Assembly: GCA_018266835.1 (NCBI GenBank)
Contig: JAFDZP010000002.1
Coordinates: forward strand, 905,302 to 969,301
Reading direction: 5' to 3'
Source: Bacteroidota bacterium
Lineage (GTDB): Bacteria > Bacteroidota > Ignavibacteria > Tepidaquicellales > Tepidaquicellaceae
DNA length: 64,000 nt
Each line of letters starts with the position of its first letter. The stretch's first letter is position 1. A program made the translations under genes and the position numbers. The notes beneath the pieces are model-generated. The model had not been told where the DNA came from. It made no database searches and saw only the letters and a list, made by a program, of their open reading frames with translations. Shown in pieces: positions 1 to 64,000 of the stretch.

Positions 1-1
1 G

Positions 2-118
2 ATACACTACAATACGTTCCCTGTGATTACCATAGATGAAAATGATTTCAAAAGAAAAATTGAATCCATCGGAAAGAAGTGCACAATATTGGCACCGGGC
101 GAGTCAATCGATTTTTAA
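2..118 (+). CDS. UPF0173 metal-dependent hydrolase, C-terminal end (partial)
   Basis: The window opens inside a reading frame (second base is the first codon position) that gives 38 residues and stops with TAA at 116-118. It contains HYNTFPVI followed by an ending like LAPGESIDF. From memory, this matches the C-terminus of the UPF0173 metallo-beta-lactamase-fold hydrolases (YtkL type), where MHYNTFP sits near a metal-binding histidine and a PGES motif closes the protein. The rest of the protein, including the HxHxDH metal site, lies outside the window. It precedes parA by 32 bp on the same strand. The fragment is short, so the family call rests on one strong motif. Confidence 0.7.
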   Translation: MHYNTFPVITIDENDFKRKIESIGKKCTILAPGESIDF

Positions 119-150
119 GAGAATTTTAAACGACTACCACTTACTATTTA

Positions 151-999
151 ATGACAAAAATAATAGCTATAGCTAATCAAAAAGGCGGAGTAGGAAAAAC
201 CACAACTGCAGTGAACCTTGCTGCATCGGTTGCAACGCTCGGAAAGAAAGTCCTTATGATTGATTCCGACCCTCAGGCAAATGCAACTACCGGCGTGGGA
301 ATTCAGCCCGTTGATGACGGTAATACAATTTACGAAGTTTTAGTTACAGATAAAAAAGCATCGAACTGCATTAAGGCTACTCCGATTCCGAACTTTGATT
401 TAATTCCTTCAACTATAAATTTAGTCGCAGCAGAGCTTGAACTGATTGAGATTGCTTCACGCGAAAGAGTCCTGAAAAACAAACTGGATAGTTTTCTTAA
501 TAGTGATGAAGGCAAAGAAGGTGGACAACCAGACGGAAAACCAAAATACGATTTTATATTTATTGACTGTCCCCCATCGCTTGGACTGATAACTCTTAAT
601 GCATTAACGGCAGCTAACTCAGTTATGATTCCTGTTCAGTGCGAGTATTATGCATTGGAAGGATTATCACAGTTACTCAATACAATCAAGAACGTAAAAA
701 ATTCTTTCAATCCTGATTTAAACATCGAAGGATATTTAATGACGATGTTTGATTCACGTTTACGATTATCAAATCAGGTTGAAGCGGAATTAAATAAATT
801 TTTCGGAGAGAAAGTTTTTAAGAATAAGATTTTCAGAAATGTAAAAATCGGTGAAGCTCCAAGTTACGGCAAACCGGTTTTAACTTACGACCCGACTTCT
901 ACCGGCGCTATGAACTACATAGACTTAGGAAGAGAATTACTTCAGAAAAACGGAATGGCGCTGGAAACAAGCGTGCCGGGATATCAGCACCCGTTTTAG
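151..999 (+). CDS. parA: Chromosome-partitioning ATPase ParA (Soj)
   Basis: 282 residues. A deviant Walker A motif, KGGVGKTTT, lies at about residues 11-19, a Walker A' DSDPQAN segment at about 39-45, and a Walker B-like [11 protein letters not shown] near 137. These are diagnostic of the ParA/MinD P-loop ATPases. ParA binds DNA in its ATP-bound dimer form and is stimulated by ParB to segregate the replication origin. The protein is full length for the family, and the ATG at 151 puts the conserved [10 protein letters not shown] right at the N-terminus. parB follows 186 bp downstream on the same strand, the usual soj-spo0J order, but the spacer holds repeats. I saw no clear parS (TGTTTCACGTGAAACA-like) site nearby. 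Confidence 0.97.
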
Positions 1000-1003
1000 A
1001 AAA

Positions 1004-1052
1004 AAGTATAAAGTAGCAAGTATAAAGTAGTAAGTAGAAAGTAGAATGTAAA
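1004..1052. repeat. 7-bp tandem array (AAGTAGA type), seven units
   Basis: Immediately after the parA stop codon are seven consecutive heptamers: AAGTATA, AAGTAGC, AAGTATA, AAGTAGT, AAGTAGA, AAGTAGA, ATGTAAA. The period is exactly seven and variation is mostly at the last two positions. A closely similar array follows the TonB receptor gene at 46112-46153. It has no coding potential and its function is unknown. Confidence 0.85.
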
Positions 1053-1140
1053 ATTGCCACGGCTTTTAAGCCGTGGAGGAAAACAAAACTAAAAATAGGC
1101 TTTAGCCAAATCTGTACTTGCCCTAAAACGCTTGGCAATT
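1052..1140. repeat. REP/MITE-like palindromic element
   Basis: An 89-bp element bounded by 8-bp inverted repeats, AATTGCCA (1052-1059) and TGGCAATT (1133-1140). Inside it are a 9-bp-stem hairpin CCACGGCTT-TT-AAGCCGTGG (1057-1076) and a smaller hairpin GGCT-TT-AGCC (1098-1107). The layout resembles REP/BIME elements mobilised by RAYT transposases, but no such transposase is in this window. It lies between parA and parB and could also affect the mRNA there. Confidence 0.6.
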
Positions 1141-1184
1141 AAAAATAAAAATTTAATTTACACGTAATACAAAAAAGTTATCTT

Positions 1185-2075
1185 ATGGAAAGAAATACAG
1201 GATTGGGAAAAGGACTATCTGCCTTATTTACCGAGAGAAATATTGACCCGAATATAAAGCCCGATGGCGGTGATAATAAATCATCCGTGATGGAAATTGA
1301 ACTGGAGAAGATTAAGGTAAATCCTTTGCAGCCCCGTGTTAATTTCAATGAAGAGAAACTTGAAGAGCTTTCAGAGTCAATAAAAACTAACGGAATTATT
1401 CAGCCGATAACCGTCCGCCGCACTAAGGACATGACGGGCTATGAATTAATTTCCGGTGAAAGAAGATTAAGAGCAACAATGAAAGCAGGACTGAAAAAAA
1501 TCCCTGCCTATGTTTATGAAAGACCGGTTGACTCAGACCAGAACATGCTTGAGCTTGCATTGATTGAAAATATTCAGAGAGATGATCTTAACGCAATGGA
1601 ATTATCCGATACGTATCAGAAATTGCTTGATGACTATAATTTAACTCAGGAAGATGTTGCAAAAAGAGTTTCAAAAAGCAGAGCGGCTGTAGCAAATTAT
1701 TTAAGGCTGCAGAAGCTTACTCCCGAAGTAAAAGTTTCTTTAAGGGATAATAAAATCAGTGAAGGGCATGCAAGAATTTTGCTAAGACTTGAAAATCCCG
1801 ATGAACAAAAACTTCTATGGAGAAAAACTATTGAAGAGAATTTATCGGTAAGAAAACTTGAAGACCTCACCAAAGGCGATATAAAACCTAAAGGAAAAAG
1901 AAAAACTGCAAAGATAGATTTCAGTGATTCATATATAAAAGATATAGAAACAAAACTGATGAGATTTTTCGGAACACGCGTAAAAGTTAACACAAAGAAA
2001 AATAATTCCGGTGAAATTATAATTGAGTATTACAGCGATGACGATTTAGAGAGAATAATTGATAAATGTAATTAG
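1185..2075 (+). CDS. parB: Chromosome-partitioning protein ParB (Spo0J)
   Basis: 296 residues. The N-terminus LGKGLSALF is the ParA-interacting tail seen in chromosomal ParB proteins. It is followed by the ParB/Sulfiredoxin-fold CTPase domain, with NPLQPR near residue 47 and GERRLRA near 90, then a helix-turn-helix region (LTQEDVAKRVSKSRAAVANYLRL split across about 152-172) and a C-terminal dimerisation segment. ParB loads at parS, spreads as a CTP-dependent clamp and stimulates ParA. Length and domain order are normal. No Shine-Dalgarno sequence precedes the ATG. It may be co-transcribed with parA despite the repeat-filled spacer. Confidence 0.96.
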   Translation: MERNTGLGKGLSALFTERNIDPNIKPDGGDNKSSVMEIELEKIKVNPLQPRVNFNEEKLEELSESIKTNGIIQPITVRRTKDMTGYELISGERRLRATMKAGLKKIPAYVYERPVDSDQNMLELALIENIQRDDLNAMELSDTYQKLLDDYNLTQEDVAKRVSKSRAAVANYLRLQKLTPEVKVSLRDNKISEGHARILLRLENPDEQKLLWRKTIEENLSVRKLEDLTKGDIKPKGKRKTAKIDFSDSYIKDIETKLMRFFGTRVKVNTKKNNSGEIIIEYYSDDDLERIIDKCN

Positions 2076-2120
2076 TACTATTAATTAAAAAAATTCATCC
2101 AACAAATTAACCCAACTCTT

Positions 2121-2498
2121 ATGCAAAGAATAATAAATACAGAAGGCGCTCCGAAACCAATCGGACCATATTCTCAGGCAGTAAATTTCAGAAGATTAAT
2201 ATTTACATCCGGCCAGGTAGCACTTAACGAGCACGGAGTAATTGCAACTGAAGATATAAAAGAGCAGACAAGAATTGTAATAGAGAACTTAAGAAAAATT
2301 TTACAGGCAGGCGGCTCATCTTTATTTAACGTTGTGAAGACAACGGTGTTCTTAAAAGATATGAATGACTTTGCTCAGATGAATGAAGTGTATGACGAAT
2401 TTTTCGGAAAGGTTCTTCCTGCAAGAAGCACAGTGGAAGTTGCGCGTCTTCCGAAAGATGCAAAGGTAGAAATAGAAGTAATAGCGTTTATAAATTAA
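2121..2498 (+). CDS. ridA: RidA family enamine/imine deaminase
   Basis: 125 residues, the typical RidA (YjgF/YER057c/UK114) length. Conserved features are APKPIGPYSQAV near the N-terminus, SGQVAL around 31-36, and the signature PARSTVEVARLPKDAKVEIE at about 99-118, with the arginine that contacts the substrate carboxylate. RidA hydrolyses reactive 2-aminoacrylate and related imines made by PLP enzymes such as threonine dehydratase. The gene lies 45 bp after parB on the same strand. No partner threonine-metabolism gene is visible here. Confidence 0.93.
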   Translation: MQRIINTEGAPKPIGPYSQAVNFRRLIFTSGQVALNEHGVIATEDIKEQTRIVIENLRKILQAGGSSLFNVVKTTVFLKDMNDFAQMNEVYDEFFGKVLPARSTVEVARLPKDAKVEIEVIAFIN

Positions 2499-2542
2499 TT
2501 TTGTAATTTAAAGCAGTACAATTTTTCAATCTAATATATATA

Positions 2543-3010
2543 ATGAGCAGTCCAACTTACAACAAGTTACATGAAAAATTGGGGGAAGGTACAATCAGTT
2601 TTACAGTCGGCACAACAATTAAAAAAGATGTGCAGACGGTATGGGAACATATCTGCAAAGCAGACCTGGTAAAAAAATATTTTACAACGGATGCGCAGAG
2701 GGATTTAGATAAAGGCGGTGAAGTGATATGGATATGGGGAGATGAAGGCGCATTAATAAACGTGCTGGAAATTTACCCGAACGAAAAAATTGTTTTTGAG
2801 TGGAATGCTTACAAAGCGGAATATAAAGTAACGACGGAATTTATTCTGGAAGATATGAAATCTTATACTCGTTTGAAAATAAAAGAAAGAGGATGGTATA
2901 ATGATGAACAGGGAATAAAAAGCGCTCTTGCAAATAATGGCGGCTGGACTGAATTTGTAAATGCTCTTAAAATATTTTTAGAGCACAACATAGCATTCTT
3001 AAAAAGCTAA
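2543..3010 (+). CDS. SRPBCC/AHSA1-domain protein
   Basis: 155 residues in one domain. The pattern (VGTTIKKDVQTVWEHICKADLVKKYF, continuing to a GGEVIWIWGDEG strand and a C-terminal GGWTEFVNALKIFLE helix) matches the START-like SRPBCC superfamily, Activator-of-Hsp90-ATPase (AHSA1) type. Such proteins form a helix-grip cavity for hydrophobic ligands. In bacteria most are uncharacterised and the ligand cannot be read from the sequence. No signal peptide. It follows ridA by 44 bp and is closed by the terminator at 3039-3072. Confidence 0.82.
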   Translation: MSSPTYNKLHEKLGEGTISFTVGTTIKKDVQTVWEHICKADLVKKYFTTDAQRDLDKGGEVIWIWGDEGALINVLEIYPNEKIVFEWNAYKAEYKVTTEFILEDMKSYTRLKIKERGWYNDEQGIKSALANNGGWTEFVNALKIFLEHNIAFLKS

Positions 3011-3038
3011 AATAAATATAGAATAATTTTTAAAAACA

Positions 3039-3072
3039 AAAATGCCTCAATATAAATATATCGAGGCATTTT
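3039..3072. terminator. Bidirectional intrinsic terminator
   Basis: AAAATGCCTC (3039-3048) pairs with GAGGCATTTT (3063-3072), with A-rich sequence on one side and T-rich on the other. It sits between the convergent SRPBCC and rpsT genes and can end transcription from both. Confidence 0.85.
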
Positions 3073-3090
3073 CTATTTATAAAATAAAAA

Positions 3091-3348
3091 TTATGCTAAT
3101 TTGTTTACGCGCTTTGCAAGTTTAGATTTCGCATTTGCAGCTTTATTCTTGTGAATAACGCCTTTTACTGCTGCTCTATCTAAAATAGCTACTGTTTTCT
3201 TTAATTCTTCAATAGCTGCAGTCTTATCTTTTGAGGTTACAACTCTTTTTGTTGAACCTTTAATAAGAGCTTTTACTTTTTTGTTCTTATCAGTTCTTTT
3301 TACCGTCTGTCTTGCTCTTTTCTGAGCGGATTTATGTCTTAATGGCAT
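3091..3348 (-). CDS. rpsT: 30S ribosomal protein S20
   Basis: 85 residues, very Lys/Arg/Ala-rich and helical. The N-terminus MPLRHKSAQKRARQ and the later KGVIHKNKAANAKSKLAKRVN are typical of S20, which binds 16S rRNA early in 30S assembly. Monocistronic on the minus strand, divergent from the large surface-protein gene at 3508, and followed by a shared terminator. A promoter-like element lies about 50 bp upstream. Confidence 0.95.
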   Translation of the reverse strand: MPLRHKSAQKRARQTVKRTDKNKKVKALIKGSTKRVVTSKDKTAAIEELKKTVAILDRAAVKGVIHKNKAANAKSKLAKRVNKLA

Positions 3349-3394
3349 TTAAATAAGGTTATTTTTTTGACAAGAAATAATTTACCGATTATTT

Positions 3395-3425
3395 CAAAAT
3401 TATTCAATCCATTTCTTTAACCTAA
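3395..3425 (-). promoter_or_regulatory. Putative rpsT promoter (Bacteroidota type)
   Basis: On the minus strand TAATTTTG (3395-3402) fits the -7 consensus TAnnTTTG. A weaker TTAG (3422-3425), 19 bp upstream, sits where the -33 TTTG box is expected. The first base of rpsT is 47 bp downstream. Confidence 0.5.
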
Positions 3426-3507
3426 GTTAATCTGTAAAATTGCGATTTTGGAACAAAATACAAAGTAATGTATTGAAAGGTAAACAATCATTGAATATTT
3501 TCTTAAA

Positions 3508-6500
3508 ATGCCCGTAAAGCGATTCACTATAATATTATTCACCTTGCTGTGCCTCTCACCGGCTTTTGCTCAGCAAAATAACAATAATAAAGTTTATAAC
3601 GCAAAGGTCACCTTTCAGGATACGCTTATCAATACCGGCAATAAGTTTCTTATTCAATTTTCCGATATACTCACTTTAGATGACAAAATTATTTTAAAAC
3701 CTTCCGACGACTACACTTTTAATTTTCGTGAAGGAACCGTTTTACTAAACAAAAATCTTTTTAAGAAATACGCGCTTGATACTTTCAGGGTTTATGATTT
3801 AAAAGTCGAGTACGATATCTTCCCTTACAATTTCAAAGATGAATATTCCAATTTTGAATTTACAAATGTACGTGACTCAGTAACAGGTGATACAATTCAG
3901 ATAGCAACACAGAAAAAAGATTTTGTCGAAAGCTTATTTGAAGGAACCGATTTGGAAAAATCAGGTAGTTTGTTTCGCGGATTTACAGTCGGTTCAAATC
4001 GTGACCTAAGCTTAAACTCCGGCTTTCGCTTGCAGCTTAACGGAAAACTTTCCAATGATATAGAAATCGTTGCTGCACTTACTGATGAAAATACTCCTAT
4101 ACAGCCCGAAGGCAATACACAAAAATTACAGGAGCTTGATAAAGTCTTCATTGAACTGCGAAGCAAAAATGTAACTGGAACGCTTGGCGATATCAATGTG
4201 GATTTTACCAATACTGAGTTCGCAAATTTTACTCGAAAAATCCAAGGTGTTAAAGGATATCTCGATTACGGACTCGGAGACATTCAGCTTACAGGCGCGA
4301 TAAGCAGAGGAAAGTTCAATACGAATAAATTCAACGGTATTGACGGAGTTCAGGGACCTTACAGACTCATCGGCAAAGAAAACGAGACGAATATTCTTGT
4401 ACTCTCAGGTTCGGAAAGAGTTTACATAGACGGAATTGCAATGGTGCGCGGCGACCAGGCAGATTATACAATCGATTACGGCATAGGTGAAATTACTTTT
4501 ACAAGCAGAAGAATTATTACCAATGCTACGCGTATTACAGTGGACTTTGAATACTCCGACAGGAAATATTCACGTTCACTTATTTCAGGCAGAAACCAAT
4601 GGAATTTTCTCGACGATAAAATTTTTCTCAAAGCTTCCTATATAAATGAGAATGACAACGAAAACAAAACCATAGATTTTGATCTGACCGATAGCGACAG
4701 GCAGATACTTTCACAGGCAGGGGCTGATAAAAACAAAGCAACTAAGTCAGGCGTCACTTATGCAGGAGTCGATTCACTCGGCAACAGTAAGGGATTATAT
4801 ATTCTTGTTGATACATTGGTAAATGGTGTGCGCGATACAGTTTATAGATACGCTCCGGGTAATCCCGATGCACTTTACAACGTTGCTTTTTCACTCGTAG
4901 GAAACGGGCTCGGAGACTACATAAAGAAAACAATTTACGAGTATACTTTCGTTGGTGTTAATCAGGGAAACTTTGCTCCGATAGTTTTTATTCCAATTCC
5001 CACAGCATATCAGATGGGTGATCTGAACTTAACTTATTTTTCTTCTCCCAAAAAAGAATTTTATATAAATGTTGAGTCAGCGTACTCTTTATTGAACCGG
5101 AATAAATTATCGGTTGACCCGTTCATCGATACGAAAGGTACTGCAATACTTGGAGAGGTCGGCTTCAGGAAAGAAAAAGCAAATATTTTTGGAATGAATT
5201 TCCATAGTCTGGAATTTGCATTCAAAGAAAGATATGTGAATGAATCATTTACTTCATTGGATAGAATAAATTCAGTTGAGTTCACACGCACTTATGATAT
5301 TCAGGATTCATCCATAGCAACTGAAGAGCTCCGTGAAGGAAGATTAAACATTCAGCCCACTAAAAATTTTGAAATAAAGGGTTTGTTCGGCCAGCTTAAA
5401 CGCGGAGATTTCTTCAATGCATTCCGCACTAATGCAGGTTTTGCTTTCAGAGATGATTCGTTGAGACTTCCGGAAATAACTTACAATGTGGATATCGTAA
5501 ACTCGGATTATTATATAGATAATTCTACCAGCAGATGGATTAAGCAAAATGCTTCAATCAGTTATTTTAAAAATCTCCATCTGCAGAAAGATAATTTCAC
5601 TAATCTGGAGTTCAAGGTAACGTATCAGGGTGAAAACAGGAACGATGCGTTCAGCCGGGTATTCGGAGACAGTGTAAAATTCGGAAGCTTTGCATTCAAT
5701 GAAGTTAAGCCGCACATAGGAATTAATAATTTTCATAACTTAAGTTTGTATGCAGAGTATAATTTCCGCAATGATGATTTAACCGATTTGGGAGTGATGC
5801 AGAACGAATCAAAAACTTACACTCAGATTTACGGATTGAAATACAACGGGCTGCAATGGCTATCTTCTTCATTCGATATATCTATAAGAGATAAAAAATA
5901 TTCACAGGCATATATTGATAAAGGAAACGCCGATAATCAGACGATATTAGTAAACTCATTAATGAGAATTGACCCGTTCAATTCAGGGATACAAACGGAT
6001 TTACTCTATAATATTTCCAGTGAAAGAACTGCAAAGATAGAAAAATTATTTGTAAAAGTACCGGTAGGACAAGGGAACTATGTTTACCTTGGAGATTTAA
6101 ACAGCAACGGAATTCAGGATGAAAATGAATTTCAGCTTGCAACAAACAACGATGGTGACTATGTAAAAATAAATCTGCCGACTGACCAGCTCTTCCCTAT
6201 TGTAGATGTAAAAACTTCTGCAAGATTATTAATACGACCTTCAAGATTTTTATCTCTTAACAGCAATAACTTTTTCGGAGATGTTATAAATAATTTATCA
6301 CTTGAATCGTATTACAGAATTGATGAGAAGAGTAAAAACTCAAATACTTCAGACTTATACTTTCTGCGCACAAGCACATTTTTAAACGACAGCAATACTC
6401 TTGCAGGTACGCAGGTCTTCCAGCAGGACGTGAATTTCTTTGAGTTCAATCCCGAGTATTCACTTAAGCTAAGATACATTCAGCAGAAAGGTTTTACTCA

Positions 6501-7050
6501 GTATACAAGCGGTAACGAAAGATTATTGAATATTCAGCGCTCGGCAAAACTTAAAGTCGGTTTAACGAAAGATGTAACAACAAATGTTGAGTATCTGAAT
6601 AAGACTGACAGAAACATCGCTCCTGTTTCATCGGTGCGTAACCGGAATATTATTTCAGACGGAATTAACTTTGATTTTTCTTACAGGCCTATACAGGTTA
6701 TTGAAAGCGGCTTTACGCTTAACTTTACTCGGGCAGATGATTTTTATCCGACACCTTCTAACAGCGCAGATATAAATCAGCAGATATTCAGAGTGATTTA
6801 TTCCTTTGCTACACTCGGCAGAGTGAGAGTTGAGCTGGAAAGAGATGAGATAAGATTATCCAATTCGCAAATTACAATTCCGTTTGAGCTAACTAACGGA
6901 AAAGTTGACGGCAAGAGTTATTTCTGGCGAGGAATATTTGACTACAGCATCAGCAAAAATATTCAGGCATCATTCAATTACGACGGCAGAATAGAAGGCG
7001 ACAGAAAAGTTGTGCATACAGGAAGAGCGGAAGTAAGAGCATTCTTCTAA
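3508..7050 (+). CDS. Large exported outer-membrane/surface protein, SprA-like motifs
   Basis: 1180 residues with an N-terminal signal peptide (hydrophobic run ending near residue 22 at AFAQQ). The rest is dominated by amphipathic beta-strand patterns with many Asn, Asp and aromatic residues, and the chain ends in an aromatic (AFF), as outer-membrane barrels often do. Near residues 305-345 the sequence reads ERVYIDG, RGDQADYTIDYGIGEITF and ITNATRITVDFEYS. This strand motif recurs in SprA, the T9SS outer-membrane translocon, but the protein is half the size of SprA and I cannot assign that role. A Ca-loop-like DLNSNGIQDENEF segment occurs near residue 868. Single gene, divergent from rpsT. Probably a beta-barrel or surface protein of unknown function. 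Confidence 0.7.
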   Translation: MPVKRFTIILFTLLCLSPAFAQQNNNNKVYNAKVTFQDTLINTGNKFLIQFSDILTLDDKIILKPSDDYTFNFREGTVLLNKNLFKKYALDTFRVYDLKVEYDIFPYNFKDEYSNFEFTNVRDSVTGDTIQIATQKKDFVESLFEGTDLEKSGSLFRGFTVGSNRDLSLNSGFRLQLNGKLSNDIEIVAALTDENTPIQPEGNTQKLQELDKVFIELRSKNVTGTLGDINVDFTNTEFANFTRKIQGVKGYLDYGLGDIQLTGAISRGKFNTNKFNGIDGVQGPYRLIGKENETNILVLSGSERVYIDGIAMVRGDQADYTIDYGIGEITFTSRRIITNATRITVDFEYSDRKYSRSLISGRNQWNFLDDKIFLKASYINENDNENKTIDFDLTDSDRQILSQAGADKNKATKSGVTYAGVDSLGNSKGLYILVDTLVNGVRDTVYRYAPGNPDALYNVAFSLVGNGLGDYIKKTIYEYTFVGVNQGNFAPIVFIPIPTAYQMGDLNLTYFSSPKKEFYINVESAYSLLNRNKLSVDPFIDTKGTAILGEVGFRKEKANIFGMNFHSLEFAFKERYVNESFTSLDRINSVEFTRTYDIQDSSIATEELREGRLNIQPTKNFEIKGLFGQLKRGDFFNAFRTNAGFAFRDDSLRLPEITYNVDIVNSDYYIDNSTSRWIKQNASISYFKNLHLQKDNFTNLEFKVTYQGENRNDAFSRVFGDSVKFGSFAFNEVKPHIGINNFHNLSLYAEYNFRNDDLTDLGVMQNESKTYTQIYGLKYNGLQWLSSSFDISIRDKKYSQAYIDKGNADNQTILVNSLMRIDPFNSGIQTDLLYNISSERTAKIEKLFVKVPVGQGNYVYLGDLNSNGIQDENEFQLATNNDGDYVKINLPTDQLFPIVDVKTSARLLIRPSRFLSLNSNNFFGDVINNLSLESYYRIDEKSKNSNTSDLYFLRTSTFLNDSNTLAGTQVFQQDVNFFEFNPEYSLKLRYIQQKGFTQYTSGNERLLNIQRSAKLKVGLTKDVTTNVEYLNKTDRNIAPVSSVRNRNIISDGINFDFSYRPIQVIESGFTLNFTRADDFYPTPSNSADINQQIFRVIYSFATLGRVRVELERDEIRLSNSQITIPFELTNGKVDGKSYFWRGIFDYSISKNIQASFNYDGRIEGDRKVVHTGRAEVRAFF

Positions 7051-7092
7051 AAATTCTCTATATTTTAATTAATAATTTTTGTAATTTTTTAT

Positions 7093-7437
7093 ATGAAAAC
7101 ATCCAGCGAAATAAAAAATAAAATTAGAATTACTGCTAAAAAAGCATCAATTCTTGCAATGAAAGAATTGAAAAGTTTCCCTAAATATTCTGATGTAAAA
7201 AATTTATTGTTAGAAGAAGTCGAGCTTTCAAGAGATAGATTGTTTTGGAATGTTACTCTTAGTTTCGATCCCTTTTTACCTACAAAACAAGGTGCACTCG
7301 GTTTAACAGATGTAATGAAAGTTCTTGGGACTAAAATTCAGGATATAAAATACAATCCACACCGTATATTTAAAATTTTTAAAGTTAATACTCAAACCGG
7401 TGAAGTGGAATCAATGAAGACGCGAAAGATAGCTTAA
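7093..7437 (+). CDS. Hypothetical partner of PIN-domain protein
   Basis: 114 residues, no signal peptide or membrane segment. An N-terminal helix rich in Lys (about 1-40) leads into a beta-rich part with LFWNVTLSFDPF around 50-61 and FKIFKVNTQTGEVESMK near 92-109. The last segment resembles the strand-turn-strand of PepSY-like folds, but that is only an impression. There is no recognisable DNA-binding domain of the AbrB, RHH or Phd type. Its TAA stop shares one base with the ATG of the PIN gene, so the two are almost certainly co-translated. It could be an antitoxin, or simply a co-expressed partner. Confidence 0.7.
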   Translation: MKTSSEIKNKIRITAKKASILAMKELKSFPKYSDVKNLLLEEVELSRDRLFWNVTLSFDPFLPTKQGALGLTDVMKVLGTKIQDIKYNPHRIFKIFKVNTQTGEVESMKTRKIA

Positions 7438-7925
7438 TGAGTTATGAAAATATAAAATCTGTTCTTCTAGATACAAACTTGCTGTTCCTTTATTTAACAG
7501 GACTATATGATCAAAGTTTAATTGAGAAGGTATCAAGATTAAGCAACCATTTTGTTAATAATGATTACTTTATATTAAAAAACTCTCTTAAACGATATAA
7601 TAATTTTATTACAACTCCACACATACTCACCGAAACTTCAAATTTTTTATTTCAAGGTAATATTAAGAAATTTCCAGGTTTATTAAAAAGAGTTGTCTCA
7701 ACCTTGCAAGGATTTGAACAAATAAATCAGGAAAAAAACCAATTGATAAATTCTAAGTATTTTGAATCTTTTGGTATAACAGATACAGGGATTATAGAAA
7801 TAGCCAAACAAAAAAAGACCATGATATTTACAATTGATTCAAAATTATGGGGAGAATTAAGAAATTTACAATTACCTTACGAAAACTTTAATAATATTAG
7901 GGGTAAAAATTATTTCCAAAAATAA
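7437..7925 (+). CDS. PIN-domain protein (putative ribonuclease/toxin)
   Basis: 162 residues. The acidic pattern of the PIN nuclease fold is present: D12 in VLLDTNLL, E66 in ILTETSNF, D116 in GITDTGI and D134 in FTIDSKLW. These match the four metal-binding positions of VapC-like RNases. The chain is longer than a typical VapC (about 130 residues) because of an insert around 30-58. The ATG overlaps the upstream partner by one base. The stop is 1 bp from the stop of the convergent VOC gene. By family it is likely an endoribonuclease, but whether the pair is a toxin-antitoxin system is an inference. Confidence 0.75.
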   Translation: MSYENIKSVLLDTNLLFLYLTGLYDQSLIEKVSRLSNHFVNNDYFILKNSLKRYNNFITTPHILTETSNFLFQGNIKKFPGLLKRVVSTLQGFEQINQEKNQLINSKYFESFGITDTGIIEIAKQKKTMIFTIDSKLWGELRNLQLPYENFNNIRGKNYFQK

Positions 7926-7926
7926 C

Positions 7927-8304
7927 TTACTCTTCATTCCTGCTATCGAGATATTGATTGAATGAAATTCTGTTTCCGAACGGGTCATGTACTCTCATTT
8001 CCAGTGAATTCCATGGAGTTTCATCAACACCCGGACGATTGTATTTATATTTCTTATCGAGCAATTCCTTATTATACGTTCTCACATCGTTTAGCTCGAC
8101 AAAAACTTGTGAGCCAGGACAAGCATCTCCGTGATGTTCTGATAAATGTAATGTTACATATTCTCTGGAGACCTGCATATATACGGGAGCGTTACCATCG
8201 TCTCCGCGATTTTCCCAGTCAATTTTAAATCCGAGAAAATCAACATAGAACTCAACAGCTTTTTTATAATCAAAAATTCTGAAGATTGGTTTTACTTTAT
8301 TCAC
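7927..8304 (-). CDS. VOC/glyoxalase-superfamily protein
   Basis: 125 residues with the paired beta-alpha-beta-beta-beta layout of the vicinal oxygen chelate fold: KPIFRIFDYKKAVEFYVDFLGFKIDW at the start, YVTLHLSEH in the middle and MRVHDPFGNRISF near the end. The FYxDxLGF and DPxGNxI signatures are typical of bleomycin-resistance/glyoxalase-like members. Some relatives bind bleomycin-type drugs and others are lyases or dioxygenases. The substrate cannot be told here. It lies 8 bp downstream of the glycosyltransferase gene on the same strand, so the two may form an operon. Confidence 0.82.
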   Translation of the reverse strand: MNKVKPIFRIFDYKKAVEFYVDFLGFKIDWENRGDDGNAPVYMQVSREYVTLHLSEHHGDACPGSQVFVELNDVRTYNKELLDKKYKYNRPGVDETPWNSLEMRVHDPFGNRISFNQYLDSRNEE

Positions 8305-8312
8305 TTATAAAT

Positions 8313-9770
8313 TCAATTTAATTTCAGAATGAAATAGTCAACGTTATCAGCAATGACTTTATATTGTTTTTTTAATTCTTCAAAATTCTTTTTTTCTTCA
8401 TCATTTTCAAGAACAGATTTTTCACCTGAAATAATTTTAGCTCCATTATTTTTTTTGTCTCTGATATTTTCAGAGTTAATCTTATCGGGATTTACAGCCC
8501 AGCCTTTTCTATCAGCCCTGTACAAAAACAGCGGGTCGCCATTGCATACTGTTATAATCAGATCGTTCTTATCAGATGATTTTTTTATTTCTTCAGACAT
8601 TTTAAATAACGGCGAATCTATATCCTCGTTCTTATAAAAATTACTAATGCGTAAAAAGCTTAGTATAAGCGTAAAAACAAAAAATAAAATGAATACATAC
8701 GAAAGCCAGTTTTTATTTTCCTGTGATGAAAAATCAGAAAGTTTTATAGGAAAGTATTTAGCAAATGCCTTTCCTGCAAATACTGCTGCCGGAAGTATAA
8801 ACGGCAGTTGATAATATTCGTGGACCTGATTTCCCTTTGCAAGAAGCAGGATATAAAGCACTATGCTTAGCAGCCATACATCGAACAATCTCTCCCGGAA
8901 ATTTTTTCTTTTAATAAATAAACCCATTACAAAAGGAATGAATGCTGCATAAGTGAAATGTCTTTCAGCTATGCTTTTAAAAAATACATCGTTATAAAAT
9001 TTAAAGCTAAGGATTATATTAAGGTTTGACCATTTATCTTTTGAATCCCACACACCAAATGTTAAACCCGTTTCTTTTAACAGCTGGTTTGCATGGTAAT
9101 ACCAGAGTATAACCGGTATAAAAATCATAACAACCAGAAGCAGTAACTTCCAGTTAACAAATAATTTCCATTTATATTTTGTGTAAGCTAAAAACAATAA
9201 CGGGAAACCGAGATAGAGACATGGAATTTTAATCAGCACTGCAAACACAACAAACAAATACGCATATATAAAATATTTCCAGTTCTCTTTATCAATCCAC
9301 TCTGAAAAAAAATATATTCCGTAAACAGAGCACATAAGGAATGTTGTCTCAGGCATTACGGCACGATTGAAATAAATATTAAGCGGAATGATTCCGTATA
9401 TCAATGCAGACCAGAGCCCTGCATTCTCTGAAATAAATTTTCTGACCAGTAAATAAATTCCGTAAAGTAAAAATAAAGAAGTTATAACAGAAAGTATTCT
9501 GCCGACTGCATCATTTACTCCTGTAAAATTATAGATAAGTGAAATTATATAGGGATATATATGAAACTCGGATTCAACATAGCCGGGAGTTGTTCCGCGC
9601 CAGTCAATTTGCGGATATAAAATATTATGACCTTCTTCATAAAAATTCTTTGCTATTGCAGCGGTATCTGCCTGTCGCCACGCATGCCAGCCCGATACCG
9701 GAAAAGCAATGTGATAAAGTCTAATTGCAAAACAAAATGCCAGTATATAAAATATTGTTTTACTCTTCAT
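8313..9770 (-). CDS. Glycosyltransferase family 39-like integral membrane protein
   Basis: About 485 residues from the ATG at 9770. A longer in-frame start at 9809 would lie inside the RNase G terminator, so I prefer the shorter form beginning MKSKTIF. It has roughly ten hydrophobic segments plus the motif GWHAWRQADTAAIAKNFYEEG just after the first one (split here: GWHAWRQADTAA, then AKNFYEEG). That acidic loop fits the PMT/ArnT (GT-C fold) family, which transfers sugars from polyprenyl-phosphate carriers. A soluble C-terminal tail starts near residue 390. The acceptor is unknown. The VOC gene follows directly. Confidence 0.8.
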   Translation of the reverse strand: MKSKTIFYILAFCFAIRLYHIAFPVSGWHAWRQADTAAIAKNFYEEGHNILYPQIDWRGTTPGYVESEFHIYPYIISLIYNFTGVNDAVGRILSVITSLFLLYGIYLLVRKFISENAGLWSALIYGIIPLNIYFNRAVMPETTFLMCSVYGIYFFSEWIDKENWKYFIYAYLFVVFAVLIKIPCLYLGFPLLFLAYTKYKWKLFVNWKLLLLVVMIFIPVILWYYHANQLLKETGLTFGVWDSKDKWSNLNIILSFKFYNDVFFKSIAERHFTYAAFIPFVMGLFIKRKNFRERLFDVWLLSIVLYILLLAKGNQVHEYYQLPFILPAAVFAGKAFAKYFPIKLSDFSSQENKNWLSYVFILFFVFTLILSFLRISNFYKNEDIDSPLFKMSEEIKKSSDKNDLIITVCNGDPLFLYRADRKGWAVNPDKINSENIRDKKNNGAKIISGEKSVLENDEEKKNFEELKKQYKVIADNVDYFILKLN

Positions 9771-9796
9771 ATAGTTTATCAACTTAAATAAAACAA

Positions 9797-9830
9797 AAAG
9801 GCTTATCAATAATAAAATTGATAAGCCTTT
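9797..9830 (-). terminator. Intrinsic terminator of RNase G gene
   Basis: A perfect 14-bp stem, AAAGGCTTATCAAT (9797-9810) with ATTGATAAGCCTTT (9817-9830), and a 6-nt loop. Read on the minus strand it is followed by a T-rich tract (TTTTTGTTTTAT), the classic intrinsic terminator shape. It lies about 50 bp past the RNase G stop. Confidence 0.88.
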
Positions 9831-9841
9831 GACGATTATTG

Positions 9842-9867
9842 CGTTACGAAGCGGGAGCTTCGTAACG
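9842..9867. repeat. REP-like hairpin
   Basis: CGTTACGAAGC (9842-9852), loop GGGA, then GCTTCGTAACG (9857-9867): a perfect 11-bp stem between the RNase G stop and its terminator. It has no T-tract. It looks like a dispersed REP palindrome rather than a second terminator. Confidence 0.65.
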
Positions 9868-9878
9868 AGATCAAAAAT

Positions 9879-11498
9879 CTATTGGTCGTACTCTTCTGTT
9901 ACGTCCTTATTGTTATGTTTTTTTGAAATGATTTTTATATCATCGAATGCAAGTGATTCATCTGCTTCAAGCTTTATCTTTATAAAATACTTGAGTGACA
10001 TTCTTCTTACTTTGCTGAACCAGCCTGATTCAAGATAAGTTTTCAGATAAGGATTTACTTTTAATGTAATGAAGAATCCGTTATCACCGCCTTTATAGCG
10101 CTGCAATATTCTTTCAAGACGCGTTAAGAATCCTGCGCGTGAAGAAATTCTTCCCGAACCTTTACACATCATACATGTATCCGATACAGAGTGAATGATT
10201 GTCTGGCGGATTCTTTGTCTGGTTATCTGGCAAAGTCCGAAATCACTTAAAGGAAGAACAGTTACTTTTGCTCTGTCCTTTCTGAATTCTTTTCTGACTT
10301 CTTCATAAAGTTTCTTTTTATTTCTGTCATCGTAAAGGTCGATAAAATCGATTACGATAATTCCACCGATATCTCTTAATCTTACCTGGCGTACAATTTC
10401 ATTTGCAGCTTCGATGTTTGTTGCAAGTGAGTTCACTTCCTGGTCTTTCGACTTCGCATACTTGCCGCTGTTAACATCAACAACTGTCATCGCTTCAGTG
10501 GCTTCTATAATTATATAGCCGCCGTTTTTTAGCCAGACTTTCCTGCGCATGGTTTCCTGTATCTGCTTCTCTACATTGTAGGAATCAAACAAAGGCTGAT
10601 TGCCGCTGTATAGCTGTACTCTCGGCAAAAATTCAGGTGAAGTTTCTTCAAGGTAAGTAACTATTTCCCTGTGAAGTTTTTTGGAATCAACAATAACTTT
10701 GTTAACATCTTCGCGGAATAAATCACGAATTACAGAGTTTAGTGTTGAAGCATCTTTATAAAGAAGCGTCGGTGGTTTTTCTGTTTTTAGCTTTGCGGAA
10801 ATTTCATTCCAGGTATTGATGAGATTGTTTAAATCATCAAGGATAAGTTTATCCTCATTACCCTGAGCAACTGTGCGGATGATGATTCCAAATCCTTTAG
10901 GGAGTGCAGACCTTACTAGTGACCTGAGTCTTCTTTTCTCTTTTGAGTTAAATATCTTTTTAGATATACCTATGCGGCTGCCGAAAGGCATAAGAACAAG
11001 ATATCTTCCCGGTATTGAAACTTTGGAAGTTACACGGAAGCCCTTCTTACCAACGGGTTCCTTGGTAATCTGAACGACAATATCCTGACCGCGTTCGAGA
11101 TTAATTTCTTTTTGTGAATGTCTGTTTCCGTTGCGATGATCGTTTGACCTGTTACCGTTTGCACGGTTACCGTTGCTTTTGTTATCTGCCGGCTTTTGTT
11201 CCTCTTCTTCATCATCGTCTTCGTCGTCGAAGTCGGAGTCATCTCCGATAATGGAAGAGTATTCGTCAAGCGAATCGCTGATATCTGAAAAATGAAGGAA
11301 AGCGTCCTGCGGAAACCCCAAATCAATAAAAGCAGCCCTTATTCCGGGTATTACTTTTCCTGTCTTGCCTAGGTAAATATCACCTACATTTCTTTCTGTT
11401 TCCGGTGTTTCTAAAAAAAGTTCGGCTATTCTGCCGTCTTCCGTTATCGCTATCCTTGTCTCATCAGATGTCGCATTAATTAATATTTCTTTTTTCAT
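9879..11498 (-). CDS. rng: Ribonuclease G/E family endoribonuclease
   Basis: 539 residues, close to RNase G length plus an insert. The order is: N-terminal strand (INATSDETRIAITEDG), an S1 RNA-binding domain starting near 36 (GDIYLGKTGKVIPGIRAAFID), the RNase H-like/DNase I-like catalytic core with VVDVNSGKY near 340 and IVIDFIDL near 384 carrying the Mg-binding aspartates, and the Zn-link cysteines CMMC near 445. RNase G/E cleaves AU-rich single-stranded RNA in mRNA decay and rRNA processing. The S1 domain is interrupted at about 85-130 by an Asp/Glu run followed by repeated Asn-Gly-Asn-Arg units. It lies downstream of rho on the same strand with 150 bp between. Confidence 0.94.
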   Translation of the reverse strand: MKKEILINATSDETRIAITEDGRIAELFLETPETERNVGDIYLGKTGKVIPGIRAAFIDLGFPQDAFLHFSDISDSLDEYSSIIGDDSDFDDEDDDEEEEQKPADNKSNGNRANGNRSNDHRNGNRHSQKEINLERGQDIVVQITKEPVGKKGFRVTSKVSIPGRYLVLMPFGSRIGISKKIFNSKEKRRLRSLVRSALPKGFGIIIRTVAQGNEDKLILDDLNNLINTWNEISAKLKTEKPPTLLYKDASTLNSVIRDLFREDVNKVIVDSKKLHREIVTYLEETSPEFLPRVQLYSGNQPLFDSYNVEKQIQETMRRKVWLKNGGYIIIEATEAMTVVDVNSGKYAKSKDQEVNSLATNIEAANEIVRQVRLRDIGGIIVIDFIDLYDDRNKKKLYEEVRKEFRKDRAKVTVLPLSDFGLCQITRQRIRQTIIHSVSDTCMMCKGSGRISSRAGFLTRLERILQRYKGGDNGFFITLKVNPYLKTYLESGWFSKVRRMSLKYFIKIKLEADESLAFDDIKIISKKHNNKDVTEEYDQ

Positions 11499-11648
11499 CG
11501 TAAGTCGTGTTAGTTCAAATCATCAAATCAGATTGTGATAAGTAAAAATTGTTAAAAATCATAGTATTGAGGTTTTGTGCAAACCTTCTTTATTTTAGAG
11601 AACGATTTTTTTGTCTCTTTGCTTTTTAGAAAGAGATAATAAATCCTG

Positions 11649-12971
11649 TTAAGAATTCATTGAAGCGAGGAATTCTTTGTTTGATTTTGTTCCTCTCATT
11701 TTCTCGAGAAGGAATTCCATTGCTTCAACAGGGTTATATTCAGATAATAACTTTCTTAAGAGCCATACTCTTGTAAGAGTTTCGCTTGTCATAAGAAGTT
11801 CTTCTTTTCTTGTTCCCGATTTATTCAAATCGATTGCAGGGAATACTCTTCTATCGGATAGTCTTCTATCCAATACAATTTCCATATTACCTGTTCCTTT
11901 GAATTCTTCAAAGATAACTTCGTCCATTCTGCTGCCTGTTTCGATAAGCGCAGTAGCAATAATTGTTAAGCTGCCGCCTTCATCAATGTTTCTTGCAGCG
12001 CCGAAGAATCTTTTTGGCTTATGTAATGCGTTTGCATCCACACCGCCCGATAATATCTTTCCGCTGTGCGGAATAACTGTGTTGTGAGCTCTTGCAAGAC
12101 GGGTAATACTATCAAGAAGTATTACAACATCTTTCTTTGCTTCGATAAGTCTTTTTGCTTTTTGCAGAACGATTTCAGAAACCTGAACGTGTCTTTCCGG
12201 TGGTTCGTCGAATGTTGAGCTAATTACTTCAGCATTAACGTGGCGTTCCATATCCGTTACTTCTTCAGGTCTTTCATCAATAAGTAAAACTATAAGGTGA
12301 ACTTCAGGATGATTTTTTGTTATGCTGTTTGCAATCGTTTGCAGCAAAATTGTTTTACCGCTTTTCGGTGGTGAAACGATAAGACCTCTTTGACCTTTTC
12401 CTATAGGAGTAAATAAATCCATTATTCTCATTCCGTATTCACCGGGAGCAGTTTCAAGATTTAATTTTTCGTTAGGATATAAAGGTGTGAGGTTATCAAA
12501 TAAAATTCTGTCTCTTATTGTATCAGGGCTCTCGAAGTTTACTGCTTCTACTTTAAGAAGAGCAAAAAATCTTTCGCCTTCTTTAGGAGGACGAACCTGG
12601 CCGCTGACTGTATCACCGGTTCTTAATAAAAATTTCTTTATCTGTGATGGAGAAACGTAAATATCGTCTGGTGAAGGAAGATAGTTATAATCTACTGAGC
12701 GTAAAAATCCGTATCCGTCGGGAAGCACTTCAAGTACTCCCACTGCATAGGCAAATCCGTCGTTCTTTGTTTGTGCTTCGATTATTTTAAAAATCAGTTC
12801 CTGCTTTTTGAGGTCGCTGTAACCTGCCACTCCGAGTCCTTTAGCAATCTCGATAAGTTCAGCAACTTTTTTTGATTTTAAGTCAGTAACATTTTTAGAT
12901 TTTGCATCAGGCGTAAATCCATTTGAAGAAGATGCGGGTTTAGTTCTTGTGTCTGTTGTTTTCGTATCCAT
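11649..12971 (-). CDS. rho: Transcription termination factor Rho
   Basis: 440 residues. A short basic Ser/Thr/Lys-rich leader is followed by a Rho_N-like helical domain (about 28-70), the cold-shock-like RNA-binding domain ([14 protein letters not shown] near 83) and the RecA-type ATPase domain with Walker [11 protein letters not shown] near 202, Walker [15 protein letters not shown] near 285 and the Q/R-loop region [20 protein letters not shown] (about 351-370). Rho is a hexameric 5'-3' RNA translocase that ends transcription. It is full length for Bacteroidota forms, which carry a variable N-terminal extension. The RNase G gene follows on the same strand. Confidence 0.96.
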
Positions 12972-13160
12972 TGGTTAGTTTTGAATATCCTTTAGCGGGA
13001 TTAAAATGATGGGGTAAATATTTATAAAATTATAAAATAGATTTTTTATAGGGCGATTAACAAATCTTAAAATTTAATAAGTAAGAAAGTAATAGATGAG
13101 TTAATTGATGTTAGGTTAAAACTATCACAAAACGTTAATAATTTCAAGGGATAAATTACA

Positions 13161-14342
13161 TCAAGCCTCAATTTCCTTAATTCGCAGAAATCCGAAATAA
13201 ACTGCTATTATAAGAGCGCCGGCTGCAGAAACTGCAAACGTTAATCCGGGTGTAAAGCTGCTCCATAAAAATCCTGCAAGAGCGCTTGCCAGCATCGTGA
13301 ATATACTATTAAAAGAAAGAAAGAATCCTAAAGCGGTACCGGTTTGATTTTGTGGAACAAGGTTGGTTATCCATGCCTTCGAAATTCCTTCCGAAGATGC
13401 AGCAAAAACTCCGTAGATTATAAATACTATAACAATAAATATGAAACTAAGTTCCAGCGACATCATAAAGTACACAAGCGCGAATAAAAATAACCCGCCG
13501 ATAAAAACTTTTTTCATCCCTAATTTATCTGCCAGTATTCCTATGGGATATGAAGCAATTGCAAATATAAAATTATAAAATATATAAGCTCCGATAACAT
13601 ACGTATCGTTATAGCCCATTGATTTTATTTTCAGCAATAAAAAAATATCGGAACTGTTCATCAAAGCAAAAAATAAAAATCCGATTACTATTTTTTTATA
13701 TTCAGCGGGAGAGTTCTTCCAGTACTTTAAAAATGCAAGAAAATTATAACTTGGTTTCTCAGCCGGCGGAGGCATCTTCTTTTCTTTTATTAAAAAAGTA
13801 AGAAGCAGCCCAATCATTCCAGGAATGAATGCAATAAAAAACATTGTCTGGTAATCATCGGGCCTGTAATAAATATATACAAGCGCAAATATGGGACCTA
13901 TAAAAGCACCCACTGTATCCATTGCTCTGTGAAGACCGAACACTTTACCTTTATTCTCTTTAGTTGTCTCAGCAGAGAGCATTGCATCACGCGCAGAAGT
14001 TCTTAATCCCTTTCCGAATCTATCGAATGTACGCGCAAAGAAAATCCACACAGGATGCACAAAAAGCGCAAACATTGGTTTTGTAATTGCGCTGAGGAAA
14101 TAACCGCTCTGAATAAATATTAATCTTTTACCTGATGCATCGGAGAGTTTACCGAAATATCCTTTGCTTAGTCCGCTGGTAACATCTGCAAGACCTTCAA
14201 GAAGTCCGATAAGAAAAATGGAGAAGCCGATATTTTTAAGATAAACAGGGAGAATTGGATACAGCATTTCACTGGCTATATCATTGAACAAACTGACAAA
14301 GCAGAGAATCCATACTGTTCTTGTAAAAATTTTGGAAGCCAA
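13161..14342 (-). CDS. MFS transporter
   Basis: 393 residues with about twelve hydrophobic helices in two halves, as in the major facilitator superfamily. After helix 2 a loop reads GYFGKLSDASGKRLIF, the MFS motif-A position (GxLaDrxGrkxxl), and the same loop recurs in the second half as GILADKLGMKKVFIGG. The N-terminus SLFNDIASEMLYPILPVYL is typical of a branch often annotated as tetracycline-like or nitrate-like MFS proteins. The substrate cannot be inferred. A tiny membrane ORF lies upstream at 14397-14525. Confidence 0.88.
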   Translation of the reverse strand: MASKIFTRTVWILCFVSLFNDIASEMLYPILPVYLKNIGFSIFLIGLLEGLADVTSGLSKGYFGKLSDASGKRLIFIQSGYFLSAITKPMFALFVHPVWIFFARTFDRFGKGLRTSARDAMLSAETTKENKGKVFGLHRAMDTVGAFIGPIFALVYIYYRPDDYQTMFFIAFIPGMIGLLLTFLIKEKKMPPPAEKPSYNFLAFLKYWKNSPAEYKKIVIGFLFFALMNSSDIFLLLKIKSMGYNDTYVIGAYIFYNFIFAIASYPIGILADKLGMKKVFIGGLFLFALVYFMMSLELSFIFIVIVFIIYGVFAASSEGISKAWITNLVPQNQTGTALGFFLSFNSIFTMLASALAGFLWSSFTPGLTFAVSAAGALIIAVYFGFLRIKEIEA

Positions 14343-14396
14343 TGCCGGAGTTTTTTAGAAAGTAATTAAGGTCTTCCTAATATGTAATGTAGAATT

Positions 14397-14525
14397 TTAG
14401 TGAGTGAATATCAGAACAAATATAAGGAATGCAAATCCTACAGTGATTAAAATTTTTTCTTTCAAAAATTTTATTTCTTTCAAACTTTTTTTACTGTAGT
14501 CATACTGTTCTAAATTAATTTTCAT
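14397..14525 (-). CDS. Possible 42-residue single-pass membrane protein
   Basis: An ATG at 14525 opens a 43-codon frame ending TAA. The product has a Lys/Glu-rich N-terminal half (QYDYSKKSLKEIKFLKEK) and a hydrophobic C-terminal half (ILITVGFAFLIFVLIF), a plausible single membrane helix with the N-terminus inside. It lies 55 bp upstream of the MFS transporter on the same strand and might be translated with it. It is too short for statistical support, and no known small-protein family was recognised. Confidence 0.4.
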   Translation of the reverse strand: MKINLEQYDYSKKSLKEIKFLKEKILITVGFAFLIFVLIFTH

Positions 14526-14560
14526 TGCGGGGTATATTGGATTAAAAATTTAATAAATAA

Positions 14561-14589
14561 TAGCGGACGCAATTCTCGTACGTCCGCTA
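14561..14589 (-). terminator. Hairpin at the 3' end of the T9SS-tailed protein gene
   Basis: TAGCGGACG (14561-14569) pairs with CGTCCGCTA (14581-14589), with an 11-nt loop. On the minus strand it is followed by TTATTTATTAAATTTTT, so it is a plausible terminator 13 bp past the stop of the 14603-15811 gene. Confidence 0.75.
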
Positions 14590-14602
14590 TCGGTTAAATA
14601 AA

Positions 14603-15811
14603 TTATTTTACCAAAACCATTTTTTTACTGACTGATTCGTTGTCGGTCTGGATTCGGTAGATATACAATCCACTCGCAAATCCTGTGCCGTTAAAATCAA
14701 TTGTGTAATACCCCGCCGGCTTAAGTTCGCCGTTTAGCAGACTTGAGACTTCTCTTCCCGTCATATCATATACTTTTAACATAACTTTAGAATCAATTGG
14801 AAGAGCAAAATTTATTTTAGTTGTCGGGTTGAAAGGGTTAGGATAATTCTGACTAATTTCAAATTTATTTGGCACGCCGACTTCAACTTCGTTAGCAAGG
14901 TCATAATATTTGTAATTACCGTTGAAATCAACCTGCTTCAATCTGTATTTATATTTTGCAGTTTGTAGATTCTTATCTTCAAAAGAATAATTAGTAGCTG
15001 TGTTTGAAGTCCCTGCTCCGTTTACAAATTTTACTTCACTCCATTGTAGTTCGTTTCCTGATTTTGTTCTTTCAACAGAAAATCCTTTGTTATTCTGTTC
15101 GCTTGCAGTAGTCCAGTTAAGCGTTACAATATTTCTGTTAACATTAGATACGAACGATGAAAGTTCAACAGGCAACGGAGTAGTATTAGAAGTCTGTGAA
15201 TCATCTGTTAAAAGATTTCCTGATGCAAAGTTAGTTGCGTTTGCTGAAGGACAGTTTCTCATATTATCAAATCTTCCTGCTGTTAAAAATCCTGATGCAG
15301 CATTATCAATTGTAATTTGCGCAGTACCGTTTGCATTTAATACGAGCCATTTTAACTGAGCAATTTCTCTGTAAGCGTTCGTTACAACAAATCCGCTATC
15401 CGCATCGCCTGAGCCGATAAGTTCTGCAGGAGTATTCCATCCATTCGAGTTTACTGCCGATGATAACGCTAACGGTGAAATAACGTATGCGCTATCTGAT
15501 GTTACCGCTGTTTTTTGTCTGATAGATGATGTGTATCCTGTTCCGTTTGTTGGACCTGTGAATACAACGCACTGACCAATAGCAGAAAGACTTCTGATAT
15601 TACCAAAGCTTGCAGCAGACCATCTTACTCTGATGGTGCCCTGGTTAATTGTAAAATCGGAACCGCCTGCCCCAGTCCATCTGACCTGAAGGGAGACTTT
15701 CAGAGTGTCGGGACCTTGTTTAAGAATTTGTGTTCTGTACTGCACATTCCATTGGCTGTACCCGTCGCAGAAAACAAATAGGAGGCTTAGTAGTAAAAGT
15801 AGTTTCTTCAT
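14603..15811 (-). CDS. Exported protein with T9SS type A C-terminal sorting domain
   Basis: 402 residues. Signal peptide at 1-19 (a Leu-rich run ending before QWNVQY). Residues 20-200 form a beta-rich domain with no family I recognise. Around 215-300 there is an Ig/fibronectin-like stretch (LPVELSSFVS, LNWTTASEQNNKGFSVERT), common just before sorting domains in this phylum. The last 80 residues are a T9SS type A sorting domain: SQNYPNPFNPTTKINFALP, KVYDMTGREV, GLYIYRI, and a basic KKMVLVK end. By family knowledge such proteins cross the outer membrane by T9SS and may be surface-anchored. It is followed by a terminator hairpin. Confidence 0.87.
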   Translation of the reverse strand: MKKLLLLLSLLFVFCDGYSQWNVQYRTQILKQGPDTLKVSLQVRWTGAGGSDFTINQGTIRVRWSAASFGNIRSLSAIGQCVVFTGPTNGTGYTSSIRQKTAVTSDSAYVISPLALSSAVNSNGWNTPAELIGSGDADSGFVVTNAYREIAQLKWLVLNANGTAQITIDNAASGFLTAGRFDNMRNCPSANATNFASGNLLTDDSQTSNTTPLPVELSSFVSNVNRNIVTLNWTTASEQNNKGFSVERTKSGNELQWSEVKFVNGAGTSNTATNYSFEDKNLQTAKYKYRLKQVDFNGNYKYYDLANEVEVGVPNKFEISQNYPNPFNPTTKINFALPIDSKVMLKVYDMTGREVSSLLNGELKPAGYYTIDFNGTGFASGLYIYRIQTDNESVSKKMVLVK

Positions 15812-15925
15812 GTTAGTTTAATTAAGTTTGAGTTTAAATTTTCCAACTTAATCCTATTATCGGGATTAAAGTCTTTATTTTATTTTTAAATTAGTAGATG
15901 AAAAATTATACTTAGTTTTTTTTTA

Positions 15926-18385
15926 TCAAGGGTGATTCGTCTGATGGCCGAATCCCGTATTAAAAATTGTGAAATCATTTCCGTTCACTGTTCCGTCGCC
16001 GTTTAAATCTGAAGCTAAGTAACCGTTCTGTCCGAACTGCTGATTGAACAATGTGAAATCATTTCCGTTAATTGCGCCGTCCTGATTTATGTCTCCGCTG
16101 TACATACACCATCTTCCATTAATTGATATCAGATCGTTTCCATAAACTGAACTGGGCCCTGAAAGAATATTATAAGTTGTAGTTCCTCCCTGAGTGAACG
16201 ACTGGGCAAGCTTTGTCCAGACAGCTAAAGAATTTCGGTGGCGGATCTCTATATAATAAGAACCATTAAGAGCATTGGCAAAAAAAGTTGTGGCGTAACC
16301 AAACTGATTTTCATATCCAATAGCCGAATCCAGCGCATCATATGGTGATGAACCGCGGTGTAGAATATACCTTACTGTATCCTGCACTTGAGAAGAGCCT
16401 CCCCAAAAACCTCCCTGGTTTGCAGTAATATTGCATCCCATTAAATTTGGTTTAGAAGAAATATTATTAAACTGAAGTCCCCATCCGTAAACTCTTCCGG
16501 TATCTCCTGGCAGAGCATCATTTACTCTCAGCTTCCAGTTCCCTTTTGTATTTCGGTTAGCGAAAGCAGTATTCATTGTTGTAAAAGGTTTTATCTGCGG
16601 AAGAAATGAACAGAACCTGTCGTTTATTATAGATGAATCTGCCTGGTCATTAAAAATTGTAACATATTGTCCGCGTCTCATTGAATTTCCTTTTACCATT
16701 TCTACTGAATCCCCGGACGGTGAAATGAGATACACAGTTAAATCTTTTTCGTAAGTATGGTTTACAGCTAAAAATAAATTCACATCGCTTATTCCCATAC
16801 AGTAGGGAATATTGATTGTATCATATCTAGAAGAACCGGAAGTTCCTGTCATAGGAATTCTGAAATTATCATTTGATACATACCACGCTGAAGGAAAATT
16901 AAAATTATCTCCCTTAACTAATGGTGATACAGGAAAATTTTTCGAAACTGCAACATAGCTTGAAGAAAATTCTGCGCCGTTACGAAGGTATAATTTAGGA
17001 GAGGTGGCGTTATTATTTTCTCCTCCGCCGTCAAAATTATAACAAACAACATCAAATGCAGAAGGCCTGTCTCCAAGATCCATAGACTTGAATAAAAAAT
17101 CATTGATTTGTGACTGAGATTTTACATACCCTGCAATTCTTACTTCGTCTATATATCCCTGAAAAAAGTAATCTGATGCATATTGTCCAATATAAATAGA
17201 GTCTGTGCTGTTGACAATATTTCCCAATGAGTTTGTACCTGAACCTGCTGTATCTCCGTTAATATAATATTTATAGCTGCCGTTAGAGGCGTCATAGGAA
17301 AATGCAACATGTGTCCATTGCCCGGCGGGAGCAATTGCGCTATTCCCTGAAGGAAAATTTATGTTACTATTTATAGAGGCATACACCGAATTACCCGAAC
17401 CAAGATAAAGTCGGTAGTTTGCGTTTACTGCTCCCTTACAAATAACCGTACCCAGATCCGAAAATGCTCCTGAGTATGTTTTCTCCGGGTAAATCCATGC
17501 CTCCATAGTTATTGCGCCGGTAGGACTAACATTCGTATTGTCAGGTCCTGCCAGATAATCGTGTGAACCTGTGAGGTGAATACTTTGATTGGGAAAAACC
17601 GTAACTGAAGGTTTTGAACCTATATCATATGCAGTAACTCCGTTATTTTTTACCGTGTGTGCAAATTTTGATCTATCCGAAACAAGAAAAGGTGTTCCGG
17701 AATTATCAATATCCTGAAAGGAGATATTTAAATTACATTTACTGTAGGCGGTGTTGCTGCTGCCCTGAATTGAAAAAGTATTTCTATAATTACTTGATAC
17801 ATCACTTTGAAAGAAATGACCAAGCCACATCCGCACATCATCCATGTAACCCGAAAATGAACCTAGTCCGCTCACTCCGCCATAGCTTCCGATTAAAAGA
17901 GAGTCAGTTCCTGTTCCTATTACTGAACCAGGATAAACCCTGTAATCAGAAGCGGCTAAAACACCGTCAACGTAAATCTCTCTTATTTTCACAGTAGGAT
18001 TACCTGTTATAGTTGTATCTCTGAAAATCACAGCCAAATGATACCATCTGTTTAAGTTTAATGAGGGACCTGCAAGATCAGGGTCACTACCAACATCATT
18101 TAATGTTCTTACATACAGATGACTGCTGTAAGCCAGCTGATAGTCCTGATATTTATCTAATAACTGACTGTAAGACTGCGGATAAGCAGTCATGCATACC
18201 CACATTTCAAACATACCTTCATCTATATTTGTCAGATCGGATGAATTTGGAATTGCAAGATATGTATTAGCAGTACCATTAAACTTCCCCGCCTGATTCC
18301 ACGTCATCTGGGCAAATGATACTGTATTCAAAAATAATAAACTGCATAGGGAGAAAAGAAAATATCCGGCAATTTTATTTATCAT
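15926..18385 (-). CDS. Exported LamG / P-domain protein with dockerin-like tail
   Basis: 819 residues with a signal peptide (about 1-25, ending SFAQ). Two LamG-like concanavalin-fold domains follow (about 30-200 and 255-430), each with the KFNGT...YLAIP or SIHLTGSHDYLAGP start and a YYINGDT or YVDGVL strand. A proprotein-convertase P-domain lies at about 510-640 (DLTVYLISPSGD, NTKGNWKLRVND, GWGLQF). The last 180 residues are a neck domain plus two calcium-loop repeats, SGDINQDGAINGNDFT and SDLNGDGTVNGNDFT, ending FGHQTNHP. This tail is shared with three other proteins in the window and takes the place of a T9SS sorting domain. No catalytic domain was seen, so it is probably an adhesive or carbohydrate-binding surface protein. 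Confidence 0.82.
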   Translation of the reverse strand: MINKIAGYFLFSLCSLLFLNTVSFAQMTWNQAGKFNGTANTYLAIPNSSDLTNIDEGMFEMWVCMTAYPQSYSQLLDKYQDYQLAYSSHLYVRTLNDVGSDPDLAGPSLNLNRWYHLAVIFRDTTITGNPTVKIREIYVDGVLAASDYRVYPGSVIGTGTDSLLIGSYGGVSGLGSFSGYMDDVRMWLGHFFQSDVSSNYRNTFSIQGSSNTAYSKCNLNISFQDIDNSGTPFLVSDRSKFAHTVKNNGVTAYDIGSKPSVTVFPNQSIHLTGSHDYLAGPDNTNVSPTGAITMEAWIYPEKTYSGAFSDLGTVICKGAVNANYRLYLGSGNSVYASINSNINFPSGNSAIAPAGQWTHVAFSYDASNGSYKYYINGDTAGSGTNSLGNIVNSTDSIYIGQYASDYFFQGYIDEVRIAGYVKSQSQINDFLFKSMDLGDRPSAFDVVCYNFDGGGENNNATSPKLYLRNGAEFSSSYVAVSKNFPVSPLVKGDNFNFPSAWYVSNDNFRIPMTGTSGSSRYDTINIPYCMGISDVNLFLAVNHTYEKDLTVYLISPSGDSVEMVKGNSMRRGQYVTIFNDQADSSIINDRFCSFLPQIKPFTTMNTAFANRNTKGNWKLRVNDALPGDTGRVYGWGLQFNNISSKPNLMGCNITANQGGFWGGSSQVQDTVRYILHRGSSPYDALDSAIGYENQFGYATTFFANALNGSYYIEIRHRNSLAVWTKLAQSFTQGGTTTYNILSGPSSVYGNDLISINGRWCMYSGDINQDGAINGNDFTLFNQQFGQNGYLASDLNGDGTVNGNDFTIFNTGFGHQTNHP

Positions 18386-18581
18386 TTCTTTTTTCTTTTC
18401 TGTTAATTTTTTTTGTTTCTTTTTTAATTTTTACCTTAGCGGTAATTTTTTTATTTTTTGAAAGTGATTTTTTCTTCTTTTTATTTTGCTGCTCAAGCTC
18501 TTCAAAATAATACATAGCCCAATACACAGACATAGATAGATTTAAAAAATTGTAAAATGTTTCTTTTTTAATTTGTCTCAT
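18375..18581 (-). CDS. Small lysine-rich ORF, uncertain
   Basis: 68 codons from an ATG at 18581, overlapping the start of the LamG gene by 11 bp. The first half (FYNFLNLSMSVYWAMYYFEELEQQ) is amphipathic or weakly hydrophobic. The second half is almost all Lys, Glu, Asn and Thr. The overlap and shared strand argue for a translated leader gene. The low-complexity composition in an A-rich region argues for chance. No family recognised. Confidence 0.3.
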   Translation of the reverse strand: MRQIKKETFYNFLNLSMSVYWAMYYFEELEQQNKKKKKSLSKNKKITAKVKIKKETKKINRKEKRNDK

Positions 18582-18683
18582 ATCGGGAGATGAATTATTC
18601 TGAAATTAAATGAACACTTTTCATACTGAGCTTTTTTTATCGGGCAATTTTTTTTAAGTTTTTAATTTCTGTTACAATGGAAG

Positions 18684-18740
18684 CTAAACCCGGGTCTTTG
18701 TCTCAATCCCCGATAATAATAAAGAAAAGGCCGGGTTTAG
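18684..18740 (-). terminator. Long inverted repeat downstream of the CxxCH protein gene
   Basis: CTAAACCCGG (18684-18693) and CCGGGTTTAG (18731-18740) form a perfect 10-bp stem around a 37-nt loop that can pair further. It begins 27 bp past the stop of the 18767-21532 gene. There is no T-tract on the minus strand, so it may be a Rho-type end or a stabilising 3' hairpin rather than an intrinsic terminator. Confidence 0.5.
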
Positions 18741-18766
18741 TACTTACCATAGTTATCCCCAAAATC

Positions 18767-21532
18767 TTAAGGGTGCAGGCTCTGATGACCAAAGCCCGTA
18801 CTGAACGATGTAAAATCATTTCCGTTAACTACACCGTCGTTATTTAAATCTGAGTTCAGATATCCTGTCTGACTGAATTCAGAACTGAACGTTGTAAAAT
18901 CATTTCCGTTAATTATTCCGTCTCCGTTTATATCACCTGAATACATACACCACACTCCGTTTGAGAAGACTAAATTATTTCCGTAGGCTGCATTCTGCCC
19001 TGTGGTCAGATCTATTACTGAATAATTTCCAATCGGTAATGATTGCGATAATGCGCTCCAGGTTTCCAATGAGTTTCTATGTTTTATAGAAACATAATAA
19101 GAACCTGCGGGAGCATTTGCGAATGATACTGAATCATTGTCCTGTGAATTTACAACCTTTACCACAGAATCAATTTTCGAGTATGGTGCTGAAGAACTCC
19201 TTAAATAAATTCTTACAGTATCGCTTGAAAGTGTTGAACCGTTCCATAATCCCTGAATTGAAAAAATTACTTTTAAACTTACTTCGTTTGCAAAAATTAC
19301 CGATGGCTTTATTACATTTAATAAACTTGTTAATGCCTGCGGTACATTTGTAGGCTTAGGTCTATTCAACTGGTCGCCTGTATTAAGTCCGTGACATGAG
19401 TTACAGGTTGCAATTTCTCCCGGCTGAAATGTTAGCCAGAATCTCTCTCTCACAATTCCTTTCTTCGATGTATCTGTCATCTGCCAGCTTAATGCCCTGC
19501 GAGACGGCACAAAAGCTGCGAGTGAGCCGTCAGGAAAAATTCTCACGCTTCCCTGGGGTTCGTTGGGGTGAAGCGGAGGATTTTTAGCCATAGGATCATG
19601 CAAAGGAAGAGCAATTGGTCTTCTTCCCGATAAAGGATTATTTATATCATTATTCGGTCCCATATATCCGCGGACCTGGTCTGCCTGAAAAATCTGTAAG
19701 TGAGAGATGTCATAAACTTTGCCGCTTGCTCCTATTGTCTGCGCATAGTTTCCGGGATGTGTTCCGTTAGTATCAACAACTCTTAAATTGAATGGCTGCT
19801 GCTTATCATGTCCGTCACGTGTTGTTACATCACGGCTGACTATCAATGATAGATTGTTCTGTGTTAAATAATTTTTCACCTGTGTTACAGTAAGTCCTGC
19901 ATTCTGTATTGCTGTTGTTTCCTGTGCAGGCAGGCTTCCCGGATTAATAGGATTTGTAGTCGGAACGTTTCTTGCTACAACTTCGCACGGGTCAAGCTCC
20001 CATAAGCGGACAGCATTCATTACAACCAGTGTATCCGGATTGTAGAACTTAATATTTTTTGTTGGGATATTACTTGTTAGCAATGTGTTAGCTCTGTAGT
20101 AAGGAGCCGTTTCAGCTATCAGTGTTTTAAGTCTGAACGAATACTTACATTTTGAATAAATCGTATCGTGAGTTGCAGATACAGTCCCTATCTCTGCTTC
20201 AACTGAAGTTGTATCTGAATGCGCTGCTATAAGCGTTCCATTTACGAGCGGCTGAATATTTTTATATCTGCCGAATGTAAAGTTAGTGCGTGTTACATAT
20301 GAGAGAGTAGTGTTATCTGCATTCAATGGAGTCCCCCCGGCTCCAAGTCCTGCATTAGTCATTTTAAAAATGTAACCTGCGCCATGCAAATTAAGCGAGG
20401 TGACTGCGTCGATTGCATAGTATGTTCCCGGATTGCTTGGGTCTTCTCTGATTTGTAAAACATTACCTACATAATTCCCCTGACCGAATCTGCTGATGCC
20501 GACAAGGTTAGGGTCATCGGTAAAACTCTTATTGAAGAAATAAAGCAGCTCATGTCTTCCGATGTGATTAATTGTTTCCATGTTTGTGCCGTTCTCATTG
20601 ATATTCCACGGAAAGAAAATATTTGTTTCCTGTCCAGTTAAGTTAGGAGGTAGGATATCCGTTCTGCTTGACTGCGGCTCAGGAAATGATTCAATATCCT
20701 GATTGCCCGGTACATAACTTATCTGAGTTCTTAATGCATTCTGTGTTTCATCTGCAAAATCAAACGGATAAAGTTTATTTACACCCGGATGAGCATATTC
20801 ATCATCAACGTTTCCATCTCTTCTTAAATGGTCCCATCTTGAAAAAATTACTCTGCCGTAACTATCGATAAAAGGAGCAAAATCACCTGAAGGTGAGTGG
20901 TCAAGCTGAAATAAATCTCCGCTGTTTTCGTCTAAGCTCCATAAACCTGTAGTTGTAGGCTGACCGTGATATTCATCATATTGCGGATAAAGAAATGCCA
21001 TACCGTTTCTCGGCATATCTGTCGAAAAAATTATTCTGCCGTTAGTTCCGTAAATCGGGCTGACGTTATTGTAATTAAGAGGCTGATTATTTATTTTTCT
21101 TATAACAGGTGTCTGAGCCTGGCCAAGATTTGTAACTTCGTAAATCTGCCAGTAGTAATGATTATTCTGATGAAGGGAGGCAGGCGCCCCTATAATCATG
21201 CTGAAAAGCGCCTTTGTACCATCCCATGAAACTGAGGGCTCTCTGACGGCTATGGAATTCTGATCCTGAAATCCGTTAGCGCCTGTTGAACCGTATCCAC
21301 AAATAGCGGTAATATTTTTTAATGTCCCGTCAGGGTAAAGAATATATAAGTCTCCGCCGCGTCTTACATTCTGTATATCTCCAAGATGATTTGCAAAAGG
21401 ATCGCCCATAGCATTATGACCGCCAGCAGCCGGAACCTGAGTTACGAAAATTATTGGGTTTGGGAGAGCTTTTGAATCTGAATTCAAAAGCAGGATTGCT
21501 GTTAAGCCTATTAAGAAGATTTTAGAAATCAT
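18767..21532 (-). CDS. Large exported protein with CxxCH heme motif and dockerin-like tail
   Basis: 921 residues with a short signal peptide (about 1-22). Residues 25-650 have repeated strand patterns such as GGDLYILYPDGTLKN, VSWDGTKALFSM and GRVIFSRWDHL, which suggest a TolB/WD40-like beta-propeller. The layout reminds me of the hydrazine-synthase alpha-subunit-like family, but I cannot confirm it. A single c-type heme motif, CNSCH (C710 to H714), lies in GEIATCNSCHGLNTGDQ. From about 750 come the neck domain (YLRSSSAPY, YYVSIKHRNSLETW) and two calcium loops (SGDINGDGIINGNDFT, SDLNNDGVVNGNDFT) found in its neighbours. A periplasmic or surface electron-transfer or sensory protein is possible. 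It has a clear promoter just upstream. Confidence 0.75.
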   Translation of the reverse strand: MISKIFLIGLTAILLLNSDSKALPNPIIFVTQVPAAGGHNAMGDPFANHLGDIQNVRRGGDLYILYPDGTLKNITAICGYGSTGANGFQDQNSIAVREPSVSWDGTKALFSMIIGAPASLHQNNHYYWQIYEVTNLGQAQTPVIRKINNQPLNYNNVSPIYGTNGRIIFSTDMPRNGMAFLYPQYDEYHGQPTTTGLWSLDENSGDLFQLDHSPSGDFAPFIDSYGRVIFSRWDHLRRDGNVDDEYAHPGVNKLYPFDFADETQNALRTQISYVPGNQDIESFPEPQSSRTDILPPNLTGQETNIFFPWNINENGTNMETINHIGRHELLYFFNKSFTDDPNLVGISRFGQGNYVGNVLQIREDPSNPGTYYAIDAVTSLNLHGAGYIFKMTNAGLGAGGTPLNADNTTLSYVTRTNFTFGRYKNIQPLVNGTLIAAHSDTTSVEAEIGTVSATHDTIYSKCKYSFRLKTLIAETAPYYRANTLLTSNIPTKNIKFYNPDTLVVMNAVRLWELDPCEVVARNVPTTNPINPGSLPAQETTAIQNAGLTVTQVKNYLTQNNLSLIVSRDVTTRDGHDKQQPFNLRVVDTNGTHPGNYAQTIGASGKVYDISHLQIFQADQVRGYMGPNNDINNPLSGRRPIALPLHDPMAKNPPLHPNEPQGSVRIFPDGSLAAFVPSRRALSWQMTDTSKKGIVRERFWLTFQPGEIATCNSCHGLNTGDQLNRPKPTNVPQALTSLLNVIKPSVIFANEVSLKVIFSIQGLWNGSTLSSDTVRIYLRSSSAPYSKIDSVVKVVNSQDNDSVSFANAPAGSYYVSIKHRNSLETWSALSQSLPIGNYSVIDLTTGQNAAYGNNLVFSNGVWCMYSGDINGDGIINGNDFTTFSSEFSQTGYLNSDLNNDGVVNGNDFTSFSTGFGHQSLHP

Positions 21533-21556
21533 TTTTATTCTTGTTTAAAACTGATT

Positions 21557-21588
21557 CAAAAATATATTTATAAGGCTGCCATCACAAA
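21557..21588 (-). promoter_or_regulatory. Predicted promoter of the CxxCH protein gene
   Basis: On the minus strand a TTTG box (21585-21588) and TATTTTTG (21557-21564) are separated by 20 bp. This matches the Bacteroidota -33/-7 pattern TTTG-N19-21-TAnnTTTG. The ATG is 25 bp downstream. The same layout is found before the two giant genes. Confidence 0.65.
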
Positions 21589-21742
21589 GAGACTTTTTTT
21601 ATTTTGTTTACAAAATTTCGGAGGTGTGAGTTCAAAAATTTGGAAAATAAGCCAAATATACAGTTTTTTGCCTCATTTTTGTGTTTGAATTGTTTTAATA
21701 TTCAGCTATGGAAAAAAAAATCGGAATGTTTTGAAAATTTAG

Positions 21743-23218
21743 ATGAAGAAAACCAACTTAATAGAAATACTTTCCACATTTACTTCAAAGGAGTTGAAAG
21801 AATTCGGTGACTTTATTGATTCACCTTATTTTAACAAGTCTAACAATGTAAATTTGTTGTTTTCTTATCTGAAAAAACTACATCCGGACTTTCCTAAAGA
21901 GAGTATAGAAAAGGAAATTGTTTTCAAAAAAGTGTTTAATAAAGATGAATATAACGACGGATTTATGAGGCTGCAGATACATACTCTGAATAAACTTGCC
22001 GAAGATTTTATTTCAATCAGCAAATTTCGGCAAAATAATTTTTTAAAAGACAGATTTTTACTAGAATATTATGTATTGGATAAAAAATCTCCGAAGCTGT
22101 TTGAACGAAAATTCAATTCCGTTAAAGAAAAAAATTCCAGAATAGAAATTAAAGATGCAGATTACTTTTTAAATGAATACGAAGTTGAAATTCTGTATGG
22201 CAAGTATAAATTTCTTATAGATGATAATATTCTGAATGTTACTGACCTCCCTAAAGAAGAGTATTTTAAAAAAATTGAATACTTAAAGGCTAATTTCTTT
22301 ATTACAATTTTAAATCAGTACAGGTTTTTACTTAATACAAAATCGTTATTGAATGTAAGTTATGAAGATGATTTCAGGGAAGTCGTTATCGAATATCTGA
22401 ATTCCCATCCTGATTACATGAATATACCTGTATTAAAGCTCCATTATCTTGAACTCATGCTGCTGCTTAAAGATGATGAAAAATATTATTTTGAATTGAA
22501 GTCACACCTAACCGATTATTTTACATCGTTCAGCTGGGGAGAGAAATTCAGCACAATGTGCATACTGGAAAATTTTTGTCTCTCTATGTTATATAAGGAT
22601 AAAATGGAGTATCATGAAGAGAAGCATGCCCTGCATAAATTTATAATTGAGCATAAGCTGTTCTCTAAATACGAAGGCGGCAAAATAACCGATACTGATT
22701 TTCAGAATATTACATCTACCGGTATAAGACTCGGCAAGCTTGAGTGGGTTGAGAAATTCATTGCTGAATATAAAGATTATCTTGAGGATAAGGATAAAGA
22801 AAATGTAATGAATCTATGCTATACAAAATTGAGCATGCACAATAAAAATTTTGACAAAGCATTGGAATATTTAAACAGGATAACCGATATTGATGATGTA
22901 AACTACAAAGTCAGCAAAAAATGTATTACTCTTGAAATATATATTGAGAAAGGTCTCTTTGTAGAGGCATTAACATTCATTGACAACTTCAAACATTTTG
23001 TTGCCAACGATAACTTAATGACTGAAACCGACAAGGACAGGATGTCTAAATATATAAAATTCACAAATGACCTTATTAAAATTGTAACCAAAAAAGATCC
23101 TGCAGAGATACATTTTTTTAAAAAAGAACTTGATGAAACTAACAACGTTTATAATAAAAGGTGGCTCCTTAAAAAGGCTGAAGAATTAATTACTGATAAG
23201 AAAAAGAGCTATGCATAA
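21743..23218 (+). CDS. Paralogous ~485-residue helical protein, copy 1
   Basis: 491 residues, no signal peptide, strongly alpha-helical with many Lys, Glu and Asn. The N-terminal block LIEILSTFTSKELKEFGDFI, the SPYFNK motif and YNDGFMRLQ near 74 recur in the same order in the genes at 23211 and 25307. So do the C-terminal FIDNFKHF-like stretch and a final YNKRWLLKK. The middle has helical hairpins reminiscent of TPR or HEAT solenoids, but no repeat consensus can be claimed. First gene of a four-gene operon that overlaps the next by 8 bp. Function unknown; probably cytoplasmic. Confidence 0.75.
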   Translation: MKKTNLIEILSTFTSKELKEFGDFIDSPYFNKSNNVNLLFSYLKKLHPDFPKESIEKEIVFKKVFNKDEYNDGFMRLQIHTLNKLAEDFISISKFRQNNFLKDRFLLEYYVLDKKSPKLFERKFNSVKEKNSRIEIKDADYFLNEYEVEILYGKYKFLIDDNILNVTDLPKEEYFKKIEYLKANFFITILNQYRFLLNTKSLLNVSYEDDFREVVIEYLNSHPDYMNIPVLKLHYLELMLLLKDDEKYYFELKSHLTDYFTSFSWGEKFSTMCILENFCLSMLYKDKMEYHEEKHALHKFIIEHKLFSKYEGGKITDTDFQNITSTGIRLGKLEWVEKFIAEYKDYLEDKDKENVMNLCYTKLSMHNKNFDKALEYLNRITDIDDVNYKVSKKCITLEIYIEKGLFVEALTFIDNFKHFVANDNLMTETDKDRMSKYIKFTNDLIKIVTKKDPAEIHFFKKELDETNNVYNKRWLLKKAEELITDKKKSYA

Positions 23219-24665
23219 AAGCAACTTAATAGAATTGCTGAAGATATTTACTGCAAAAGAATTTAAAGAATTCGGTGACTTTGTAAAATCTCCGTTCTAC
23301 AACAAGAATGATAATGTCATAAATTTATATGCCTATATAAAAAAATATTTCCCTGATTTAGATAACGAGAACCTTGAGAAAGAAAAAGTATATGCCAAAC
23401 TCACGGGTAAAAATGATTATAACGACGGCTTTATGCGGACCATCATTTTTAATCTGAACAAACTTGCAGAAGATTATCTTAGCTTAGTAAGTATCAAGCA
23501 AATTGAAAAAGATTTTGCATATCTGAATTACATATTTAATGATAAGGGTGCTGATAAGATTTTTGAAAAAAAATTCAGACAGGTATCCGATACTTTATCT
23601 AAAGAACAAATTAAAGATTATTTTTATTATTACTGTCTTTATCGCTTGCAGGGATTTACGCTTGCGTATAATTCAAAGACGCGGGCTTTCCTTAATAAAA
23701 AAGACTTCCATGCACAGGACGAAATTAATGCTCTGGATTCGCTATTAACATTTTATCTTCTTTCAGCTTTGCCTGAATACCGATTTTTTTATAATCAGGC
23801 GCACGTTGTAAACCTTAATCTTGAGTTTAGTTTCCTCGATGAAATTATAAGTTTTTTAAAGCGAAGCGGTTTCCATAAAAAAATTCCTGAGCTTAACTTA
23901 TTTTTCAATGAGCTTCTGCTTGTAAAAGAAGGCGATGAGAAATATTTTTTTGCTGTGAAGGAAATTGCAATGAAGGAGATAGATAAATATGGATTCGGGA
24001 TAAAATTCAATACCATCGGACTTCTTGCAAATACAGCAATAACTCAATATTATAACGGTAATGATAAATTTTTAAATGAAAGGTTTGAAATTTACAGCTT
24101 AATACTTGAAAAAGGTTTGTACAAAAAATTTGAGGACAGTTACTTTGATGATATGCTTTTTAAGAACATTGTTGCAACGGGTCTTCAGTTAAACAAAATG
24201 GAGTGGACTGAAAATTTTATTAAAGAATATATAGATAAACTTAACCCTGAAGACAGGGAAAATTCTTTAAATCTTAATCTTGCAAGATTAACTTTTTATA
24301 AAAAAGATTACGACACCGCTCTTAATCATTTAGCAATTATAAAAAATGTAAATCACATACATTATAAGACTGAAATAAAAATCCTTACGCTCATGATTTT
24401 TTACGAACAGGGTAAAAATGACGAAGTTGTTTCAGTAATAGATAGTTACCGTCATTTTCTTTCTAATGATACTTTGCTTCCCGATAACAGAAAAGAACGT
24501 AATTATAATTTTCTTAGATTTGTAAATGAGTTGATAAAAGCTAAAGAGAGCAGTTCCTTAAAAGCAGTTTACGATCTCGAGCATGAACTGAAAATAACTC
24601 CGAACACCTATGAAAAAGAATGGCTTAAACAGAAAACAATACAACTATCAAAACAATTTAAATGA
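23211..24665 (+). CDS. Paralogous ~485-residue helical protein, copy 2
   Basis: 484 residues, paralogous to the genes at 21743 and 25307. Shared landmarks are LIELLKIFTAKEFKEFGDFV, SPFYNKNDNV, YNDGFMRTI, the late VISVIDSYRHFLSND-type stretch and a terminal YEKEWLKQK. It starts 8 bp inside the end of copy 1 and its stop overlaps the yceH start by 4 bp (ATGA), so it is translationally coupled to both. No transmembrane segment or enzymatic motif is visible. Divergence from copy 1 is large outside the landmarks, so the duplication is old. Confidence 0.75.
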   Translation: MHKSNLIELLKIFTAKEFKEFGDFVKSPFYNKNDNVINLYAYIKKYFPDLDNENLEKEKVYAKLTGKNDYNDGFMRTIIFNLNKLAEDYLSLVSIKQIEKDFAYLNYIFNDKGADKIFEKKFRQVSDTLSKEQIKDYFYYYCLYRLQGFTLAYNSKTRAFLNKKDFHAQDEINALDSLLTFYLLSALPEYRFFYNQAHVVNLNLEFSFLDEIISFLKRSGFHKKIPELNLFFNELLLVKEGDEKYFFAVKEIAMKEIDKYGFGIKFNTIGLLANTAITQYYNGNDKFLNERFEIYSLILEKGLYKKFEDSYFDDMLFKNIVATGLQLNKMEWTENFIKEYIDKLNPEDRENSLNLNLARLTFYKKDYDTALNHLAIIKNVNHIHYKTEIKILTLMIFYEQGKNDEVVSVIDSYRHFLSNDTLLPDNRKERNYNFLRFVNELIKAKESSSLKAVYDLEHELKITPNTYEKEWLKQKTIQLSKQFK

Positions 24666-25303
24666 AAGAAAAACTTTCAGCGGCTGAAGTGAGAGTGCTT
24701 GGCTGCTTAATGGAAAAATCGCTTACCACTCCCGAGTACTATCCGCTTACTCTTAATGCGCTTACGAATGCATGTAATCAGAAAAGTAACAGAAATCCTG
24801 TTGTTGAATATTCAGAAGAAGAGGTTATGAATGCTTTAAGTACTTTAACACAAAGAGGATTTGCCGGTAAAACAATTTCAGAAGGAGCGAGGGCAGTAAA
24901 ATACAGATACGTGCTTCCCTATCCTTTTATGCTGAATGAAAAAGAGAAACCAATTATATGTGTGCTTCTTTTGAGAGGTGCACAAACATCAGGAGAGCTT
25001 AGAACAAGAACTGACAGAATGTATGACTTCCAATCTCTTGAAGAAGTTGAAAGCGTAATAGAAAATTTAAGAAACCGTGAAACAGGTCCGCTGGTAAAAA
25101 TCCTTGAGCGTATGCCCGGACAAAAAGAAAACAGAGTAATGCATTTAATGGGAGACGATGAAGTTGAAAACAGTTATATTAAGGCTGAACCGAAAGCTGA
25201 TTTGAATAAAAATCAGGAATTAGAGCAGGAGATAATTTCATTAAAAGAGCGAATAAACAAATTAGAAGAAAAGCTCGATAATTTTATAAAACAGTTCGAA
25301 TAA
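24662..25303 (+). CDS. yceH: YceH family protein (UPF0502/DUF480)
   Basis: 213 residues. LSAAEVRVLGCLMEKSLTTP at the N-terminus, YYPLTLNALTNACNQKSNR next, and LLRGAQTSGELRTRT near 100 are the conserved blocks of DUF480, which consists of two winged-helix-like repeats. A C-terminal coiled coil (about 178-213, Glu/Lys/Leu heptads) follows. The biochemical role is not established. DNA binding is plausible from the fold. It sits between copies 2 and 3 of the paralog family, with a 4-bp overlap on one side and a 3-bp gap on the other, so it is co-expressed with them. Confidence 0.9.
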   Translation: MKEKLSAAEVRVLGCLMEKSLTTPEYYPLTLNALTNACNQKSNRNPVVEYSEEEVMNALSTLTQRGFAGKTISEGARAVKYRYVLPYPFMLNEKEKPIICVLLLRGAQTSGELRTRTDRMYDFQSLEEVESVIENLRNRETGPLVKILERMPGQKENRVMHLMGDDEVENSYIKAEPKADLNKNQELEQEIISLKERINKLEEKLDNFIKQFE

Positions 25304-25306
25304 AAA

Positions 25307-26758
25307 ATGTATTCAAGCAGTCTAATAGATATTTTTAAGAATTTCACTCCCAAAGAAATAAAAGATTTCGAAGATTTCGTTGCATCTCCGTATTACAATA
25401 AAAATAAAAATGTTACTTCGTTATATAACCTTATAAAAACCGAGTATCCGGATTTCAACAAAGGAAATCTTACAAAAGAAAAAATATTTAAGAAGATTTA
25501 TGCAGGCACAAAATATAATGACGGAACAATACGTCTGCTGATGTTTTATCTGCAGGAGATAGCCGAAAAATTTATTTCGGTCCGAAACTTTGAAACTAAG
25601 CCATATTCTTATGATGAGCATCTCCTATGGGGATTGAATGAGCGCGACCTTAATAAGATGTTTGAGAAAACATATAAAGGAATTCTCAAAAAACTTAACA
25701 CCAGCAAGAAACAGTATGCTGAGTACTATTATAAGAGATTTGTAATCGAATACGAAAACCTTTCTTACTACTCAAAACTATATTTCGATAGAGACGAGAA
25801 GTATGTACAAAAGATGGATGTACCTGAAGTGTTCAACAATCTTACTCATTCATATCTTATAAGAACTTTCAAGTACTATCTTTACTTCCTGAACATAAAA
25901 ATGAAATTCAATGTTACTCATAAATTCAAAGTATTTGAAGAATTAATTTACACACATAAGCCCGAAGATTATGAAAATGTTCCTCTGATTAACATGTATT
26001 ATTATTGCCTGATGATGACTTTAAAACCTGATGAAGAAGAAAATTTTTACAAAGCAAAAAAATTACTTTTTGAAAAAGAAGATTCCTTTTTAGATGAAGA
26101 TTATGTAGAGTTTTATATAAATCTTGAAAACTACTGCAAGCGTAAAGCTAAAATCGGTAAGCTTCATTATCAGGATGACTTGTTTGAAATATATCAGTCC
26201 GAAATTGATAAGAAAGCATATCTTTTCAGAGGCATGATGCCTGATTTATTCTATAAGAGTGTTGTTGATATCGGTCTGAGGCTTAAAAAATTTGACTGGA
26301 CAAAAAAATTTATCACTCATTATAAACACGAACTTCCTGAAGCGTATAAAGAAAATACATACCTGCATTGCATGGGAGTTTATGAGTTTGCGGTAGATAA
26401 TTTTGATAAGTCACTTGACTACATTTCAAAAGTAAAGTTTGATGAAATATATCAGAAGCTTGATATTAAATGCCTGCTTAATGCTTTATATTATGAACTT
26501 AAACTTGATTCTTCACTTGAATCCTCAATGGATACTTTCCGTCACTTTTTAAAGAACGATAAAATTGTAGCACCGGAACGTAAAGAACAGTTTTCCATCT
26601 TCAATAAAAATCTGGCAAAGTTGCTTAAGCTAAGACGTAAACCTGAAATGGAAGAGCTTGAGCTCTTCCATGATAATATCTCTTCAGGAAATTATTATAA
26701 CAAAGACTGGATTCTTGATAAAGTAAATCAGCTTATAAAACAACAACAGCAGAGCTGA
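25307..26758 (+). CDS. Paralogous ~485-residue helical protein, copy 3
   Basis: 483 residues, third member of the family at 21743 and 23211. It has LIDIFKNFTPKEIKDFEDFV, SPYYNKNKNV, YNDGTIRLL, then MDTFRHFLKND and YNKDWILDK near the end. It is richer in Tyr and Phe in the middle than its relatives. No signal peptide or membrane helix. The gene ends the operon. Its TGA directly abuts the stop of the convergent giant gene, and a hairpin spans both stops. Function unknown. Confidence 0.75.
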   Translation: MYSSSLIDIFKNFTPKEIKDFEDFVASPYYNKNKNVTSLYNLIKTEYPDFNKGNLTKEKIFKKIYAGTKYNDGTIRLLMFYLQEIAEKFISVRNFETKPYSYDEHLLWGLNERDLNKMFEKTYKGILKKLNTSKKQYAEYYYKRFVIEYENLSYYSKLYFDRDEKYVQKMDVPEVFNNLTHSYLIRTFKYYLYFLNIKMKFNVTHKFKVFEELIYTHKPEDYENVPLINMYYYCLMMTLKPDEEENFYKAKKLLFEKEDSFLDEDYVEFYINLENYCKRKAKIGKLHYQDDLFEIYQSEIDKKAYLFRGMMPDLFYKSVVDIGLRLKKFDWTKKFITHYKHELPEAYKENTYLHCMGVYEFAVDNFDKSLDYISKVKFDEIYQKLDIKCLLNALYYELKLDSSLESSMDTFRHFLKNDKIVAPERKEQFSIFNKNLAKLLKLRRKPEMEELELFHDNISSGNYYNKDWILDKVNQLIKQQQQS

Positions 26759-26778
26759 TCACGGATGGCTGCTCTGCT
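26748..26778. terminator. Hairpin spanning two abutting convergent stop codons
   Basis: AGCAGAGC (26748-26755) pairs with GCTCTGCT (26771-26778). The plus-strand TGA (26756-26758) and the minus-strand TGA (26759-26761) both lie in the loop. The arms encode the last residues of both proteins. It could end both transcripts, although neither side has a long T-tract. Confidence 0.55.
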
Positions 26779-29700
26779 TACCGAAACTTGCTGAGAAGGT
26801 TGTAAAGTCGTTACCGTTTACAACGTTGTCTCCGTTCAAATCTGCTCTCAGATATCCGCTAAGACCAAACTGCTGAGAGAAGGAAGTAAAGTCGTTACCG
26901 TTTACAAAGCCGTCCTGGTTTAAGTCACCGCTAACTATACAATATTTTCCATTTTTTAAAACTGTGCTGTTACCATACGACTGCGATTGCGCAGAAGTAA
27001 AATCATAGGACATTGAACTTCCTGCAGTATAACTTTCTCCGCCTGACTTTGTCCATGTTTCAAATGCGTTTCTGTATTTAACTGATAAATAATAAGTGCC
27101 TGAAGGAGTTGTACTGAAGAATGCTGTACCGGAAAATGTGACGCTGTCTATCAATATTTTAGATGAATCTAGTATTGCATAAGGAGCAAACGAATTTCTT
27201 AAATAAATTGTAACTGTATCTTTTTTATTAAGAGTGTTCGTAGATGTATTATATAGTCCATCAACAATGGCTGTAATATTAATAGATGATGCAAGAGGAT
27301 TTACAGCAGCCGTCCAGTAAGAAAAAGCATTTATTCCTGAAAACGTTACATTGTTATTGGCAGTATCTTTTGCTCCTCCCATTGTAACCCAGTTAGTTCC
27401 TGCATTTGTAGAGCGATACAGCGATAATAGATTTTCATTGAGACCGTTCAGTTCTGTATTATCGTAATGATACGTGAGAGTCGCATTGAGATTTGTATTG
27501 TTAGCAGGAGAAATATTATAATACCTCTGAACGCTTCCTTGTCCGTTTATAGTGTATGTATTGTGACCTCTGCTTATAGTTGTCGTCCCTAAAACTTTAT
27601 TTGTTGTAATCGTTGCCCCCAGTCCTGCAACATTTACTCCGTTTAATGAATCAAGATTTCGTGTTGTTGAAATTGTCGCATTAATTCCTCTTACAGTGCA
27701 TCCCGGATTTTCCCTCAGGTAACCAACATTGCTGAGAATTATATTATTCTGATTGAGATTTAAAAAACCTGAAATGATATTTAAAGTATCGTTAACATTT
27801 AACGTGTTTGTTAAAGACGTTCCTGATGTATTATTTACATTCAGATTTTTATAAGCAATGTTTGTTGTGGAAATAGTTTGCTGACTCGTTCCGTTATATT
27901 CGATTGTGCTGTTTGCCGTGTTGAATGTACCGTTGTTAATAATAGTTGTTCCTACACCATTAAAATAAGCCTTGTAGGCGTTGAGATTCAGCAAGCCTCC
28001 GCTGTAAATTGTAATATTTCTGAACTGAAAATTCGAAGCAAGACTTACATTGCAGCCGTTAAGAAAATAACAATTAACCACATTCACTGTGCCGCTTCCG
28101 GATATGCTTGTAACTGAATCAAACTGAAAAGTTGTAACTGAAATTGTACCGTCATTCACTAAAGCTGCTGCATTGTAGGTAAAGACGCCGTTACCGTTAA
28201 TGAAACTGTTTGAAGGAATCGTCATTAAACCTGTTGTTACAAACGTACCGTTATTAACTGCAAATGTTGTATTGTTTGAAAGTATAATGGAAGCAGGATT
28301 AAGGTTAGTTCCGTTACCTACACTTATACCACCTGATTGAATATTAAGAGTTCCATTGTTAGTAAATACTCCTACAATTGTGTTAAAGTTTGATGTCGTT
28401 TTGTTAATTGTACCGTTGTTAACCAGAGACGGCGCAAATGAAAAAGAATTGTTTGCATTAAAATTAAATACATTATTATTGTACATAATACCGGAACCAG
28501 AAAACTGAAGCTGCGACCAGTTCAATGTTCCATTATTTATAAACGTACCGCTGAGAGTTACAGTATTACTGTTTACAGTTGCCGTCGCGCCTGATTTTAA
28601 AACTGTTATATTTGAAACTCCGCCGCCCGTCCAGTTCAAAGTTGTATTAATGAACACTGTGTCAGTTCCTCCTAATGTTCCGCCTAAGTCAATCTGAGTA
28701 AAGGTTTTACTTGTGCCTGTATTAAAGTTAACTGTTCCGCCCGATAAAATCAGATTTGTTCCAATGCTTCCGATGGTTGTTCCTGAAGGAAAATTCACTG
28801 TAGCACCGTTTACCGTCAGATTCCCTAAATTGGTCAATGACATAGTTGAATTGAAATTGACATTTCCCGAGCTGGCTGTTGTAGTACCGGAAATATTAAA
28901 TACAGAGGATGCACCGAATGTAACTGTCGGCGAAGTAAATGTAACAGCTCCTGCTCCTGAAATAGTACCGTTCATTACATAAGATGTAGTACCTGATGCC
29001 TGCCCGAATGACACTCCGCACGATGCCGATACACTGTATGTACCTGTATTCGTGAATGTGCCGGAGCTTGCAAATAGCACTAAGTTGCCTGAAGTGATAT
29101 TTATTGTGCCTGAGTTATTTATTCCTCCCGTAAATACAGGCGAGCCGCTTGCATTTTTATTTAAAGTCACGGAATTATTTATGAGATTAGTACAAGTATA
29201 ATTGAGAACAGGTGAAACATTAAAAATATTATTATTATTAATTGTTCCGGAACCTGATATACCTGTCTGAACCCAGTTAATTGTACCTGCGTTGTTTAAA
29301 GTTTTATTGTTGGTAAAATTACTGTTGATATCAATCACAGAACCGCTTAAAGCATTAAAAGGCCCTGAACCTGATAGCGTTCCTCCTGCAGCCATGTTTC
29401 CGTTCAGAACTATTGTATCGCTGCCTGCAATTGTTCCGTTTGTTGAAATAGATGTAAACTGAAACTTCTGGCCGGAATTAAAATTCATTATACCACCGCC
29501 TGTGATGTTTAAAGTAGGACCTATTGCAGGGACTACCACACCTGATTGTAAATTTAATGTTCCGCCGCTGGAAGCTATAGTACCTATATTGGTCAAAGTC
29601 ATACCGGCGTTAAAAGTAAGGATGCCGCTTGTAGCTGAAGTTGTACCCGAAATATTATAAGTACTTCCCGGTAAAAAATTAACTGCAGTAGTATGAGTAT

Positions 29701-31342
29701 AAAAATTGCCTGCTCCGCTTATTACACCCGAAACATTATATGTTATAAATGTAGAGTTACCCAGCTGAAAAAATGTTCCCGATGCTATATTAATTGTTCC
29801 CGCTATGCTGTAAGTGCCGCTCCCCGTTGAAAACATCAATGAGCCTGCATTAATATTTATTACTCCCGTTCCGAGATTGGTAAAATTTCCTGAATACTGG
29901 CTTGCCGTATTTGAATTTTTATTTATAGTACCGGAATTAACTGTTGTAAGAAAACAACTAAACGCAGTATTATTTATATTTAAAACAGAATTATTATAAA
30001 GAGTCCCCGTGCCAAAAATACTTGATAAGGTCCAGTTGATTGTGCCGTTATTAATAATAGATTTATCTATTGTAGGCGTGTTATTAAAAATTGTCATATA
30101 ACTTCCCGGCTTTAATGTAATTGCTCCTGTCCCGGTAAATGTAGCAGTTGATACTGTAAGAGAATCACTAATACTAATGCTGTCAGCTCCGCTAAATGTG
30201 CCGCCATTCATTGTTACTTTCTGAAATGAAAAATTCGTTCCGGTATTTAAATTAAGTGCTCCGCCTAGCCCGACTGTAACTCTGGTGCCGTAAGTGCCGA
30301 CTACAAGTCCGGAAGGCAACACAATTGTTCCTCCCTGTGGAGATAGATCTCCGATATTAGTCAAAGTCATTCCCGCTGTAAAAGTCATAGTTCCTGAGCC
30401 GGCAGAAGTAGTACCTGAAATATTGTAGATACAGGATGTGGAAAAATTAACAGCTGTTGTACTGCTGTTAACAGCGCCTGCTCCGGAAATTCCGGAGTTG
30501 ACCGTGAATGTGGAAAAAGAATTATTTCCAAATTGAATCGTGCCTCCCGACTGGACACTGATTGTTCCACCAACAGTTACGCTGCCGGCACCGGAGGCTA
30601 ATGTAATATTTCCCGACTGAATATTTATAGTACCCGAATTTGTAAAACTGCTAAAAAAAATATTCTGATTGTTCGTAGTTTTATTTATTGTGCCGTTGTT
30701 TACAAACGGAATGTTAACACTTGTTCCGAAATTGGTCTGACAGTTGAATACGTTATTGTTTGTAATTGTACCTGTACCTGAAATGCTGCCTGATATCCAG
30801 TTGAATGTTCCGCTGTTGCTTATGTTTCTGTTGTATGTAACTGTACTGGATGAATTGATAGCCGAACCGCCTGCATTAATATTTATTGTTCCCGCACCGC
30901 TTATTGTTCCGTTTTGAAAATCAGCTGATGCGCCTGAAGGAATATTAATATCTCCTGCGCCGCTGATATTTCCTGTTACTGTAAGGTCGTTGCCTGCCCC
31001 ATTAAATAAATTAAGAGCTTGTCCTGCATCAAGAGTTAATATGCCGGCAACAACTAACTGGTCAACTGAAAGACCGACATCAAGCGATACTGTTGTGCCA
31101 TTGCTGATTGTTATAACATTCACACCTGCTGTTGGTGTTCCGGAAGGAGCACTCCAGGTATGAGAAGCGGTGTCATATTTCTGCCAGATAGCAACATTGC
31201 TCCAGTTGCCGCTTGCTATTGACCTGTAATCATTCTGCTGCTGAGCAAAAGATGTCTGTAAAAAAATGACTATAAAAATTGCAATAAGGGAGAAGAAAAG
31301 CAATTTTTTTAAAACAAATTTTAAGAGAAGTTTTTGAATCAT
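26759..31342 (-). CDS. Giant repetitive exported protein, copy A, with dockerin-like tail
   Basis: 1527 residues with a long signal peptide (about 1-33, ending SFAQ). After an N-terminal region (SGNWSNVAIWQ, about 40-165) come four divergent ~250-residue repeats starting near 173, 424, 676 and about 926. Each opens with a NNGTINW...GTGTIYNNNVFN-type block and continues through GTINI, ISGAG, YNISGTT and MTLTNIG blocks. Composition is Gly/Thr/Ser/Asn-rich with short strands, suggesting a beta-solenoid adhesin. The last 190 residues contain a neck (TVTIYLRNSFAPY, YYLSVKYRNAFETW) and two calcium loops (SGDLNQDGFVNGNDFT, ADLNGDNVVNGNDFT) ending FGKQSSHP. A close paralog lies directly upstream at 31623-36212. 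No T9SS sorting domain is present. Confidence 0.85.
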   Translation of the reverse strand: MIQKLLLKFVLKKLLFFSLIAIFIVIFLQTSFAQQQNDYRSIASGNWSNVAIWQKYDTASHTWSAPSGTPTAGVNVITISNGTTVSLDVGLSVDQLVVAGILTLDAGQALNLFNGAGNDLTVTGNISGAGDINIPSGASADFQNGTISGAGTININAGGSAINSSSTVTYNRNISNSGTFNWISGSISGTGTITNNNVFNCQTNFGTSVNIPFVNNGTINKTTNNQNIFFSSFTNSGTINIQSGNITLASGAGSVTVGGTISVQSGGTIQFGNNSFSTFTVNSGISGAGAVNSSTTAVNFSTSCIYNISGTTSAGSGTMTFTAGMTLTNIGDLSPQGGTIVLPSGLVVGTYGTRVTVGLGGALNLNTGTNFSFQKVTMNGGTFSGADSISISDSLTVSTATFTGTGAITLKPGSYMTIFNNTPTIDKSIINNGTINWTLSSIFGTGTLYNNSVLNINNTAFSCFLTTVNSGTINKNSNTASQYSGNFTNLGTGVININAGSLMFSTGSGTYSIAGTINIASGTFFQLGNSTFITYNVSGVISGAGNFYTHTTAVNFLPGSTYNISGTTSATSGILTFNAGMTLTNIGTIASSGGTLNLQSGVVVPAIGPTLNITGGGIMNFNSGQKFQFTSISTNGTIAGSDTIVLNGNMAAGGTLSGSGPFNALSGSVIDINSNFTNNKTLNNAGTINWVQTGISGSGTINNNNIFNVSPVLNYTCTNLINNSVTLNKNASGSPVFTGGINNSGTINITSGNLVLFASSGTFTNTGTYSVSASCGVSFGQASGTTSYVMNGTISGAGAVTFTSPTVTFGASSVFNISGTTTASSGNVNFNSTMSLTNLGNLTVNGATVNFPSGTTIGSIGTNLILSGGTVNFNTGTSKTFTQIDLGGTLGGTDTVFINTTLNWTGGGVSNITVLKSGATATVNSNTVTLSGTFINNGTLNWSQLQFSGSGIMYNNNVFNFNANNSFSFAPSLVNNGTINKTTSNFNTIVGVFTNNGTLNIQSGGISVGNGTNLNPASIILSNNTTFAVNNGTFVTTGLMTIPSNSFINGNGVFTYNAAALVNDGTISVTTFQFDSVTSISGSGTVNVVNCYFLNGCNVSLASNFQFRNITIYSGGLLNLNAYKAYFNGVGTTIINNGTFNTANSTIEYNGTSQQTISTTNIAYKNLNVNNTSGTSLTNTLNVNDTLNIISGFLNLNQNNIILSNVGYLRENPGCTVRGINATISTTRNLDSLNGVNVAGLGATITTNKVLGTTTISRGHNTYTINGQGSVQRYYNISPANNTNLNATLTYHYDNTELNGLNENLLSLYRSTNAGTNWVTMGGAKDTANNNVTFSGINAFSYWTAAVNPLASSINITAIVDGLYNTSTNTLNKKDTVTIYLRNSFAPYAILDSSKILIDSVTFSGTAFFSTTPSGTYYLSVKYRNAFETWTKSGGESYTAGSSMSYDFTSAQSQSYGNSTVLKNGKYCIVSGDLNQDGFVNGNDFTSFSQQFGLSGYLRADLNGDNVVNGNDFTTFSASFGKQSSHP

Positions 31343-31368
31343 TATGAACTTGTTTTCTGAATTTTATT

Positions 31369-31400
31369 CAAAATATCAATAAAGCATTATGCGATTCAAA
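31369..31400 (-). promoter_or_regulatory. Predicted promoter of giant copy A
   Basis: Minus-strand TTTG (31397-31400), a 21-bp spacer, then TATTTTG (31369-31375), which is one T short of the TAnnTTTG consensus. The start codon is 27 bp downstream. Copy B has the same arrangement at 36240-36270. Confidence 0.5.
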
Positions 31401-31558
31401 GAAGGTTTTTTTTAAATGTTTTAAATATTTTATACAAACGAAAGCAAAACTTATACTAACTATATTAATTATATATAAGTTATAATTTTAGAATAGTTGA
31501 AATTTTGTTGTACAAAATTAATCTGGAAAGATTTTTTTGATTGTTTGAGAAAATTTCA

Positions 31559-31585
31559 AACAGCTTACTATCACGGTAAGCTGTT
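31559..31585 (-). terminator. Hairpin downstream of giant copy B
   Basis: AACAGCTTAC (31559-31568) and GTAAGCTGTT (31576-31585) form a perfect 10-bp stem with a 7-nt loop, 37 bp after the copy B stop. The minus strand continues TGAAATTTT, a weak T-tract. It separates copy B from copy A. Confidence 0.65.
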
Positions 31586-31622
31586 GAAATAATTGAAGGA
31601 GAAAAACGAATTAATTTTAAAT

Positions 31623-34600
31623 TTAAGGATGACTGCTCTGCTTCCCAAAGCTAGCTGAAAATGTCGTGAAGTCATTTCCGTTTACTATATTATCACCGTT
31701 CAGATCTGCGCGTAAATATCCTGTCTGTCCAAACTGCTGAGAGAAGGAAGTGAAATCGTTTCCGTTTACAAAGCCGTCCTGATTTAAGTCACCGCTGATG
31801 ATGCAATACTTTCCGTTCTTAAGAATTGTACTGTTGCTGTATGACTGGGATTGCGCTGTTGTAAAATCGTATGACATTGAACTTCCTGCTGTGTAATTTT
31901 CACCGCCTGATTTTGTCCACGTCTCCAATGCGTTTCTATATTTTAAAGATAAATAATAAGTCCCCGTCGGAGTTGTATTAAAAAATGCAGTAGCAGAAAA
32001 AGTAACTGTATCTAAAATAATCTTCGATGAATCCAGTATAGCGTATGGCGCAGAAGAATTTCTCAAATACACTGTTACTGTATCTCTTTTATTAAGTGTG
32101 TTAGTTGATGTATTATAAATCCCATCAATTATTGCAGTAATATTAATTGAAGAAGCTAATGGATTTATACCCGCAGTCCAGTATGAAAAAGCATTGATAC
32201 CCTGCTGGATAATATTATTGTTTGCAGTGTCTTTCGCTCCGCCATTTATCGCCCAGTTAGTCCCTGCATTTGTCGAACGAAAGAGCGAAAGTAAATTTTT
32301 ATTCAATCCGTTAAGCTCATAGTTATCGTAATGATAAGTCAGTGTTGCGTTTAGTCCCGTGTTATTAGCAGGAGAAATATTATAATATCTCAGCACAGTT
32401 CCGCTTCCGTTGATAGAATAATTTGTAAATCCTCTGGTGATTGTTGTGTTGCCTAAATCCGCAGTTGAAGTAATCGTTGCTCCAAGTCCCGCAACATTTA
32501 AATTATTGGGACTTGTAATCGTTCTTGTAGTTGTAATATTTCCCGTTGTACCCCTCACAGTTGCGCCCGGTGATTCAACGAGATATCCGGTTGAGCCAAG
32601 TGAGACAGAATTATTTACCACATTCAAAAATCCTGATATAATTTTCAAAGTATCGTTCACCGTTGTCGTTCCCGAAGTAAATGAAGTACCTGCGGAATTA
32701 TTAATAAATAAATTTTTATATACGATATTTGAATTTGAAATTAGTTGAGCGTTGCTGCCGTTATATTCTATCGTGCTGTTGTTTGTATTTAATGTGCCTG
32801 AGTTACTTATCACAGTTCCTGTTCCGTTCACTAAAGCTTTGTAGCCGTTCAATATAAAATTCCCGCCGCTTAAAATATTAATATTTTTAAACTGTAAATT
32901 TGAACCCAATGAAACATTGCAGCCATTGAGAAATGAAGTTGTGGTATTGACTGTACCGCTTCCTGATAAAGTTGTTACCGAATCAAATTGTAAAGTACTT
33001 ATCGATATTGTTCCGTCAACAACAAAAGCCGGACTGTTAACAGTAAGCGCTCCGTTGCCAGTCAAAATGCCTGTTGCAGGTAAGTTAATTGTACCGTAAG
33101 AAACATATGTTCCGTTATTTTCACTTAACGTGGTACCGGGAGCAATATTGATAGTTCCAAAATTAGAGCCGCTTACTATATTAATTCCGCCGAGATTTAT
33201 ATTCATCACAGAATTATTTATAAAGCTTCCTGCTATTGAATTAAATCCCGCAGTGGTTTTATTAAGAGTTCCGTTATTCACCAGCGGACAAATTATACTG
33301 TGTGCAGCAACTGCATTAATATTGAAAATATTATTATTGTATATTGTACCTGTTCCTGAAATACTGTTCTGAGTCCAGTTAATCGTACCGTTATTTATAA
33401 GTGTTCCGCCTAATGTTACGCCGTTTAAATTTATAGTTCCTGTTCCTCCGTTTTTTACAACTACAATTGCAGGAGAGTTTATTGCGTTGTTAGTCCAGTT
33501 GAATGCTGAGCTGATGTAAGTTGTATCCGTTCCGCCTATTGAACCCCCTAAATCTAACTGATTAAATGTACGTGATCTTCCTGTGTTAAAATTTACTAGT
33601 CCCGATGAAATTACTAAATTTGAACTCATTGCTCCTATGAGAATTCCTGCAGGAAAATTAACGGTAGCTCCTGATACAACCAGAGTTCCTAAATTTGTAA
33701 GTGTCATTGAGGAGTTCAAATTAACCGTTCCAGTTGATGCCGTTGTTGTTCCTGAAATATTATATACAGAGCTTGATGTAAAATTAATTGTCGACATTCC
33801 CAAAACAACTTTCCCCGCTCCTGTAATAGTACCTGAAACTGATTCCGTTAAATTGCCTCCGTTTTGTCCCATACTAAGAACACATGAGGATGCAACATTA
33901 TAAATTCCGCTTTGAGTAAAAGCACCGGCATTAGGAGATAGAAATAAAGTACCGGCAGTGATATTAACTGTTCCTGAATTATTCATTCCTCCTGCTAAGT
34001 TGGGATTTGTATTGGTACCTTTATTAACTGTTCCAAAATTATTTATTAAAGGATTACAAGTATAGTTTGCTCCTGTAGAAATATTAAAAATGTTATTGTT
34101 ATTTATAACTCCGCCGCCCACAATTCCTGTCTGTGTCCATGTCAGAGTTCCGGAATTATTTACAGTTTTAGTTATTACAACTCCGTTATTATTTATATCC
34201 ATTGTGGAGCCGGATAAAATATTAACAGGTCCTGTACCTGATAAAGTACCTCCTGAGCAAACCATACTTCCGTTTACTTTTATTGTATCACTACCGTTCA
34301 ATGTACCTGAACATGTAACAGAAGTGAACTGAAATGTCTGACCCGAATTAAAATTTATCTGTCCTCCTCCTGTTAAAGATAAAGATGAACCGATTGAAGG
34401 AATCACTAATCCGGGCTGTAGATTTATTGTGCCGCCTATAGTCGCAAGTGACCCGATGTTAACCATCGTCATTGCAGAATTAAATGTAATACTACCATAG
34501 TTACCTGTTGTTGCTCCTGTAATATTATAAACAGCGCCGGCTAAAAAATTTATGTTTGATGAACTGCCCGAAAATCCGCCCGCTCCATTGATATTTGCTG

Positions 34601-36212
34601 TTACATTAAAAGTAGCATTGGAAGAATTTCCTAATTGCATATTTGTTCCTGAGGATAGATTAATTGTTCCTGCGACTGAATACGTACCTGAATTTATTGA
34701 AGCCAGAATTGAACCGCTGGTTATGTTTATAATACTGCCGGGATTATTGGTAAAATTTCCAATCCACTGGGTAAGATTAGGAGATGATTTATTTACAGTA
34801 CCCGAATTTATAATTCCCACATAACTGCTGTTGGCAGTATTCGTCATATTTATAACTGAATTATTATAAATATTTCCGGTTCCGAACAAACTGTTAGCGG
34901 TCCAGTTTATTGTACCATTATTTATAAACGGCTTATCAATATTTCCGCCGTTATTAAAAATAGTACATATACCTCCCGACTTCAGAGTAATTACACCTGT
35001 TCCTGACATTACCCCTGTTGAAAAAATCAGAGAATCACTTACAGTTACACTATCACTACCTGTTAATGTACCACCGGTAAAAGTGATTTTTTGAAAATTG
35101 AACGTTTGTCCTGTATTAAGATTTAATTGTCCCCCGCCCGTAAAAGTTATATTAGTGCCGACTCCTCCTATAAGCAAACCTGAAGGTAAATTTATTGTCC
35201 CACCGGAAGGAGAAAGATTTCCGATATTTATCAAAGTCATTCCCGGAGTGAACGTCATTGTTCCGGTTGCAGCATTAGTTACACCTGTAATATTGTATAT
35301 GCAGGATGTTGAAAAGTTTACAGTAGTACTAAATCCTAAAACTGTTCCTGCTCCAGAAATAGATGCGTTGACAGTGAAAGCAGTAGATGAAGCTTGTCCT
35401 AATTGCAAAGTTCCGCCGGAAGAAACTGTTATTGTTCCTCCTAAAGTTGATGAGCCTGAAGCCTGACCTAGAGTTACATTACCTGATGTAATATTCATTG
35501 TCCCGGAATTTATAAAAGCTCCGAAAAAAATATTCTGGTTATTGGTACTCTTAGTAAATGTTGAGTTGTTAGTTACAGTCGGATAAAATGCTGCGCCGAA
35601 GGAACACTGGTCATTAAATACATTGTTGTTATTTATTGCTCCTGTCCCCTGAACTGTTCCGCCGGTCCAGCTTATTGTGCCTGAATTGTTTACAGTTCTG
35701 TTTAGATTTATTGAATTAGTTGTAAACTTTAATGTTCCGCCTGCGGCAACTGTAATTAATCCTGTTCCTGAAACGGTTCCCCCTTGAAAATCCATTGAAG
35801 CTCCTGAAAAAATATTTATATCGGCAGCTCCGTTAACCGTTCCCAGTATTTTTAAATCATCACCGGGTCCGTCGCTTAAGTTTAGTGGAATTCCCGAATT
35901 TAGTGTTAGTGTTCCGTTCACCACAAGCTGATCCATAGATGCTGCAATGTCATATGCAACAGTATGAGCAAATGCGATTGTAATTACATTTCCAGATGCG
36001 CTTGGCGCGCTTGCAACATTTTTCCATGTGTGAGTTGTAGTATCAAACATCTGCCATATTCCCGGATTTGACCAGTTCCCGCTTGATATGGTTGCATAGT
36101 CATTTTGCTGCTGAGCAAAAGATGTCTGAAAAATTAAAGCGACAAAAATAATTACCAGGGATATAATAAATTTTTGTTTTACAAAGTTAAAAATGATTTG
36201 TTGAAAGTTCAT
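31623..36212 (-). CDS. Giant repetitive exported protein, copy B, with dockerin-like tail
   Basis: 1529 residues, colinear with copy A over the whole length: signal peptide ending SFAQ, SGNWSNPGIWQ, four ~250-residue NNGTINW/GTGxIYNN repeats, FNSGQTFQF-type blocks, and the same neck plus two calcium loops (SGDLNQDGFVNGNDFT, ADLNGDNIVNGNDFT) ending FGKQSSHP. The C-terminal 300 residues are nearly identical to copy A while the repeats have drifted more. This suggests a tandem duplication with relaxed or diversifying change in the exposed part, or gene conversion of the tail. Likely a surface or secreted beta-solenoid. Cargo and anchoring are unknown. Confidence 0.85.
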   Translation of the reverse strand: MNFQQIIFNFVKQKFIISLVIIFVALIFQTSFAQQQNDYATISSGNWSNPGIWQMFDTTTHTWKNVASAPSASGNVITIAFAHTVAYDIAASMDQLVVNGTLTLNSGIPLNLSDGPGDDLKILGTVNGAADINIFSGASMDFQGGTVSGTGLITVAAGGTLKFTTNSINLNRTVNNSGTISWTGGTVQGTGAINNNNVFNDQCSFGAAFYPTVTNNSTFTKSTNNQNIFFGAFINSGTMNITSGNVTLGQASGSSTLGGTITVSSGGTLQLGQASSTAFTVNASISGAGTVLGFSTTVNFSTSCIYNITGVTNAATGTMTFTPGMTLINIGNLSPSGGTINLPSGLLIGGVGTNITFTGGGQLNLNTGQTFNFQKITFTGGTLTGSDSVTVSDSLIFSTGVMSGTGVITLKSGGICTIFNNGGNIDKPFINNGTINWTANSLFGTGNIYNNSVINMTNTANSSYVGIINSGTVNKSSPNLTQWIGNFTNNPGSIINITSGSILASINSGTYSVAGTINLSSGTNMQLGNSSNATFNVTANINGAGGFSGSSSNINFLAGAVYNITGATTGNYGSITFNSAMTMVNIGSLATIGGTINLQPGLVIPSIGSSLSLTGGGQINFNSGQTFQFTSVTCSGTLNGSDTIKVNGSMVCSGGTLSGTGPVNILSGSTMDINNNGVVITKTVNNSGTLTWTQTGIVGGGVINNNNIFNISTGANYTCNPLINNFGTVNKGTNTNPNLAGGMNNSGTVNITAGTLFLSPNAGAFTQSGIYNVASSCVLSMGQNGGNLTESVSGTITGAGKVVLGMSTINFTSSSVYNISGTTTASTGTVNLNSSMTLTNLGTLVVSGATVNFPAGILIGAMSSNLVISSGLVNFNTGRSRTFNQLDLGGSIGGTDTTYISSAFNWTNNAINSPAIVVVKNGGTGTINLNGVTLGGTLINNGTINWTQNSISGTGTIYNNNIFNINAVAAHSIICPLVNNGTLNKTTAGFNSIAGSFINNSVMNINLGGINIVSGSNFGTINIAPGTTLSENNGTYVSYGTINLPATGILTGNGALTVNSPAFVVDGTISISTLQFDSVTTLSGSGTVNTTTSFLNGCNVSLGSNLQFKNINILSGGNFILNGYKALVNGTGTVISNSGTLNTNNSTIEYNGSNAQLISNSNIVYKNLFINNSAGTSFTSGTTTVNDTLKIISGFLNVVNNSVSLGSTGYLVESPGATVRGTTGNITTTRTITSPNNLNVAGLGATITSTADLGNTTITRGFTNYSINGSGTVLRYYNISPANNTGLNATLTYHYDNYELNGLNKNLLSLFRSTNAGTNWAINGGAKDTANNNIIQQGINAFSYWTAGINPLASSINITAIIDGIYNTSTNTLNKRDTVTVYLRNSSAPYAILDSSKIILDTVTFSATAFFNTTPTGTYYLSLKYRNALETWTKSGGENYTAGSSMSYDFTTAQSQSYSNSTILKNGKYCIISGDLNQDGFVNGNDFTSFSQQFGQTGYLRADLNGDNIVNGNDFTTFSASFGKQSSHP

Positions 36213-36239
36213 ATCGAGTTTTATTCATTTAATTGCATT

Positions 36240-36270
36240 CAAAATATTTATATGTAGCAGGGTTATCAAA
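36240..36270 (-). promoter_or_regulatory. Predicted promoter of giant copy B
   Basis: Minus-strand TTTG (36267-36270), a 20-bp spacer, then TATTTTG (36240-36246). The ATG is 28 bp downstream. Spacing and downstream distance are nearly the same as for copy A. Confidence 0.5.
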
Positions 36271-36446
36271 GAAAGTTTTTCAGTGATGTTGATGATTCAG
36301 CAAGTGATTTAAGTCAAAAAGTGCATTTTTCTATCATATTATTAACTTTTTTTACTAAAAAGCGTTTTAGTAAATGTTAATGGAAAGATTTTGCTGATTG
36401 TTTTCAGGATTTTTTGATTCGACTTACATTTATTATTACTCATATT

Positions 36447-36454
36447 TAATTTTG
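36447..36454 (+). promoter_or_regulatory. Possible -7 element of cysS
   Basis: TAATTTTG fits TAnnTTTG exactly and lies 20 bp before the GTG start of cysS. The -33 position has only TTAC (36424-36427), so support is partial. Confidence 0.4.
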
Positions 36455-36474
36455 TAAATAATTAAAACGATAAC

Positions 36475-37872
36475 GTGTTAAAATTTTATAATACTGCTTC
36501 AAGAACCATTGAGGACTTCAATCCTATTGAACAAGGCAAAGTGCGAATGTACTGCTGCGGTCCGACTGTTTACGGATACCAGCACATCGGGAATTTCCGT
36601 TCGTTTTTCTTTGAAGACATCTTAAAAAGAGTTTTGATATACAACGGCTACGATGTAAATCACGTAATGAACATTACTGACGTAGGCCATCTGACTTCAG
36701 ATGAAGATACCGGTGATGATAAAATGGAAAAGAAAGCTGCCGAAGAAGGCAAGACAGTATGGGAAGTCGCAAAGTTTTTCACAGATATTTTTATGAGCGA
36801 TATGAAGCTGCTTAATATTATTCCCGCCAATACTTTCCCGAGAGCAACTGAATATATACAGGAACAAATTGATATGGTGAAAGCACTTGAAACAAAAGGA
36901 TATACATATATTACATCTGACGGAGTTTATTACGATACATCTAAGTTTCCCGATTACGGTAAAATGGCCCGACTTGATATAGAAGGTCTTCGCGCAGGCG
37001 AACGCGTTGAATTTTCAGAGGAGAAAAGAAACCCAACTGATTTTTCTGTCTGGAAATTTTCCAATAAAGATTCACAAAGACAAATGGAATGGGACTCTCC
37101 CTGGGGAATAGGATTTCCCGGGTGGCACCTGGAATGCTCGGCAATGGCAAAGAAGTTACTCGGAAATCATTTTGATATTCATTGCGGCGGAGTTGACCAC
37201 ATACCTGTTCATCATACAAATGAGATAGCACAGTCGGAAGTCGCTAACGGAGAAAAATATGTTAACTACTGGATACACGGTGAATTTCTTTTAATGGGCG
37301 ATGAGAAGATGTCGAAATCAAAAGGCGGCACGCTTACTCTCTCACGATTGAAAGAAGAAGGTTTTGACCCTATGCATTACAGATATTTTTTACTGAACGC
37401 CCACTACAGAAAAAAATTGAACTTCAGTGAAGAAGGCTTGCAGGGAGCAAAGAACGCCTATGAAAAATTAAGAGAAAGAATTTTATCTCTTAAAGAAAAA
37501 GCTGCTAATGAAAACGCATCCGACAAACCTAATGATTACAAAGAAAAGTTCATTGATAAAATAAATAACGACTTAGGAATAACTGAAGCGCTTGCAGTGC
37601 TATGGAATATGCTGAAGGATGATACATTATCTGCAAAGCAAAGACTTGAACTGGCATTTGATTTCGATAAAGTGTTCGGATTACAGCTTGATAAAATTGC
37701 TAAGACTGAAAGCAGTGATATTCCTGATGAAATAAAATCACTTGCCGAGCAAAGACTTCAGGCAAAGAAAGATAAAAACTTCGCTCTCTCCGACGAGCTG
37801 AGAAATAAAATAAAAGAACTCGGCTATGAGTTGAAAGATACAAAAGACGGTTATGAAGTGAAGAGGGTGTGA
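36475..37872 (+). CDS. cysS: Cysteine--tRNA ligase
   Basis: 465 residues, normal for bacterial CysRS. The start is a GTG: it gives MLKFYNT, as in other CysRS proteins. The class I signature HIGN occurs in CCGPTVYGYQHIGNFR (about 27-42), the zinc ligands in that CCGP block, in GWHLECSAMA (about 218-227) and in HCGGVDHIPVHHTNE, and the KMSKS loop as GDEKMSKSKGG near 275-285. A C-terminal helical DALR-like domain follows. The enzyme charges tRNA-Cys with cysteine. Its last codons form one arm of a hairpin shared with the convergent kynU. Confidence 0.97.
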   Translation: MLKFYNTASRTIEDFNPIEQGKVRMYCCGPTVYGYQHIGNFRSFFFEDILKRVLIYNGYDVNHVMNITDVGHLTSDEDTGDDKMEKKAAEEGKTVWEVAKFFTDIFMSDMKLLNIIPANTFPRATEYIQEQIDMVKALETKGYTYITSDGVYYDTSKFPDYGKMARLDIEGLRAGERVEFSEEKRNPTDFSVWKFSNKDSQRQMEWDSPWGIGFPGWHLECSAMAKKLLGNHFDIHCGGVDHIPVHHTNEIAQSEVANGEKYVNYWIHGEFLLMGDEKMSKSKGGTLTLSRLKEEGFDPMHYRYFLLNAHYRKKLNFSEEGLQGAKNAYEKLRERILSLKEKAANENASDKPNDYKEKFIDKINNDLGITEALAVLWNMLKDDTLSAKQRLELAFDFDKVFGLQLDKIAKTESSDIPDEIKSLAEQRLQAKKDKNFALSDELRNKIKELGYELKDTKDGYEVKRV

Positions 37873-37889
37873 TTTACGAAATCACACCC
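37865..37889. terminator. Perfect 11-bp hairpin across the cysS and kynU stop codons
   Basis: GGGTGTGATTT (37865-37875), loop ACG, AAATCACACCC (37879-37889). The cysS TGA is inside the left arm and the kynU stop is at its inner end. The stops are 1 bp apart. The symmetric hairpin is a good candidate for a bidirectional transcription end that is also coding. Confidence 0.65.
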
Positions 37890-39139
37890 TTCACTATCTC
37901 AACGAACTCCCAGACTTCCTCGAACTTATTATATAATGGAGTTGGTGCTATTCTTATTACATCAGGTTCACGCCAGTCGCAGATTACATCACTTGAAATT
38001 AATTTATTGAACACCTCTTTACCGTTTCCGAAAAATCTAAGTGAGAGCTGACAACCACGCTGCTCAGGGTCAGACGGAGTTAAGATTTCCAGCTTCTCTG
38101 TTAACTTATTTTCATTCAATAAATATTCCAGATAACCGGTAAGCTTTTTGCTCTTCTCTCTTAAATTATTAATTCCTGCTTCTTCAAATATATCAAGTGA
38201 TGCTTTGAGTGATGCTAATTGCAATATCGGCGGATTGCTTAGCTGCCAGCTTTCCACAGTGGGAATAGGAACGAAGTCAGGCTTCATTAAAAATCTTGTC
38301 TGCTTGTCATTTCCCCACCAGCCTTCAAAGCGCGGAATGTTTTTATCTGCATGATGCCTTTCATGAACAAATGCTCCGGCAATTGCACCGGGACCACCAT
38401 TAACATATTTATAATTGCACCATACAGCGAAGTCAACGTCCCAGTCATGGAGCTGAACGTCGATATTTCCTGCGGCATGAGCTAAGTCAAATCCCACCAT
38501 ACATCCTTTTTTATGTCCCGCCTCAGTAATTTTTTTCAGGTCGAATAACTGTCCCGTATAATAATTTACTCCGGCAAACATAACCAAAGCAATTTCATCT
38601 CCCTGCTTTTCAATTACATCAAGTATGTCTTCCGTTTTTATGTATGTTTCGCCCTGCTTAGGAAAAATTTCAATGAGTGAGCTTTCATCGTATCCATGAA
38701 ATCTTAGCTGAGACTTCACTGCATACTGGTCAGAAGGGAAAGCTGTTCCTTCTATAAAAATTTTATTACGTTCCTTCGTTGGTCTGTAAAACGAGACCAT
38801 CATTAAATGAAGATTAACGGAGAGCGTATTCATGTTAACGACTTCATTCTCTTTAGCTCCAACTAAGTGTGCAGTCTGCTTTGTAAGAAATTCATGATAC
38901 GGCAGCCAAGGATTGCGGGCTTCCGTCACGCCTTCAATGCCCATCAGTTCCCAGTCCTTTAGCTCCTGCTCAACACATGCACGGACTGTCTTCGGCTGAA
39001 GTCCAAGCGAGTTCCCGCAGAAATAAATCTGTTCCTTTTTATCTTTATTTACCGGAATATAAAATCTATCACGGTAATTTTTTAGCGAGTCATTTGCGTC
39101 CTGCTGAACAGCAAAATTTTTATCTGTTGAATAATTCAT
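37874..39139 (-). CDS. kynU: Kynureninase
   Basis: 421 residues, matching the usual length of this fold-type I PLP enzyme. Recognisable blocks are IYFCGNSLGLQPK near residue 38, VGFDLAHAAGN near 216-226 (PLP-binding aspartate), and CNYKYVNGGPGAIAGAFVHE near 242-261, with the Schiff-base lysine in NYKYVNGG. Kynureninase cleaves kynurenine or 3-hydroxykynurenine to anthranilate or 3-hydroxyanthranilate plus alanine. In Bacteroidota it often serves a kynurenine route to NAD or tryptophan breakdown. No other kyn gene is in the window. An 18-bp palindromic site lies 73 bp upstream. Confidence 0.95.
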   Translation of the reverse strand: MNYSTDKNFAVQQDANDSLKNYRDRFYIPVNKDKKEQIYFCGNSLGLQPKTVRACVEQELKDWELMGIEGVTEARNPWLPYHEFLTKQTAHLVGAKENEVVNMNTLSVNLHLMMVSFYRPTKERNKIFIEGTAFPSDQYAVKSQLRFHGYDESSLIEIFPKQGETYIKTEDILDVIEKQGDEIALVMFAGVNYYTGQLFDLKKITEAGHKKGCMVGFDLAHAAGNIDVQLHDWDVDFAVWCNYKYVNGGPGAIAGAFVHERHHADKNIPRFEGWWGNDKQTRFLMKPDFVPIPTVESWQLSNPPILQLASLKASLDIFEEAGINNLREKSKKLTGYLEYLLNENKLTEKLEILTPSDPEQRGCQLSLRFFGNGKEVFNKLISSDVICDWREPDVIRIAPTPLYNKFEEVWEFVEIVKGVIS

Positions 39140-39211
39140 TTAATGTGATTTTGAAAGCAAAGTTAAGATTGTCATCTTTCAGTTTCAAGTTTCAAATAAC
39201 GAGTTACAAAT

Positions 39212-39229
39212 TGTCACATTATTGTTACA
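39212..39229. promoter_or_regulatory. Palindromic site TGTNACA-TTAT-TGTNACA, copy 1
   Basis: TGTCACA-TTAT-TGTTACA. Two TGTnACA half sites with centres 11 bp apart, about one helical turn, as expected for a dimeric regulator. It is 73 bp upstream of kynU on the opposite strand. The regulator is unknown. Confidence 0.45.
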
Positions 39230-39340
39230 TTTCTCGATGTTGTTTTTTCAATACCGTTTATTTTTATTTTCAAAAATTGATGAATTTTTGATGGGTTTTC
39301 TGTAAAATAAAAAGTAGTAAGAGCATACTCGTTTAAATAT

Positions 39341-39358
39341 TGTCACATTATTGTAACA
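39341..39358. promoter_or_regulatory. Palindromic site TGTNACA-TTAT-TGTNACA, copy 2
   Basis: TGTCACA-TTAT-TGTAACA, with the same spacer and flanks (ATT before, TTTTAATTTA after) as copy 3. It is part of the left ~110-bp direct repeat. Confidence 0.45.
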
Positions 39359-39406
39359 TTTTAATTTAGAGACCTAACAGGATTGAAACCTATCGGCTAA
39401 TGTAAT

Positions 39407-39418
39407 TCGCCTTGGCGA
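39407..39418. repeat. Small REP-like hairpin
   Basis: TCGCC-TT-GGCGA, extendable by A-T and G-T pairs on both sides. First of three GC-rich palindromes in an otherwise AT-rich spacer. Confidence 0.5.
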
Positions 39419-39447
39419 GTCACAATTGTTTCAAACCACCTCCTCAG

Positions 39448-39472
39448 TCCCCCTCCTTGTAAAGGAGGGGGA
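39448..39472. repeat. REP-like hairpin, CCCCCTCCTT type
   Basis: TCCCCCTCCTT pairs with AAGGAGGGGGA around a GTA loop (11-bp stem). The 19-mer CCTTGTAAAGGAGGGGGAA at 39455-39473 recurs at 39563-39581. Palindromes of this CCCCCTCC/GGAGGGGG kind are common dispersed REP elements in many bacteria. Confidence 0.7.
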
Positions 39473-39523
39473 AGCTTGTGTGAAAATTTACTTCTTCTCG
39501 GATTAATATATTACAAATCTACC

Positions 39524-39581
39524 TCCCCCTTAATCCCTCCCGCCTTGGGCAGGACAAGCTTTCCTTGTAAAGGAGGGGGAA
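39524..39581. repeat. REP-like element, second copy with longer inner loop
   Basis: TCCCCCT (39524-39530) and AGGGGGA (39574-39580) enclose an inner GCC-rich segment. The right half repeats the same 19-mer as the previous hairpin in the same orientation, so the two form a BIME-like pair. Confidence 0.65.
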
Positions 39582-39712
39582 ACATTGTGGCGCCGCTCCC
39601 TTCTACAATATTTGCTAAATCTGTTTTTACAATACTCCCGTATTTTATTTTATAATTTTTGATGAATTTTTGACGGGTTTTTATTGAATTCAGAATGTAG
39701 AATTCAAAAAAT

Positions 39713-39730
39713 TGTTACATTATTGTAACA
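39713..39730. promoter_or_regulatory. Palindromic site TGTTACA-TTAT-TGTAACA, copy 3 (perfect)
   Basis: The arms TGTTACA and TGTAACA are exact reverse complements around TTAT. It lies 240 bp upstream of ispF in the right ~110-bp direct repeat. Confidence 0.5.
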
Positions 39731-39791
39731 TTTTTAATTTAAAATATTTTCCCGGATTTATTACTGTTATTAAAAAATTTGGTTAAAATTT

Positions 39792-39819
39792 CATAATTCA
39801 TAATTCATAATTCATAATT
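39792..39819. repeat. 7-bp tandem array, CATAATT x 4
   Basis: Four identical CATAATT units. The period is the same seven bases as the arrays at 1004, 42141 and 46112, but the unit differs. Confidence 0.85.
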
Positions 39820-39970
39820 CTAAATTTTCATGTAATTTACAAACTTCTATTATCTTTTCAAAGAATTTCTTCCCTATTAGTAGGGCAGAATAATTTTTAA
39901 AGGCACGGGAATTGTTTCTTCATTAACTATTAGAAAAAATGTTTTTATCTTTATAAAATCTTCAAAACTA

Positions 39971-40450
39971 ATGGCAAATTTTCGCGTCGGCTTTGGTTAC
40001 GATGTTCACAGACTTGTAAAAGGAAGGAAACTTATTCTGGGCGGAGTAGAAATCCCGCACACAAAAGGACTTGAAGGCCACTCAGATGCAGACGTTCTTC
40101 TTCACGCAATATGCGATGCAATACTCGGAGCATGCGGATACAAAGATATCGGGCATCAGTTCCCCAATACAGATGACAAGTTCAAAGATATCTCAAGCTT
40201 AATTTTACTCGAGCAATCGTATAAGCTGATAAAGAAAAAGAAATATAAAATTGAAAATATTGATTGCGCCATAATTCTTGAAGAACCGAAAATTTACAAA
40301 TACACTGAGCAGATGAAAGAAAAAATTTCTAAGATCCTTAAAACCAAAAACATCTCGATAAAAGCTACAACCTCTGAAGGGTTAGGATTTGTGGGAGCTA
40401 AAAAAGGATGCTCCGCATACTGCACAGCACTTTTATATAAATCAAAATGA
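39971..40450 (+). CDS. ispF: 2-C-methyl-D-erythritol 2,4-cyclodiphosphate synthase
   Basis: 159 residues, standard IspF size. FGYDVHR at 8-14 holds the metal-binding Asp and His, GHSDADVLLHAICDAILGA follows at about 36-54, and TSEGLGFVGAKKG near 137 is the conserved C-terminal block. IspF makes the cyclic diphosphate in the non-mevalonate (MEP) route to isoprenoids. ispG, for the next step, is at 55628. The stop overlaps the next ORF by 4 bp (ATGA), so ispF heads an operon with a degenerate MNT-HEPN pair and murB. Confidence 0.97.
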   Translation: MANFRVGFGYDVHRLVKGRKLILGGVEIPHTKGLEGHSDADVLLHAICDAILGACGYKDIGHQFPNTDDKFKDISSLILLEQSYKLIKKKKYKIENIDCAIILEEPKIYKYTEQMKEKISKILKTKNISIKATTSEGLGFVGAKKGCSAYCTALLYKSK

Positions 40451-40746
40451 GTTACACTTACCACGAAGTTACCGACATAATAAATTCTCAAAAACCTTTC
40501 TTGGAAAGTAAATATGGCTTGGAAAAAATCGGTATATTTAATTTTCAGCTTGATAAGCATGGTGTAAAAGAGGCTGATTTTTTAGTCCGGTTCAAAAAAC
40601 CCATCGGAATGAAATTTATTGACTTCACTGAATTTATTGAAAGCTTACTGAACGTTGACGGAGAATTTCTTACTGAAGAAGGTCTTGAAAGCCTTAACGA
40701 TGAAGCATTCAAAAACGGAATAAAAAATAAGGTGCATAATGTTTGA
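40447..40746 (+). CDS. Degenerate MNT (minimal nucleotidyltransferase)-like protein
   Basis: 99 residues. The alignment pattern follows MNT/MntA antitoxins: a short helix, then a strand-loop-strand where active members have G-x-F-G-S and a D-x-D leading into a DLLVEF strand. Here the corresponding stretch is IGIFNFQLDKHG...KEADFLVRF, so GS has become N32-F33 and D-x-D has become E42-A43-D44. The following FIDFTEFIESLL and a late FLTEEGL match the usual LxxLL and V-D-L-V regions. The nucleotidyltransferase activity is probably lost. It overlaps ispF by 4 bp and the HEPN gene by 8 bp. The fold assignment is from motif reading only. Confidence 0.6.
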   Translation: MSYTYHEVTDIINSQKPFLESKYGLEKIGIFNFQLDKHGVKEADFLVRFKKPIGMKFIDFTEFIESLLNVDGEFLTEEGLESLNDEAFKNGIKNKVHNV

Positions 40747-41080
40747 GAAAGATGATAAAATAATTGTAAAAAATATTATGGATTCATTTGATAACATATT
40801 CAGTGAAACTGAAAAAATTTCCTATGAAGAATTTAAATCCGATTCTGCAAAAGTCCGTACAGTACTTTCAGAAATAGAATCCATAGGTGATAATTGCAAA
40901 AACATTACGGGAGAATTCCGGCTCTCTAATGAAGAAGTGAACTGGAACTACATAATAAAAACTCGCAGAAGATTATCGCACAAAATAATTTCTGCTGTAA
41001 ATACTGATGTCCTCTGGGCATTGATAAAAGAAGATTATCCGGGAATAAGAGATAACATTTCCAAATTATTAACCACATAA
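40739..41080 (+). CDS. HepT-like HEPN-domain protein
   Basis: 113 residues, all helical. The central ESIGDNCKNITGEFRLSNEEVNW and the C-terminal VLWALIKEDYPGIRDNI fit the HepT (DUF86) family. In canonical members the RNase motif is R-x4-H-x-Y, often RNRLVHxY. Here it reads R76-RRLS-H81-K-I83. The catalytic Arg and His are kept, but the Tyr that MntA-type partners adenylylate is Ile. It overlaps the MNT-like gene by 8 bp and is 4 bp from murB. Canonical HepT proteins are toxic RNases neutralised by the MNT partner; here neutralisation, if any, must work differently. Confidence 0.7.
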   Translation: MFEKDDKIIVKNIMDSFDNIFSETEKISYEEFKSDSAKVRTVLSEIESIGDNCKNITGEFRLSNEEVNWNYIIKTRRRLSHKIISAVNTDVLWALIKEDYPGIRDNISKLLTT

Positions 41081-41084
41081 ATTT

Positions 41085-42152
41085 TTGATAAGTATATTAA
41101 AGTCAGATGTACAGCTTGCCAATGTTACTACAATAAAATTAGGCGGCACGGCAAAATATTTTGCTCAGTTCAATAATGTTTATGAATTAAGACAGCTCCT
41201 GCAATTTGCAAAAAAGGAGAATCTGAAAATTCAGGTTATAGGCGGAGGAAGCAATATAATTTTTCCTGATGAAGGATTTAAAGGTCTTGTTTTAAAAAAT
41301 CATATTAAAGAACTGAACTACGCCATTAATGAGCATGATGTTTTTTTAAAAGCCGGCGGCGGAAATAACTGGGATGAACTTGTTTCATTCTGTGTAAATG
41401 AAGGCGCGCAGGGAATTGAATGTCTCTCCGGAATTCCGGGCAGCGTTGGCGCTACTCCCATGCAGAATGTAGGAGCATACGGACAGGAGGTCGCAGATAC
41501 AATTGTACATGTTCAGGCATTGCGTCTGGAAGATCTGGCAATAGTTAATTTTAACAGAGATGAATGCGGCTTTGGTTACAGGACAAGTATATTCAAACAG
41601 GAACAGAAAGATAAATACATTATTACTGAAGTTACTTTTATGCTAAGGCTGAACAAAGAACCTGAACTAAAATATAAAGAGCTTAAAGATGAAGTTGAAA
41701 AATTTTATGATTACAGTAACTTTTCAAACCGTGATAAATTAAAATTTGTAAGAGATAAGGTTATAGAAATAAGAAGAAGGAAATCTATGGTGATTGATGC
41801 GAATGATTCCAATTCAGTTTCATGCGGTTCTTTTTTTATGAATCCCGTTCTGAACGGAGAAGAATATAAAAAATTTGAAGAGACTTTATTTCACTTCCCT
41901 ATTAAACCGAAAGTATTTCAGACGGACGGCAAATATAAAATACCTGCAGCATGGCTTATTGAGAATGCGGGATTTCACAAAGGTATGAACAGGAACGGCG
42001 CGGCAATTTCTGAAAATCATTCACTTGCTTTGGTGAACAGAGGATGTACATCTGCGCAGTTATTAGAATTAGCAAATGATATTCAAAACAAAGTTAAACA
42101 GTTCTTTGGAATTAATTTGGTAATGGAACCGGTTATTGTAATTAATAATTAG
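41085..42152 (+). CDS. murB: UDP-N-acetylenolpyruvoylglucosamine reductase
   Basis: 355 residues, type I MurB with the longer C-terminal part. The start is TTG (41085), 4 bp after the HEPN stop. FAD-binding motifs are IGGGSNIIF near 56-64 and LSGIPGSVGATPMQNVGAYG (about 116-135). YRTSIFK holds the conserved Arg, and SCGSFFMNP near 245-253 contains the catalytic Ser position. KIPAAWLIENAGF and NHSLALVN close the C-terminal domain. The enzyme makes UDP-MurNAc for peptidoglycan with NADPH. The last codons run into a 7-bp repeat array. Confidence 0.96.
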   Translation: MISILKSDVQLANVTTIKLGGTAKYFAQFNNVYELRQLLQFAKKENLKIQVIGGGSNIIFPDEGFKGLVLKNHIKELNYAINEHDVFLKAGGGNNWDELVSFCVNEGAQGIECLSGIPGSVGATPMQNVGAYGQEVADTIVHVQALRLEDLAIVNFNRDECGFGYRTSIFKQEQKDKYIITEVTFMLRLNKEPELKYKELKDEVEKFYDYSNFSNRDKLKFVRDKVIEIRRRKSMVIDANDSNSVSCGSFFMNPVLNGEEYKKFEETLFHFPIKPKVFQTDGKYKIPAAWLIENAGFHKGMNRNGAAISENHSLALVNRGCTSAQLLELANDIQNKVKQFFGINLVMEPVIVINN

Positions 42153-42168
42153 TAATGAGTAATTAATA
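42141..42168. repeat. 7-bp tandem array at the murB stop codon
   Basis: ATTAATA, ATTAGTA, ATGAGTA, ATTAATA: four units with exact period seven. The first unit is coding (Ile-Asn-Asn of MurB) and the TAG stop lies at 42150-42152 within the second. Confidence 0.8.
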
Positions 42169-42204
42169 ACAACTTTTATCTTTTTGCTATCTCTGTGTAA
42201 TTTT

Positions 42205-42245
42205 TTGCGCACTTTGCGGTGAAGTTTTGTGTGCTTTGCGTTAAT
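42205..42245. repeat. Intergenic CTTTGCG motif pair
   Basis: ACTTTGCGGTGAAG and GCTTTGCGTTAA are separated by about 13 bp, preceded by TTTTTGCGC. I recall runs of 'CTTTGCG' phrases in intergenic DNA of many Bacteroidota. The function is unknown and it may be a decayed dispersed repeat. Confidence 0.4.
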
Positions 42246-42331
42246 TTAACTATTTTACCCTTTAGACTCGTTACAATTTATTAGAGTGAATATTTTTTTG
42301 AAATGTTGTATTTTTATTTATAGATAAGCTT

Positions 42332-42913
42332 GTGGCTAACACTCCTCACGAAAATACCAAAAGAGATATAAATTTATTAAGACGCGTTTCCGCCGGAGAT
42401 GAGTCGGCAATCGGCGAACTTTACGATTTTTATAATAAGTATTTATACACAACAATTTACTTCATTTTAAAGAATGAAGCCGAAGCAGAAGATGTACTGC
42501 AGGAAGTCTTTTTCTTAATATGGGATAAAATAGATACTTACGATGAACGTCTGGGAAATCCAATTTCATGGATGACTCGTATCTCAAGGAACAAGGCTAT
42601 AGATAAGCTGCGTGCAAAAAAACAAAATACTGATATCGATGAAACAAATGAGACTCTGATAATTGATATCAACGAGGACTATAAAAAAAGTAACCCTGAG
42701 TTTATTGCAGTTGCAGGGGAGGAACAAAAAGAAGTACTTGAAGCTATAAAAGAATTAGACGAGGTGCAGAGACAGTTAATAGAGTATGCCTATTACCAGG
42801 GCTTCTCTCATTCCGAACTCTCCGCGCACTTCAAAATTCCTTTAGGAACAGTTAAAACAAAGATCAGGTCAGCGATGATGTTTCTAAGAGAACGTTTAAA
42901 ACATTTAAACTAA
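42332..42913 (+). CDS. ECF-family RNA polymerase sigma factor
   Basis: 193 residues, starting with GTG at 42332 (MANTPHENTK). Region 2 is clear: GELYDFYNKYLY, EAEDVLQEVFFLIW near 51-64, and SWMTRISRNKAIDKLR near 79-94, which contacts the -10. Region 4 has a helix-turn-helix, YAYYQGFSHSELSAHF then GTVKTKIRSAM, near 150-183. A 50-residue linker lacks region 3, as in ECF sigmas. The cupin protein 15 bp downstream is the likely anti-sigma factor, so the pair resembles SigE-ChrR type stress systems. Confidence 0.93.
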   Translation: MANTPHENTKRDINLLRRVSAGDESAIGELYDFYNKYLYTTIYFILKNEAEAEDVLQEVFFLIWDKIDTYDERLGNPISWMTRISRNKAIDKLRAKKQNTDIDETNETLIIDINEDYKKSNPEFIAVAGEEQKEVLEAIKELDEVQRQLIEYAYYQGFSHSELSAHFKIPLGTVKTKIRSAMMFLRERLKHLN

Positions 42914-42928
42914 GATAAGGGTAGTATA

Positions 42929-43504
42929 ATGCAAGATGACATAATATTAAATTCGATTGGCGCGCTTAGTGAACCTGAAAAGGAAAAACTAATCTCATCC
43001 CTCAGAGAAGCGGGATTTGAAGAAGTGTTTCTCACTTCCGACGTAAACAACATTGTTGAAAAAATAAATAATGCCATATTCAATAATCCAAGCAGATTGA
43101 AATCACCTTCTGCAGGATTAAAAGATAAAATTATGGCAAGAATAAAAACATCACCACGAAAAGACGAACATAAAGATTTTGATTTCAAGTTTGCAGATTC
43201 CAAAGATGACTGGTTTGACCACCCGGTATTAAATGCTGTTAAGGTGAAGGTTCTTTCTATCAACAGAGAAAACAATTATGCAATGTTGATGATGAAAGTC
43301 CCTGCGGGAAATGAATATCCCGAGCATCATCATTCAGCTCCGGAAGAATGTTTAATTCTTGAAGGCGATTTTCAGGCAGAGGGCAGAGTACTTGGTCCGG
43401 GTGATTTCCATCATGCAGAGCCCGATACGGACCATGGCAAACTTTATACACGCACGGGAGTGACTTTATTGTTGGTTGTAAATCCCGCAGATTACGGTCT
43501 ATAG
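42929..43504 (+). CDS. ChrR-like cupin anti-sigma factor
   Basis: 191 residues, 15 bp after the sigma gene. An N-terminal helical part (about 1-80) is followed by a cupin barrel at about 100-185, with PEHHHSAPEECLILEGDF, VLGPGDFHHAEPDTDHG and a LLLVV strand. Candidate metal ligands are H133-H135, E139/E140, H161/H162 and H169. This matches the C-terminal cupin of ChrR, an anti-sigma factor that responds to singlet oxygen or peroxides. The N-terminal zinc ligands of classic ChrR (His and Cys) are absent: no Cys or His occurs in residues 1-80. AAGGG 12 bp before the ATG is one of the few SD-like sites here. Confidence 0.82.
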   Translation: MQDDIILNSIGALSEPEKEKLISSLREAGFEEVFLTSDVNNIVEKINNAIFNNPSRLKSPSAGLKDKIMARIKTSPRKDEHKDFDFKFADSKDDWFDHPVLNAVKVKVLSINRENNYAMLMMKVPAGNEYPEHHHSAPEECLILEGDFQAEGRVLGPGDFHHAEPDTDHGKLYTRTGVTLLLVVNPADYGL

Positions 43505-43537
43505 TTCTTTATTATAGTAAATACATAAAACAATTTT

Positions 43538-43627
43538 TGTTTTGGGGTGCCGGTAACTTATTCCTAAATTACCTGCTGAGATTACACCCACGAACCTGAT
43601 CCGGTTAGTACCGGCGTAGGAATAACA
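43538..43627 (+). ncRNA. TPP riboswitch (thi box)
   Basis: All core parts of the TPP aptamer are present in order: P1 TGTTTT (43538-43543) with AATAACA (43621-43627); P2 GGGTG (43545-43549) with CACCC (43585-43589); P3 GGTAA (43552-43556) with TTACC (43569-43573); the CTGAGA bulge (43576-43581); and ACCTGAT (43594-43600) before a CCGG/CCGG stem that leads to GCGTAGG. It is followed by a terminator and a TonB receptor gene. TPP binding is expected to switch that gene off. Confidence 0.93.
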
Positions 43628-43635
43628 TTCTATTC

Positions 43636-43690
43636 AACGCTTATATCACTCATATTTTTTCAGGTTCATGAGAGGCATAAGCGTTTTTTA
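43636..43690 (+). terminator. Intrinsic terminator controlled by the TPP riboswitch
   Basis: AACGCTTAT (43636-43644) pairs perfectly with ATAAGCGTT (43677-43685) around a 32-nt loop, followed by TTTTA. It stands between the aptamer and the receptor ATG, so the switch probably acts by premature termination. I did not find an unambiguous antiterminator pairing. Confidence 0.8.
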
Positions 43691-43711
43691 TTTTATACAA
43701 ATTATATAAAC

Positions 43712-46111
43712 ATGAAACACTTTTTAATCCTTTGTTCTTTATTTTTTATTTTTACAAAAATTTCTTTCGCGCAGGATGATATTCAGCAGCCGCCTCCATT
43801 TCAGGAAGCAGATTCATCTTATTATAAAACTCAGACCATCGAAGTCGATGCGTTGAAAGGCATTGAAAGAAAAACTCCCGTAGCTTTTCAGGATATCAAG
43901 CGGGAGGAAATAGAGCAGAAATACTGGATGCAGGACCTGCCTATGTTTCTTAACGGAAAGACAAGTCTTAACTCTTATTCCGAGTCAGGCGCATCAATCG
44001 GCTATTCGTATTTATCTCTTCGCGGATTTGATCAGCGAAGAGTTTCCATTCTCATTAACGGCACTCCGCAGAACGATGCAGAGGACCAGCAGGTTTACTG
44101 GGTTGACTTATCCGATATAACTTCCTCAGTCGAGAACATTCAGATTCAAAGAGGTATCGGAACTGCGCTTTACGGAACATCTTCAATTGGCGGCGTAATA
44201 AATATTCAGACAATAGATTACACCAGAAGAAATTTTCTGAACGTAAGCGTAGGCAGAGGTGATTACAATTCAAACCGATATTTATTTGAATATTCATCGG
44301 GTCTTGCGCAGAACAATATGGGCTTTTATGCTAAGTTTTCCAAAACAACGACTGACGGCTACAGAGACCAGTCATGGTCAGACCACTGGTCATACTTCAT
44401 AGGAGCAACTAAGATTTTCAAGAACTCTACTTTGAAGATGAACGTCTATGGAAGTCCTATAAAAAATCATCTTGCTTATCTTGGAGTAACAAAGGATTAT
44501 CTTGACGGCACTGTAACGGGAAACCAGTTAGTAGATAGAAGATATAATCCGCTTACCTACAACGATGAGACCGATAACTATCATCAGCCGCATTATGAAT
44601 TAATTTACAACTGGCAGCCATCAAAGAATGTTTATATTTCCAACACTGTAAATTACATAAGAGGCGAAGGATATTTTGTAACTTCTTATCCTGCTATCTG
44701 GGGATATGATTTTACTTATTTCAGATTGAATCCGTTCTTCACCTCTGATACCACAACCTTCAATTCGTTATACTACCAGCATAACCCTGACGGAACATTC
44801 TATCATGACCCTGTGAATGGTTATGTTGTGGATAAGAGTGATATCGTAACAAAATTATTTGTAAATAATAATGACTACGGCTGGTTCCCGAAGGTGCAGA
44901 TTACACATAAGAAGGGAACGCTGCTTATCGGAGGTGAAATGCGTATTCATAAATCGGAGCATTACGGAGAAATTGAATTTGCAAACGCGCTTCCGCAGAA
45001 TACTCCGCCTAACTACCAATACTACTATTATAACGGGAAGAAAAGAAGTCTCTCCATCTATGCAAATGAAGTTTATGACTTTAATAATTTCATAACCGGA
45101 ATGGTTGGTCTTCAATATGCAAACCATAGATATTCGCTTGATTACGATAAGTTCAAGCCATACACATTTGATGTGAACTATGATTTCTTTACTCCGAGAA
45201 TAGGATTGAATGTTATCGGACCATATAATCTAAGATTTTTCGGGAACGTTTCTTACGCAAAGCGGGAGCCGAGACTGAAAGATATTTACGATGCAGAAAG
45301 CCCTTACTCAGTTCCGAATTTCAGAGTAGTTGATACCGTTACCAAAACTTATTCTGACCCGCTGGTAAAGCCGGAAGAGATGCTTGATTATGAGTTTGGC
45401 ATTAACTTCAAAACTCCGGCAACCAATGCAAGCCTTAATTTTTATTTAATGGATTTTACCAATGAAATTGTGAACAACGGCCAGCTTGATAACGTGGGTC
45501 AGCCAATCAACGGCAACGCAGGAAAATCAATTCACAGAGGCATTGAATTCGAATACTCATTCATTCCGTTTTATTTATTTAAGGGATGGAGTAACCTTTC
45601 ACTGGAGTATAACTTAACTCTCTCCGATAATTATTTTAAAGAATATACGGAAATTTTAGGAAGAGATTCACTCGGTAATATTCTTTACGGAAATGATTAC
45701 TCGGGAAATAAAATTTTATTAAATCCTTCAGTGCTGGGAAATCTCTCTTTGAATTATAATGATAAAAATACTTTCAGCGCCTATGTTACAATGCAGCATG
45801 TCGGCAGGCAGTATTTAGATAATTCAGAGAATGAAAGAAAAAATCCTGCCGCAACACAGGTAGCAGGATATGTTGATAAAGTTATCGAGCCGTATATAGT
45901 TTTCAACGGCGGAATTTCCTATAACTTTATGAATCTTATTTCGGATAAGTCATTAAGAAAATCAATCAGAAATTTTGATGTGGAGTTAAAGGTAAATAAT
46001 ATTTTTGATAAGCTTTATACTCCGACAGGAAGCGTTGACGGATATGGAACTCCTTACTGGATACCCGCAGCAACAAGAAATTTTTATGCAAATGTGAAGA
46101 TAGGGTTTTAG
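43712..46111 (+). CDS. TonB-dependent receptor, probable thiamin(-precursor) importer
   Basis: 799 residues. Signal peptide about 1-21 (ending SFAQ), plug domain about 45-170 (IERKTPVAFQDIKREEI, LRGFDQRRVSILINGTPQND, then RGIGTALYGTSSIGGVINIQT), and a beta-barrel to the terminal aromatic (NVKIGF). The barrel contains many Tyr/Asn strands and a typical YELGxNFK-like region around 560. The TPP riboswitch upstream suggests the ligand is thiamin, a thiamin phosphate or a precursor. Riboswitch-controlled outer-membrane receptors for thiamin are known in Bacteroidota. No thi biosynthesis gene or inner-membrane permease is adjacent. Confidence 0.9.
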   Translation: MKHFLILCSLFFIFTKISFAQDDIQQPPPFQEADSSYYKTQTIEVDALKGIERKTPVAFQDIKREEIEQKYWMQDLPMFLNGKTSLNSYSESGASIGYSYLSLRGFDQRRVSILINGTPQNDAEDQQVYWVDLSDITSSVENIQIQRGIGTALYGTSSIGGVINIQTIDYTRRNFLNVSVGRGDYNSNRYLFEYSSGLAQNNMGFYAKFSKTTTDGYRDQSWSDHWSYFIGATKIFKNSTLKMNVYGSPIKNHLAYLGVTKDYLDGTVTGNQLVDRRYNPLTYNDETDNYHQPHYELIYNWQPSKNVYISNTVNYIRGEGYFVTSYPAIWGYDFTYFRLNPFFTSDTTTFNSLYYQHNPDGTFYHDPVNGYVVDKSDIVTKLFVNNNDYGWFPKVQITHKKGTLLIGGEMRIHKSEHYGEIEFANALPQNTPPNYQYYYYNGKKRSLSIYANEVYDFNNFITGMVGLQYANHRYSLDYDKFKPYTFDVNYDFFTPRIGLNVIGPYNLRFFGNVSYAKREPRLKDIYDAESPYSVPNFRVVDTVTKTYSDPLVKPEEMLDYEFGINFKTPATNASLNFYLMDFTNEIVNNGQLDNVGQPINGNAGKSIHRGIEFEYSFIPFYLFKGWSNLSLEYNLTLSDNYFKEYTEILGRDSLGNILYGNDYSGNKILLNPSVLGNLSLNYNDKNTFSAYVTMQHVGRQYLDNSENERKNPAATQVAGYVDKVIEPYIVFNGGISYNFMNLISDKSLRKSIRNFDVELKVNNIFDKLYTPTGSVDGYGTPYWIPAATRNFYANVKIGF

Positions 46112-46153
46112 TAGTAGAAAGTAACAAGTAAAAAGTATAAAGTAGAAATTACA
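46112..46153. repeat. 7-bp tandem array (AAGTAGA type), six units
   Basis: TAGTAGA, AAGTAAC, AAGTAAA, AAGTATA, AAGTAGA, AATTACA. It starts at the base after the receptor stop codon and runs into the terminator. It is closely similar to the array after parA (1004-1052). Confidence 0.85.
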
Positions 46154-46156
46154 AAG

Positions 46157-46190
46157 AAACCTGCTTGATGAATTTCAGGCAGGTTTTTTT
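46157..46190. terminator. Bidirectional intrinsic terminator
   Basis: AAACCTGC (46157-46164) pairs with GCAGGTTT (46179-46186), followed by more T on the plus strand. It sits between the convergent receptor and antiporter genes and overlaps the last bases of the antiporter frame. Confidence 0.85.
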
Positions 46191-47640
46191 ATTTCAGTTT
46201 ATCAAACAACTTCTGTTTGTTTTCTTCAAGCACCAATACCTGAAGCAAGTCCCCTTCTTCTAAATGAGTGTTACCGTTCGGAATGAAAATATTTCCGTCG
46301 CGGGCAATGAATACTATAAGAGTATCATCGGGAAGATTTAATTGAACAAGAGATTTATTCACAATTTTTGAATTGAACGGCACTATATAATCTATCATAA
46401 TTCGCTCTGACTCACGAGTTATATCAATCTCAACCGGCATCTTGGTTTTCCTTTTATCCATACGATAAACCTTCAGAAATTTCGCAACTGCCGGTATAGT
46501 CCATCCCTGAAGTAATGACGAGGTCAGCACAACGAAAAATACAATATTAAAAATGTTATAAGAATTATCAACTTTGCCCGTAACTGCAAACGTTGCTAAG
46601 ATAATCGGTACTGCGCCTCGAAGTCCTACCCATGAAATTGCAAACTTATCTCTCTTATCGAATTTAGAAAACAGAAGCGAAACGAATACACTTACAGGTC
46701 GCGCTATGAAAATTAAAATCCCTGAAATAATTAATCCTATTCCTGCAACGTTCATTAATTCTTTGGGAAAAACTAAAAGTCCGAGAGTTAAAAACATGAT
46801 TATCTGCGAGAGCCAGGCAAGTCCGTCAAAAAATCTGTGAGTTGATTTTTTTTGAATTACGTTGCTGTTGCCTATTATTATTCCTCCTATGTAAACTGCT
46901 AAAAATCCGCTACCGCCAATGAGAACAGTTACGCTATAGAGTAAAATCGAAATGCAGACAGAAAGCACAGGATAAAGACCTTCATAATTTAATTTCAGTC
47001 TGTTTGATAAAATTACCATTGCTTTAGCAATTACATAAGCTGCAATTCCTCCTATGATAAATTCTTTCAGCAGATGAAATATAACTGAAAGTATATTCAG
47101 CTCACCTGAAACAATTACCGTGGTAAAAGTAAGGGCGAGAAAAATTGCCATGGGGTCGTTGCAGCCTGATTCAAATTCCAACAGCGCATTCAGATTTCCT
47201 TTAAGCTTAATATTTTTTGAACGGAGAACAGAAAAAACTGCAGCAGCATCAGTGGCGGAAACAATCGCTCCGACAAGAAGCCCCTGATATAATTCAAATC
47301 CTAAAAAATAATGTATAGAAAATCCGACGATGAGAGTTGTGATAATTACTCCAAGAGTTGCCAGGGAGAACGAACTTTTTAAGACAGGTTTTATGTCGGA
47401 AAATTTTGTGTCAAGTCCCCCTGAAAAAAGAATGAAGACGAGTGCAAGCGTTCCTATATGCTGAGATAATTTATAATCTTCAAAATTTATTTTTCCAATT
47501 CCTTCAGAGCCTGCAAGCATACCGATAATAATAAATAATATTAGCTCAGGCAGCCCCAGCGTATTAGAGAATCTTGTAATGATTATGCTGATTACAATAA
47601 GTAAAGCTATGGCAAATAATATGAACTCAAATCCCGGCAT
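46189..47640 (-). CDS. K+/H+ (or Na+/H+) antiporter, NhaP2/CPA1 type
   Basis: 483 residues with about twelve hydrophobic helices. IIGMLAGSEG near 37-46, FSGGLDTKF near 76-84, the paired SATDAAAVFSVLRS near 128-141 and ALLEFESGCNDPMAIFLAL near 151-169 mark the CPA1 exchanger core, where the Asp residues carry cations. The C-terminus (about 400-483) is a soluble RCK_C/TrkA-C domain (SKIVNKSLVQLNLPDDTLIVFI), typical of NhaP2/CvrA K+/H+ antiporters. It lies 3.4 kb from the K+ uptake gene kup. Substrate ion is inferred. Confidence 0.87.
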   Translation of the reverse strand: MPGFEFILFAIALLIVISIIITRFSNTLGLPELILFIIIGMLAGSEGIGKINFEDYKLSQHIGTLALVFILFSGGLDTKFSDIKPVLKSSFSLATLGVIITTLIVGFSIHYFLGFELYQGLLVGAIVSATDAAAVFSVLRSKNIKLKGNLNALLEFESGCNDPMAIFLALTFTTVIVSGELNILSVIFHLLKEFIIGGIAAYVIAKAMVILSNRLKLNYEGLYPVLSVCISILLYSVTVLIGGSGFLAVYIGGIIIGNSNVIQKKSTHRFFDGLAWLSQIIMFLTLGLLVFPKELMNVAGIGLIISGILIFIARPVSVFVSLLFSKFDKRDKFAISWVGLRGAVPIILATFAVTGKVDNSYNIFNIVFFVVLTSSLLQGWTIPAVAKFLKVYRMDKRKTKMPVEIDITRESERIMIDYIVPFNSKIVNKSLVQLNLPDDTLIVFIARDGNIFIPNGNTHLEEGDLLQVLVLEENKQKLFDKLK

Positions 47641-47805
47641 AAGTAGTAAAATTTTTGAGAATTGGTTGAGGTTTTAAAAGATAAGTGGAAAAACTAATTC
47701 AATCAATGAAGAGGAAATTTTTGCCGGATAAGCCAGGTTATTACATAGATAAATTATTTTATTTACAGTATTTTCAATCTATAAAAACTAAAAAGGATAG
47801 AAATT

Positions 47806-48897
47806 ATGAGAAAAGTTTTTCTTCTTTTATTTATATTATTTTATGGAATTACATTTTCACAAAACGATAAATCCGAAGCACAGAATAAATTTGCTGAAGC
47901 TATAAAATTAGTTGATGCGGGAAAGTACAGTGAAGGATTAAAACTCTTTGAAGAAGTTCAGAAGCTTGACCCTTCCAGCAGCGCTCCGCAGTATGAAATA
48001 GCGCTGATTTATTACAAACAAAAAAAATATGAAAAGGTTATAGAGTTACTGGAAAAAATTAAGAATAAATCCGATGCTGAAGACAGATATTTTTCATTAC
48101 TTGGAAATGCATATGATCTGACAGACGACAGGGACAAGGCATTTGAAATATACGAAGCAGGTATTAAGAAATTCCCGAAGTCAGGTCCTCTGTATCTTGA
48201 ACTTGGAGTGACAAATATGATGGAGAAGGAGTATGATAAAGCACTTCAATATTTTGAAAAAGGAATTGAAGTAGCGCCAATGCACCCTTCCAATTATTAC
48301 TGGGCATCAATGCTTTGGTCTACAACTCCAAATTCAGTTTGGAGTCTGATTTACGGTGAAATTTTTCTGAATCTTGAAAGGAATTCAAACCGTACAGAGC
48401 AGATCAGCAAACTTATGTTTGAAGTTTATAAAAAGGGATATACTTTTGAAGGCAACAGCATCAAAACAAGTTTTGCCAGCGGTAATATATATGTCAGCAA
48501 AGATGAAATAGGCAAAAGCATGATTGATAAATTATTAACAACATATTCGGCGCTTTCCATATTTGATGCTGGAATGGCATTAGCTGCTGCAGGTGAAAAA
48601 AAGATAGATATAAATTCACTTAACAGAATCCGCAAAAAATTTTTAGACACATATTTTGAAAAAAAGGATAACGAAAAATTTCCGAATGTAGTTTTTGACT
48701 ATCAGAAAAAAGTAAAAGAAGCAGGTTACCTGGATGAATACAATTACTGGATTTTACTTGATGGTGATAAAGCAAATGAATCGGAATGGCAAAGTAAAAA
48801 TGAAGAAAGATGGGATTCCTTTCTAAAATGGTTTGATAAAAATTCAATAGAAATTAATGAATCAAATAAATTTGTAAGGACAAAAATTAATAAATGA
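47806..48897 (+). CDS. Exported TPR-repeat protein
   Basis: 363 residues with a signal peptide (about 1-18, ending TFSQN). TPR units follow, for example AIKLVDAGKYSEGLKLFEEV near 32-51, ALIYYKQKKYEKVIELLEKI, and LGVTNMMEKEYDKALQYFEKG near 136-157. After about 170 it is helical without obvious repeats (LMFEVYKKGYTFEGNSI, then a C-terminal WDSFLKWFDKN). TPRs usually bind protein partners. The ATG at 47806 has an AAGGA-like site before it. Its stop overlaps the first of three glycine-zipper genes by 4 bp (ATGA), so it is likely part of the same operon. Confidence 0.82.
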   Translation: MRKVFLLLFILFYGITFSQNDKSEAQNKFAEAIKLVDAGKYSEGLKLFEEVQKLDPSSSAPQYEIALIYYKQKKYEKVIELLEKIKNKSDAEDRYFSLLGNAYDLTDDRDKAFEIYEAGIKKFPKSGPLYLELGVTNMMEKEYDKALQYFEKGIEVAPMHPSNYYWASMLWSTTPNSVWSLIYGEIFLNLERNSNRTEQISKLMFEVYKKGYTFEGNSIKTSFASGNIYVSKDEIGKSMIDKLLTTYSALSIFDAGMALAAAGEKKIDINSLNRIRKKFLDTYFEKKDNEKFPNVVFDYQKKVKEAGYLDEYNYWILLDGDKANESEWQSKNEERWDSFLKWFDKNSIEINESNKFVRTKINK

Positions 48898-49484
48898 AAC
48901 TTATCACATTTTTATTACTTGTATTATCTTTGAATAAATGTTTTGGGCAGGGAGATACAATAGTTTTCAACACAGGAAAAATATTTTCAATCGCATATCT
49001 GGACAGAGATAAGAACGGAATTTCTCTGACTGAATACTCCAGTTATAACTCAGTATTTATTGATACTCTTTCAAAAAATTTTCTGACAATTGAAAGAAAA
49101 TACAATGACCTTAACAATCCGCTAAGAAATACAAAAGTAGAAAAAATTCCTCTGAGAAATATTAAGTCTCTCGGATATGTAGTCGGAAACCACGGGCCGA
49201 TAGGAGCACTTATCGGAGCAGGTTCAGGGGCAGTTGCAGGATTTATTATCACTGCGTTATCTATTAATTCAAACACCGGGGAAAATAATGACAAGACTAA
49301 TCCGAAGGGAATTGGAATTGTTTCAGGGTTATTCTTCGGCACTTTTCTGGGATTCTGGATTGGAGTAAATAATGAACGTTATGAAGACTTTGACTTAATG
49401 AAATACAACAATGATATCGGAAAGAAATACAACGAAATTATAAAAATTATACAAACCGGAATAAAACATTATAAATTAGACTAA
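48894..49484 (+). CDS. Glycine-zipper exported protein, paralog 1
   Basis: 196 residues. Signal peptide about 1-19 (ending CFGQG), a strand-rich part with FNTGKIFSIAYLD and SSYNSVFIDTL, then KIPLRNIKSLGY. Two glycine-rich membrane-like helices follow, GALIGAGSGAVAGFIITAL and GIVSGLFFGTFLGFWIGV, and a basic-acidic tail (YNDIGKKYNEIIKII-like). Glycine-zipper helices are typical of membrane-inserting or oligomeric envelope proteins. It overlaps the TPR gene by 4 bp and has two tandem paralogs. No specific function recognised. Confidence 0.72.
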   Translation: MKLITFLLLVLSLNKCFGQGDTIVFNTGKIFSIAYLDRDKNGISLTEYSSYNSVFIDTLSKNFLTIERKYNDLNNPLRNTKVEKIPLRNIKSLGYVVGNHGPIGALIGAGSGAVAGFIITALSINSNTGENNDKTNPKGIGIVSGLFFGTFLGFWIGVNNERYEDFDLMKYNNDIGKKYNEIIKIIQTGIKHYKLD

Positions 49485-49529
49485 GTCTTTTCTTCTTATT
49501 TACATGTGTAAACTTTATTCAAAATCTTT

Positions 49530-50120
49530 ATGAAATATTACATACTATTGTTCACAATTTTTTTGTTGAATACATCTAATGCTCAAACAGATACCGTAGT
49601 TTTAAACACACCGAAAGTATTTTCAATTTCATATTATGATTCCACCAAAAGTGCAGTTACATTTACTTCTTATTCAAGTTTTCAGGAAATTTACATCGAT
49701 ACACTTACAAAAAAGTTTTTAACTATTGAAAGAAAATTCACTGACTTAAGCAATCCGTTAGTGAGCAGAAAAATTGAAAGAGTCCCACTGCAAAACATAA
49801 AATCTTTAGGATACATTTCCGGCACTAATGCCAACAAAGGATTATTAATCGGTATAGGAACCGGAGCAATTGCGGGATTAATACTTGGTTCTATTGCACA
49901 ATCACAGGATGAACTTTTTGATTCCAATGTAAGAAAATCGGTAGGTATCAGTACAATTATCGGAATAGTAAGCGGAGCAAGTCTGGGATATTTACTGGGA
50001 GGAATGTTTAATGATTACACAGAATATGACTTAGAAAGGTACAATAATAATCCCGAAAAGTGTTACACTGAAATACTCAAAATTGCCCGTGACGGAGTAA
50101 AAAATTTTAAAAGAGATTAA
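49530..50120 (+). CDS. Glycine-zipper exported protein, paralog 2
   Basis: 196 residues, the same length and layout as paralog 1: signal peptide (ending SNAQT), LNTPKVFSISYYD, TLTKKFLTIERKF, VPLQNIKSLGY, two glycine-rich helices (GLLIGIGTGAIAGLILGSI and GIVSGASLGYLLGGMF), and YDLERYNNNPEKCYTEILKI. A Cys near residue 182 is unique to this copy. Spacing to paralogs 1 and 3 is 45 and 6 bp, so all three are likely in one operon. Confidence 0.72.
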   Translation: MKYYILLFTIFLLNTSNAQTDTVVLNTPKVFSISYYDSTKSAVTFTSYSSFQEIYIDTLTKKFLTIERKFTDLSNPLVSRKIERVPLQNIKSLGYISGTNANKGLLIGIGTGAIAGLILGSIAQSQDELFDSNVRKSVGISTIIGIVSGASLGYLLGGMFNDYTEYDLERYNNNPEKCYTEILKIARDGVKNFKRD

Positions 50121-50126
50121 ATTTAT

Positions 50127-50813
50127 ATGAAATATTTTTTTGTTTTCGCTGCATTAATTATTGCAAATTTTTGTCATTCCCAAAGTGATAATCCGGTTTT
50201 AAATAATGAAGAATATTCAAACATTACAGTTCAGAACTCAAATAAAAATGATTCTGCGCTTAGTGGGATAATTTCCCTGAATACTCCTGCAGTTTTTTCC
50301 ATTACATTTTATGACGGGAATAAAAAGGCGCTAATATCATCGAATAAATACACTTCATATGATGGAATATATCTGGATAAAATAGAAGGTGGTTATCTGT
50401 CATTTAGAAAAAAATATCCGTATAAAGATCATCCGAATGCAATAACAACGAACAGAAGAATTGCTTTGAAAGATATTAAATCGCTCGGTTACTCAACAGA
50501 CTCTAAGGAAACCTTTGGAGCGGTGCTTGGAGCAGGAATAGGGTTTGCCGCGGGAACAATAATCGGCATACTCTCAAAAACTGTCGACGATAAGCAACTT
50601 GATCCTAAATTTTCACCGGGTACAATCAGTTCTATTGCGCATCCCATTCTGGCATTTGGCGGAACAGGCTTATTGCTTGGATATTTTATCGGAGGAAAAA
50701 TGAACGGATATGAATCCTTTGATTTGAGTAAGTTCAACGATGATAACGATAAGAAAATATCCGAGATAAACAGAATTGTAAAAGAAGGTCTGAATTACAA
50801 AAGAAAAAAGTAA
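50127..50813 (+). CDS. Glycine-zipper exported protein, paralog 3
   Basis: 228 residues. The layout is that of paralogs 1 and 2 with an extra ~32 residues after the signal peptide (NPVLNNEEYSNITVQN). The shared blocks are LNTPAVFSITFYDGNKKA, ALKDIKSLGYS, the glycine-rich helices GAVLGAGIGFAAGTIIGIL and GGTGLLLGYFIGGKM, and FDLSKFNDDNDKKISEINRI at the end. Last gene of the TPR/glycine-zipper operon. Function unknown. Confidence 0.72.
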   Translation: MKYFFVFAALIIANFCHSQSDNPVLNNEEYSNITVQNSNKNDSALSGIISLNTPAVFSITFYDGNKKALISSNKYTSYDGIYLDKIEGGYLSFRKKYPYKDHPNAITTNRRIALKDIKSLGYSTDSKETFGAVLGAGIGFAAGTIIGILSKTVDDKQLDPKFSPGTISSIAHPILAFGGTGLLLGYFIGGKMNGYESFDLSKFNDDNDKKISEINRIVKEGLNYKRKK

Positions 50814-50846
50814 AACTTTAGTTTATTGAAGATAATGAATAGTTTG

Positions 50847-50878
50847 ATTACTCACTGGGCTAAGATTACCTGAGTAAT
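50847..50878. other. Inverted repeat between glycine-zipper operon and kup
   Basis: ATTACTCA (50847-50854) and TGAGTAAT (50871-50878) form an 8-bp stem with a 16-nt loop. It lacks a T-tract. It may be a 3' hairpin of the upstream operon or an operator. No known riboswitch consensus was recognised in the 213-bp spacer. Confidence 0.35.
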
Positions 50879-51026
50879 TCATCTTAAATTATACGATTTT
50901 TTCACTTATTTCAGCTAAATATAAGCTATTTTTCAATATTTGTAAATCCTTTAATAACTATTATCTTTAAAGTTTTGTTTAATTGTTATATGTTTATAGG
51001 TTACATTTAGAAATTAAAGAATTTAA

Positions 51027-52982
51027 TTGGATACATCAGGTTCTGAATCCGGAACTCTTGAAAAAGATTCACACGGAAATACCGACTCGGACTACCACAG
51101 TAGTAATTCATCCCACGGTAAAACCAACTTAAAATACTTACTCACATTAAGTCTCGGCGCATTAGGTGTCGTCTATGGAGATATAGGCACAAGCCCTCTT
51201 TATGCTCTGCGCGAGTGTTTCAGCGGACATTATGGTCTAGCTCCGAATCACGATAACGTGCTGGGAGTATTATCACTGATTTTCTGGTCGCTCATTATAG
51301 TAGTAACCGTAAAATATCTTGTAGTAATTCTGCGCGCAGATAACGACGGCGAAGGCGGCATACTTGCTTTAATGGCGCTGGTAAAACCATCAGGCAAAAC
51401 CAAAGCCGGAATGATAATTGTTTCGTTCGGTATATTCGGCGCTGCATTATTATATGGTGATGGTGTTATCACTCCTGCCATTTCAGTTCTATCTGCTGTT
51501 GAGGGTTTGAACGTAGCTACACCTTTTTTTGAACCGTATATCATACCGCTGACTGTAATTATTTTATTCGGGCTTTTTGCTGTTCAGAAGAAAGGTACAG
51601 GCAGCGTAGGAAAAATGTTCGGTCCCGTAATGATGCTATGGTTCTTCGCTATTGCAATCTTAGGGATAAAGGAAGTCTTTACAAATTTAGAAGTATTGAA
51701 GTCAATAAATCCTTATTACGCTGTTATGTTTTTTTCACATAATGGATTCGCGGGATTTATTGTTCTCGGCTCAGTCTTCCTTGTTATGACGGGCGGTGAA
51801 GCGTTGTATGCCGATATGGGTCACTTCGGAAGAAAGCCGATACGTATGGCGTGGTTCACAGTTGTACTCCCCTGTTTGTTTTTAAATTACCTCGGTCAAG
51901 GTGCTTTAGTATTAGGTAATCCGCAGGCAGCTGAAAATCCTTTCTATCTGCTTGCACCGCAATGGGCATTATACCCTATGGTAATACTTGCAACGTTTGC
52001 TACTGTAATTGCATCGCAGGCATTGATATCGGGAGCGTTTTCGTTGACATTCCAGGCAGTTTTATTAGGATATCTACCAAGATTAAAAACCATTCATACT
52101 TCTGAACACGAAAGAGGACAGATTTATATTCCTCAACTTAACTGGGCATTATTCTTTGCAACAATTGCATTGGTATTTGCATTTAAAACATCAAGCAACC
52201 TTGCGGCAGCATACGGTATAGCGGTGACTACAACTATGGTAATCACAACCATACTTGCGTATTTTGTAATGACGAAGCTATGGAAATGGTCTCAGACTAC
52301 GGCAATACTTGTAACATTATTTTTCTTCTCAATTGATATTTCATACTTCGGAGCAAACTTACTGAAGTTCTTCCACGGAGGATATGTACCTATTGCCATG
52401 GGAGCAGTGATTTACATAATGATGATGACATGGAACAGCGGAAGAAGAAGACTGATGGATAAGATACAGAAGGAAACAGAATCACTGCAGAATTTCATTG
52501 AGGAATTTATGAGCACACGTATGACTTTTATTCCGGGAGCAGCAGTTTATATGTCAAGCAATATCAACGGAGCACCTCCGCCATTGATATTAAATATCAA
52601 ACACAATAAATTATTACACAAGCTTATAGTAATTTTAACTATAAAAATTTCCAAAGTCCCGCGTATAAAAGATGATGAGAGAATAACTGTCGAAGAACAT
52701 GCAGAAGGATTTTATAAAGTAATTGCCAACTACGGATTTATGGAAGCGCCGGATATTAACAAAATAATTGAGTTCTTAAAACCGAAAGGTATAACACTTA
52801 ATGTAGATAAAACTACATTCTTCTTAGGAAGAGAAACATTAATTGTAAATGATAAGCCCGGACTTACAAGATTGAAAAATAAATTGTTCGTCCTTATGTC
52901 TAACAATGCTCAGAGAGCAACTGAATTCTTTAAACTCCCTGTTAGCAGGGTTTATGAAGTCGGCTCACAAGTCGAGATATAA
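51027..52982 (+). CDS. kup: KUP-family potassium uptake protein
   Basis: 651 residues from a TTG start, close to the family norm. A Ser/His-rich cytoplasmic leader precedes the signature LGALGVVYGDIGTSPLYALR (about 46-65). DNDGEGGILALMAL follows in helix 3, then YGDGVITPAISVLSAVEGL. About twelve membrane helices extend to residue 480, and a C-terminal cytoplasmic beta-rich domain follows. Kup is a K+/H+ symporter. The sequence gives no sign of its regulation. Together with the antiporter at 46189, it makes this a potassium-handling neighbourhood. Confidence 0.94.
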   Translation: MDTSGSESGTLEKDSHGNTDSDYHSSNSSHGKTNLKYLLTLSLGALGVVYGDIGTSPLYALRECFSGHYGLAPNHDNVLGVLSLIFWSLIIVVTVKYLVVILRADNDGEGGILALMALVKPSGKTKAGMIIVSFGIFGAALLYGDGVITPAISVLSAVEGLNVATPFFEPYIIPLTVIILFGLFAVQKKGTGSVGKMFGPVMMLWFFAIAILGIKEVFTNLEVLKSINPYYAVMFFSHNGFAGFIVLGSVFLVMTGGEALYADMGHFGRKPIRMAWFTVVLPCLFLNYLGQGALVLGNPQAAENPFYLLAPQWALYPMVILATFATVIASQALISGAFSLTFQAVLLGYLPRLKTIHTSEHERGQIYIPQLNWALFFATIALVFAFKTSSNLAAAYGIAVTTTMVITTILAYFVMTKLWKWSQTTAILVTLFFFSIDISYFGANLLKFFHGGYVPIAMGAVIYIMMMTWNSGRRRLMDKIQKETESLQNFIEEFMSTRMTFIPGAAVYMSSNINGAPPPLILNIKHNKLLHKLIVILTIKISKVPRIKDDERITVEEHAEGFYKVIANYGFMEAPDINKIIEFLKPKGITLNVDKTTFFLGRETLIVNDKPGLTRLKNKLFVLMSNNAQRATEFFKLPVSRVYEVGSQVEI

Positions 52983-53017
52983 TTTCTATAAATATTTTTA
53001 AACATCCATAGGTAAAA

Positions 53018-53917
53018 ATGTCGTTTAGTAAAAGTGAGGGGGAAGCCCGGCTTACTTTATTTGAAGAATTCAAAGCTTCATTAAAAACAGTCGAGGCAGA
53101 AGAGATATTTGACTTAATAATTTTCCGTCCTATTTCATTTGTATTCGTAAAACTGATTTATAACACCAATATTACTCCTAATCATATTTCAATTGTAGCT
53201 ATGATTATCGGAGTAATTGCAGGTCTTACTTTTTCGGGAGCAACTCACGTTTACTTTATGATTGCTTCACTGTTATATTTTACTTCCAATACATTAGATT
53301 GCGCTGACGGTCAGCTTGCAAGATTAAAAAAGAACGGTACGCTGCTCGGCAGAGCTATAGACGGCTTCATAGATTACGTAGTATCTACTACAATTTATAT
53401 ATGCCTTGGTGTTGCAGTTGCAAAAATTTCAGGCAGCGGCTGGTATGGATTTTTTCTTTGTGTAGGCGGCGGAGTATCAGCAGCAGTGCAGGCATTCTAT
53501 TTTGATTTCTACAGAAATTCGTTTCTTCAATATGTGCATGGAATGTCTTCAGATGTAAACGATGAGATAAGAGAGTTTTCAGAGGAGAAAGATAAGCTTA
53601 AAAATGTAAAAGGCAGAGGAATTGAAAAGCTTTTGATAAACGCTTACTTGTTTTATTCGCGCAGGCAGTCAGCAGTTGTAAGAAGCAAAACTACATTTAC
53701 GGTAACACCTGAGCAATATTACAAAGATAACAGGTTACTCTTAAGATTATGGAGCTGGCTGGGTTCAACAACTCACATGGTAATGCTTGCTGTTTTCTCA
53801 GTTATGAACAGAATAGACTTGTATCTTATTTTCAATATTACAATCTGCAATTTATTATTTATAATATTTTTAGTCATGCAAAAAAATGTTCTTAAGAAAT
53901 ACGAGGTGGTAAAATAA
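53018..53917 (+). CDS. CDP-alcohol phosphatidyltransferase family protein
   Basis: 299 residues with several membrane helices. The catalytic signature D-x2-D-G-x2-A-R-x8-G-x3-D-x3-D is complete in DCADGQLARLKKNG plus GRAIDGFIDY (about 92-120). Such enzymes swap CMP of a CDP-activated alcohol for another alcohol, as in phosphatidylglycerol, phosphatidylinositol or dialkylether-lipid synthesis. A soluble insert around 175-235 (helical, Arg/Lys-rich) is unusual in length. The stop shares one base with the start of the nucleotidyltransferase gene, suggesting they act in one pathway. Confidence 0.88.
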   Translation: MSFSKSEGEARLTLFEEFKASLKTVEAEEIFDLIIFRPISFVFVKLIYNTNITPNHISIVAMIIGVIAGLTFSGATHVYFMIASLLYFTSNTLDCADGQLARLKKNGTLLGRAIDGFIDYVVSTTIYICLGVAVAKISGSGWYGFFLCVGGGVSAAVQAFYFDFYRNSFLQYVHGMSSDVNDEIREFSEEKDKLKNVKGRGIEKLLINAYLFYSRRQSAVVRSKTTFTVTPEQYYKDNRLLLRLWSWLGSTTHMVMLAVFSVMNRIDLYLIFNITICNLLFIIFLVMQKNVLKKYEVVK

Positions 53918-54645
53918 TGCAGGCGATAATTTTAGCAGCAGGTCTTGCAAAAAGATTAAGACCATTAACCGATACTACTCCGAAATGTTTATTAGAGGTG
54001 AACGGAAAAAACCTGCTTCACCGTACAATGGAAAATGTAATTGCAAACGGTATTACTGAATTCGTTTTTGTTACAGGTTACAGAGAAGATATGATTAAAA
54101 ATTCTCTGAAGGAAAATTTTTCAAACTGCAAAATTCAGTTTCTTTCAAATTTAGATTTTGAAAACAACAATAATTCTTACTCTCTCTGGATGACTAAGAA
54201 TTTTATTACAAAAGATATTATTTTACTGGATAGCGACATTCTATTTGATAAAGGTATTATAAAAGAGCTGCTGGATTCGGAACATAAAAACTGCCTTGCC
54301 GTAAACTTTGAAACAGAGCTGGATGAAGAACAGATAAAAGTTGTATTGGATGGAGACAAAAAAATTCTCGAGATAAGCAAAGTAACTGATTTAAAAAAAT
54401 CTGCAGGGGAATCAATCGGGATTGAAAGATTCTCATTGGATTTTATGCAGGAGCTTTACAAAGTTCTTGATAGAAAAATAATCAATGAGAGAAATGTAAA
54501 CGAGTTTTATGAAAAATCGTTTGAAGAAGTGATTCAGGCAGGAAATAAGAGGAACAGTATATACGCAATTGATGTTTCACATTATAAATGCATGGAAATC
54601 GATACCGTTGAAGACTACGAACGGGCAAAAAACATGAACATTTAG
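53917..54645 (+). CDS. Sugar/alcohol-phosphate nucleotidyltransferase (LicC/IPCT-like)
   Basis: 242 residues. The N-terminal AIILAAGLAKRLRPLTDTTPK is the NTP-transferase loop (split: AIILAAGLAKRLRPL and TPKCLLEVNG). IILLDSDILF near 107-116 holds the metal-binding Asp. The small size, and an ENNNNSYSLWM block like the one that follows the phosphate-binding region in cytidylyltransferases LicC and inositol-phosphate CTases, point to CTP:alcohol-phosphate transfer. GAGGTGG before the ATG is a good ribosome binding site, unusual in this window. It overlaps the CDP-alcohol phosphotransferase gene by one base, so it may make that enzyme's CDP-alcohol. Confidence 0.8.
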   Translation: MQAIILAAGLAKRLRPLTDTTPKCLLEVNGKNLLHRTMENVIANGITEFVFVTGYREDMIKNSLKENFSNCKIQFLSNLDFENNNNSYSLWMTKNFITKDIILLDSDILFDKGIIKELLDSEHKNCLAVNFETELDEEQIKVVLDGDKKILEISKVTDLKKSAGESIGIERFSLDFMQELYKVLDRKIINERNVNEFYEKSFEEVIQAGNKRNSIYAIDVSHYKCMEIDTVEDYERAKNMNI

Positions 54646-54687
54646 GATATTATCACATTTTAAAATTATTAACATACAAAAGATAAA

Positions 54688-55611
54688 TTGAGTAACTATT
54701 ACAGAAGACCGAGTTTCTTTGGGGGGTTCGGAATGTTTCCGCCCGTGATAAAGATGCTGCTGATTTCAAACATCGCAATTTTTACTGTTCAGTTCTTATT
54801 GCAGGGAAATATAGAGTTCAGCAATATACTTGCAAAATATTTTTACCTGTGGCCAATTAACTCGCCATACTTTATGCCATGGCAGATTTTCACTTACATG
54901 TTTCTGCACGGAGGCTTCATGCATCTGTTCTTTAACATGTTTGCATTATGGATGTTCGGAATGGATATTGAAAATATGTGGGGAACTAAAAAATTTCTTA
55001 TATATTATTTCCTTTGCGGAGTAGGCGCAGGTGTTGCAAACTTATTTATCGCTCCGCTATTCGGGCAGGCTGCTCCAACGATAGGAGCATCAGGCGCCAT
55101 CTACGGAATTTTAGTTGCCTTCGGATTTTTATTCCCCGATAGACCTATATATTTATACTTCTTCGTTCCTGTCAAAGCAAAGTATCTTGTAATAATTTAC
55201 ATGGTAATTGAGTTTATCTCCGCAAGCAACAGCTTTAATTCAGGTGTTGCTCATATTGCTCACTTAGGCGGCGGTATAGTAGGCTTCATTTATTTGCTGA
55301 TAACTTACAAACGTTTGGGTAATTTTAATTTATCGGGCAAACCTAAAAATCCTTTCGGAAATGTTCCGGGTTCAGGATTCAAAGAGCCGACAAGAATTAC
55401 TCCGCTTTATCCTAACGGTTCGGAGAGAGTAAAAAAAGCTGACTATGTAGATTTACCTGAAACAGATTTTAAATCTGAATCAGACGAAAGATTTAAACAG
55501 GCGCAGGAAAGAGTTGATGCAGTTCTGGATAAACTAAGCCAGGGCGGATATCAAAGTTTAACTGAAGAAGAGAAAAGAATTTTATTTACTGAAAGCAAAA
55601 AATTAAGATAG
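54688..55611 (+). CDS. Rhomboid-family intramembrane serine protease
   Basis: 307 residues from a TTG start. About six membrane helices lie in the first 210 residues. HGGFMHLFFNMFALWMFG (about 73-90) is the L1 loop/helix 2 block, GASGAIYGIL near 134 has the catalytic Ser, and AHIAHLGGGIVGF near 191 supplies the catalytic His. A hydrophilic C-terminal tail (220-307) has charged helices (RFKQAQERVDAVLDKLSQ). Rhomboids cleave membrane-spanning substrates. It is followed by ispG on the same strand 17 bp later. Confidence 0.9.
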   Translation: MSNYYRRPSFFGGFGMFPPVIKMLLISNIAIFTVQFLLQGNIEFSNILAKYFYLWPINSPYFMPWQIFTYMFLHGGFMHLFFNMFALWMFGMDIENMWGTKKFLIYYFLCGVGAGVANLFIAPLFGQAAPTIGASGAIYGILVAFGFLFPDRPIYLYFFVPVKAKYLVIIYMVIEFISASNSFNSGVAHIAHLGGGIVGFIYLLITYKRLGNFNLSGKPKNPFGNVPGSGFKEPTRITPLYPNGSERVKKADYVDLPETDFKSESDERFKQAQERVDAVLDKLSQGGYQSLTEEEKRILFTESKKLR

Positions 55612-55627
55612 ACTTTTTAATTATTCT

Positions 55628-57577
55628 ATGGAAGTTCTCACTGAAAATAAAAAATACTGTAACAGCTTAACAAAGTATTCACGACTGAAAACACGCGAAG
55701 TTTTTATCGGAGACGTTCCGCTTGGCGGAGATAATCCTATAAGGATTCAATCGATGACTACAACTGATACGATGGATACAATTGCAACTGTTGAGCAGTC
55801 CATTAGAATAATAGAAGCCGGGGGCGATTACGTTCGCATCACTGCGCCGAGTATGAACGAAGCGAAGAATCTTGAAAACATAAAAAAAGAATTAAGAGCA
55901 CGCGGATATAAAGCGCCGCTTATTGCAGATATTCATTTCACTCCAAACGCAGCAGAGCTTGCTGCAAGAATTGTAGAGAAGGTAAGAGTAAATCCGGGCA
56001 ACTACGCCGATAAGAAAAAATTTCAGATATACAATTACACTGATGATTTATATAATCAGGAACTGGACCGTATAAGAGAAAAGTTTACGCCTCTTGTAAA
56101 AATCTGTAAAGAGTACGGAACTGCAATGAGAATCGGAACGAACCACGGTTCGCTCTCAGATAGAATAATGAGCCGTTACGGTGATACTCCGTTAGGTATG
56201 GTTGAATCCGCTCTGGAATTTTTACGCATCTGCGAAGATAACAACTACCATCAGATAGTTCTTTCAATGAAGGCCAGCAATCCGCAGGTTATGATTCAAG
56301 CATACCGTTTACTGATTATTAAAATGCATGAAGAAGGAATGAATTATCCTCTTCATCTTGGTGTAACGGAAGCCGGTGACGGTCTTGATGGAAGAATAAA
56401 ATCTTCTGTCGGAATAGGAACATTACTTGAAGATGGAATAGGCGATACAGTAAGAGTTTCATTGACAGAAGAACCTGAGTTTGAAATTCCTGTTTGCAAA
56501 GAGCTTGTTGAAAGATATGTGAACAGAGGAAACTCAAAAGAAATCAAGCCGATTGAAGATGAAACTGTCTTACCATACAATCCTTTAGATTATTCAAGAA
56601 GAAAAACATTTGCAGTTGAAAAAACCGGCGACCATCATGTTCCCGTTGTAATACTTTCTCCCAATGCAGATATGATTGAGAACCCGGCGTATCTTATAGA
56701 TGCCGGTTATGAATACAATGCCGAACTTGATAAATGGAACATTGCTGACATCGCTCCCGATTATATTTACTTAGGTGAACACGATATAAAGTACGAGCTT
56801 CCCGGCACTCTTCATAAAATTTTTGATTATTCATTCTGGGAAACACAAAAAAATAAAGAGAATACGTTCCCGCTGTTCAATATGCACGAATTTTTAGAGG
56901 CGGAAAACAAATCTAAAAGAATAAATTTTTTATCTCTTACAACTGATGATATTTATTTTGGTAATCTGGATTTCTTAAAGAATGAAAAAAAATGTGTTAT
57001 CATTCTCACAAGCAGTAATGAAAATTATTTAGCAGATATAAGACGTTCGTTTATTGAGTTGATGAACAAAGGAATTGAAGTCCCTGTTATTATTAAAAGA
57101 AATTATCAGAATATTTCCGAGGATAACTTAATGCTTTACTCGGCAACTGACTTCGGCGGATTATTAATCGACGGTTTCGGTGACGGCGTTTGGCTTGAAG
57201 GCAGCGCAAATATTGGAACACAGAACCAGACTTCATTCGGAATTCTCCAGGCAACCCGTACAAGAATTTCAAAAACTGAATATATCTCCTGCCCTTCATG
57301 CGGAAGAACTTTGTTTGACCTTCAGGAAACCACTGCGAAAATCAGAAGCAGAACGAATCATCTGAAAGATGTTAAGATTGCAATCATGGGATGCATTGTT
57401 AACGGTCCTGGTGAGATGGCAGATGCAGATTACGGTTACGTAGGTAGCGGAGTCGGAAAAATTACTTTATACAAAGGGAAGGAAGTTGTAAAGCGAAGTA
57501 TCGATACGGATATAGCAGTTGATGAACTGATTGACCTTATAAAAGAAAACGGCGACTGGAAAGAAGTAGAAAATTGA
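55628..57577 (+). CDS. ispG: 4-hydroxy-3-methylbut-2-enyl diphosphate synthase, long form
   Basis: 649 residues, against about 370 for E. coli IspG. The N-terminal TIM barrel has IRIQSMTTTDTMDT, ADIHFTPNAAELAA and VRVNPGNY. The C-terminal 4Fe-4S domain has ISCPSCGRTLFDLQ, MGCIVNGPGEMADADYGYVG (about 588-607) and the closing KGKEVVKR. The ~270-residue insert between them (about 300-540) is the extra domain known from Bacteroidota, Chlorobiota, Chlamydiae and plants. The enzyme converts the cyclic diphosphate made by IspF into HMBPP using reduced ferredoxin-type electrons. Spaced 17 bp after the rhomboid gene. Confidence 0.96.
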   Translation: MEVLTENKKYCNSLTKYSRLKTREVFIGDVPLGGDNPIRIQSMTTTDTMDTIATVEQSIRIIEAGGDYVRITAPSMNEAKNLENIKKELRARGYKAPLIADIHFTPNAAELAARIVEKVRVNPGNYADKKKFQIYNYTDDLYNQELDRIREKFTPLVKICKEYGTAMRIGTNHGSLSDRIMSRYGDTPLGMVESALEFLRICEDNNYHQIVLSMKASNPQVMIQAYRLLIIKMHEEGMNYPLHLGVTEAGDGLDGRIKSSVGIGTLLEDGIGDTVRVSLTEEPEFEIPVCKELVERYVNRGNSKEIKPIEDETVLPYNPLDYSRRKTFAVEKTGDHHVPVVILSPNADMIENPAYLIDAGYEYNAELDKWNIADIAPDYIYLGEHDIKYELPGTLHKIFDYSFWETQKNKENTFPLFNMHEFLEAENKSKRINFLSLTTDDIYFGNLDFLKNEKKCVIILTSSNENYLADIRRSFIELMNKGIEVPVIIKRNYQNISEDNLMLYSATDFGGLLIDGFGDGVWLEGSANIGTQNQTSFGILQATRTRISKTEYISCPSCGRTLFDLQETTAKIRSRTNHLKDVKIAIMGCIVNGPGEMADADYGYVGSGVGKITLYKGKEVVKRSIDTDIAVDELIDLIKENGDWKEVEN

Positions 57578-57648
57578 CCGTAGAAAATTAAAATCCCTTC
57601 TGTTAACTTCACATAAGTTCGAAATAAAAACTTCTCAATCTAATCCTC

Positions 57649-58494
57649 ATGCCTACAAATAAAATAGAACATGATCTTTCGGGAACAGCTTTTGTTGTAA
57701 ACGTCTCCCGCTCTGAAAAAGTAATGATAAGCAAAGATATTTACGCTCATCTATGGATTACTGATGCTGCAAGGAAATATTATGATGAGTTAAATGAAAA
57801 TGTTTATAAGTTCGATGATTTATTTATAAGCTTAAGGCACAGATTTTTTTACGAGAAGCAAAAAGAATTTATAAAGACCCATAACAATCCTGCTATAATA
57901 AATATCGGTTCGGGATTTACAAATTATCCGTTTCTTCTGGAAGGGAAATTTGAATACATTGAAGTTGACCTCGAAAATATAATCTACTACAAAAAAGAAC
58001 GTATACAGAAATTCATTCAGGAAGCTATAATTCCTTTCCGTGATGTTTATTATTATCCGATTGATTTGCGAAACGTCATCGACAGAGAATATTTACGCTC
58101 CAAACTTAACGGCGCAATAGCTTCTTCAAACCGCTCAATGATTATTATGGAGGGACTGACATTTTTCTTAGATGAAAATACTCTCGATTATTTATTTAAA
58201 ACGCTCGGATCTATACAGAAGAAAGGCTCTGAAATTGTTTTTGATTTCTGGAAGCCCGATGCAATGACCTACCCGGTGCTTCAAAAATTGAAGTCATATC
58301 TTGAAAATAATTTCGGATATACTATGAAAGATTATTTTTTATTTGATAAGGATTATATAGAATCAAAAAGAGATTTTGTAATAAGTGAAATAATGCCTAT
58401 TCAGGAAATCGAAAAGCACTATGCAGGAACTAACATATTTGAAAACAAAGAAAACGTAATACCTGCAAATTTATGTACATTGGTGAAATTATAA
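57649..58494 (+). CDS. LCMT-family class I SAM-dependent methyltransferase
   Basis: 281 residues. The leader LSGTAFVVNVSRSEKVMISKDIYAHLW and the AIINIGSGFTNYPFLL motif (SAM-binding glycine-rich loop near 81-95), EVDLENIIYYKKERI (acidic end of strand 2), and MIIMEGLTFFLDENTL near 161-176 fit the leucine carboxyl methyltransferase (PPM) family. Bacterial members methylate O- or C-sites of small metabolites or polyketide-like compounds. No biosynthesis cluster is adjacent. An MFS exporter follows 18 bp downstream. Confidence 0.83.
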   Translation: MPTNKIEHDLSGTAFVVNVSRSEKVMISKDIYAHLWITDAARKYYDELNENVYKFDDLFISLRHRFFYEKQKEFIKTHNNPAIINIGSGFTNYPFLLEGKFEYIEVDLENIIYYKKERIQKFIQEAIIPFRDVYYYPIDLRNVIDREYLRSKLNGAIASSNRSMIIMEGLTFFLDENTLDYLFKTLGSIQKKGSEIVFDFWKPDAMTYPVLQKLKSYLENNFGYTMKDYFLFDKDYIESKRDFVISEIMPIQEIEKHYAGTNIFENKENVIPANLCTLVKL

Positions 58495-58512
58495 TTTTTA
58501 GTAAATTTTTTA

Positions 58513-59796
58513 ATGCCGGATAATCTTACTACAGTTTCGTTTCCCTATAAAATAATAAAGTTCAGCAAAAGTTTTTTAAAGCAGCTCAGTTTCAAAAATA
58601 CATTCTCCGCACTTACTCACAGAAATTTCAAACTCTGGTTTTACGGTCAGACTATTTCATTGATCGGCACATGGATGCAGATCACTGCGCAGTCGTTTCT
58701 TATTTTTGAACTCACACATTCTTCTTCTTATCTCGGTTACGTAGGTTTTGCTTCAGGTATTCCATCATGGTTCTTTATGTTCTACGGCGGAGTAGTTGTT
58801 GACCGCGTTTCACGAAGAACGGTTCTTATCATAACGCAGGTTGCGTTAATGGTGCTTTCTATCATACTCGCTTACCTTACCTTCTCAGGCAATATTGAAC
58901 CCTGGCATATTTTAGTTTTATCCTTATTAACGGGAGTAGCCGTAGCATTTGATGCACCGGCAAGACAAACTTTTATAAATGAGCTTGTTCACCGCGAACA
59001 TCTCACAAATGCAATTGCGCTCAACGCAACAATGTTTAATACTGCTTCGGCAGTTGGTCCCGCTTTCTCAGGAGTTGCATACGCTCTTGTAGGTCCGGCA
59101 TGGTGTTTTACAATCAATGCGGTTTCATTCATTGCAGTTATCATAGGATTATTTATGATCAAACTTGATGTAAAAAAAGCGGTTAAGAAAACGACTTCAG
59201 TTATTTCGGATCTGAAAGAAGGTTTGAGTTATATAAAATCTCATAAACTTATAAGGACTTTTATTTTCTTCTCTGCTGCAGTCAGCCTTCTGGGAGTTTC
59301 ATTCACAACCCTAATTCCTGCATGGGCTGTAAAAATATTGGGCGGAGATTCTACCACTAATGGTATGCTGCAATCGGCACGTGGAGTAGGGGCTTTGCTC
59401 AGTGCTCTCGTTGTAGCATCGCTCGGCGCGTTTAATTTTCGCGGTAAACTTTATACTCTCGGTGCAATTTCGCTACCAATTTTTATAATCTTCTTCGCAA
59501 TATTTCATTTCACATTTGCAGCTTACGTAACATTATTCATCGTCGGGGCAAGCACTGTGCTTGTATATAATCTGACAAATGCTTTTCTTCAATCACTTGT
59601 AACTGATGAGCTCAGAGGCAGAGTTCTTGCAGTTTATACATTTACATTTTTTGGATTAATGCCGCTTGGTTCACTTTTAATCGGGAACACTGCAGAGTGG
59701 ATTGGTGAAACATTCGGAATCATTCTTTTCGCTCTCTTACTTCTTGCCTGCGCCATGTATATCTATCTAAGGGTACCAAAAATCAGAGCTTTATAA
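58513..59796 (+). CDS. MFS exporter, EntS/MFS_3 type
   Basis: 427 residues, about twelve membrane helices. ALTHRNFKLWFYGQTISLIGTWMQ near 36-59 and YVGFASGIPSWFFMFYGGVVVDRVSRRTVL hold the first-half motif-A loop. DAPARQTFINELVHREHLTNAIALN (about 146-170) is the diagnostic 'DxPaRqsfv.elv' block of MFS_3 proteins such as EntS and macrolide exporters. A second half begins near 225. It follows the methyltransferase by 18 bp, so the pair may act on the same small molecule. Confidence 0.88.
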   Translation: MPDNLTTVSFPYKIIKFSKSFLKQLSFKNTFSALTHRNFKLWFYGQTISLIGTWMQITAQSFLIFELTHSSSYLGYVGFASGIPSWFFMFYGGVVVDRVSRRTVLIITQVALMVLSIILAYLTFSGNIEPWHILVLSLLTGVAVAFDAPARQTFINELVHREHLTNAIALNATMFNTASAVGPAFSGVAYALVGPAWCFTINAVSFIAVIIGLFMIKLDVKKAVKKTTSVISDLKEGLSYIKSHKLIRTFIFFSAAVSLLGVSFTTLIPAWAVKILGGDSTTNGMLQSARGVGALLSALVVASLGAFNFRGKLYTLGAISLPIFIIFFAIFHFTFAAYVTLFIVGASTVLVYNLTNAFLQSLVTDELRGRVLAVYTFTFFGLMPLGSLLIGNTAEWIGETFGIILFALLLLACAMYIYLRVPKIRAL

Positions 59797-59912
59797 AGCA
59801 ACAATTTCTTGATTTTATGCGTAAAATAAATTGATTATCTTACATATAACTGAAATTTTTATACCTCTAAGACAGTTATAATCCAAACAAAGAACAACCC
59901 CGTATTTAATAC

Positions 59913-61502
59913 ATGAAAAAACTATCGTCCCTTTTATTCATCGCGCTATTCTTGTGCGCGAAAAGTTATTCAGCTGTTCCCTTCAATGTTGAAATAGAAC
60001 AGATCAGCATACCAAATTCTCCCAGCTTACATTCATTTGCATTTGCACAGTATAACGGCAAGTGGCTTTTCATCGGCGGAAGAACAAACGGGCTGCATGG
60101 ATTCAGCAATACGCTCCCTGCATTTCCCAGAGCTTATGCTAACAGATACATTTACGTTGTTGACCCTAACACAAATCAGGTCTGGTCAAAAAATATTTAT
60201 ACCGATTTAAACATAGCAGTTGCCGACCCGCTTAAAACTCACAACATGGAATATTATCAGAACGGCCAGACGCTTGTAATGATTGGCGGAATGGGATTAG
60301 ATTCTCTCAGAGATTCTACGGTAACGTTCACTACAATTACTGCTATCAATGTTCCGGGAATTATAAACGCAGTTGTGAATAATCAGAATATAAGTTCGTA
60401 TGTTACTCAGATAAGCGATTCAAGAATGCAGGTATGCGGAGGCGAGCTTAGCATGATAGGCAATGATTATTATTTAGTAGGAGGACATAATTTTTCGGGA
60501 CAGTACCGAAGCCCGGCGAACGGAGAATTTTTTCAGAAGTACACCAACCAATACAAGAAGTTCAATTTAAATATATCCGGTACAATTACAGTTTCAAACT
60601 ATGTTGCTTATACTGATTCAGTAAATCTTCATAGAAGAGATATGAACTTAGTGCCGATGATAAATCCTGACGGCTCACAATCGTTATCATTATACGGAGG
60701 TGTGTTTAAGTATGAAAAAGACTTGCCGTATCAGAATCCCGTTTATATAAACAGTTCAAATTATTCTGTAGATAATTCTTTCAGTCAGAGATTTCAGCAG
60801 TACAGTTCTGCATTTTTGAATATGTACGACTCAGTAAAAAAAGATATGCACACTGTTTTCTTCGGCGGAACATCTCTTTATTACTGTGACGGAATTACAG
60901 GACAGGTTAAGATGGATACTCTGGTTCCTTTTATAAAGGATATTACATCTTTGTCAAAGCTTCAGAACGGAACAACTGTTGAAACAATTCTACCAATAAA
61001 ATTTACTGAGTATCTCGGAACAAATGCAAAGTTTATTCCTGTGCAGAATATTCAAGAATACTCAAACGGAGTTGTGAAGCTTAATCAGTATGCAACAAGA
61101 ACTCTTGTCGGGTATATGTTCGGAGGCATTAAAGTCCCGCTTGCAAATTATACATCGGGAACTGCCAGCGACAGGATTTTTAAAATTTATCTTACGTATT
61201 CACCGGTAGGAATAAATCAGATAAGCTCTGAAGTTCCATCAACGTTCAGCTTAAGTCAGAATTATCCGAATCCGTTCAATCCCACCACTTCAATTAAATT
61301 CAATGTCAGCAAGGCGGGATTTGTGAAAGTTATTATTTACAATTCACTCGGAAGAGAAGTTGAGCAGCTTGTGAATAATAATTTATCAGCAGGTAAGTAT
61401 GAAGTAAACTGGAATGCATCAAACCAGACCAGCGGAGTATATTTTTATAAATTAGTATCAGAAAACTTCAGTGAAGTAAAAAAGATGATGCTGGTAAAGT
61501 AA
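59913..61502 (+). CDS. Exported Kelch-like protein with T9SS type A sorting domain
   Basis: 529 residues. Signal peptide about 1-20 (ending SYSAV). The body (about 30-430) repeats strand motifs like GKWLFIGGRTNG, YYQNGQTLVMIGGMG, NDYYLVGGHNFSG, LSLYGGVFKY and HTVFFGGTSLYY, about five GG-containing blades consistent with a Kelch/galactose-oxidase-type beta-propeller. Catalytic Cys-Tyr residues of galactose oxidase were not identified. The last 80 residues are a T9SS type A domain: SQNYPNPFNPTTSIKF, IYNSLGREV, SGVYFYKL and KKMMLVK. It is followed by a good intrinsic terminator. Confidence 0.85.
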   Translation: MKKLSSLLFIALFLCAKSYSAVPFNVEIEQISIPNSPSLHSFAFAQYNGKWLFIGGRTNGLHGFSNTLPAFPRAYANRYIYVVDPNTNQVWSKNIYTDLNIAVADPLKTHNMEYYQNGQTLVMIGGMGLDSLRDSTVTFTTITAINVPGIINAVVNNQNISSYVTQISDSRMQVCGGELSMIGNDYYLVGGHNFSGQYRSPANGEFFQKYTNQYKKFNLNISGTITVSNYVAYTDSVNLHRRDMNLVPMINPDGSQSLSLYGGVFKYEKDLPYQNPVYINSSNYSVDNSFSQRFQQYSSAFLNMYDSVKKDMHTVFFGGTSLYYCDGITGQVKMDTLVPFIKDITSLSKLQNGTTVETILPIKFTEYLGTNAKFIPVQNIQEYSNGVVKLNQYATRTLVGYMFGGIKVPLANYTSGTASDRIFKIYLTYSPVGINQISSEVPSTFSLSQNYPNPFNPTTSIKFNVSKAGFVKVIIYNSLGREVEQLVNNNLSAGKYEVNWNASNQTSGVYFYKLVSENFSEVKKMMLVK

Positions 61503-61532
61503 ATTTTCATAAATAACTTTGTAATAACAAAC

Positions 61533-61567
61533 AGCCCGATGAATTAAAAACTCACCGGGCTTTTTTT
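61533..61567 (+). terminator. Intrinsic terminator after the Kelch-like gene
   Basis: AGCCCG (61533-61538) pairs with CGGGCT (61556-61561), extended by TGA/TCA past one mismatch, followed by seven T. It lies between this gene and the convergent PBP gene and probably serves the plus strand. Confidence 0.85.
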
Positions 61568-61590
61568 GTAATCGAAAATTATTTTCTCTT

Positions 61591-63882
61591 TTAAAATCCT
61601 ACACTATTCTCCGGAGGAAGATTTGTTTCCTGAGTTCCTTCCGATGGAAGCGAGTGCGGTACATTACATTTCTTCGGCAGAAACTTTTTCAGCACAAGCT
61701 CTTTATGTGAAGGGCATGAACCGTTATCAAGCATTCCGCTTACGGAGCATATACTAGCCTCCTCTACACCATCCGGCATCTGGAAGTATGCAACAGGAAA
61801 ATCAAAACTGTCATCGGCATACAGGTACTTCATAAAGCGTCCCCATATAGGAGCAGCAGCTTTACCGCCCTGACCGTAACCGCCTCCGAACTTCACACGA
61901 GGATCATCAAAACCAAGCCATACACCTGCTAAGAACTGCGGAGTAAATCCGATGAACCATGCATCTGTATAATCGTTAGTCGTTCCTGTTTTACCTGCAG
62001 CAGGCCGCGAAAAATATGAACGTATGCTTGTTGCAGTTCCTTCATCAATAACACCTTCCATCATATCCTGCATTATGTATGCAACATCTTCACTTAAAAC
62101 TTCTTTCGAATCAGGTTTTATTTCTTCTATGATGTTTCCGTTTCTATCGCAGATTTTTGTAATGGCAACAGGCTCAACCCATATCCCTTCGTTTGCAATT
62201 GTTCCGAATGCATTCGTCATTTCAAGCGGAGTCACTTCTCCCGCGCCAAGTACCAATGAAAGAACATTCGGTAATTCAGACCTTACACCCATATCATGGG
62301 CAAGCTGAATTACTTTATCAAGCGGAGCAATTTCCATAGCAGTCCTTACAGCAATAACGTTAATTGATTTTGCAATAGCATCTCTGAGCGAAACACTTCC
62401 GCCTGTACCGCCGCCTTTTGGCGACCATATCTTTCCACCGACGTTTACATTAACAGGGTCGTTGGAAATCATGTATCCCGGGCTGTAGCCGTTTTGAATC
62501 GCTTCAGTATAAACAAAAACTTTGAATGTTGAACCCGGCTGTCTTTTTATCTGGGTAACGTGGTTCAAACCGTATTTGAACTGATTGTTAGGATTAGAGC
62601 CAACCATAGCTTTTATTTCACCGCTCTTTGGATTCATACAAACAAATCCCAACTGAACAGTTGTCTCAATAGCTTTTACAGAATCTACAAAGCTAGTACT
62701 CTTTCGGAGCTTCTCGGCAATCTTATTTCTTTCAGCGTCAGTCTTTCCTTTTTTATATTCTTCCGATTGTTTTATCTGTCTTTCAACAGCGTCGTTCAAT
62801 ACATCTTTATTATTCTTCCAGTTCCAGTAACCGTTAAATTCCTTCTGGAAAGTTTTCAGCTGTTCAGTTGCAGCATCCATTGCATGCTTCTGGAATCTAG
62901 TATCGAGTGTCGTGTAAATCTGCAAGCCGTCTCTGTATAAATCATATCCGTATTTTTCTGCTTTCTGTTCCAGCTGTTGCCTCACCATTTCAGTAAACTG
63001 AGGAGCCGGGGAATTAAATGTAGCAAAGTTTTTTTGCAGTGTAACTCTTATCGGGTCATCGGAAACTGTTCTGTATATTTCAGCATTGATATATCCTGCC
63101 TCAAGCATAGAGTTCAGAACAATATTTCTTCTCTTCTTGGATTCTTCGGGATTATCAACAGGGTCATACTTAGTCGGATTTTTCAATACACCAACCAGTA
63201 TTGCGCATTCATCAATTCCCAGATCTTTAGCGCTTTTATTAAAGTATGTCTGCGCAGCTGCCTCAACTCCGTATGCGCCTTTACCGAAATAAACTGTGTT
63301 TAAGTAATAAGCTAAAATTTCCTGCTTAGTATAAGTTCTTTCTATCTGAATCGAAGTCATTGCTTCGCGAAGCTTTCTGTTAATAGAAACTTCACGGCCG
63401 ATATCAGGATATAAATTTCTTGCAAGCTGCTGTGTGATTGTACTTGCACCTTCCTTTGTTCTGAAAGCAATAATATTCTTTACCAGCGCTTTTATAGTTC
63501 TATCTAAATCAAATCCCCAGTGATCGAAAAATTTTCTGTCCTCAGTTGCAACCAAAGCATTTATCATATCCTTAGGGATATTTTCAATGGTAACTTTAGT
63601 TCTGTTCTTTAAGAAAAATTTGTCTATTAACTCTCCGTCAGCGGAATAAACTTTAGTTGCTTCTTCCAGCTTAGGATTTTCTAATTCGGCAAGTGAGGGA
63701 AGCCCCTGTGAAAGGTAAACAAGATATCCTGCAAAGCAGATTATTCCTATTAAAATAAAAACTACTGCCGTACCCAGTACGTTATTTGCTTTCCTGTTTT
63801 TCTTGGATACGTTTTTTCTGTATTCCTTATCGTTAAGATATTTATCGAGTTCTTCTTCTTTATATTTATCTTTTTTAGCCAA
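61591..63882 (-). CDS. Class A penicillin-binding protein (PBP1A type)
   Basis: 763 residues from a TTG start. A charged cytoplasmic head precedes one membrane helix (about 34-55). The GT51 glycosyltransferase domain has EDRKFFDHWGFD near 112 with the catalytic Glu and GASTITQQLARNLY near 148. The transpeptidase domain has S-x-x-K in QPGSTFKVF near 448, S-x-N in AKSINVIAVRT near 500, and KTGTTND near 631. It polymerises and cross-links peptidoglycan in the periplasm. The TTG overlaps the end of an upstream partial gene. It is convergent with the Kelch-like gene. Confidence 0.94.
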   Translation of the reverse strand: MAKKDKYKEEELDKYLNDKEYRKNVSKKNRKANNVLGTAVVFILIGIICFAGYLVYLSQGLPSLAELENPKLEEATKVYSADGELIDKFFLKNRTKVTIENIPKDMINALVATEDRKFFDHWGFDLDRTIKALVKNIIAFRTKEGASTITQQLARNLYPDIGREVSINRKLREAMTSIQIERTYTKQEILAYYLNTVYFGKGAYGVEAAAQTYFNKSAKDLGIDECAILVGVLKNPTKYDPVDNPEESKKRRNIVLNSMLEAGYINAEIYRTVSDDPIRVTLQKNFATFNSPAPQFTEMVRQQLEQKAEKYGYDLYRDGLQIYTTLDTRFQKHAMDAATEQLKTFQKEFNGYWNWKNNKDVLNDAVERQIKQSEEYKKGKTDAERNKIAEKLRKSTSFVDSVKAIETTVQLGFVCMNPKSGEIKAMVGSNPNNQFKYGLNHVTQIKRQPGSTFKVFVYTEAIQNGYSPGYMISNDPVNVNVGGKIWSPKGGGTGGSVSLRDAIAKSINVIAVRTAMEIAPLDKVIQLAHDMGVRSELPNVLSLVLGAGEVTPLEMTNAFGTIANEGIWVEPVAITKICDRNGNIIEEIKPDSKEVLSEDVAYIMQDMMEGVIDEGTATSIRSYFSRPAAGKTGTTNDYTDAWFIGFTPQFLAGVWLGFDDPRVKFGGGYGQGGKAAAPIWGRFMKYLYADDSFDFPVAYFQMPDGVEEASICSVSGMLDNGSCPSHKELVLKKFLPKKCNVPHSLPSEGTQETNLPPENSVGF

Positions 63883-64000
63883 CCGCTTTTATTGTCTCCT
63901 GTTTATACTTATTTTCTTTTTTGTTATAGTAACTTATCAGTTCTATTTTTTTATCTTTATAAACTACATATGTAAAATTGTCAATCCAGTCCCCTGTATT
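63875..64000 (-). CDS. C-terminal end of an unidentified gene (partial)
   Basis: The right edge of the window lies inside a minus-strand frame: 41 residues then TAA at 63877-63875. The sequence NTGDWIDNFTYVVYKDKKIE continues with a Lys/Tyr/Asn-rich tail ending IKAVG. Its last bases overlap the TTG start of the PBP gene by 8 bp, so the two are probably co-transcribed. The family is not recognised from this fragment. Confidence 0.55.
   Translation of the reverse strand, partial: NTGDWIDNFTYVVYKDKKIELISYYNKKENKYKQETIKAVG

Follow-up and report, generated by a model that had tools for sequence, protein, structure and literature searches.

The ispF-MNT-HEPN-murB operon

The DNA analysed here, called the window throughout, is a stretch of 64,000 nucleotides, and the genes of interest all lie on its forward strand. 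The first of them is ispF (39971..40450), encoding 2-C-methyl-D-erythritol 2,4-cyclodiphosphate synthase (Pfam YgbB, E 6.7e-66). It is followed by the gene for a degenerate MNT, or pseudo-MntA, of 99 amino acids (40447..40746), by that for a HepT-like HEPN protein of 113 amino acids (40739..41080), and by murB, the fourth gene of the operon, with a TTG start (41085..42152; Pfam MurB_C, E 1.4e-22). The ispF stop and the MNT start share the four nucleotides ATGA, the MNT and HEPN genes overlap by 8 nt (as they also do in the second genome described below), and a 4-nt gap separates the HEPN stop from murB. The four overlapping or abutting genes of the original prediction are therefore confirmed in place. 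With MNT upstream of HEPN and overlapping it, the two-gene module has the layout of type VII HEPN-MNT systems.

Directly downstream of murB lie genes for an ECF sigma factor and then a ChrR-like cupin (42332-43504), the latter probably the anti-sigma factor of its neighbour; both are conserved in the second genome. On the other side, the region between kynU and ispF measures 831 bp in the window genome versus about 220 bp in the second genome, and within the enlarged region a small, perfectly palindromic unit (CCTCCTTGTAAAGGAGGG) is present in two near-copies, at 39452-39577.

HEPN-MNT has been described as possibly the most abundant toxin-antitoxin module of prokaryotes, and AMPylation of a single tyrosine by a single motif is believed to be required for its neutralisation. 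In the pair considered here, neither the motif nor the tyrosine is present.

The MNT-like protein

The PADLOC profile PDC-S09 matches the MNT-like protein over its full length (residues 4-97, E 3.9e-8), and the same profile matches a canonical MNT at E 2.4e-25. No Pfam family, PF01909 included, matched the window protein at E up to 10 or its counterpart in the second genome at E up to 1. Searches of the PDB by sequence with two-sequence profiles returned nothing credible, while wider alignments did match. For each of the two proteins an AlphaFold2 model was built on an alignment of the window sequence with its homologs at related loci, and the MNT model has a pLDDT of 94.0. In VIA-align its first match is the putative minimal nucleotidyltransferase 1wot (Z 10.4, rmsd 2.5 over 92 residues), followed by MNT chains of HEPN-MNT complexes at Z 7-8; since unrelated folds start at about 7.4, 1wot alone stands well clear. 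Foldseek E-values were weak for both models, and the best-ranked matches were MNT chains for MNT and mostly HEPN chains of MNT complexes for HEPN. Judged by homology and by the nucleotidyltransferase fold of the model, then, the protein is an MNT.

What has become of its active site? The former catalytic loop (residues 32-44, 40540..40578) carries N32-F33 at the position of GS and E42-A43-D44 at that of DxD, just as had been read from the window; the second genome has N32-Y33 and Q42-V43-D44, so that D44 is kept in both. The third magnesium-binding aspartate (D71 of Shewanella oneidensis MntA) is E73 in both genomes (40663..40665 in the window; census and alignment, PMC7641770). In the alignment the G-loop is two residues shorter than the canonical one, with x8 rather than x10 between GS and DxD, and the GSX10DXD motif of type VII HEPN-MNT is absent from both proteins. 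In the model, the former G-loop region is a tight hairpin that joins strands 25-36 and 39-49, and the long alpha-4 helix is missing. By alignment, 1wot keeps both GS and DxD, unlike the present MNT.

Work on well-studied systems indicates what such losses do. S. oneidensis MntA, which binds Mg2+ through D39, D41 and D71, no longer AMPylates once its GS is changed to AT or its DxD to ExE (PMC7641770). In the Legionella pneumophila MNT, D48E alone, at the position of E42 here, abolishes AMPylation (PMC11586414). Because the first aspartate is now Glu or Gln, the third is Glu and GS has become NF or NY, nucleotide transfer is very unlikely, and these published mutants predict that AMPylation by the degenerate MNT should be impossible (PMC7641770, PMC11586414).

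The HEPN protein

The HEPN protein matches the Pfam HepT-like family PF01934 (E 8.3e-10; 38.9 bits, above the gathering cut-off of 23.5). The first eight VIA-align matches of its model (pLDDT 89.1) are all HEPN toxins of MNT complexes, at Z 11.0-12.5, and unrelated four-helix proteins begin at Z 9.5; because Z values under 13 are common for helical bundles, the identification rests on the Pfam match. With PF01934 on one side, PDC-S09 on the other, and solved MNTs and MNT-bound HEPNs as the nearest folds, the assignment of the pair to MNT and HEPN holds up.

The motif region reads R76-R77-R78-L79-S80-H81-K82-I83 (40964..40987; alignment and census) in place of R-N/D-x-x-x-H-x-Y. R76 and H81 of Rx4H are kept in both genomes, and the acceptor tyrosine is replaced by I83 in the window and L83 in the second genome, so that RX4HXY, the type VII motif, is lost; the R76-x4-H81 and the isoleucine originally read here both check out. 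Two further changes emerged from the alignment. The residue after the arginine is R77 in both genomes rather than the canonical Asn or Asp, which removes the ribonuclease pattern R-[N/D/H]-x3-H, and a helix-2 aspartate conserved in most canonical relatives (alignment D40) is R40 in the window and I40 in the second genome.

It had been proposed that the RNase core of HEPN persists. R76 and H81 do persist, and their retention in a protein only about 25-35% identical to its canonical relatives hints that catalysis may still matter. R77, however, aligns with N98 of S. oneidensis HepT, which is reported to be critical for toxicity on the basis of an error-prone PCR mutant changed at both 98 and 104 (PMC4621449), and with the helix-2 aspartate replaced as well, the core cannot be accepted as intact. 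Nor can activity be read from Rx4H alone, since the R98A and H103A variants of L. pneumophila HEPN remain active RNases, the active site there being placed on helix 2 (PMC11586414). In S. oneidensis HepT, R97G and H102A are not toxic while Y104A is still toxic (PMC4621449); loss of the tyrosine would thus not in itself disarm the protein.

These observations bear on the main rival to the interpretation developed below, namely that HEPN is still an RNase acting through R76 and H81 and that the pseudo-MNT neutralises it by stoichiometric binding, in a type II-like manner. Such a pair would account for the two residues kept in both genomes and for the antitoxin-first overlapping gene order, and it is compatible with the toxicity of Y104A HepT (PMC4621449) and with the finding that the hetero-octamer still assembles when S. 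oneidensis MntA carries D39E/D41E (PMC7641770). In S. oneidensis, however, binding without AMPylation is not sufficient for neutralisation (PMC7641770), and the present MNT lacks the long alpha-4 helix, while R77 and the missing helix-2 aspartate speak against a toxin that is still armed. Neutralisation by binding alone, also raised in the original prediction, can therefore be imagined, but we consider it rather unlikely.

A second genome and the rarity of the pair

The operon is also present in the one further genome of the genus in the comparison (G030; JAFDZO010000002.1, 'Bacteroidetes bacterium isolate SZAS-86'), where the products are 96% (IspF), 67% (MNT), 69% (HEPN) and 71% (MurB) identical to those of the window. 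The two genomes have in common a block that runs from kynU through ispF-MNT-HEPN-murB to the ECF sigma factor and cupin genes. The losses in the second genome are the same: N32-Y33, Q42-V43-D44 and E73 in MNT, and R76-R77-x-x-x-H81-x-L83 in HEPN. A sequencing error or single-strain oddity is ruled out by this genome, which shares the operon and the losses.

Two genomes are also the only ones to carry the degenerate pair: scans of 391 genomes from the class, of 84,980 species (one genome each) and of viral contigs brought no third copy to light. The degenerate pair itself served as the query for a similarity-based census of relatives, comprising 79 distinct MNTs and about 60 HEPNs, in which near relatives sharing its losses ought to have appeared. 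GS and D44 are kept in 77/79 MNTs, all but one of which also keep the first aspartate, and the two without GS are both from the present genus. On the HEPN side, every protein with a readable motif region keeps the acceptor tyrosine except the genus's two, and all the others have N, D or H after the arginine, where these two have Arg. Loss of GS and loss of the tyrosine thus coincide, and only in the two pairs with ispF-murB context. The idea that both halves of the modification reaction were lost together is borne out in both genomes, with GS, D42 and D73 gone on one side and the acceptor tyrosine on the other. We found no literature on inactive MNT-HEPN pairs.

Modification of HEPN in trans was considered and rejected. 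In the window genome (G000) no MNT capable of it scores above the Pfam cut-off, there is no other HepT-like gene, and the acceptor tyrosine is missing; G030 has four other MNT genes with intact motifs (L178, L180, L182, L183), mostly adjoining HEPN-like genes. Elsewhere, in several genomes (L034, L068, L069, L078, L175), the HEPN frame next to an intact MNT is cut short or carries a frameshift, as if toxins decay before antitoxins.

Selection on both genes

The MNT and HEPN genes are each of equal length in the two genomes, and although 27-29% of their nucleotides differ, neither gene shows an indel or a stop. The dN/dS ratios are 0.18 and 0.19 for MNT and HEPN, with dS about 1.2-1.3, and the substitutions fall 20/13/47 (MNT) and 29/18/52 (HEPN) by codon position. 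When the observed substitutions were redistributed at random, 0/5000 runs had as few amino-acid changes, and a stop arose in 96% and 99% of the runs. Both genes are thereby shown to be under purifying selection. The notion of a non-functional relic heading for loss might draw on the many active-site residues that are gone and on the truncated or frameshifted HEPN frames of other genomes, but it is largely refuted by these figures and scarcely deserves credence; a sequencing error or a fresh relic is likewise ruled out by the equal lengths, the open frames and the dN/dS ratios.

Conservation is uneven along the two proteins. MNT residues 32-51, the catalytic loop, are identical between the genomes at 7/20 positions (35%) versus 59/79 elsewhere (75%; p 0.0013), and no such drop was found in four comparisons of canonical MNTs, which argues that the loop is relaxed while the rest of the protein is held. 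In HEPN, residues 56-81, ending at the Rx4H motif, are the best conserved block (40904..40981), with 25/26 identical (96%) versus 53/87 elsewhere (61%; p 0.0005).

Perhaps the MNT active site has been rebuilt for another substrate, with HEPN as the substrate-binding subunit. D44 is kept, and HEPN-type domains are known as substrate-binding domains of nucleotidyltransferases (PMC3710099). Yet it is difficult to see how this new activity would work in a protein that has lost GS, D42 and D73, whose loop is its least conserved part between the genomes, and in which no rebuilt conserved acidic set is visible; we regard it as most improbable.

Genomic context of canonical relatives

The nearest paired relatives of both halves by BLAST are canonical pairs in two genomes of the sister family (G004 and G015). 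Their motifs are intact and they lie between hutU and ispH (Pfam Urocanase and LytB; L043 2489-3110 and L044 2469-3105). In three genomes (G005, G007, G014) hutU and ispH almost abut and the site is empty (L188, L189, L190), and in four more (G003, G006, G009, G010; L252-L255) it holds another small frame; the one tested, in G006, encodes a PD-(D/E)XK_3 protein, and those of the other three are similar. In the sister family hutU-ispH serves as a cargo site, used in a way that leaves the operon order undisturbed. HEPN-MNT cargo has also been noted inside the lysine operon of Thermus thermophilus HB8 (PMC2701414), and canonical HEPN-MNT cargo inserts cleanly into housekeeping operons in the taxonomic order studied here.

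The single closest MNT relative is in another genome (G042; L049 3-293), has GS and DLD intact and overlaps the end of hutU; neither murB nor HEPN was found in that assembly. In G016 and G043, hutU adjoins murB. A move of the pair together with murB from a hutU-MNT-HEPN-murB locus is a tempting but speculative idea; the G042 contig breaks off within MNT or right behind it. In trees of MNT alone and of MNT with HEPN, the degenerate pair forms a long, weakly placed branch.

These relatives bear directly on the suggestion that the pair is tied to isoprenoid and cell-wall genes. In its most explicit form, the pair would be a domesticated regulator of its own operon, adjusting isoprenoid and cell-wall precursor supply by autoregulatory RNA binding or mRNA cleavage. 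All four genes are translationally coupled in both genomes, the proximal ispF 5' region is conserved between them (76 nt, 83% identical), and in S. oneidensis MntA acts as a repressor of the promoter from which it is expressed (PMC4621449). Against this, ispF and murB are neighbours only in the present genus, none of the 42 further genomes from the order having shown them side by side, and insertion into an operon is ordinary, since intact pairs sit equally neatly between hutU and ispH; position between ispF and murB is therefore no evidence by itself of an isoprenoid or wall link. Retention of the neighbours is not special to the pair either, because the whole block from kynU to the cupin gene is kept in both genomes. 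The tie is not upheld, and own-operon regulation seems improbable. A link through the MEP pathway (ispF here, ispH beside the G004 and G015 pairs) was also considered and is probably coincidence, hutU-ispH being a general cargo site.

A pair without its chemistry

The present pair resembles S. oneidensis HepT/MntA of type VII (SO_3166/SO_3165; PDB 5yep, 6m6u, 6m6v, 7bxo) in the MNT-first overlap, the folds, and the R and H of RX4H. It differs in having no GS, no acceptor tyrosine, no asparagine after the arginine and no long C-terminal MNT helix, and in keeping only one of the three magnesium-binding aspartates. The L. pneumophila HEPN-MNT (PDB 8xeh, 8xeo) has the same two folds and, as here, a short MNT without alpha-4, but that MNT AMPylates its HEPN through an intact GSX10DXD, the motif lost in the present protein. 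The canonical G004 and G015 pairs share the antitoxin-first overlap inside a housekeeping operon, and differ in the operon and in their intact GS, DxD and RN-x3-H-x-Y. Kanamycin nucleotidyltransferase and GlnE (with a fused inactive HEPN) are domesticated toxin-antitoxin descendants that, like the present pair, have lost HEPN RNase residues; in them, however, the transferase stays active, whereas the clearest loss here is that of the transferase (PMC3710099).

The explanation that we favour, at about even chances, is that a former type VII HEPN-MNT pair was domesticated in the present genus as a non-enzymatic complex. The MNT and HEPN proteins probably have a new, non-toxic job. HEPN may have been disarmed first as an RNase toxin, which would have removed the need for AMPylation and left the MNT active site free to decay. 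Translation of the two proteins would still be coupled and they would still form a complex, and the conserved R76/H81 groove, now with its RRR stretch, may still bind RNA or a nucleotide, so that the complex would act as a regulator or adaptor rather than as a growth-stopping toxin. The more specific version, a pseudoenzyme pair in which both halves of the switch decayed together and the complex was selected as an RNA- or nucleotide-binding regulator in an operon of essential genes, is put forward more tentatively.

A natural pair that lacks both the donor and the acceptor sides, and is kept by selection, is a clean case for testing what function remains to the complex once the chemistry is gone. 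It also tests how a selfish toxin-antitoxin pair turns into a resident cellular gene.
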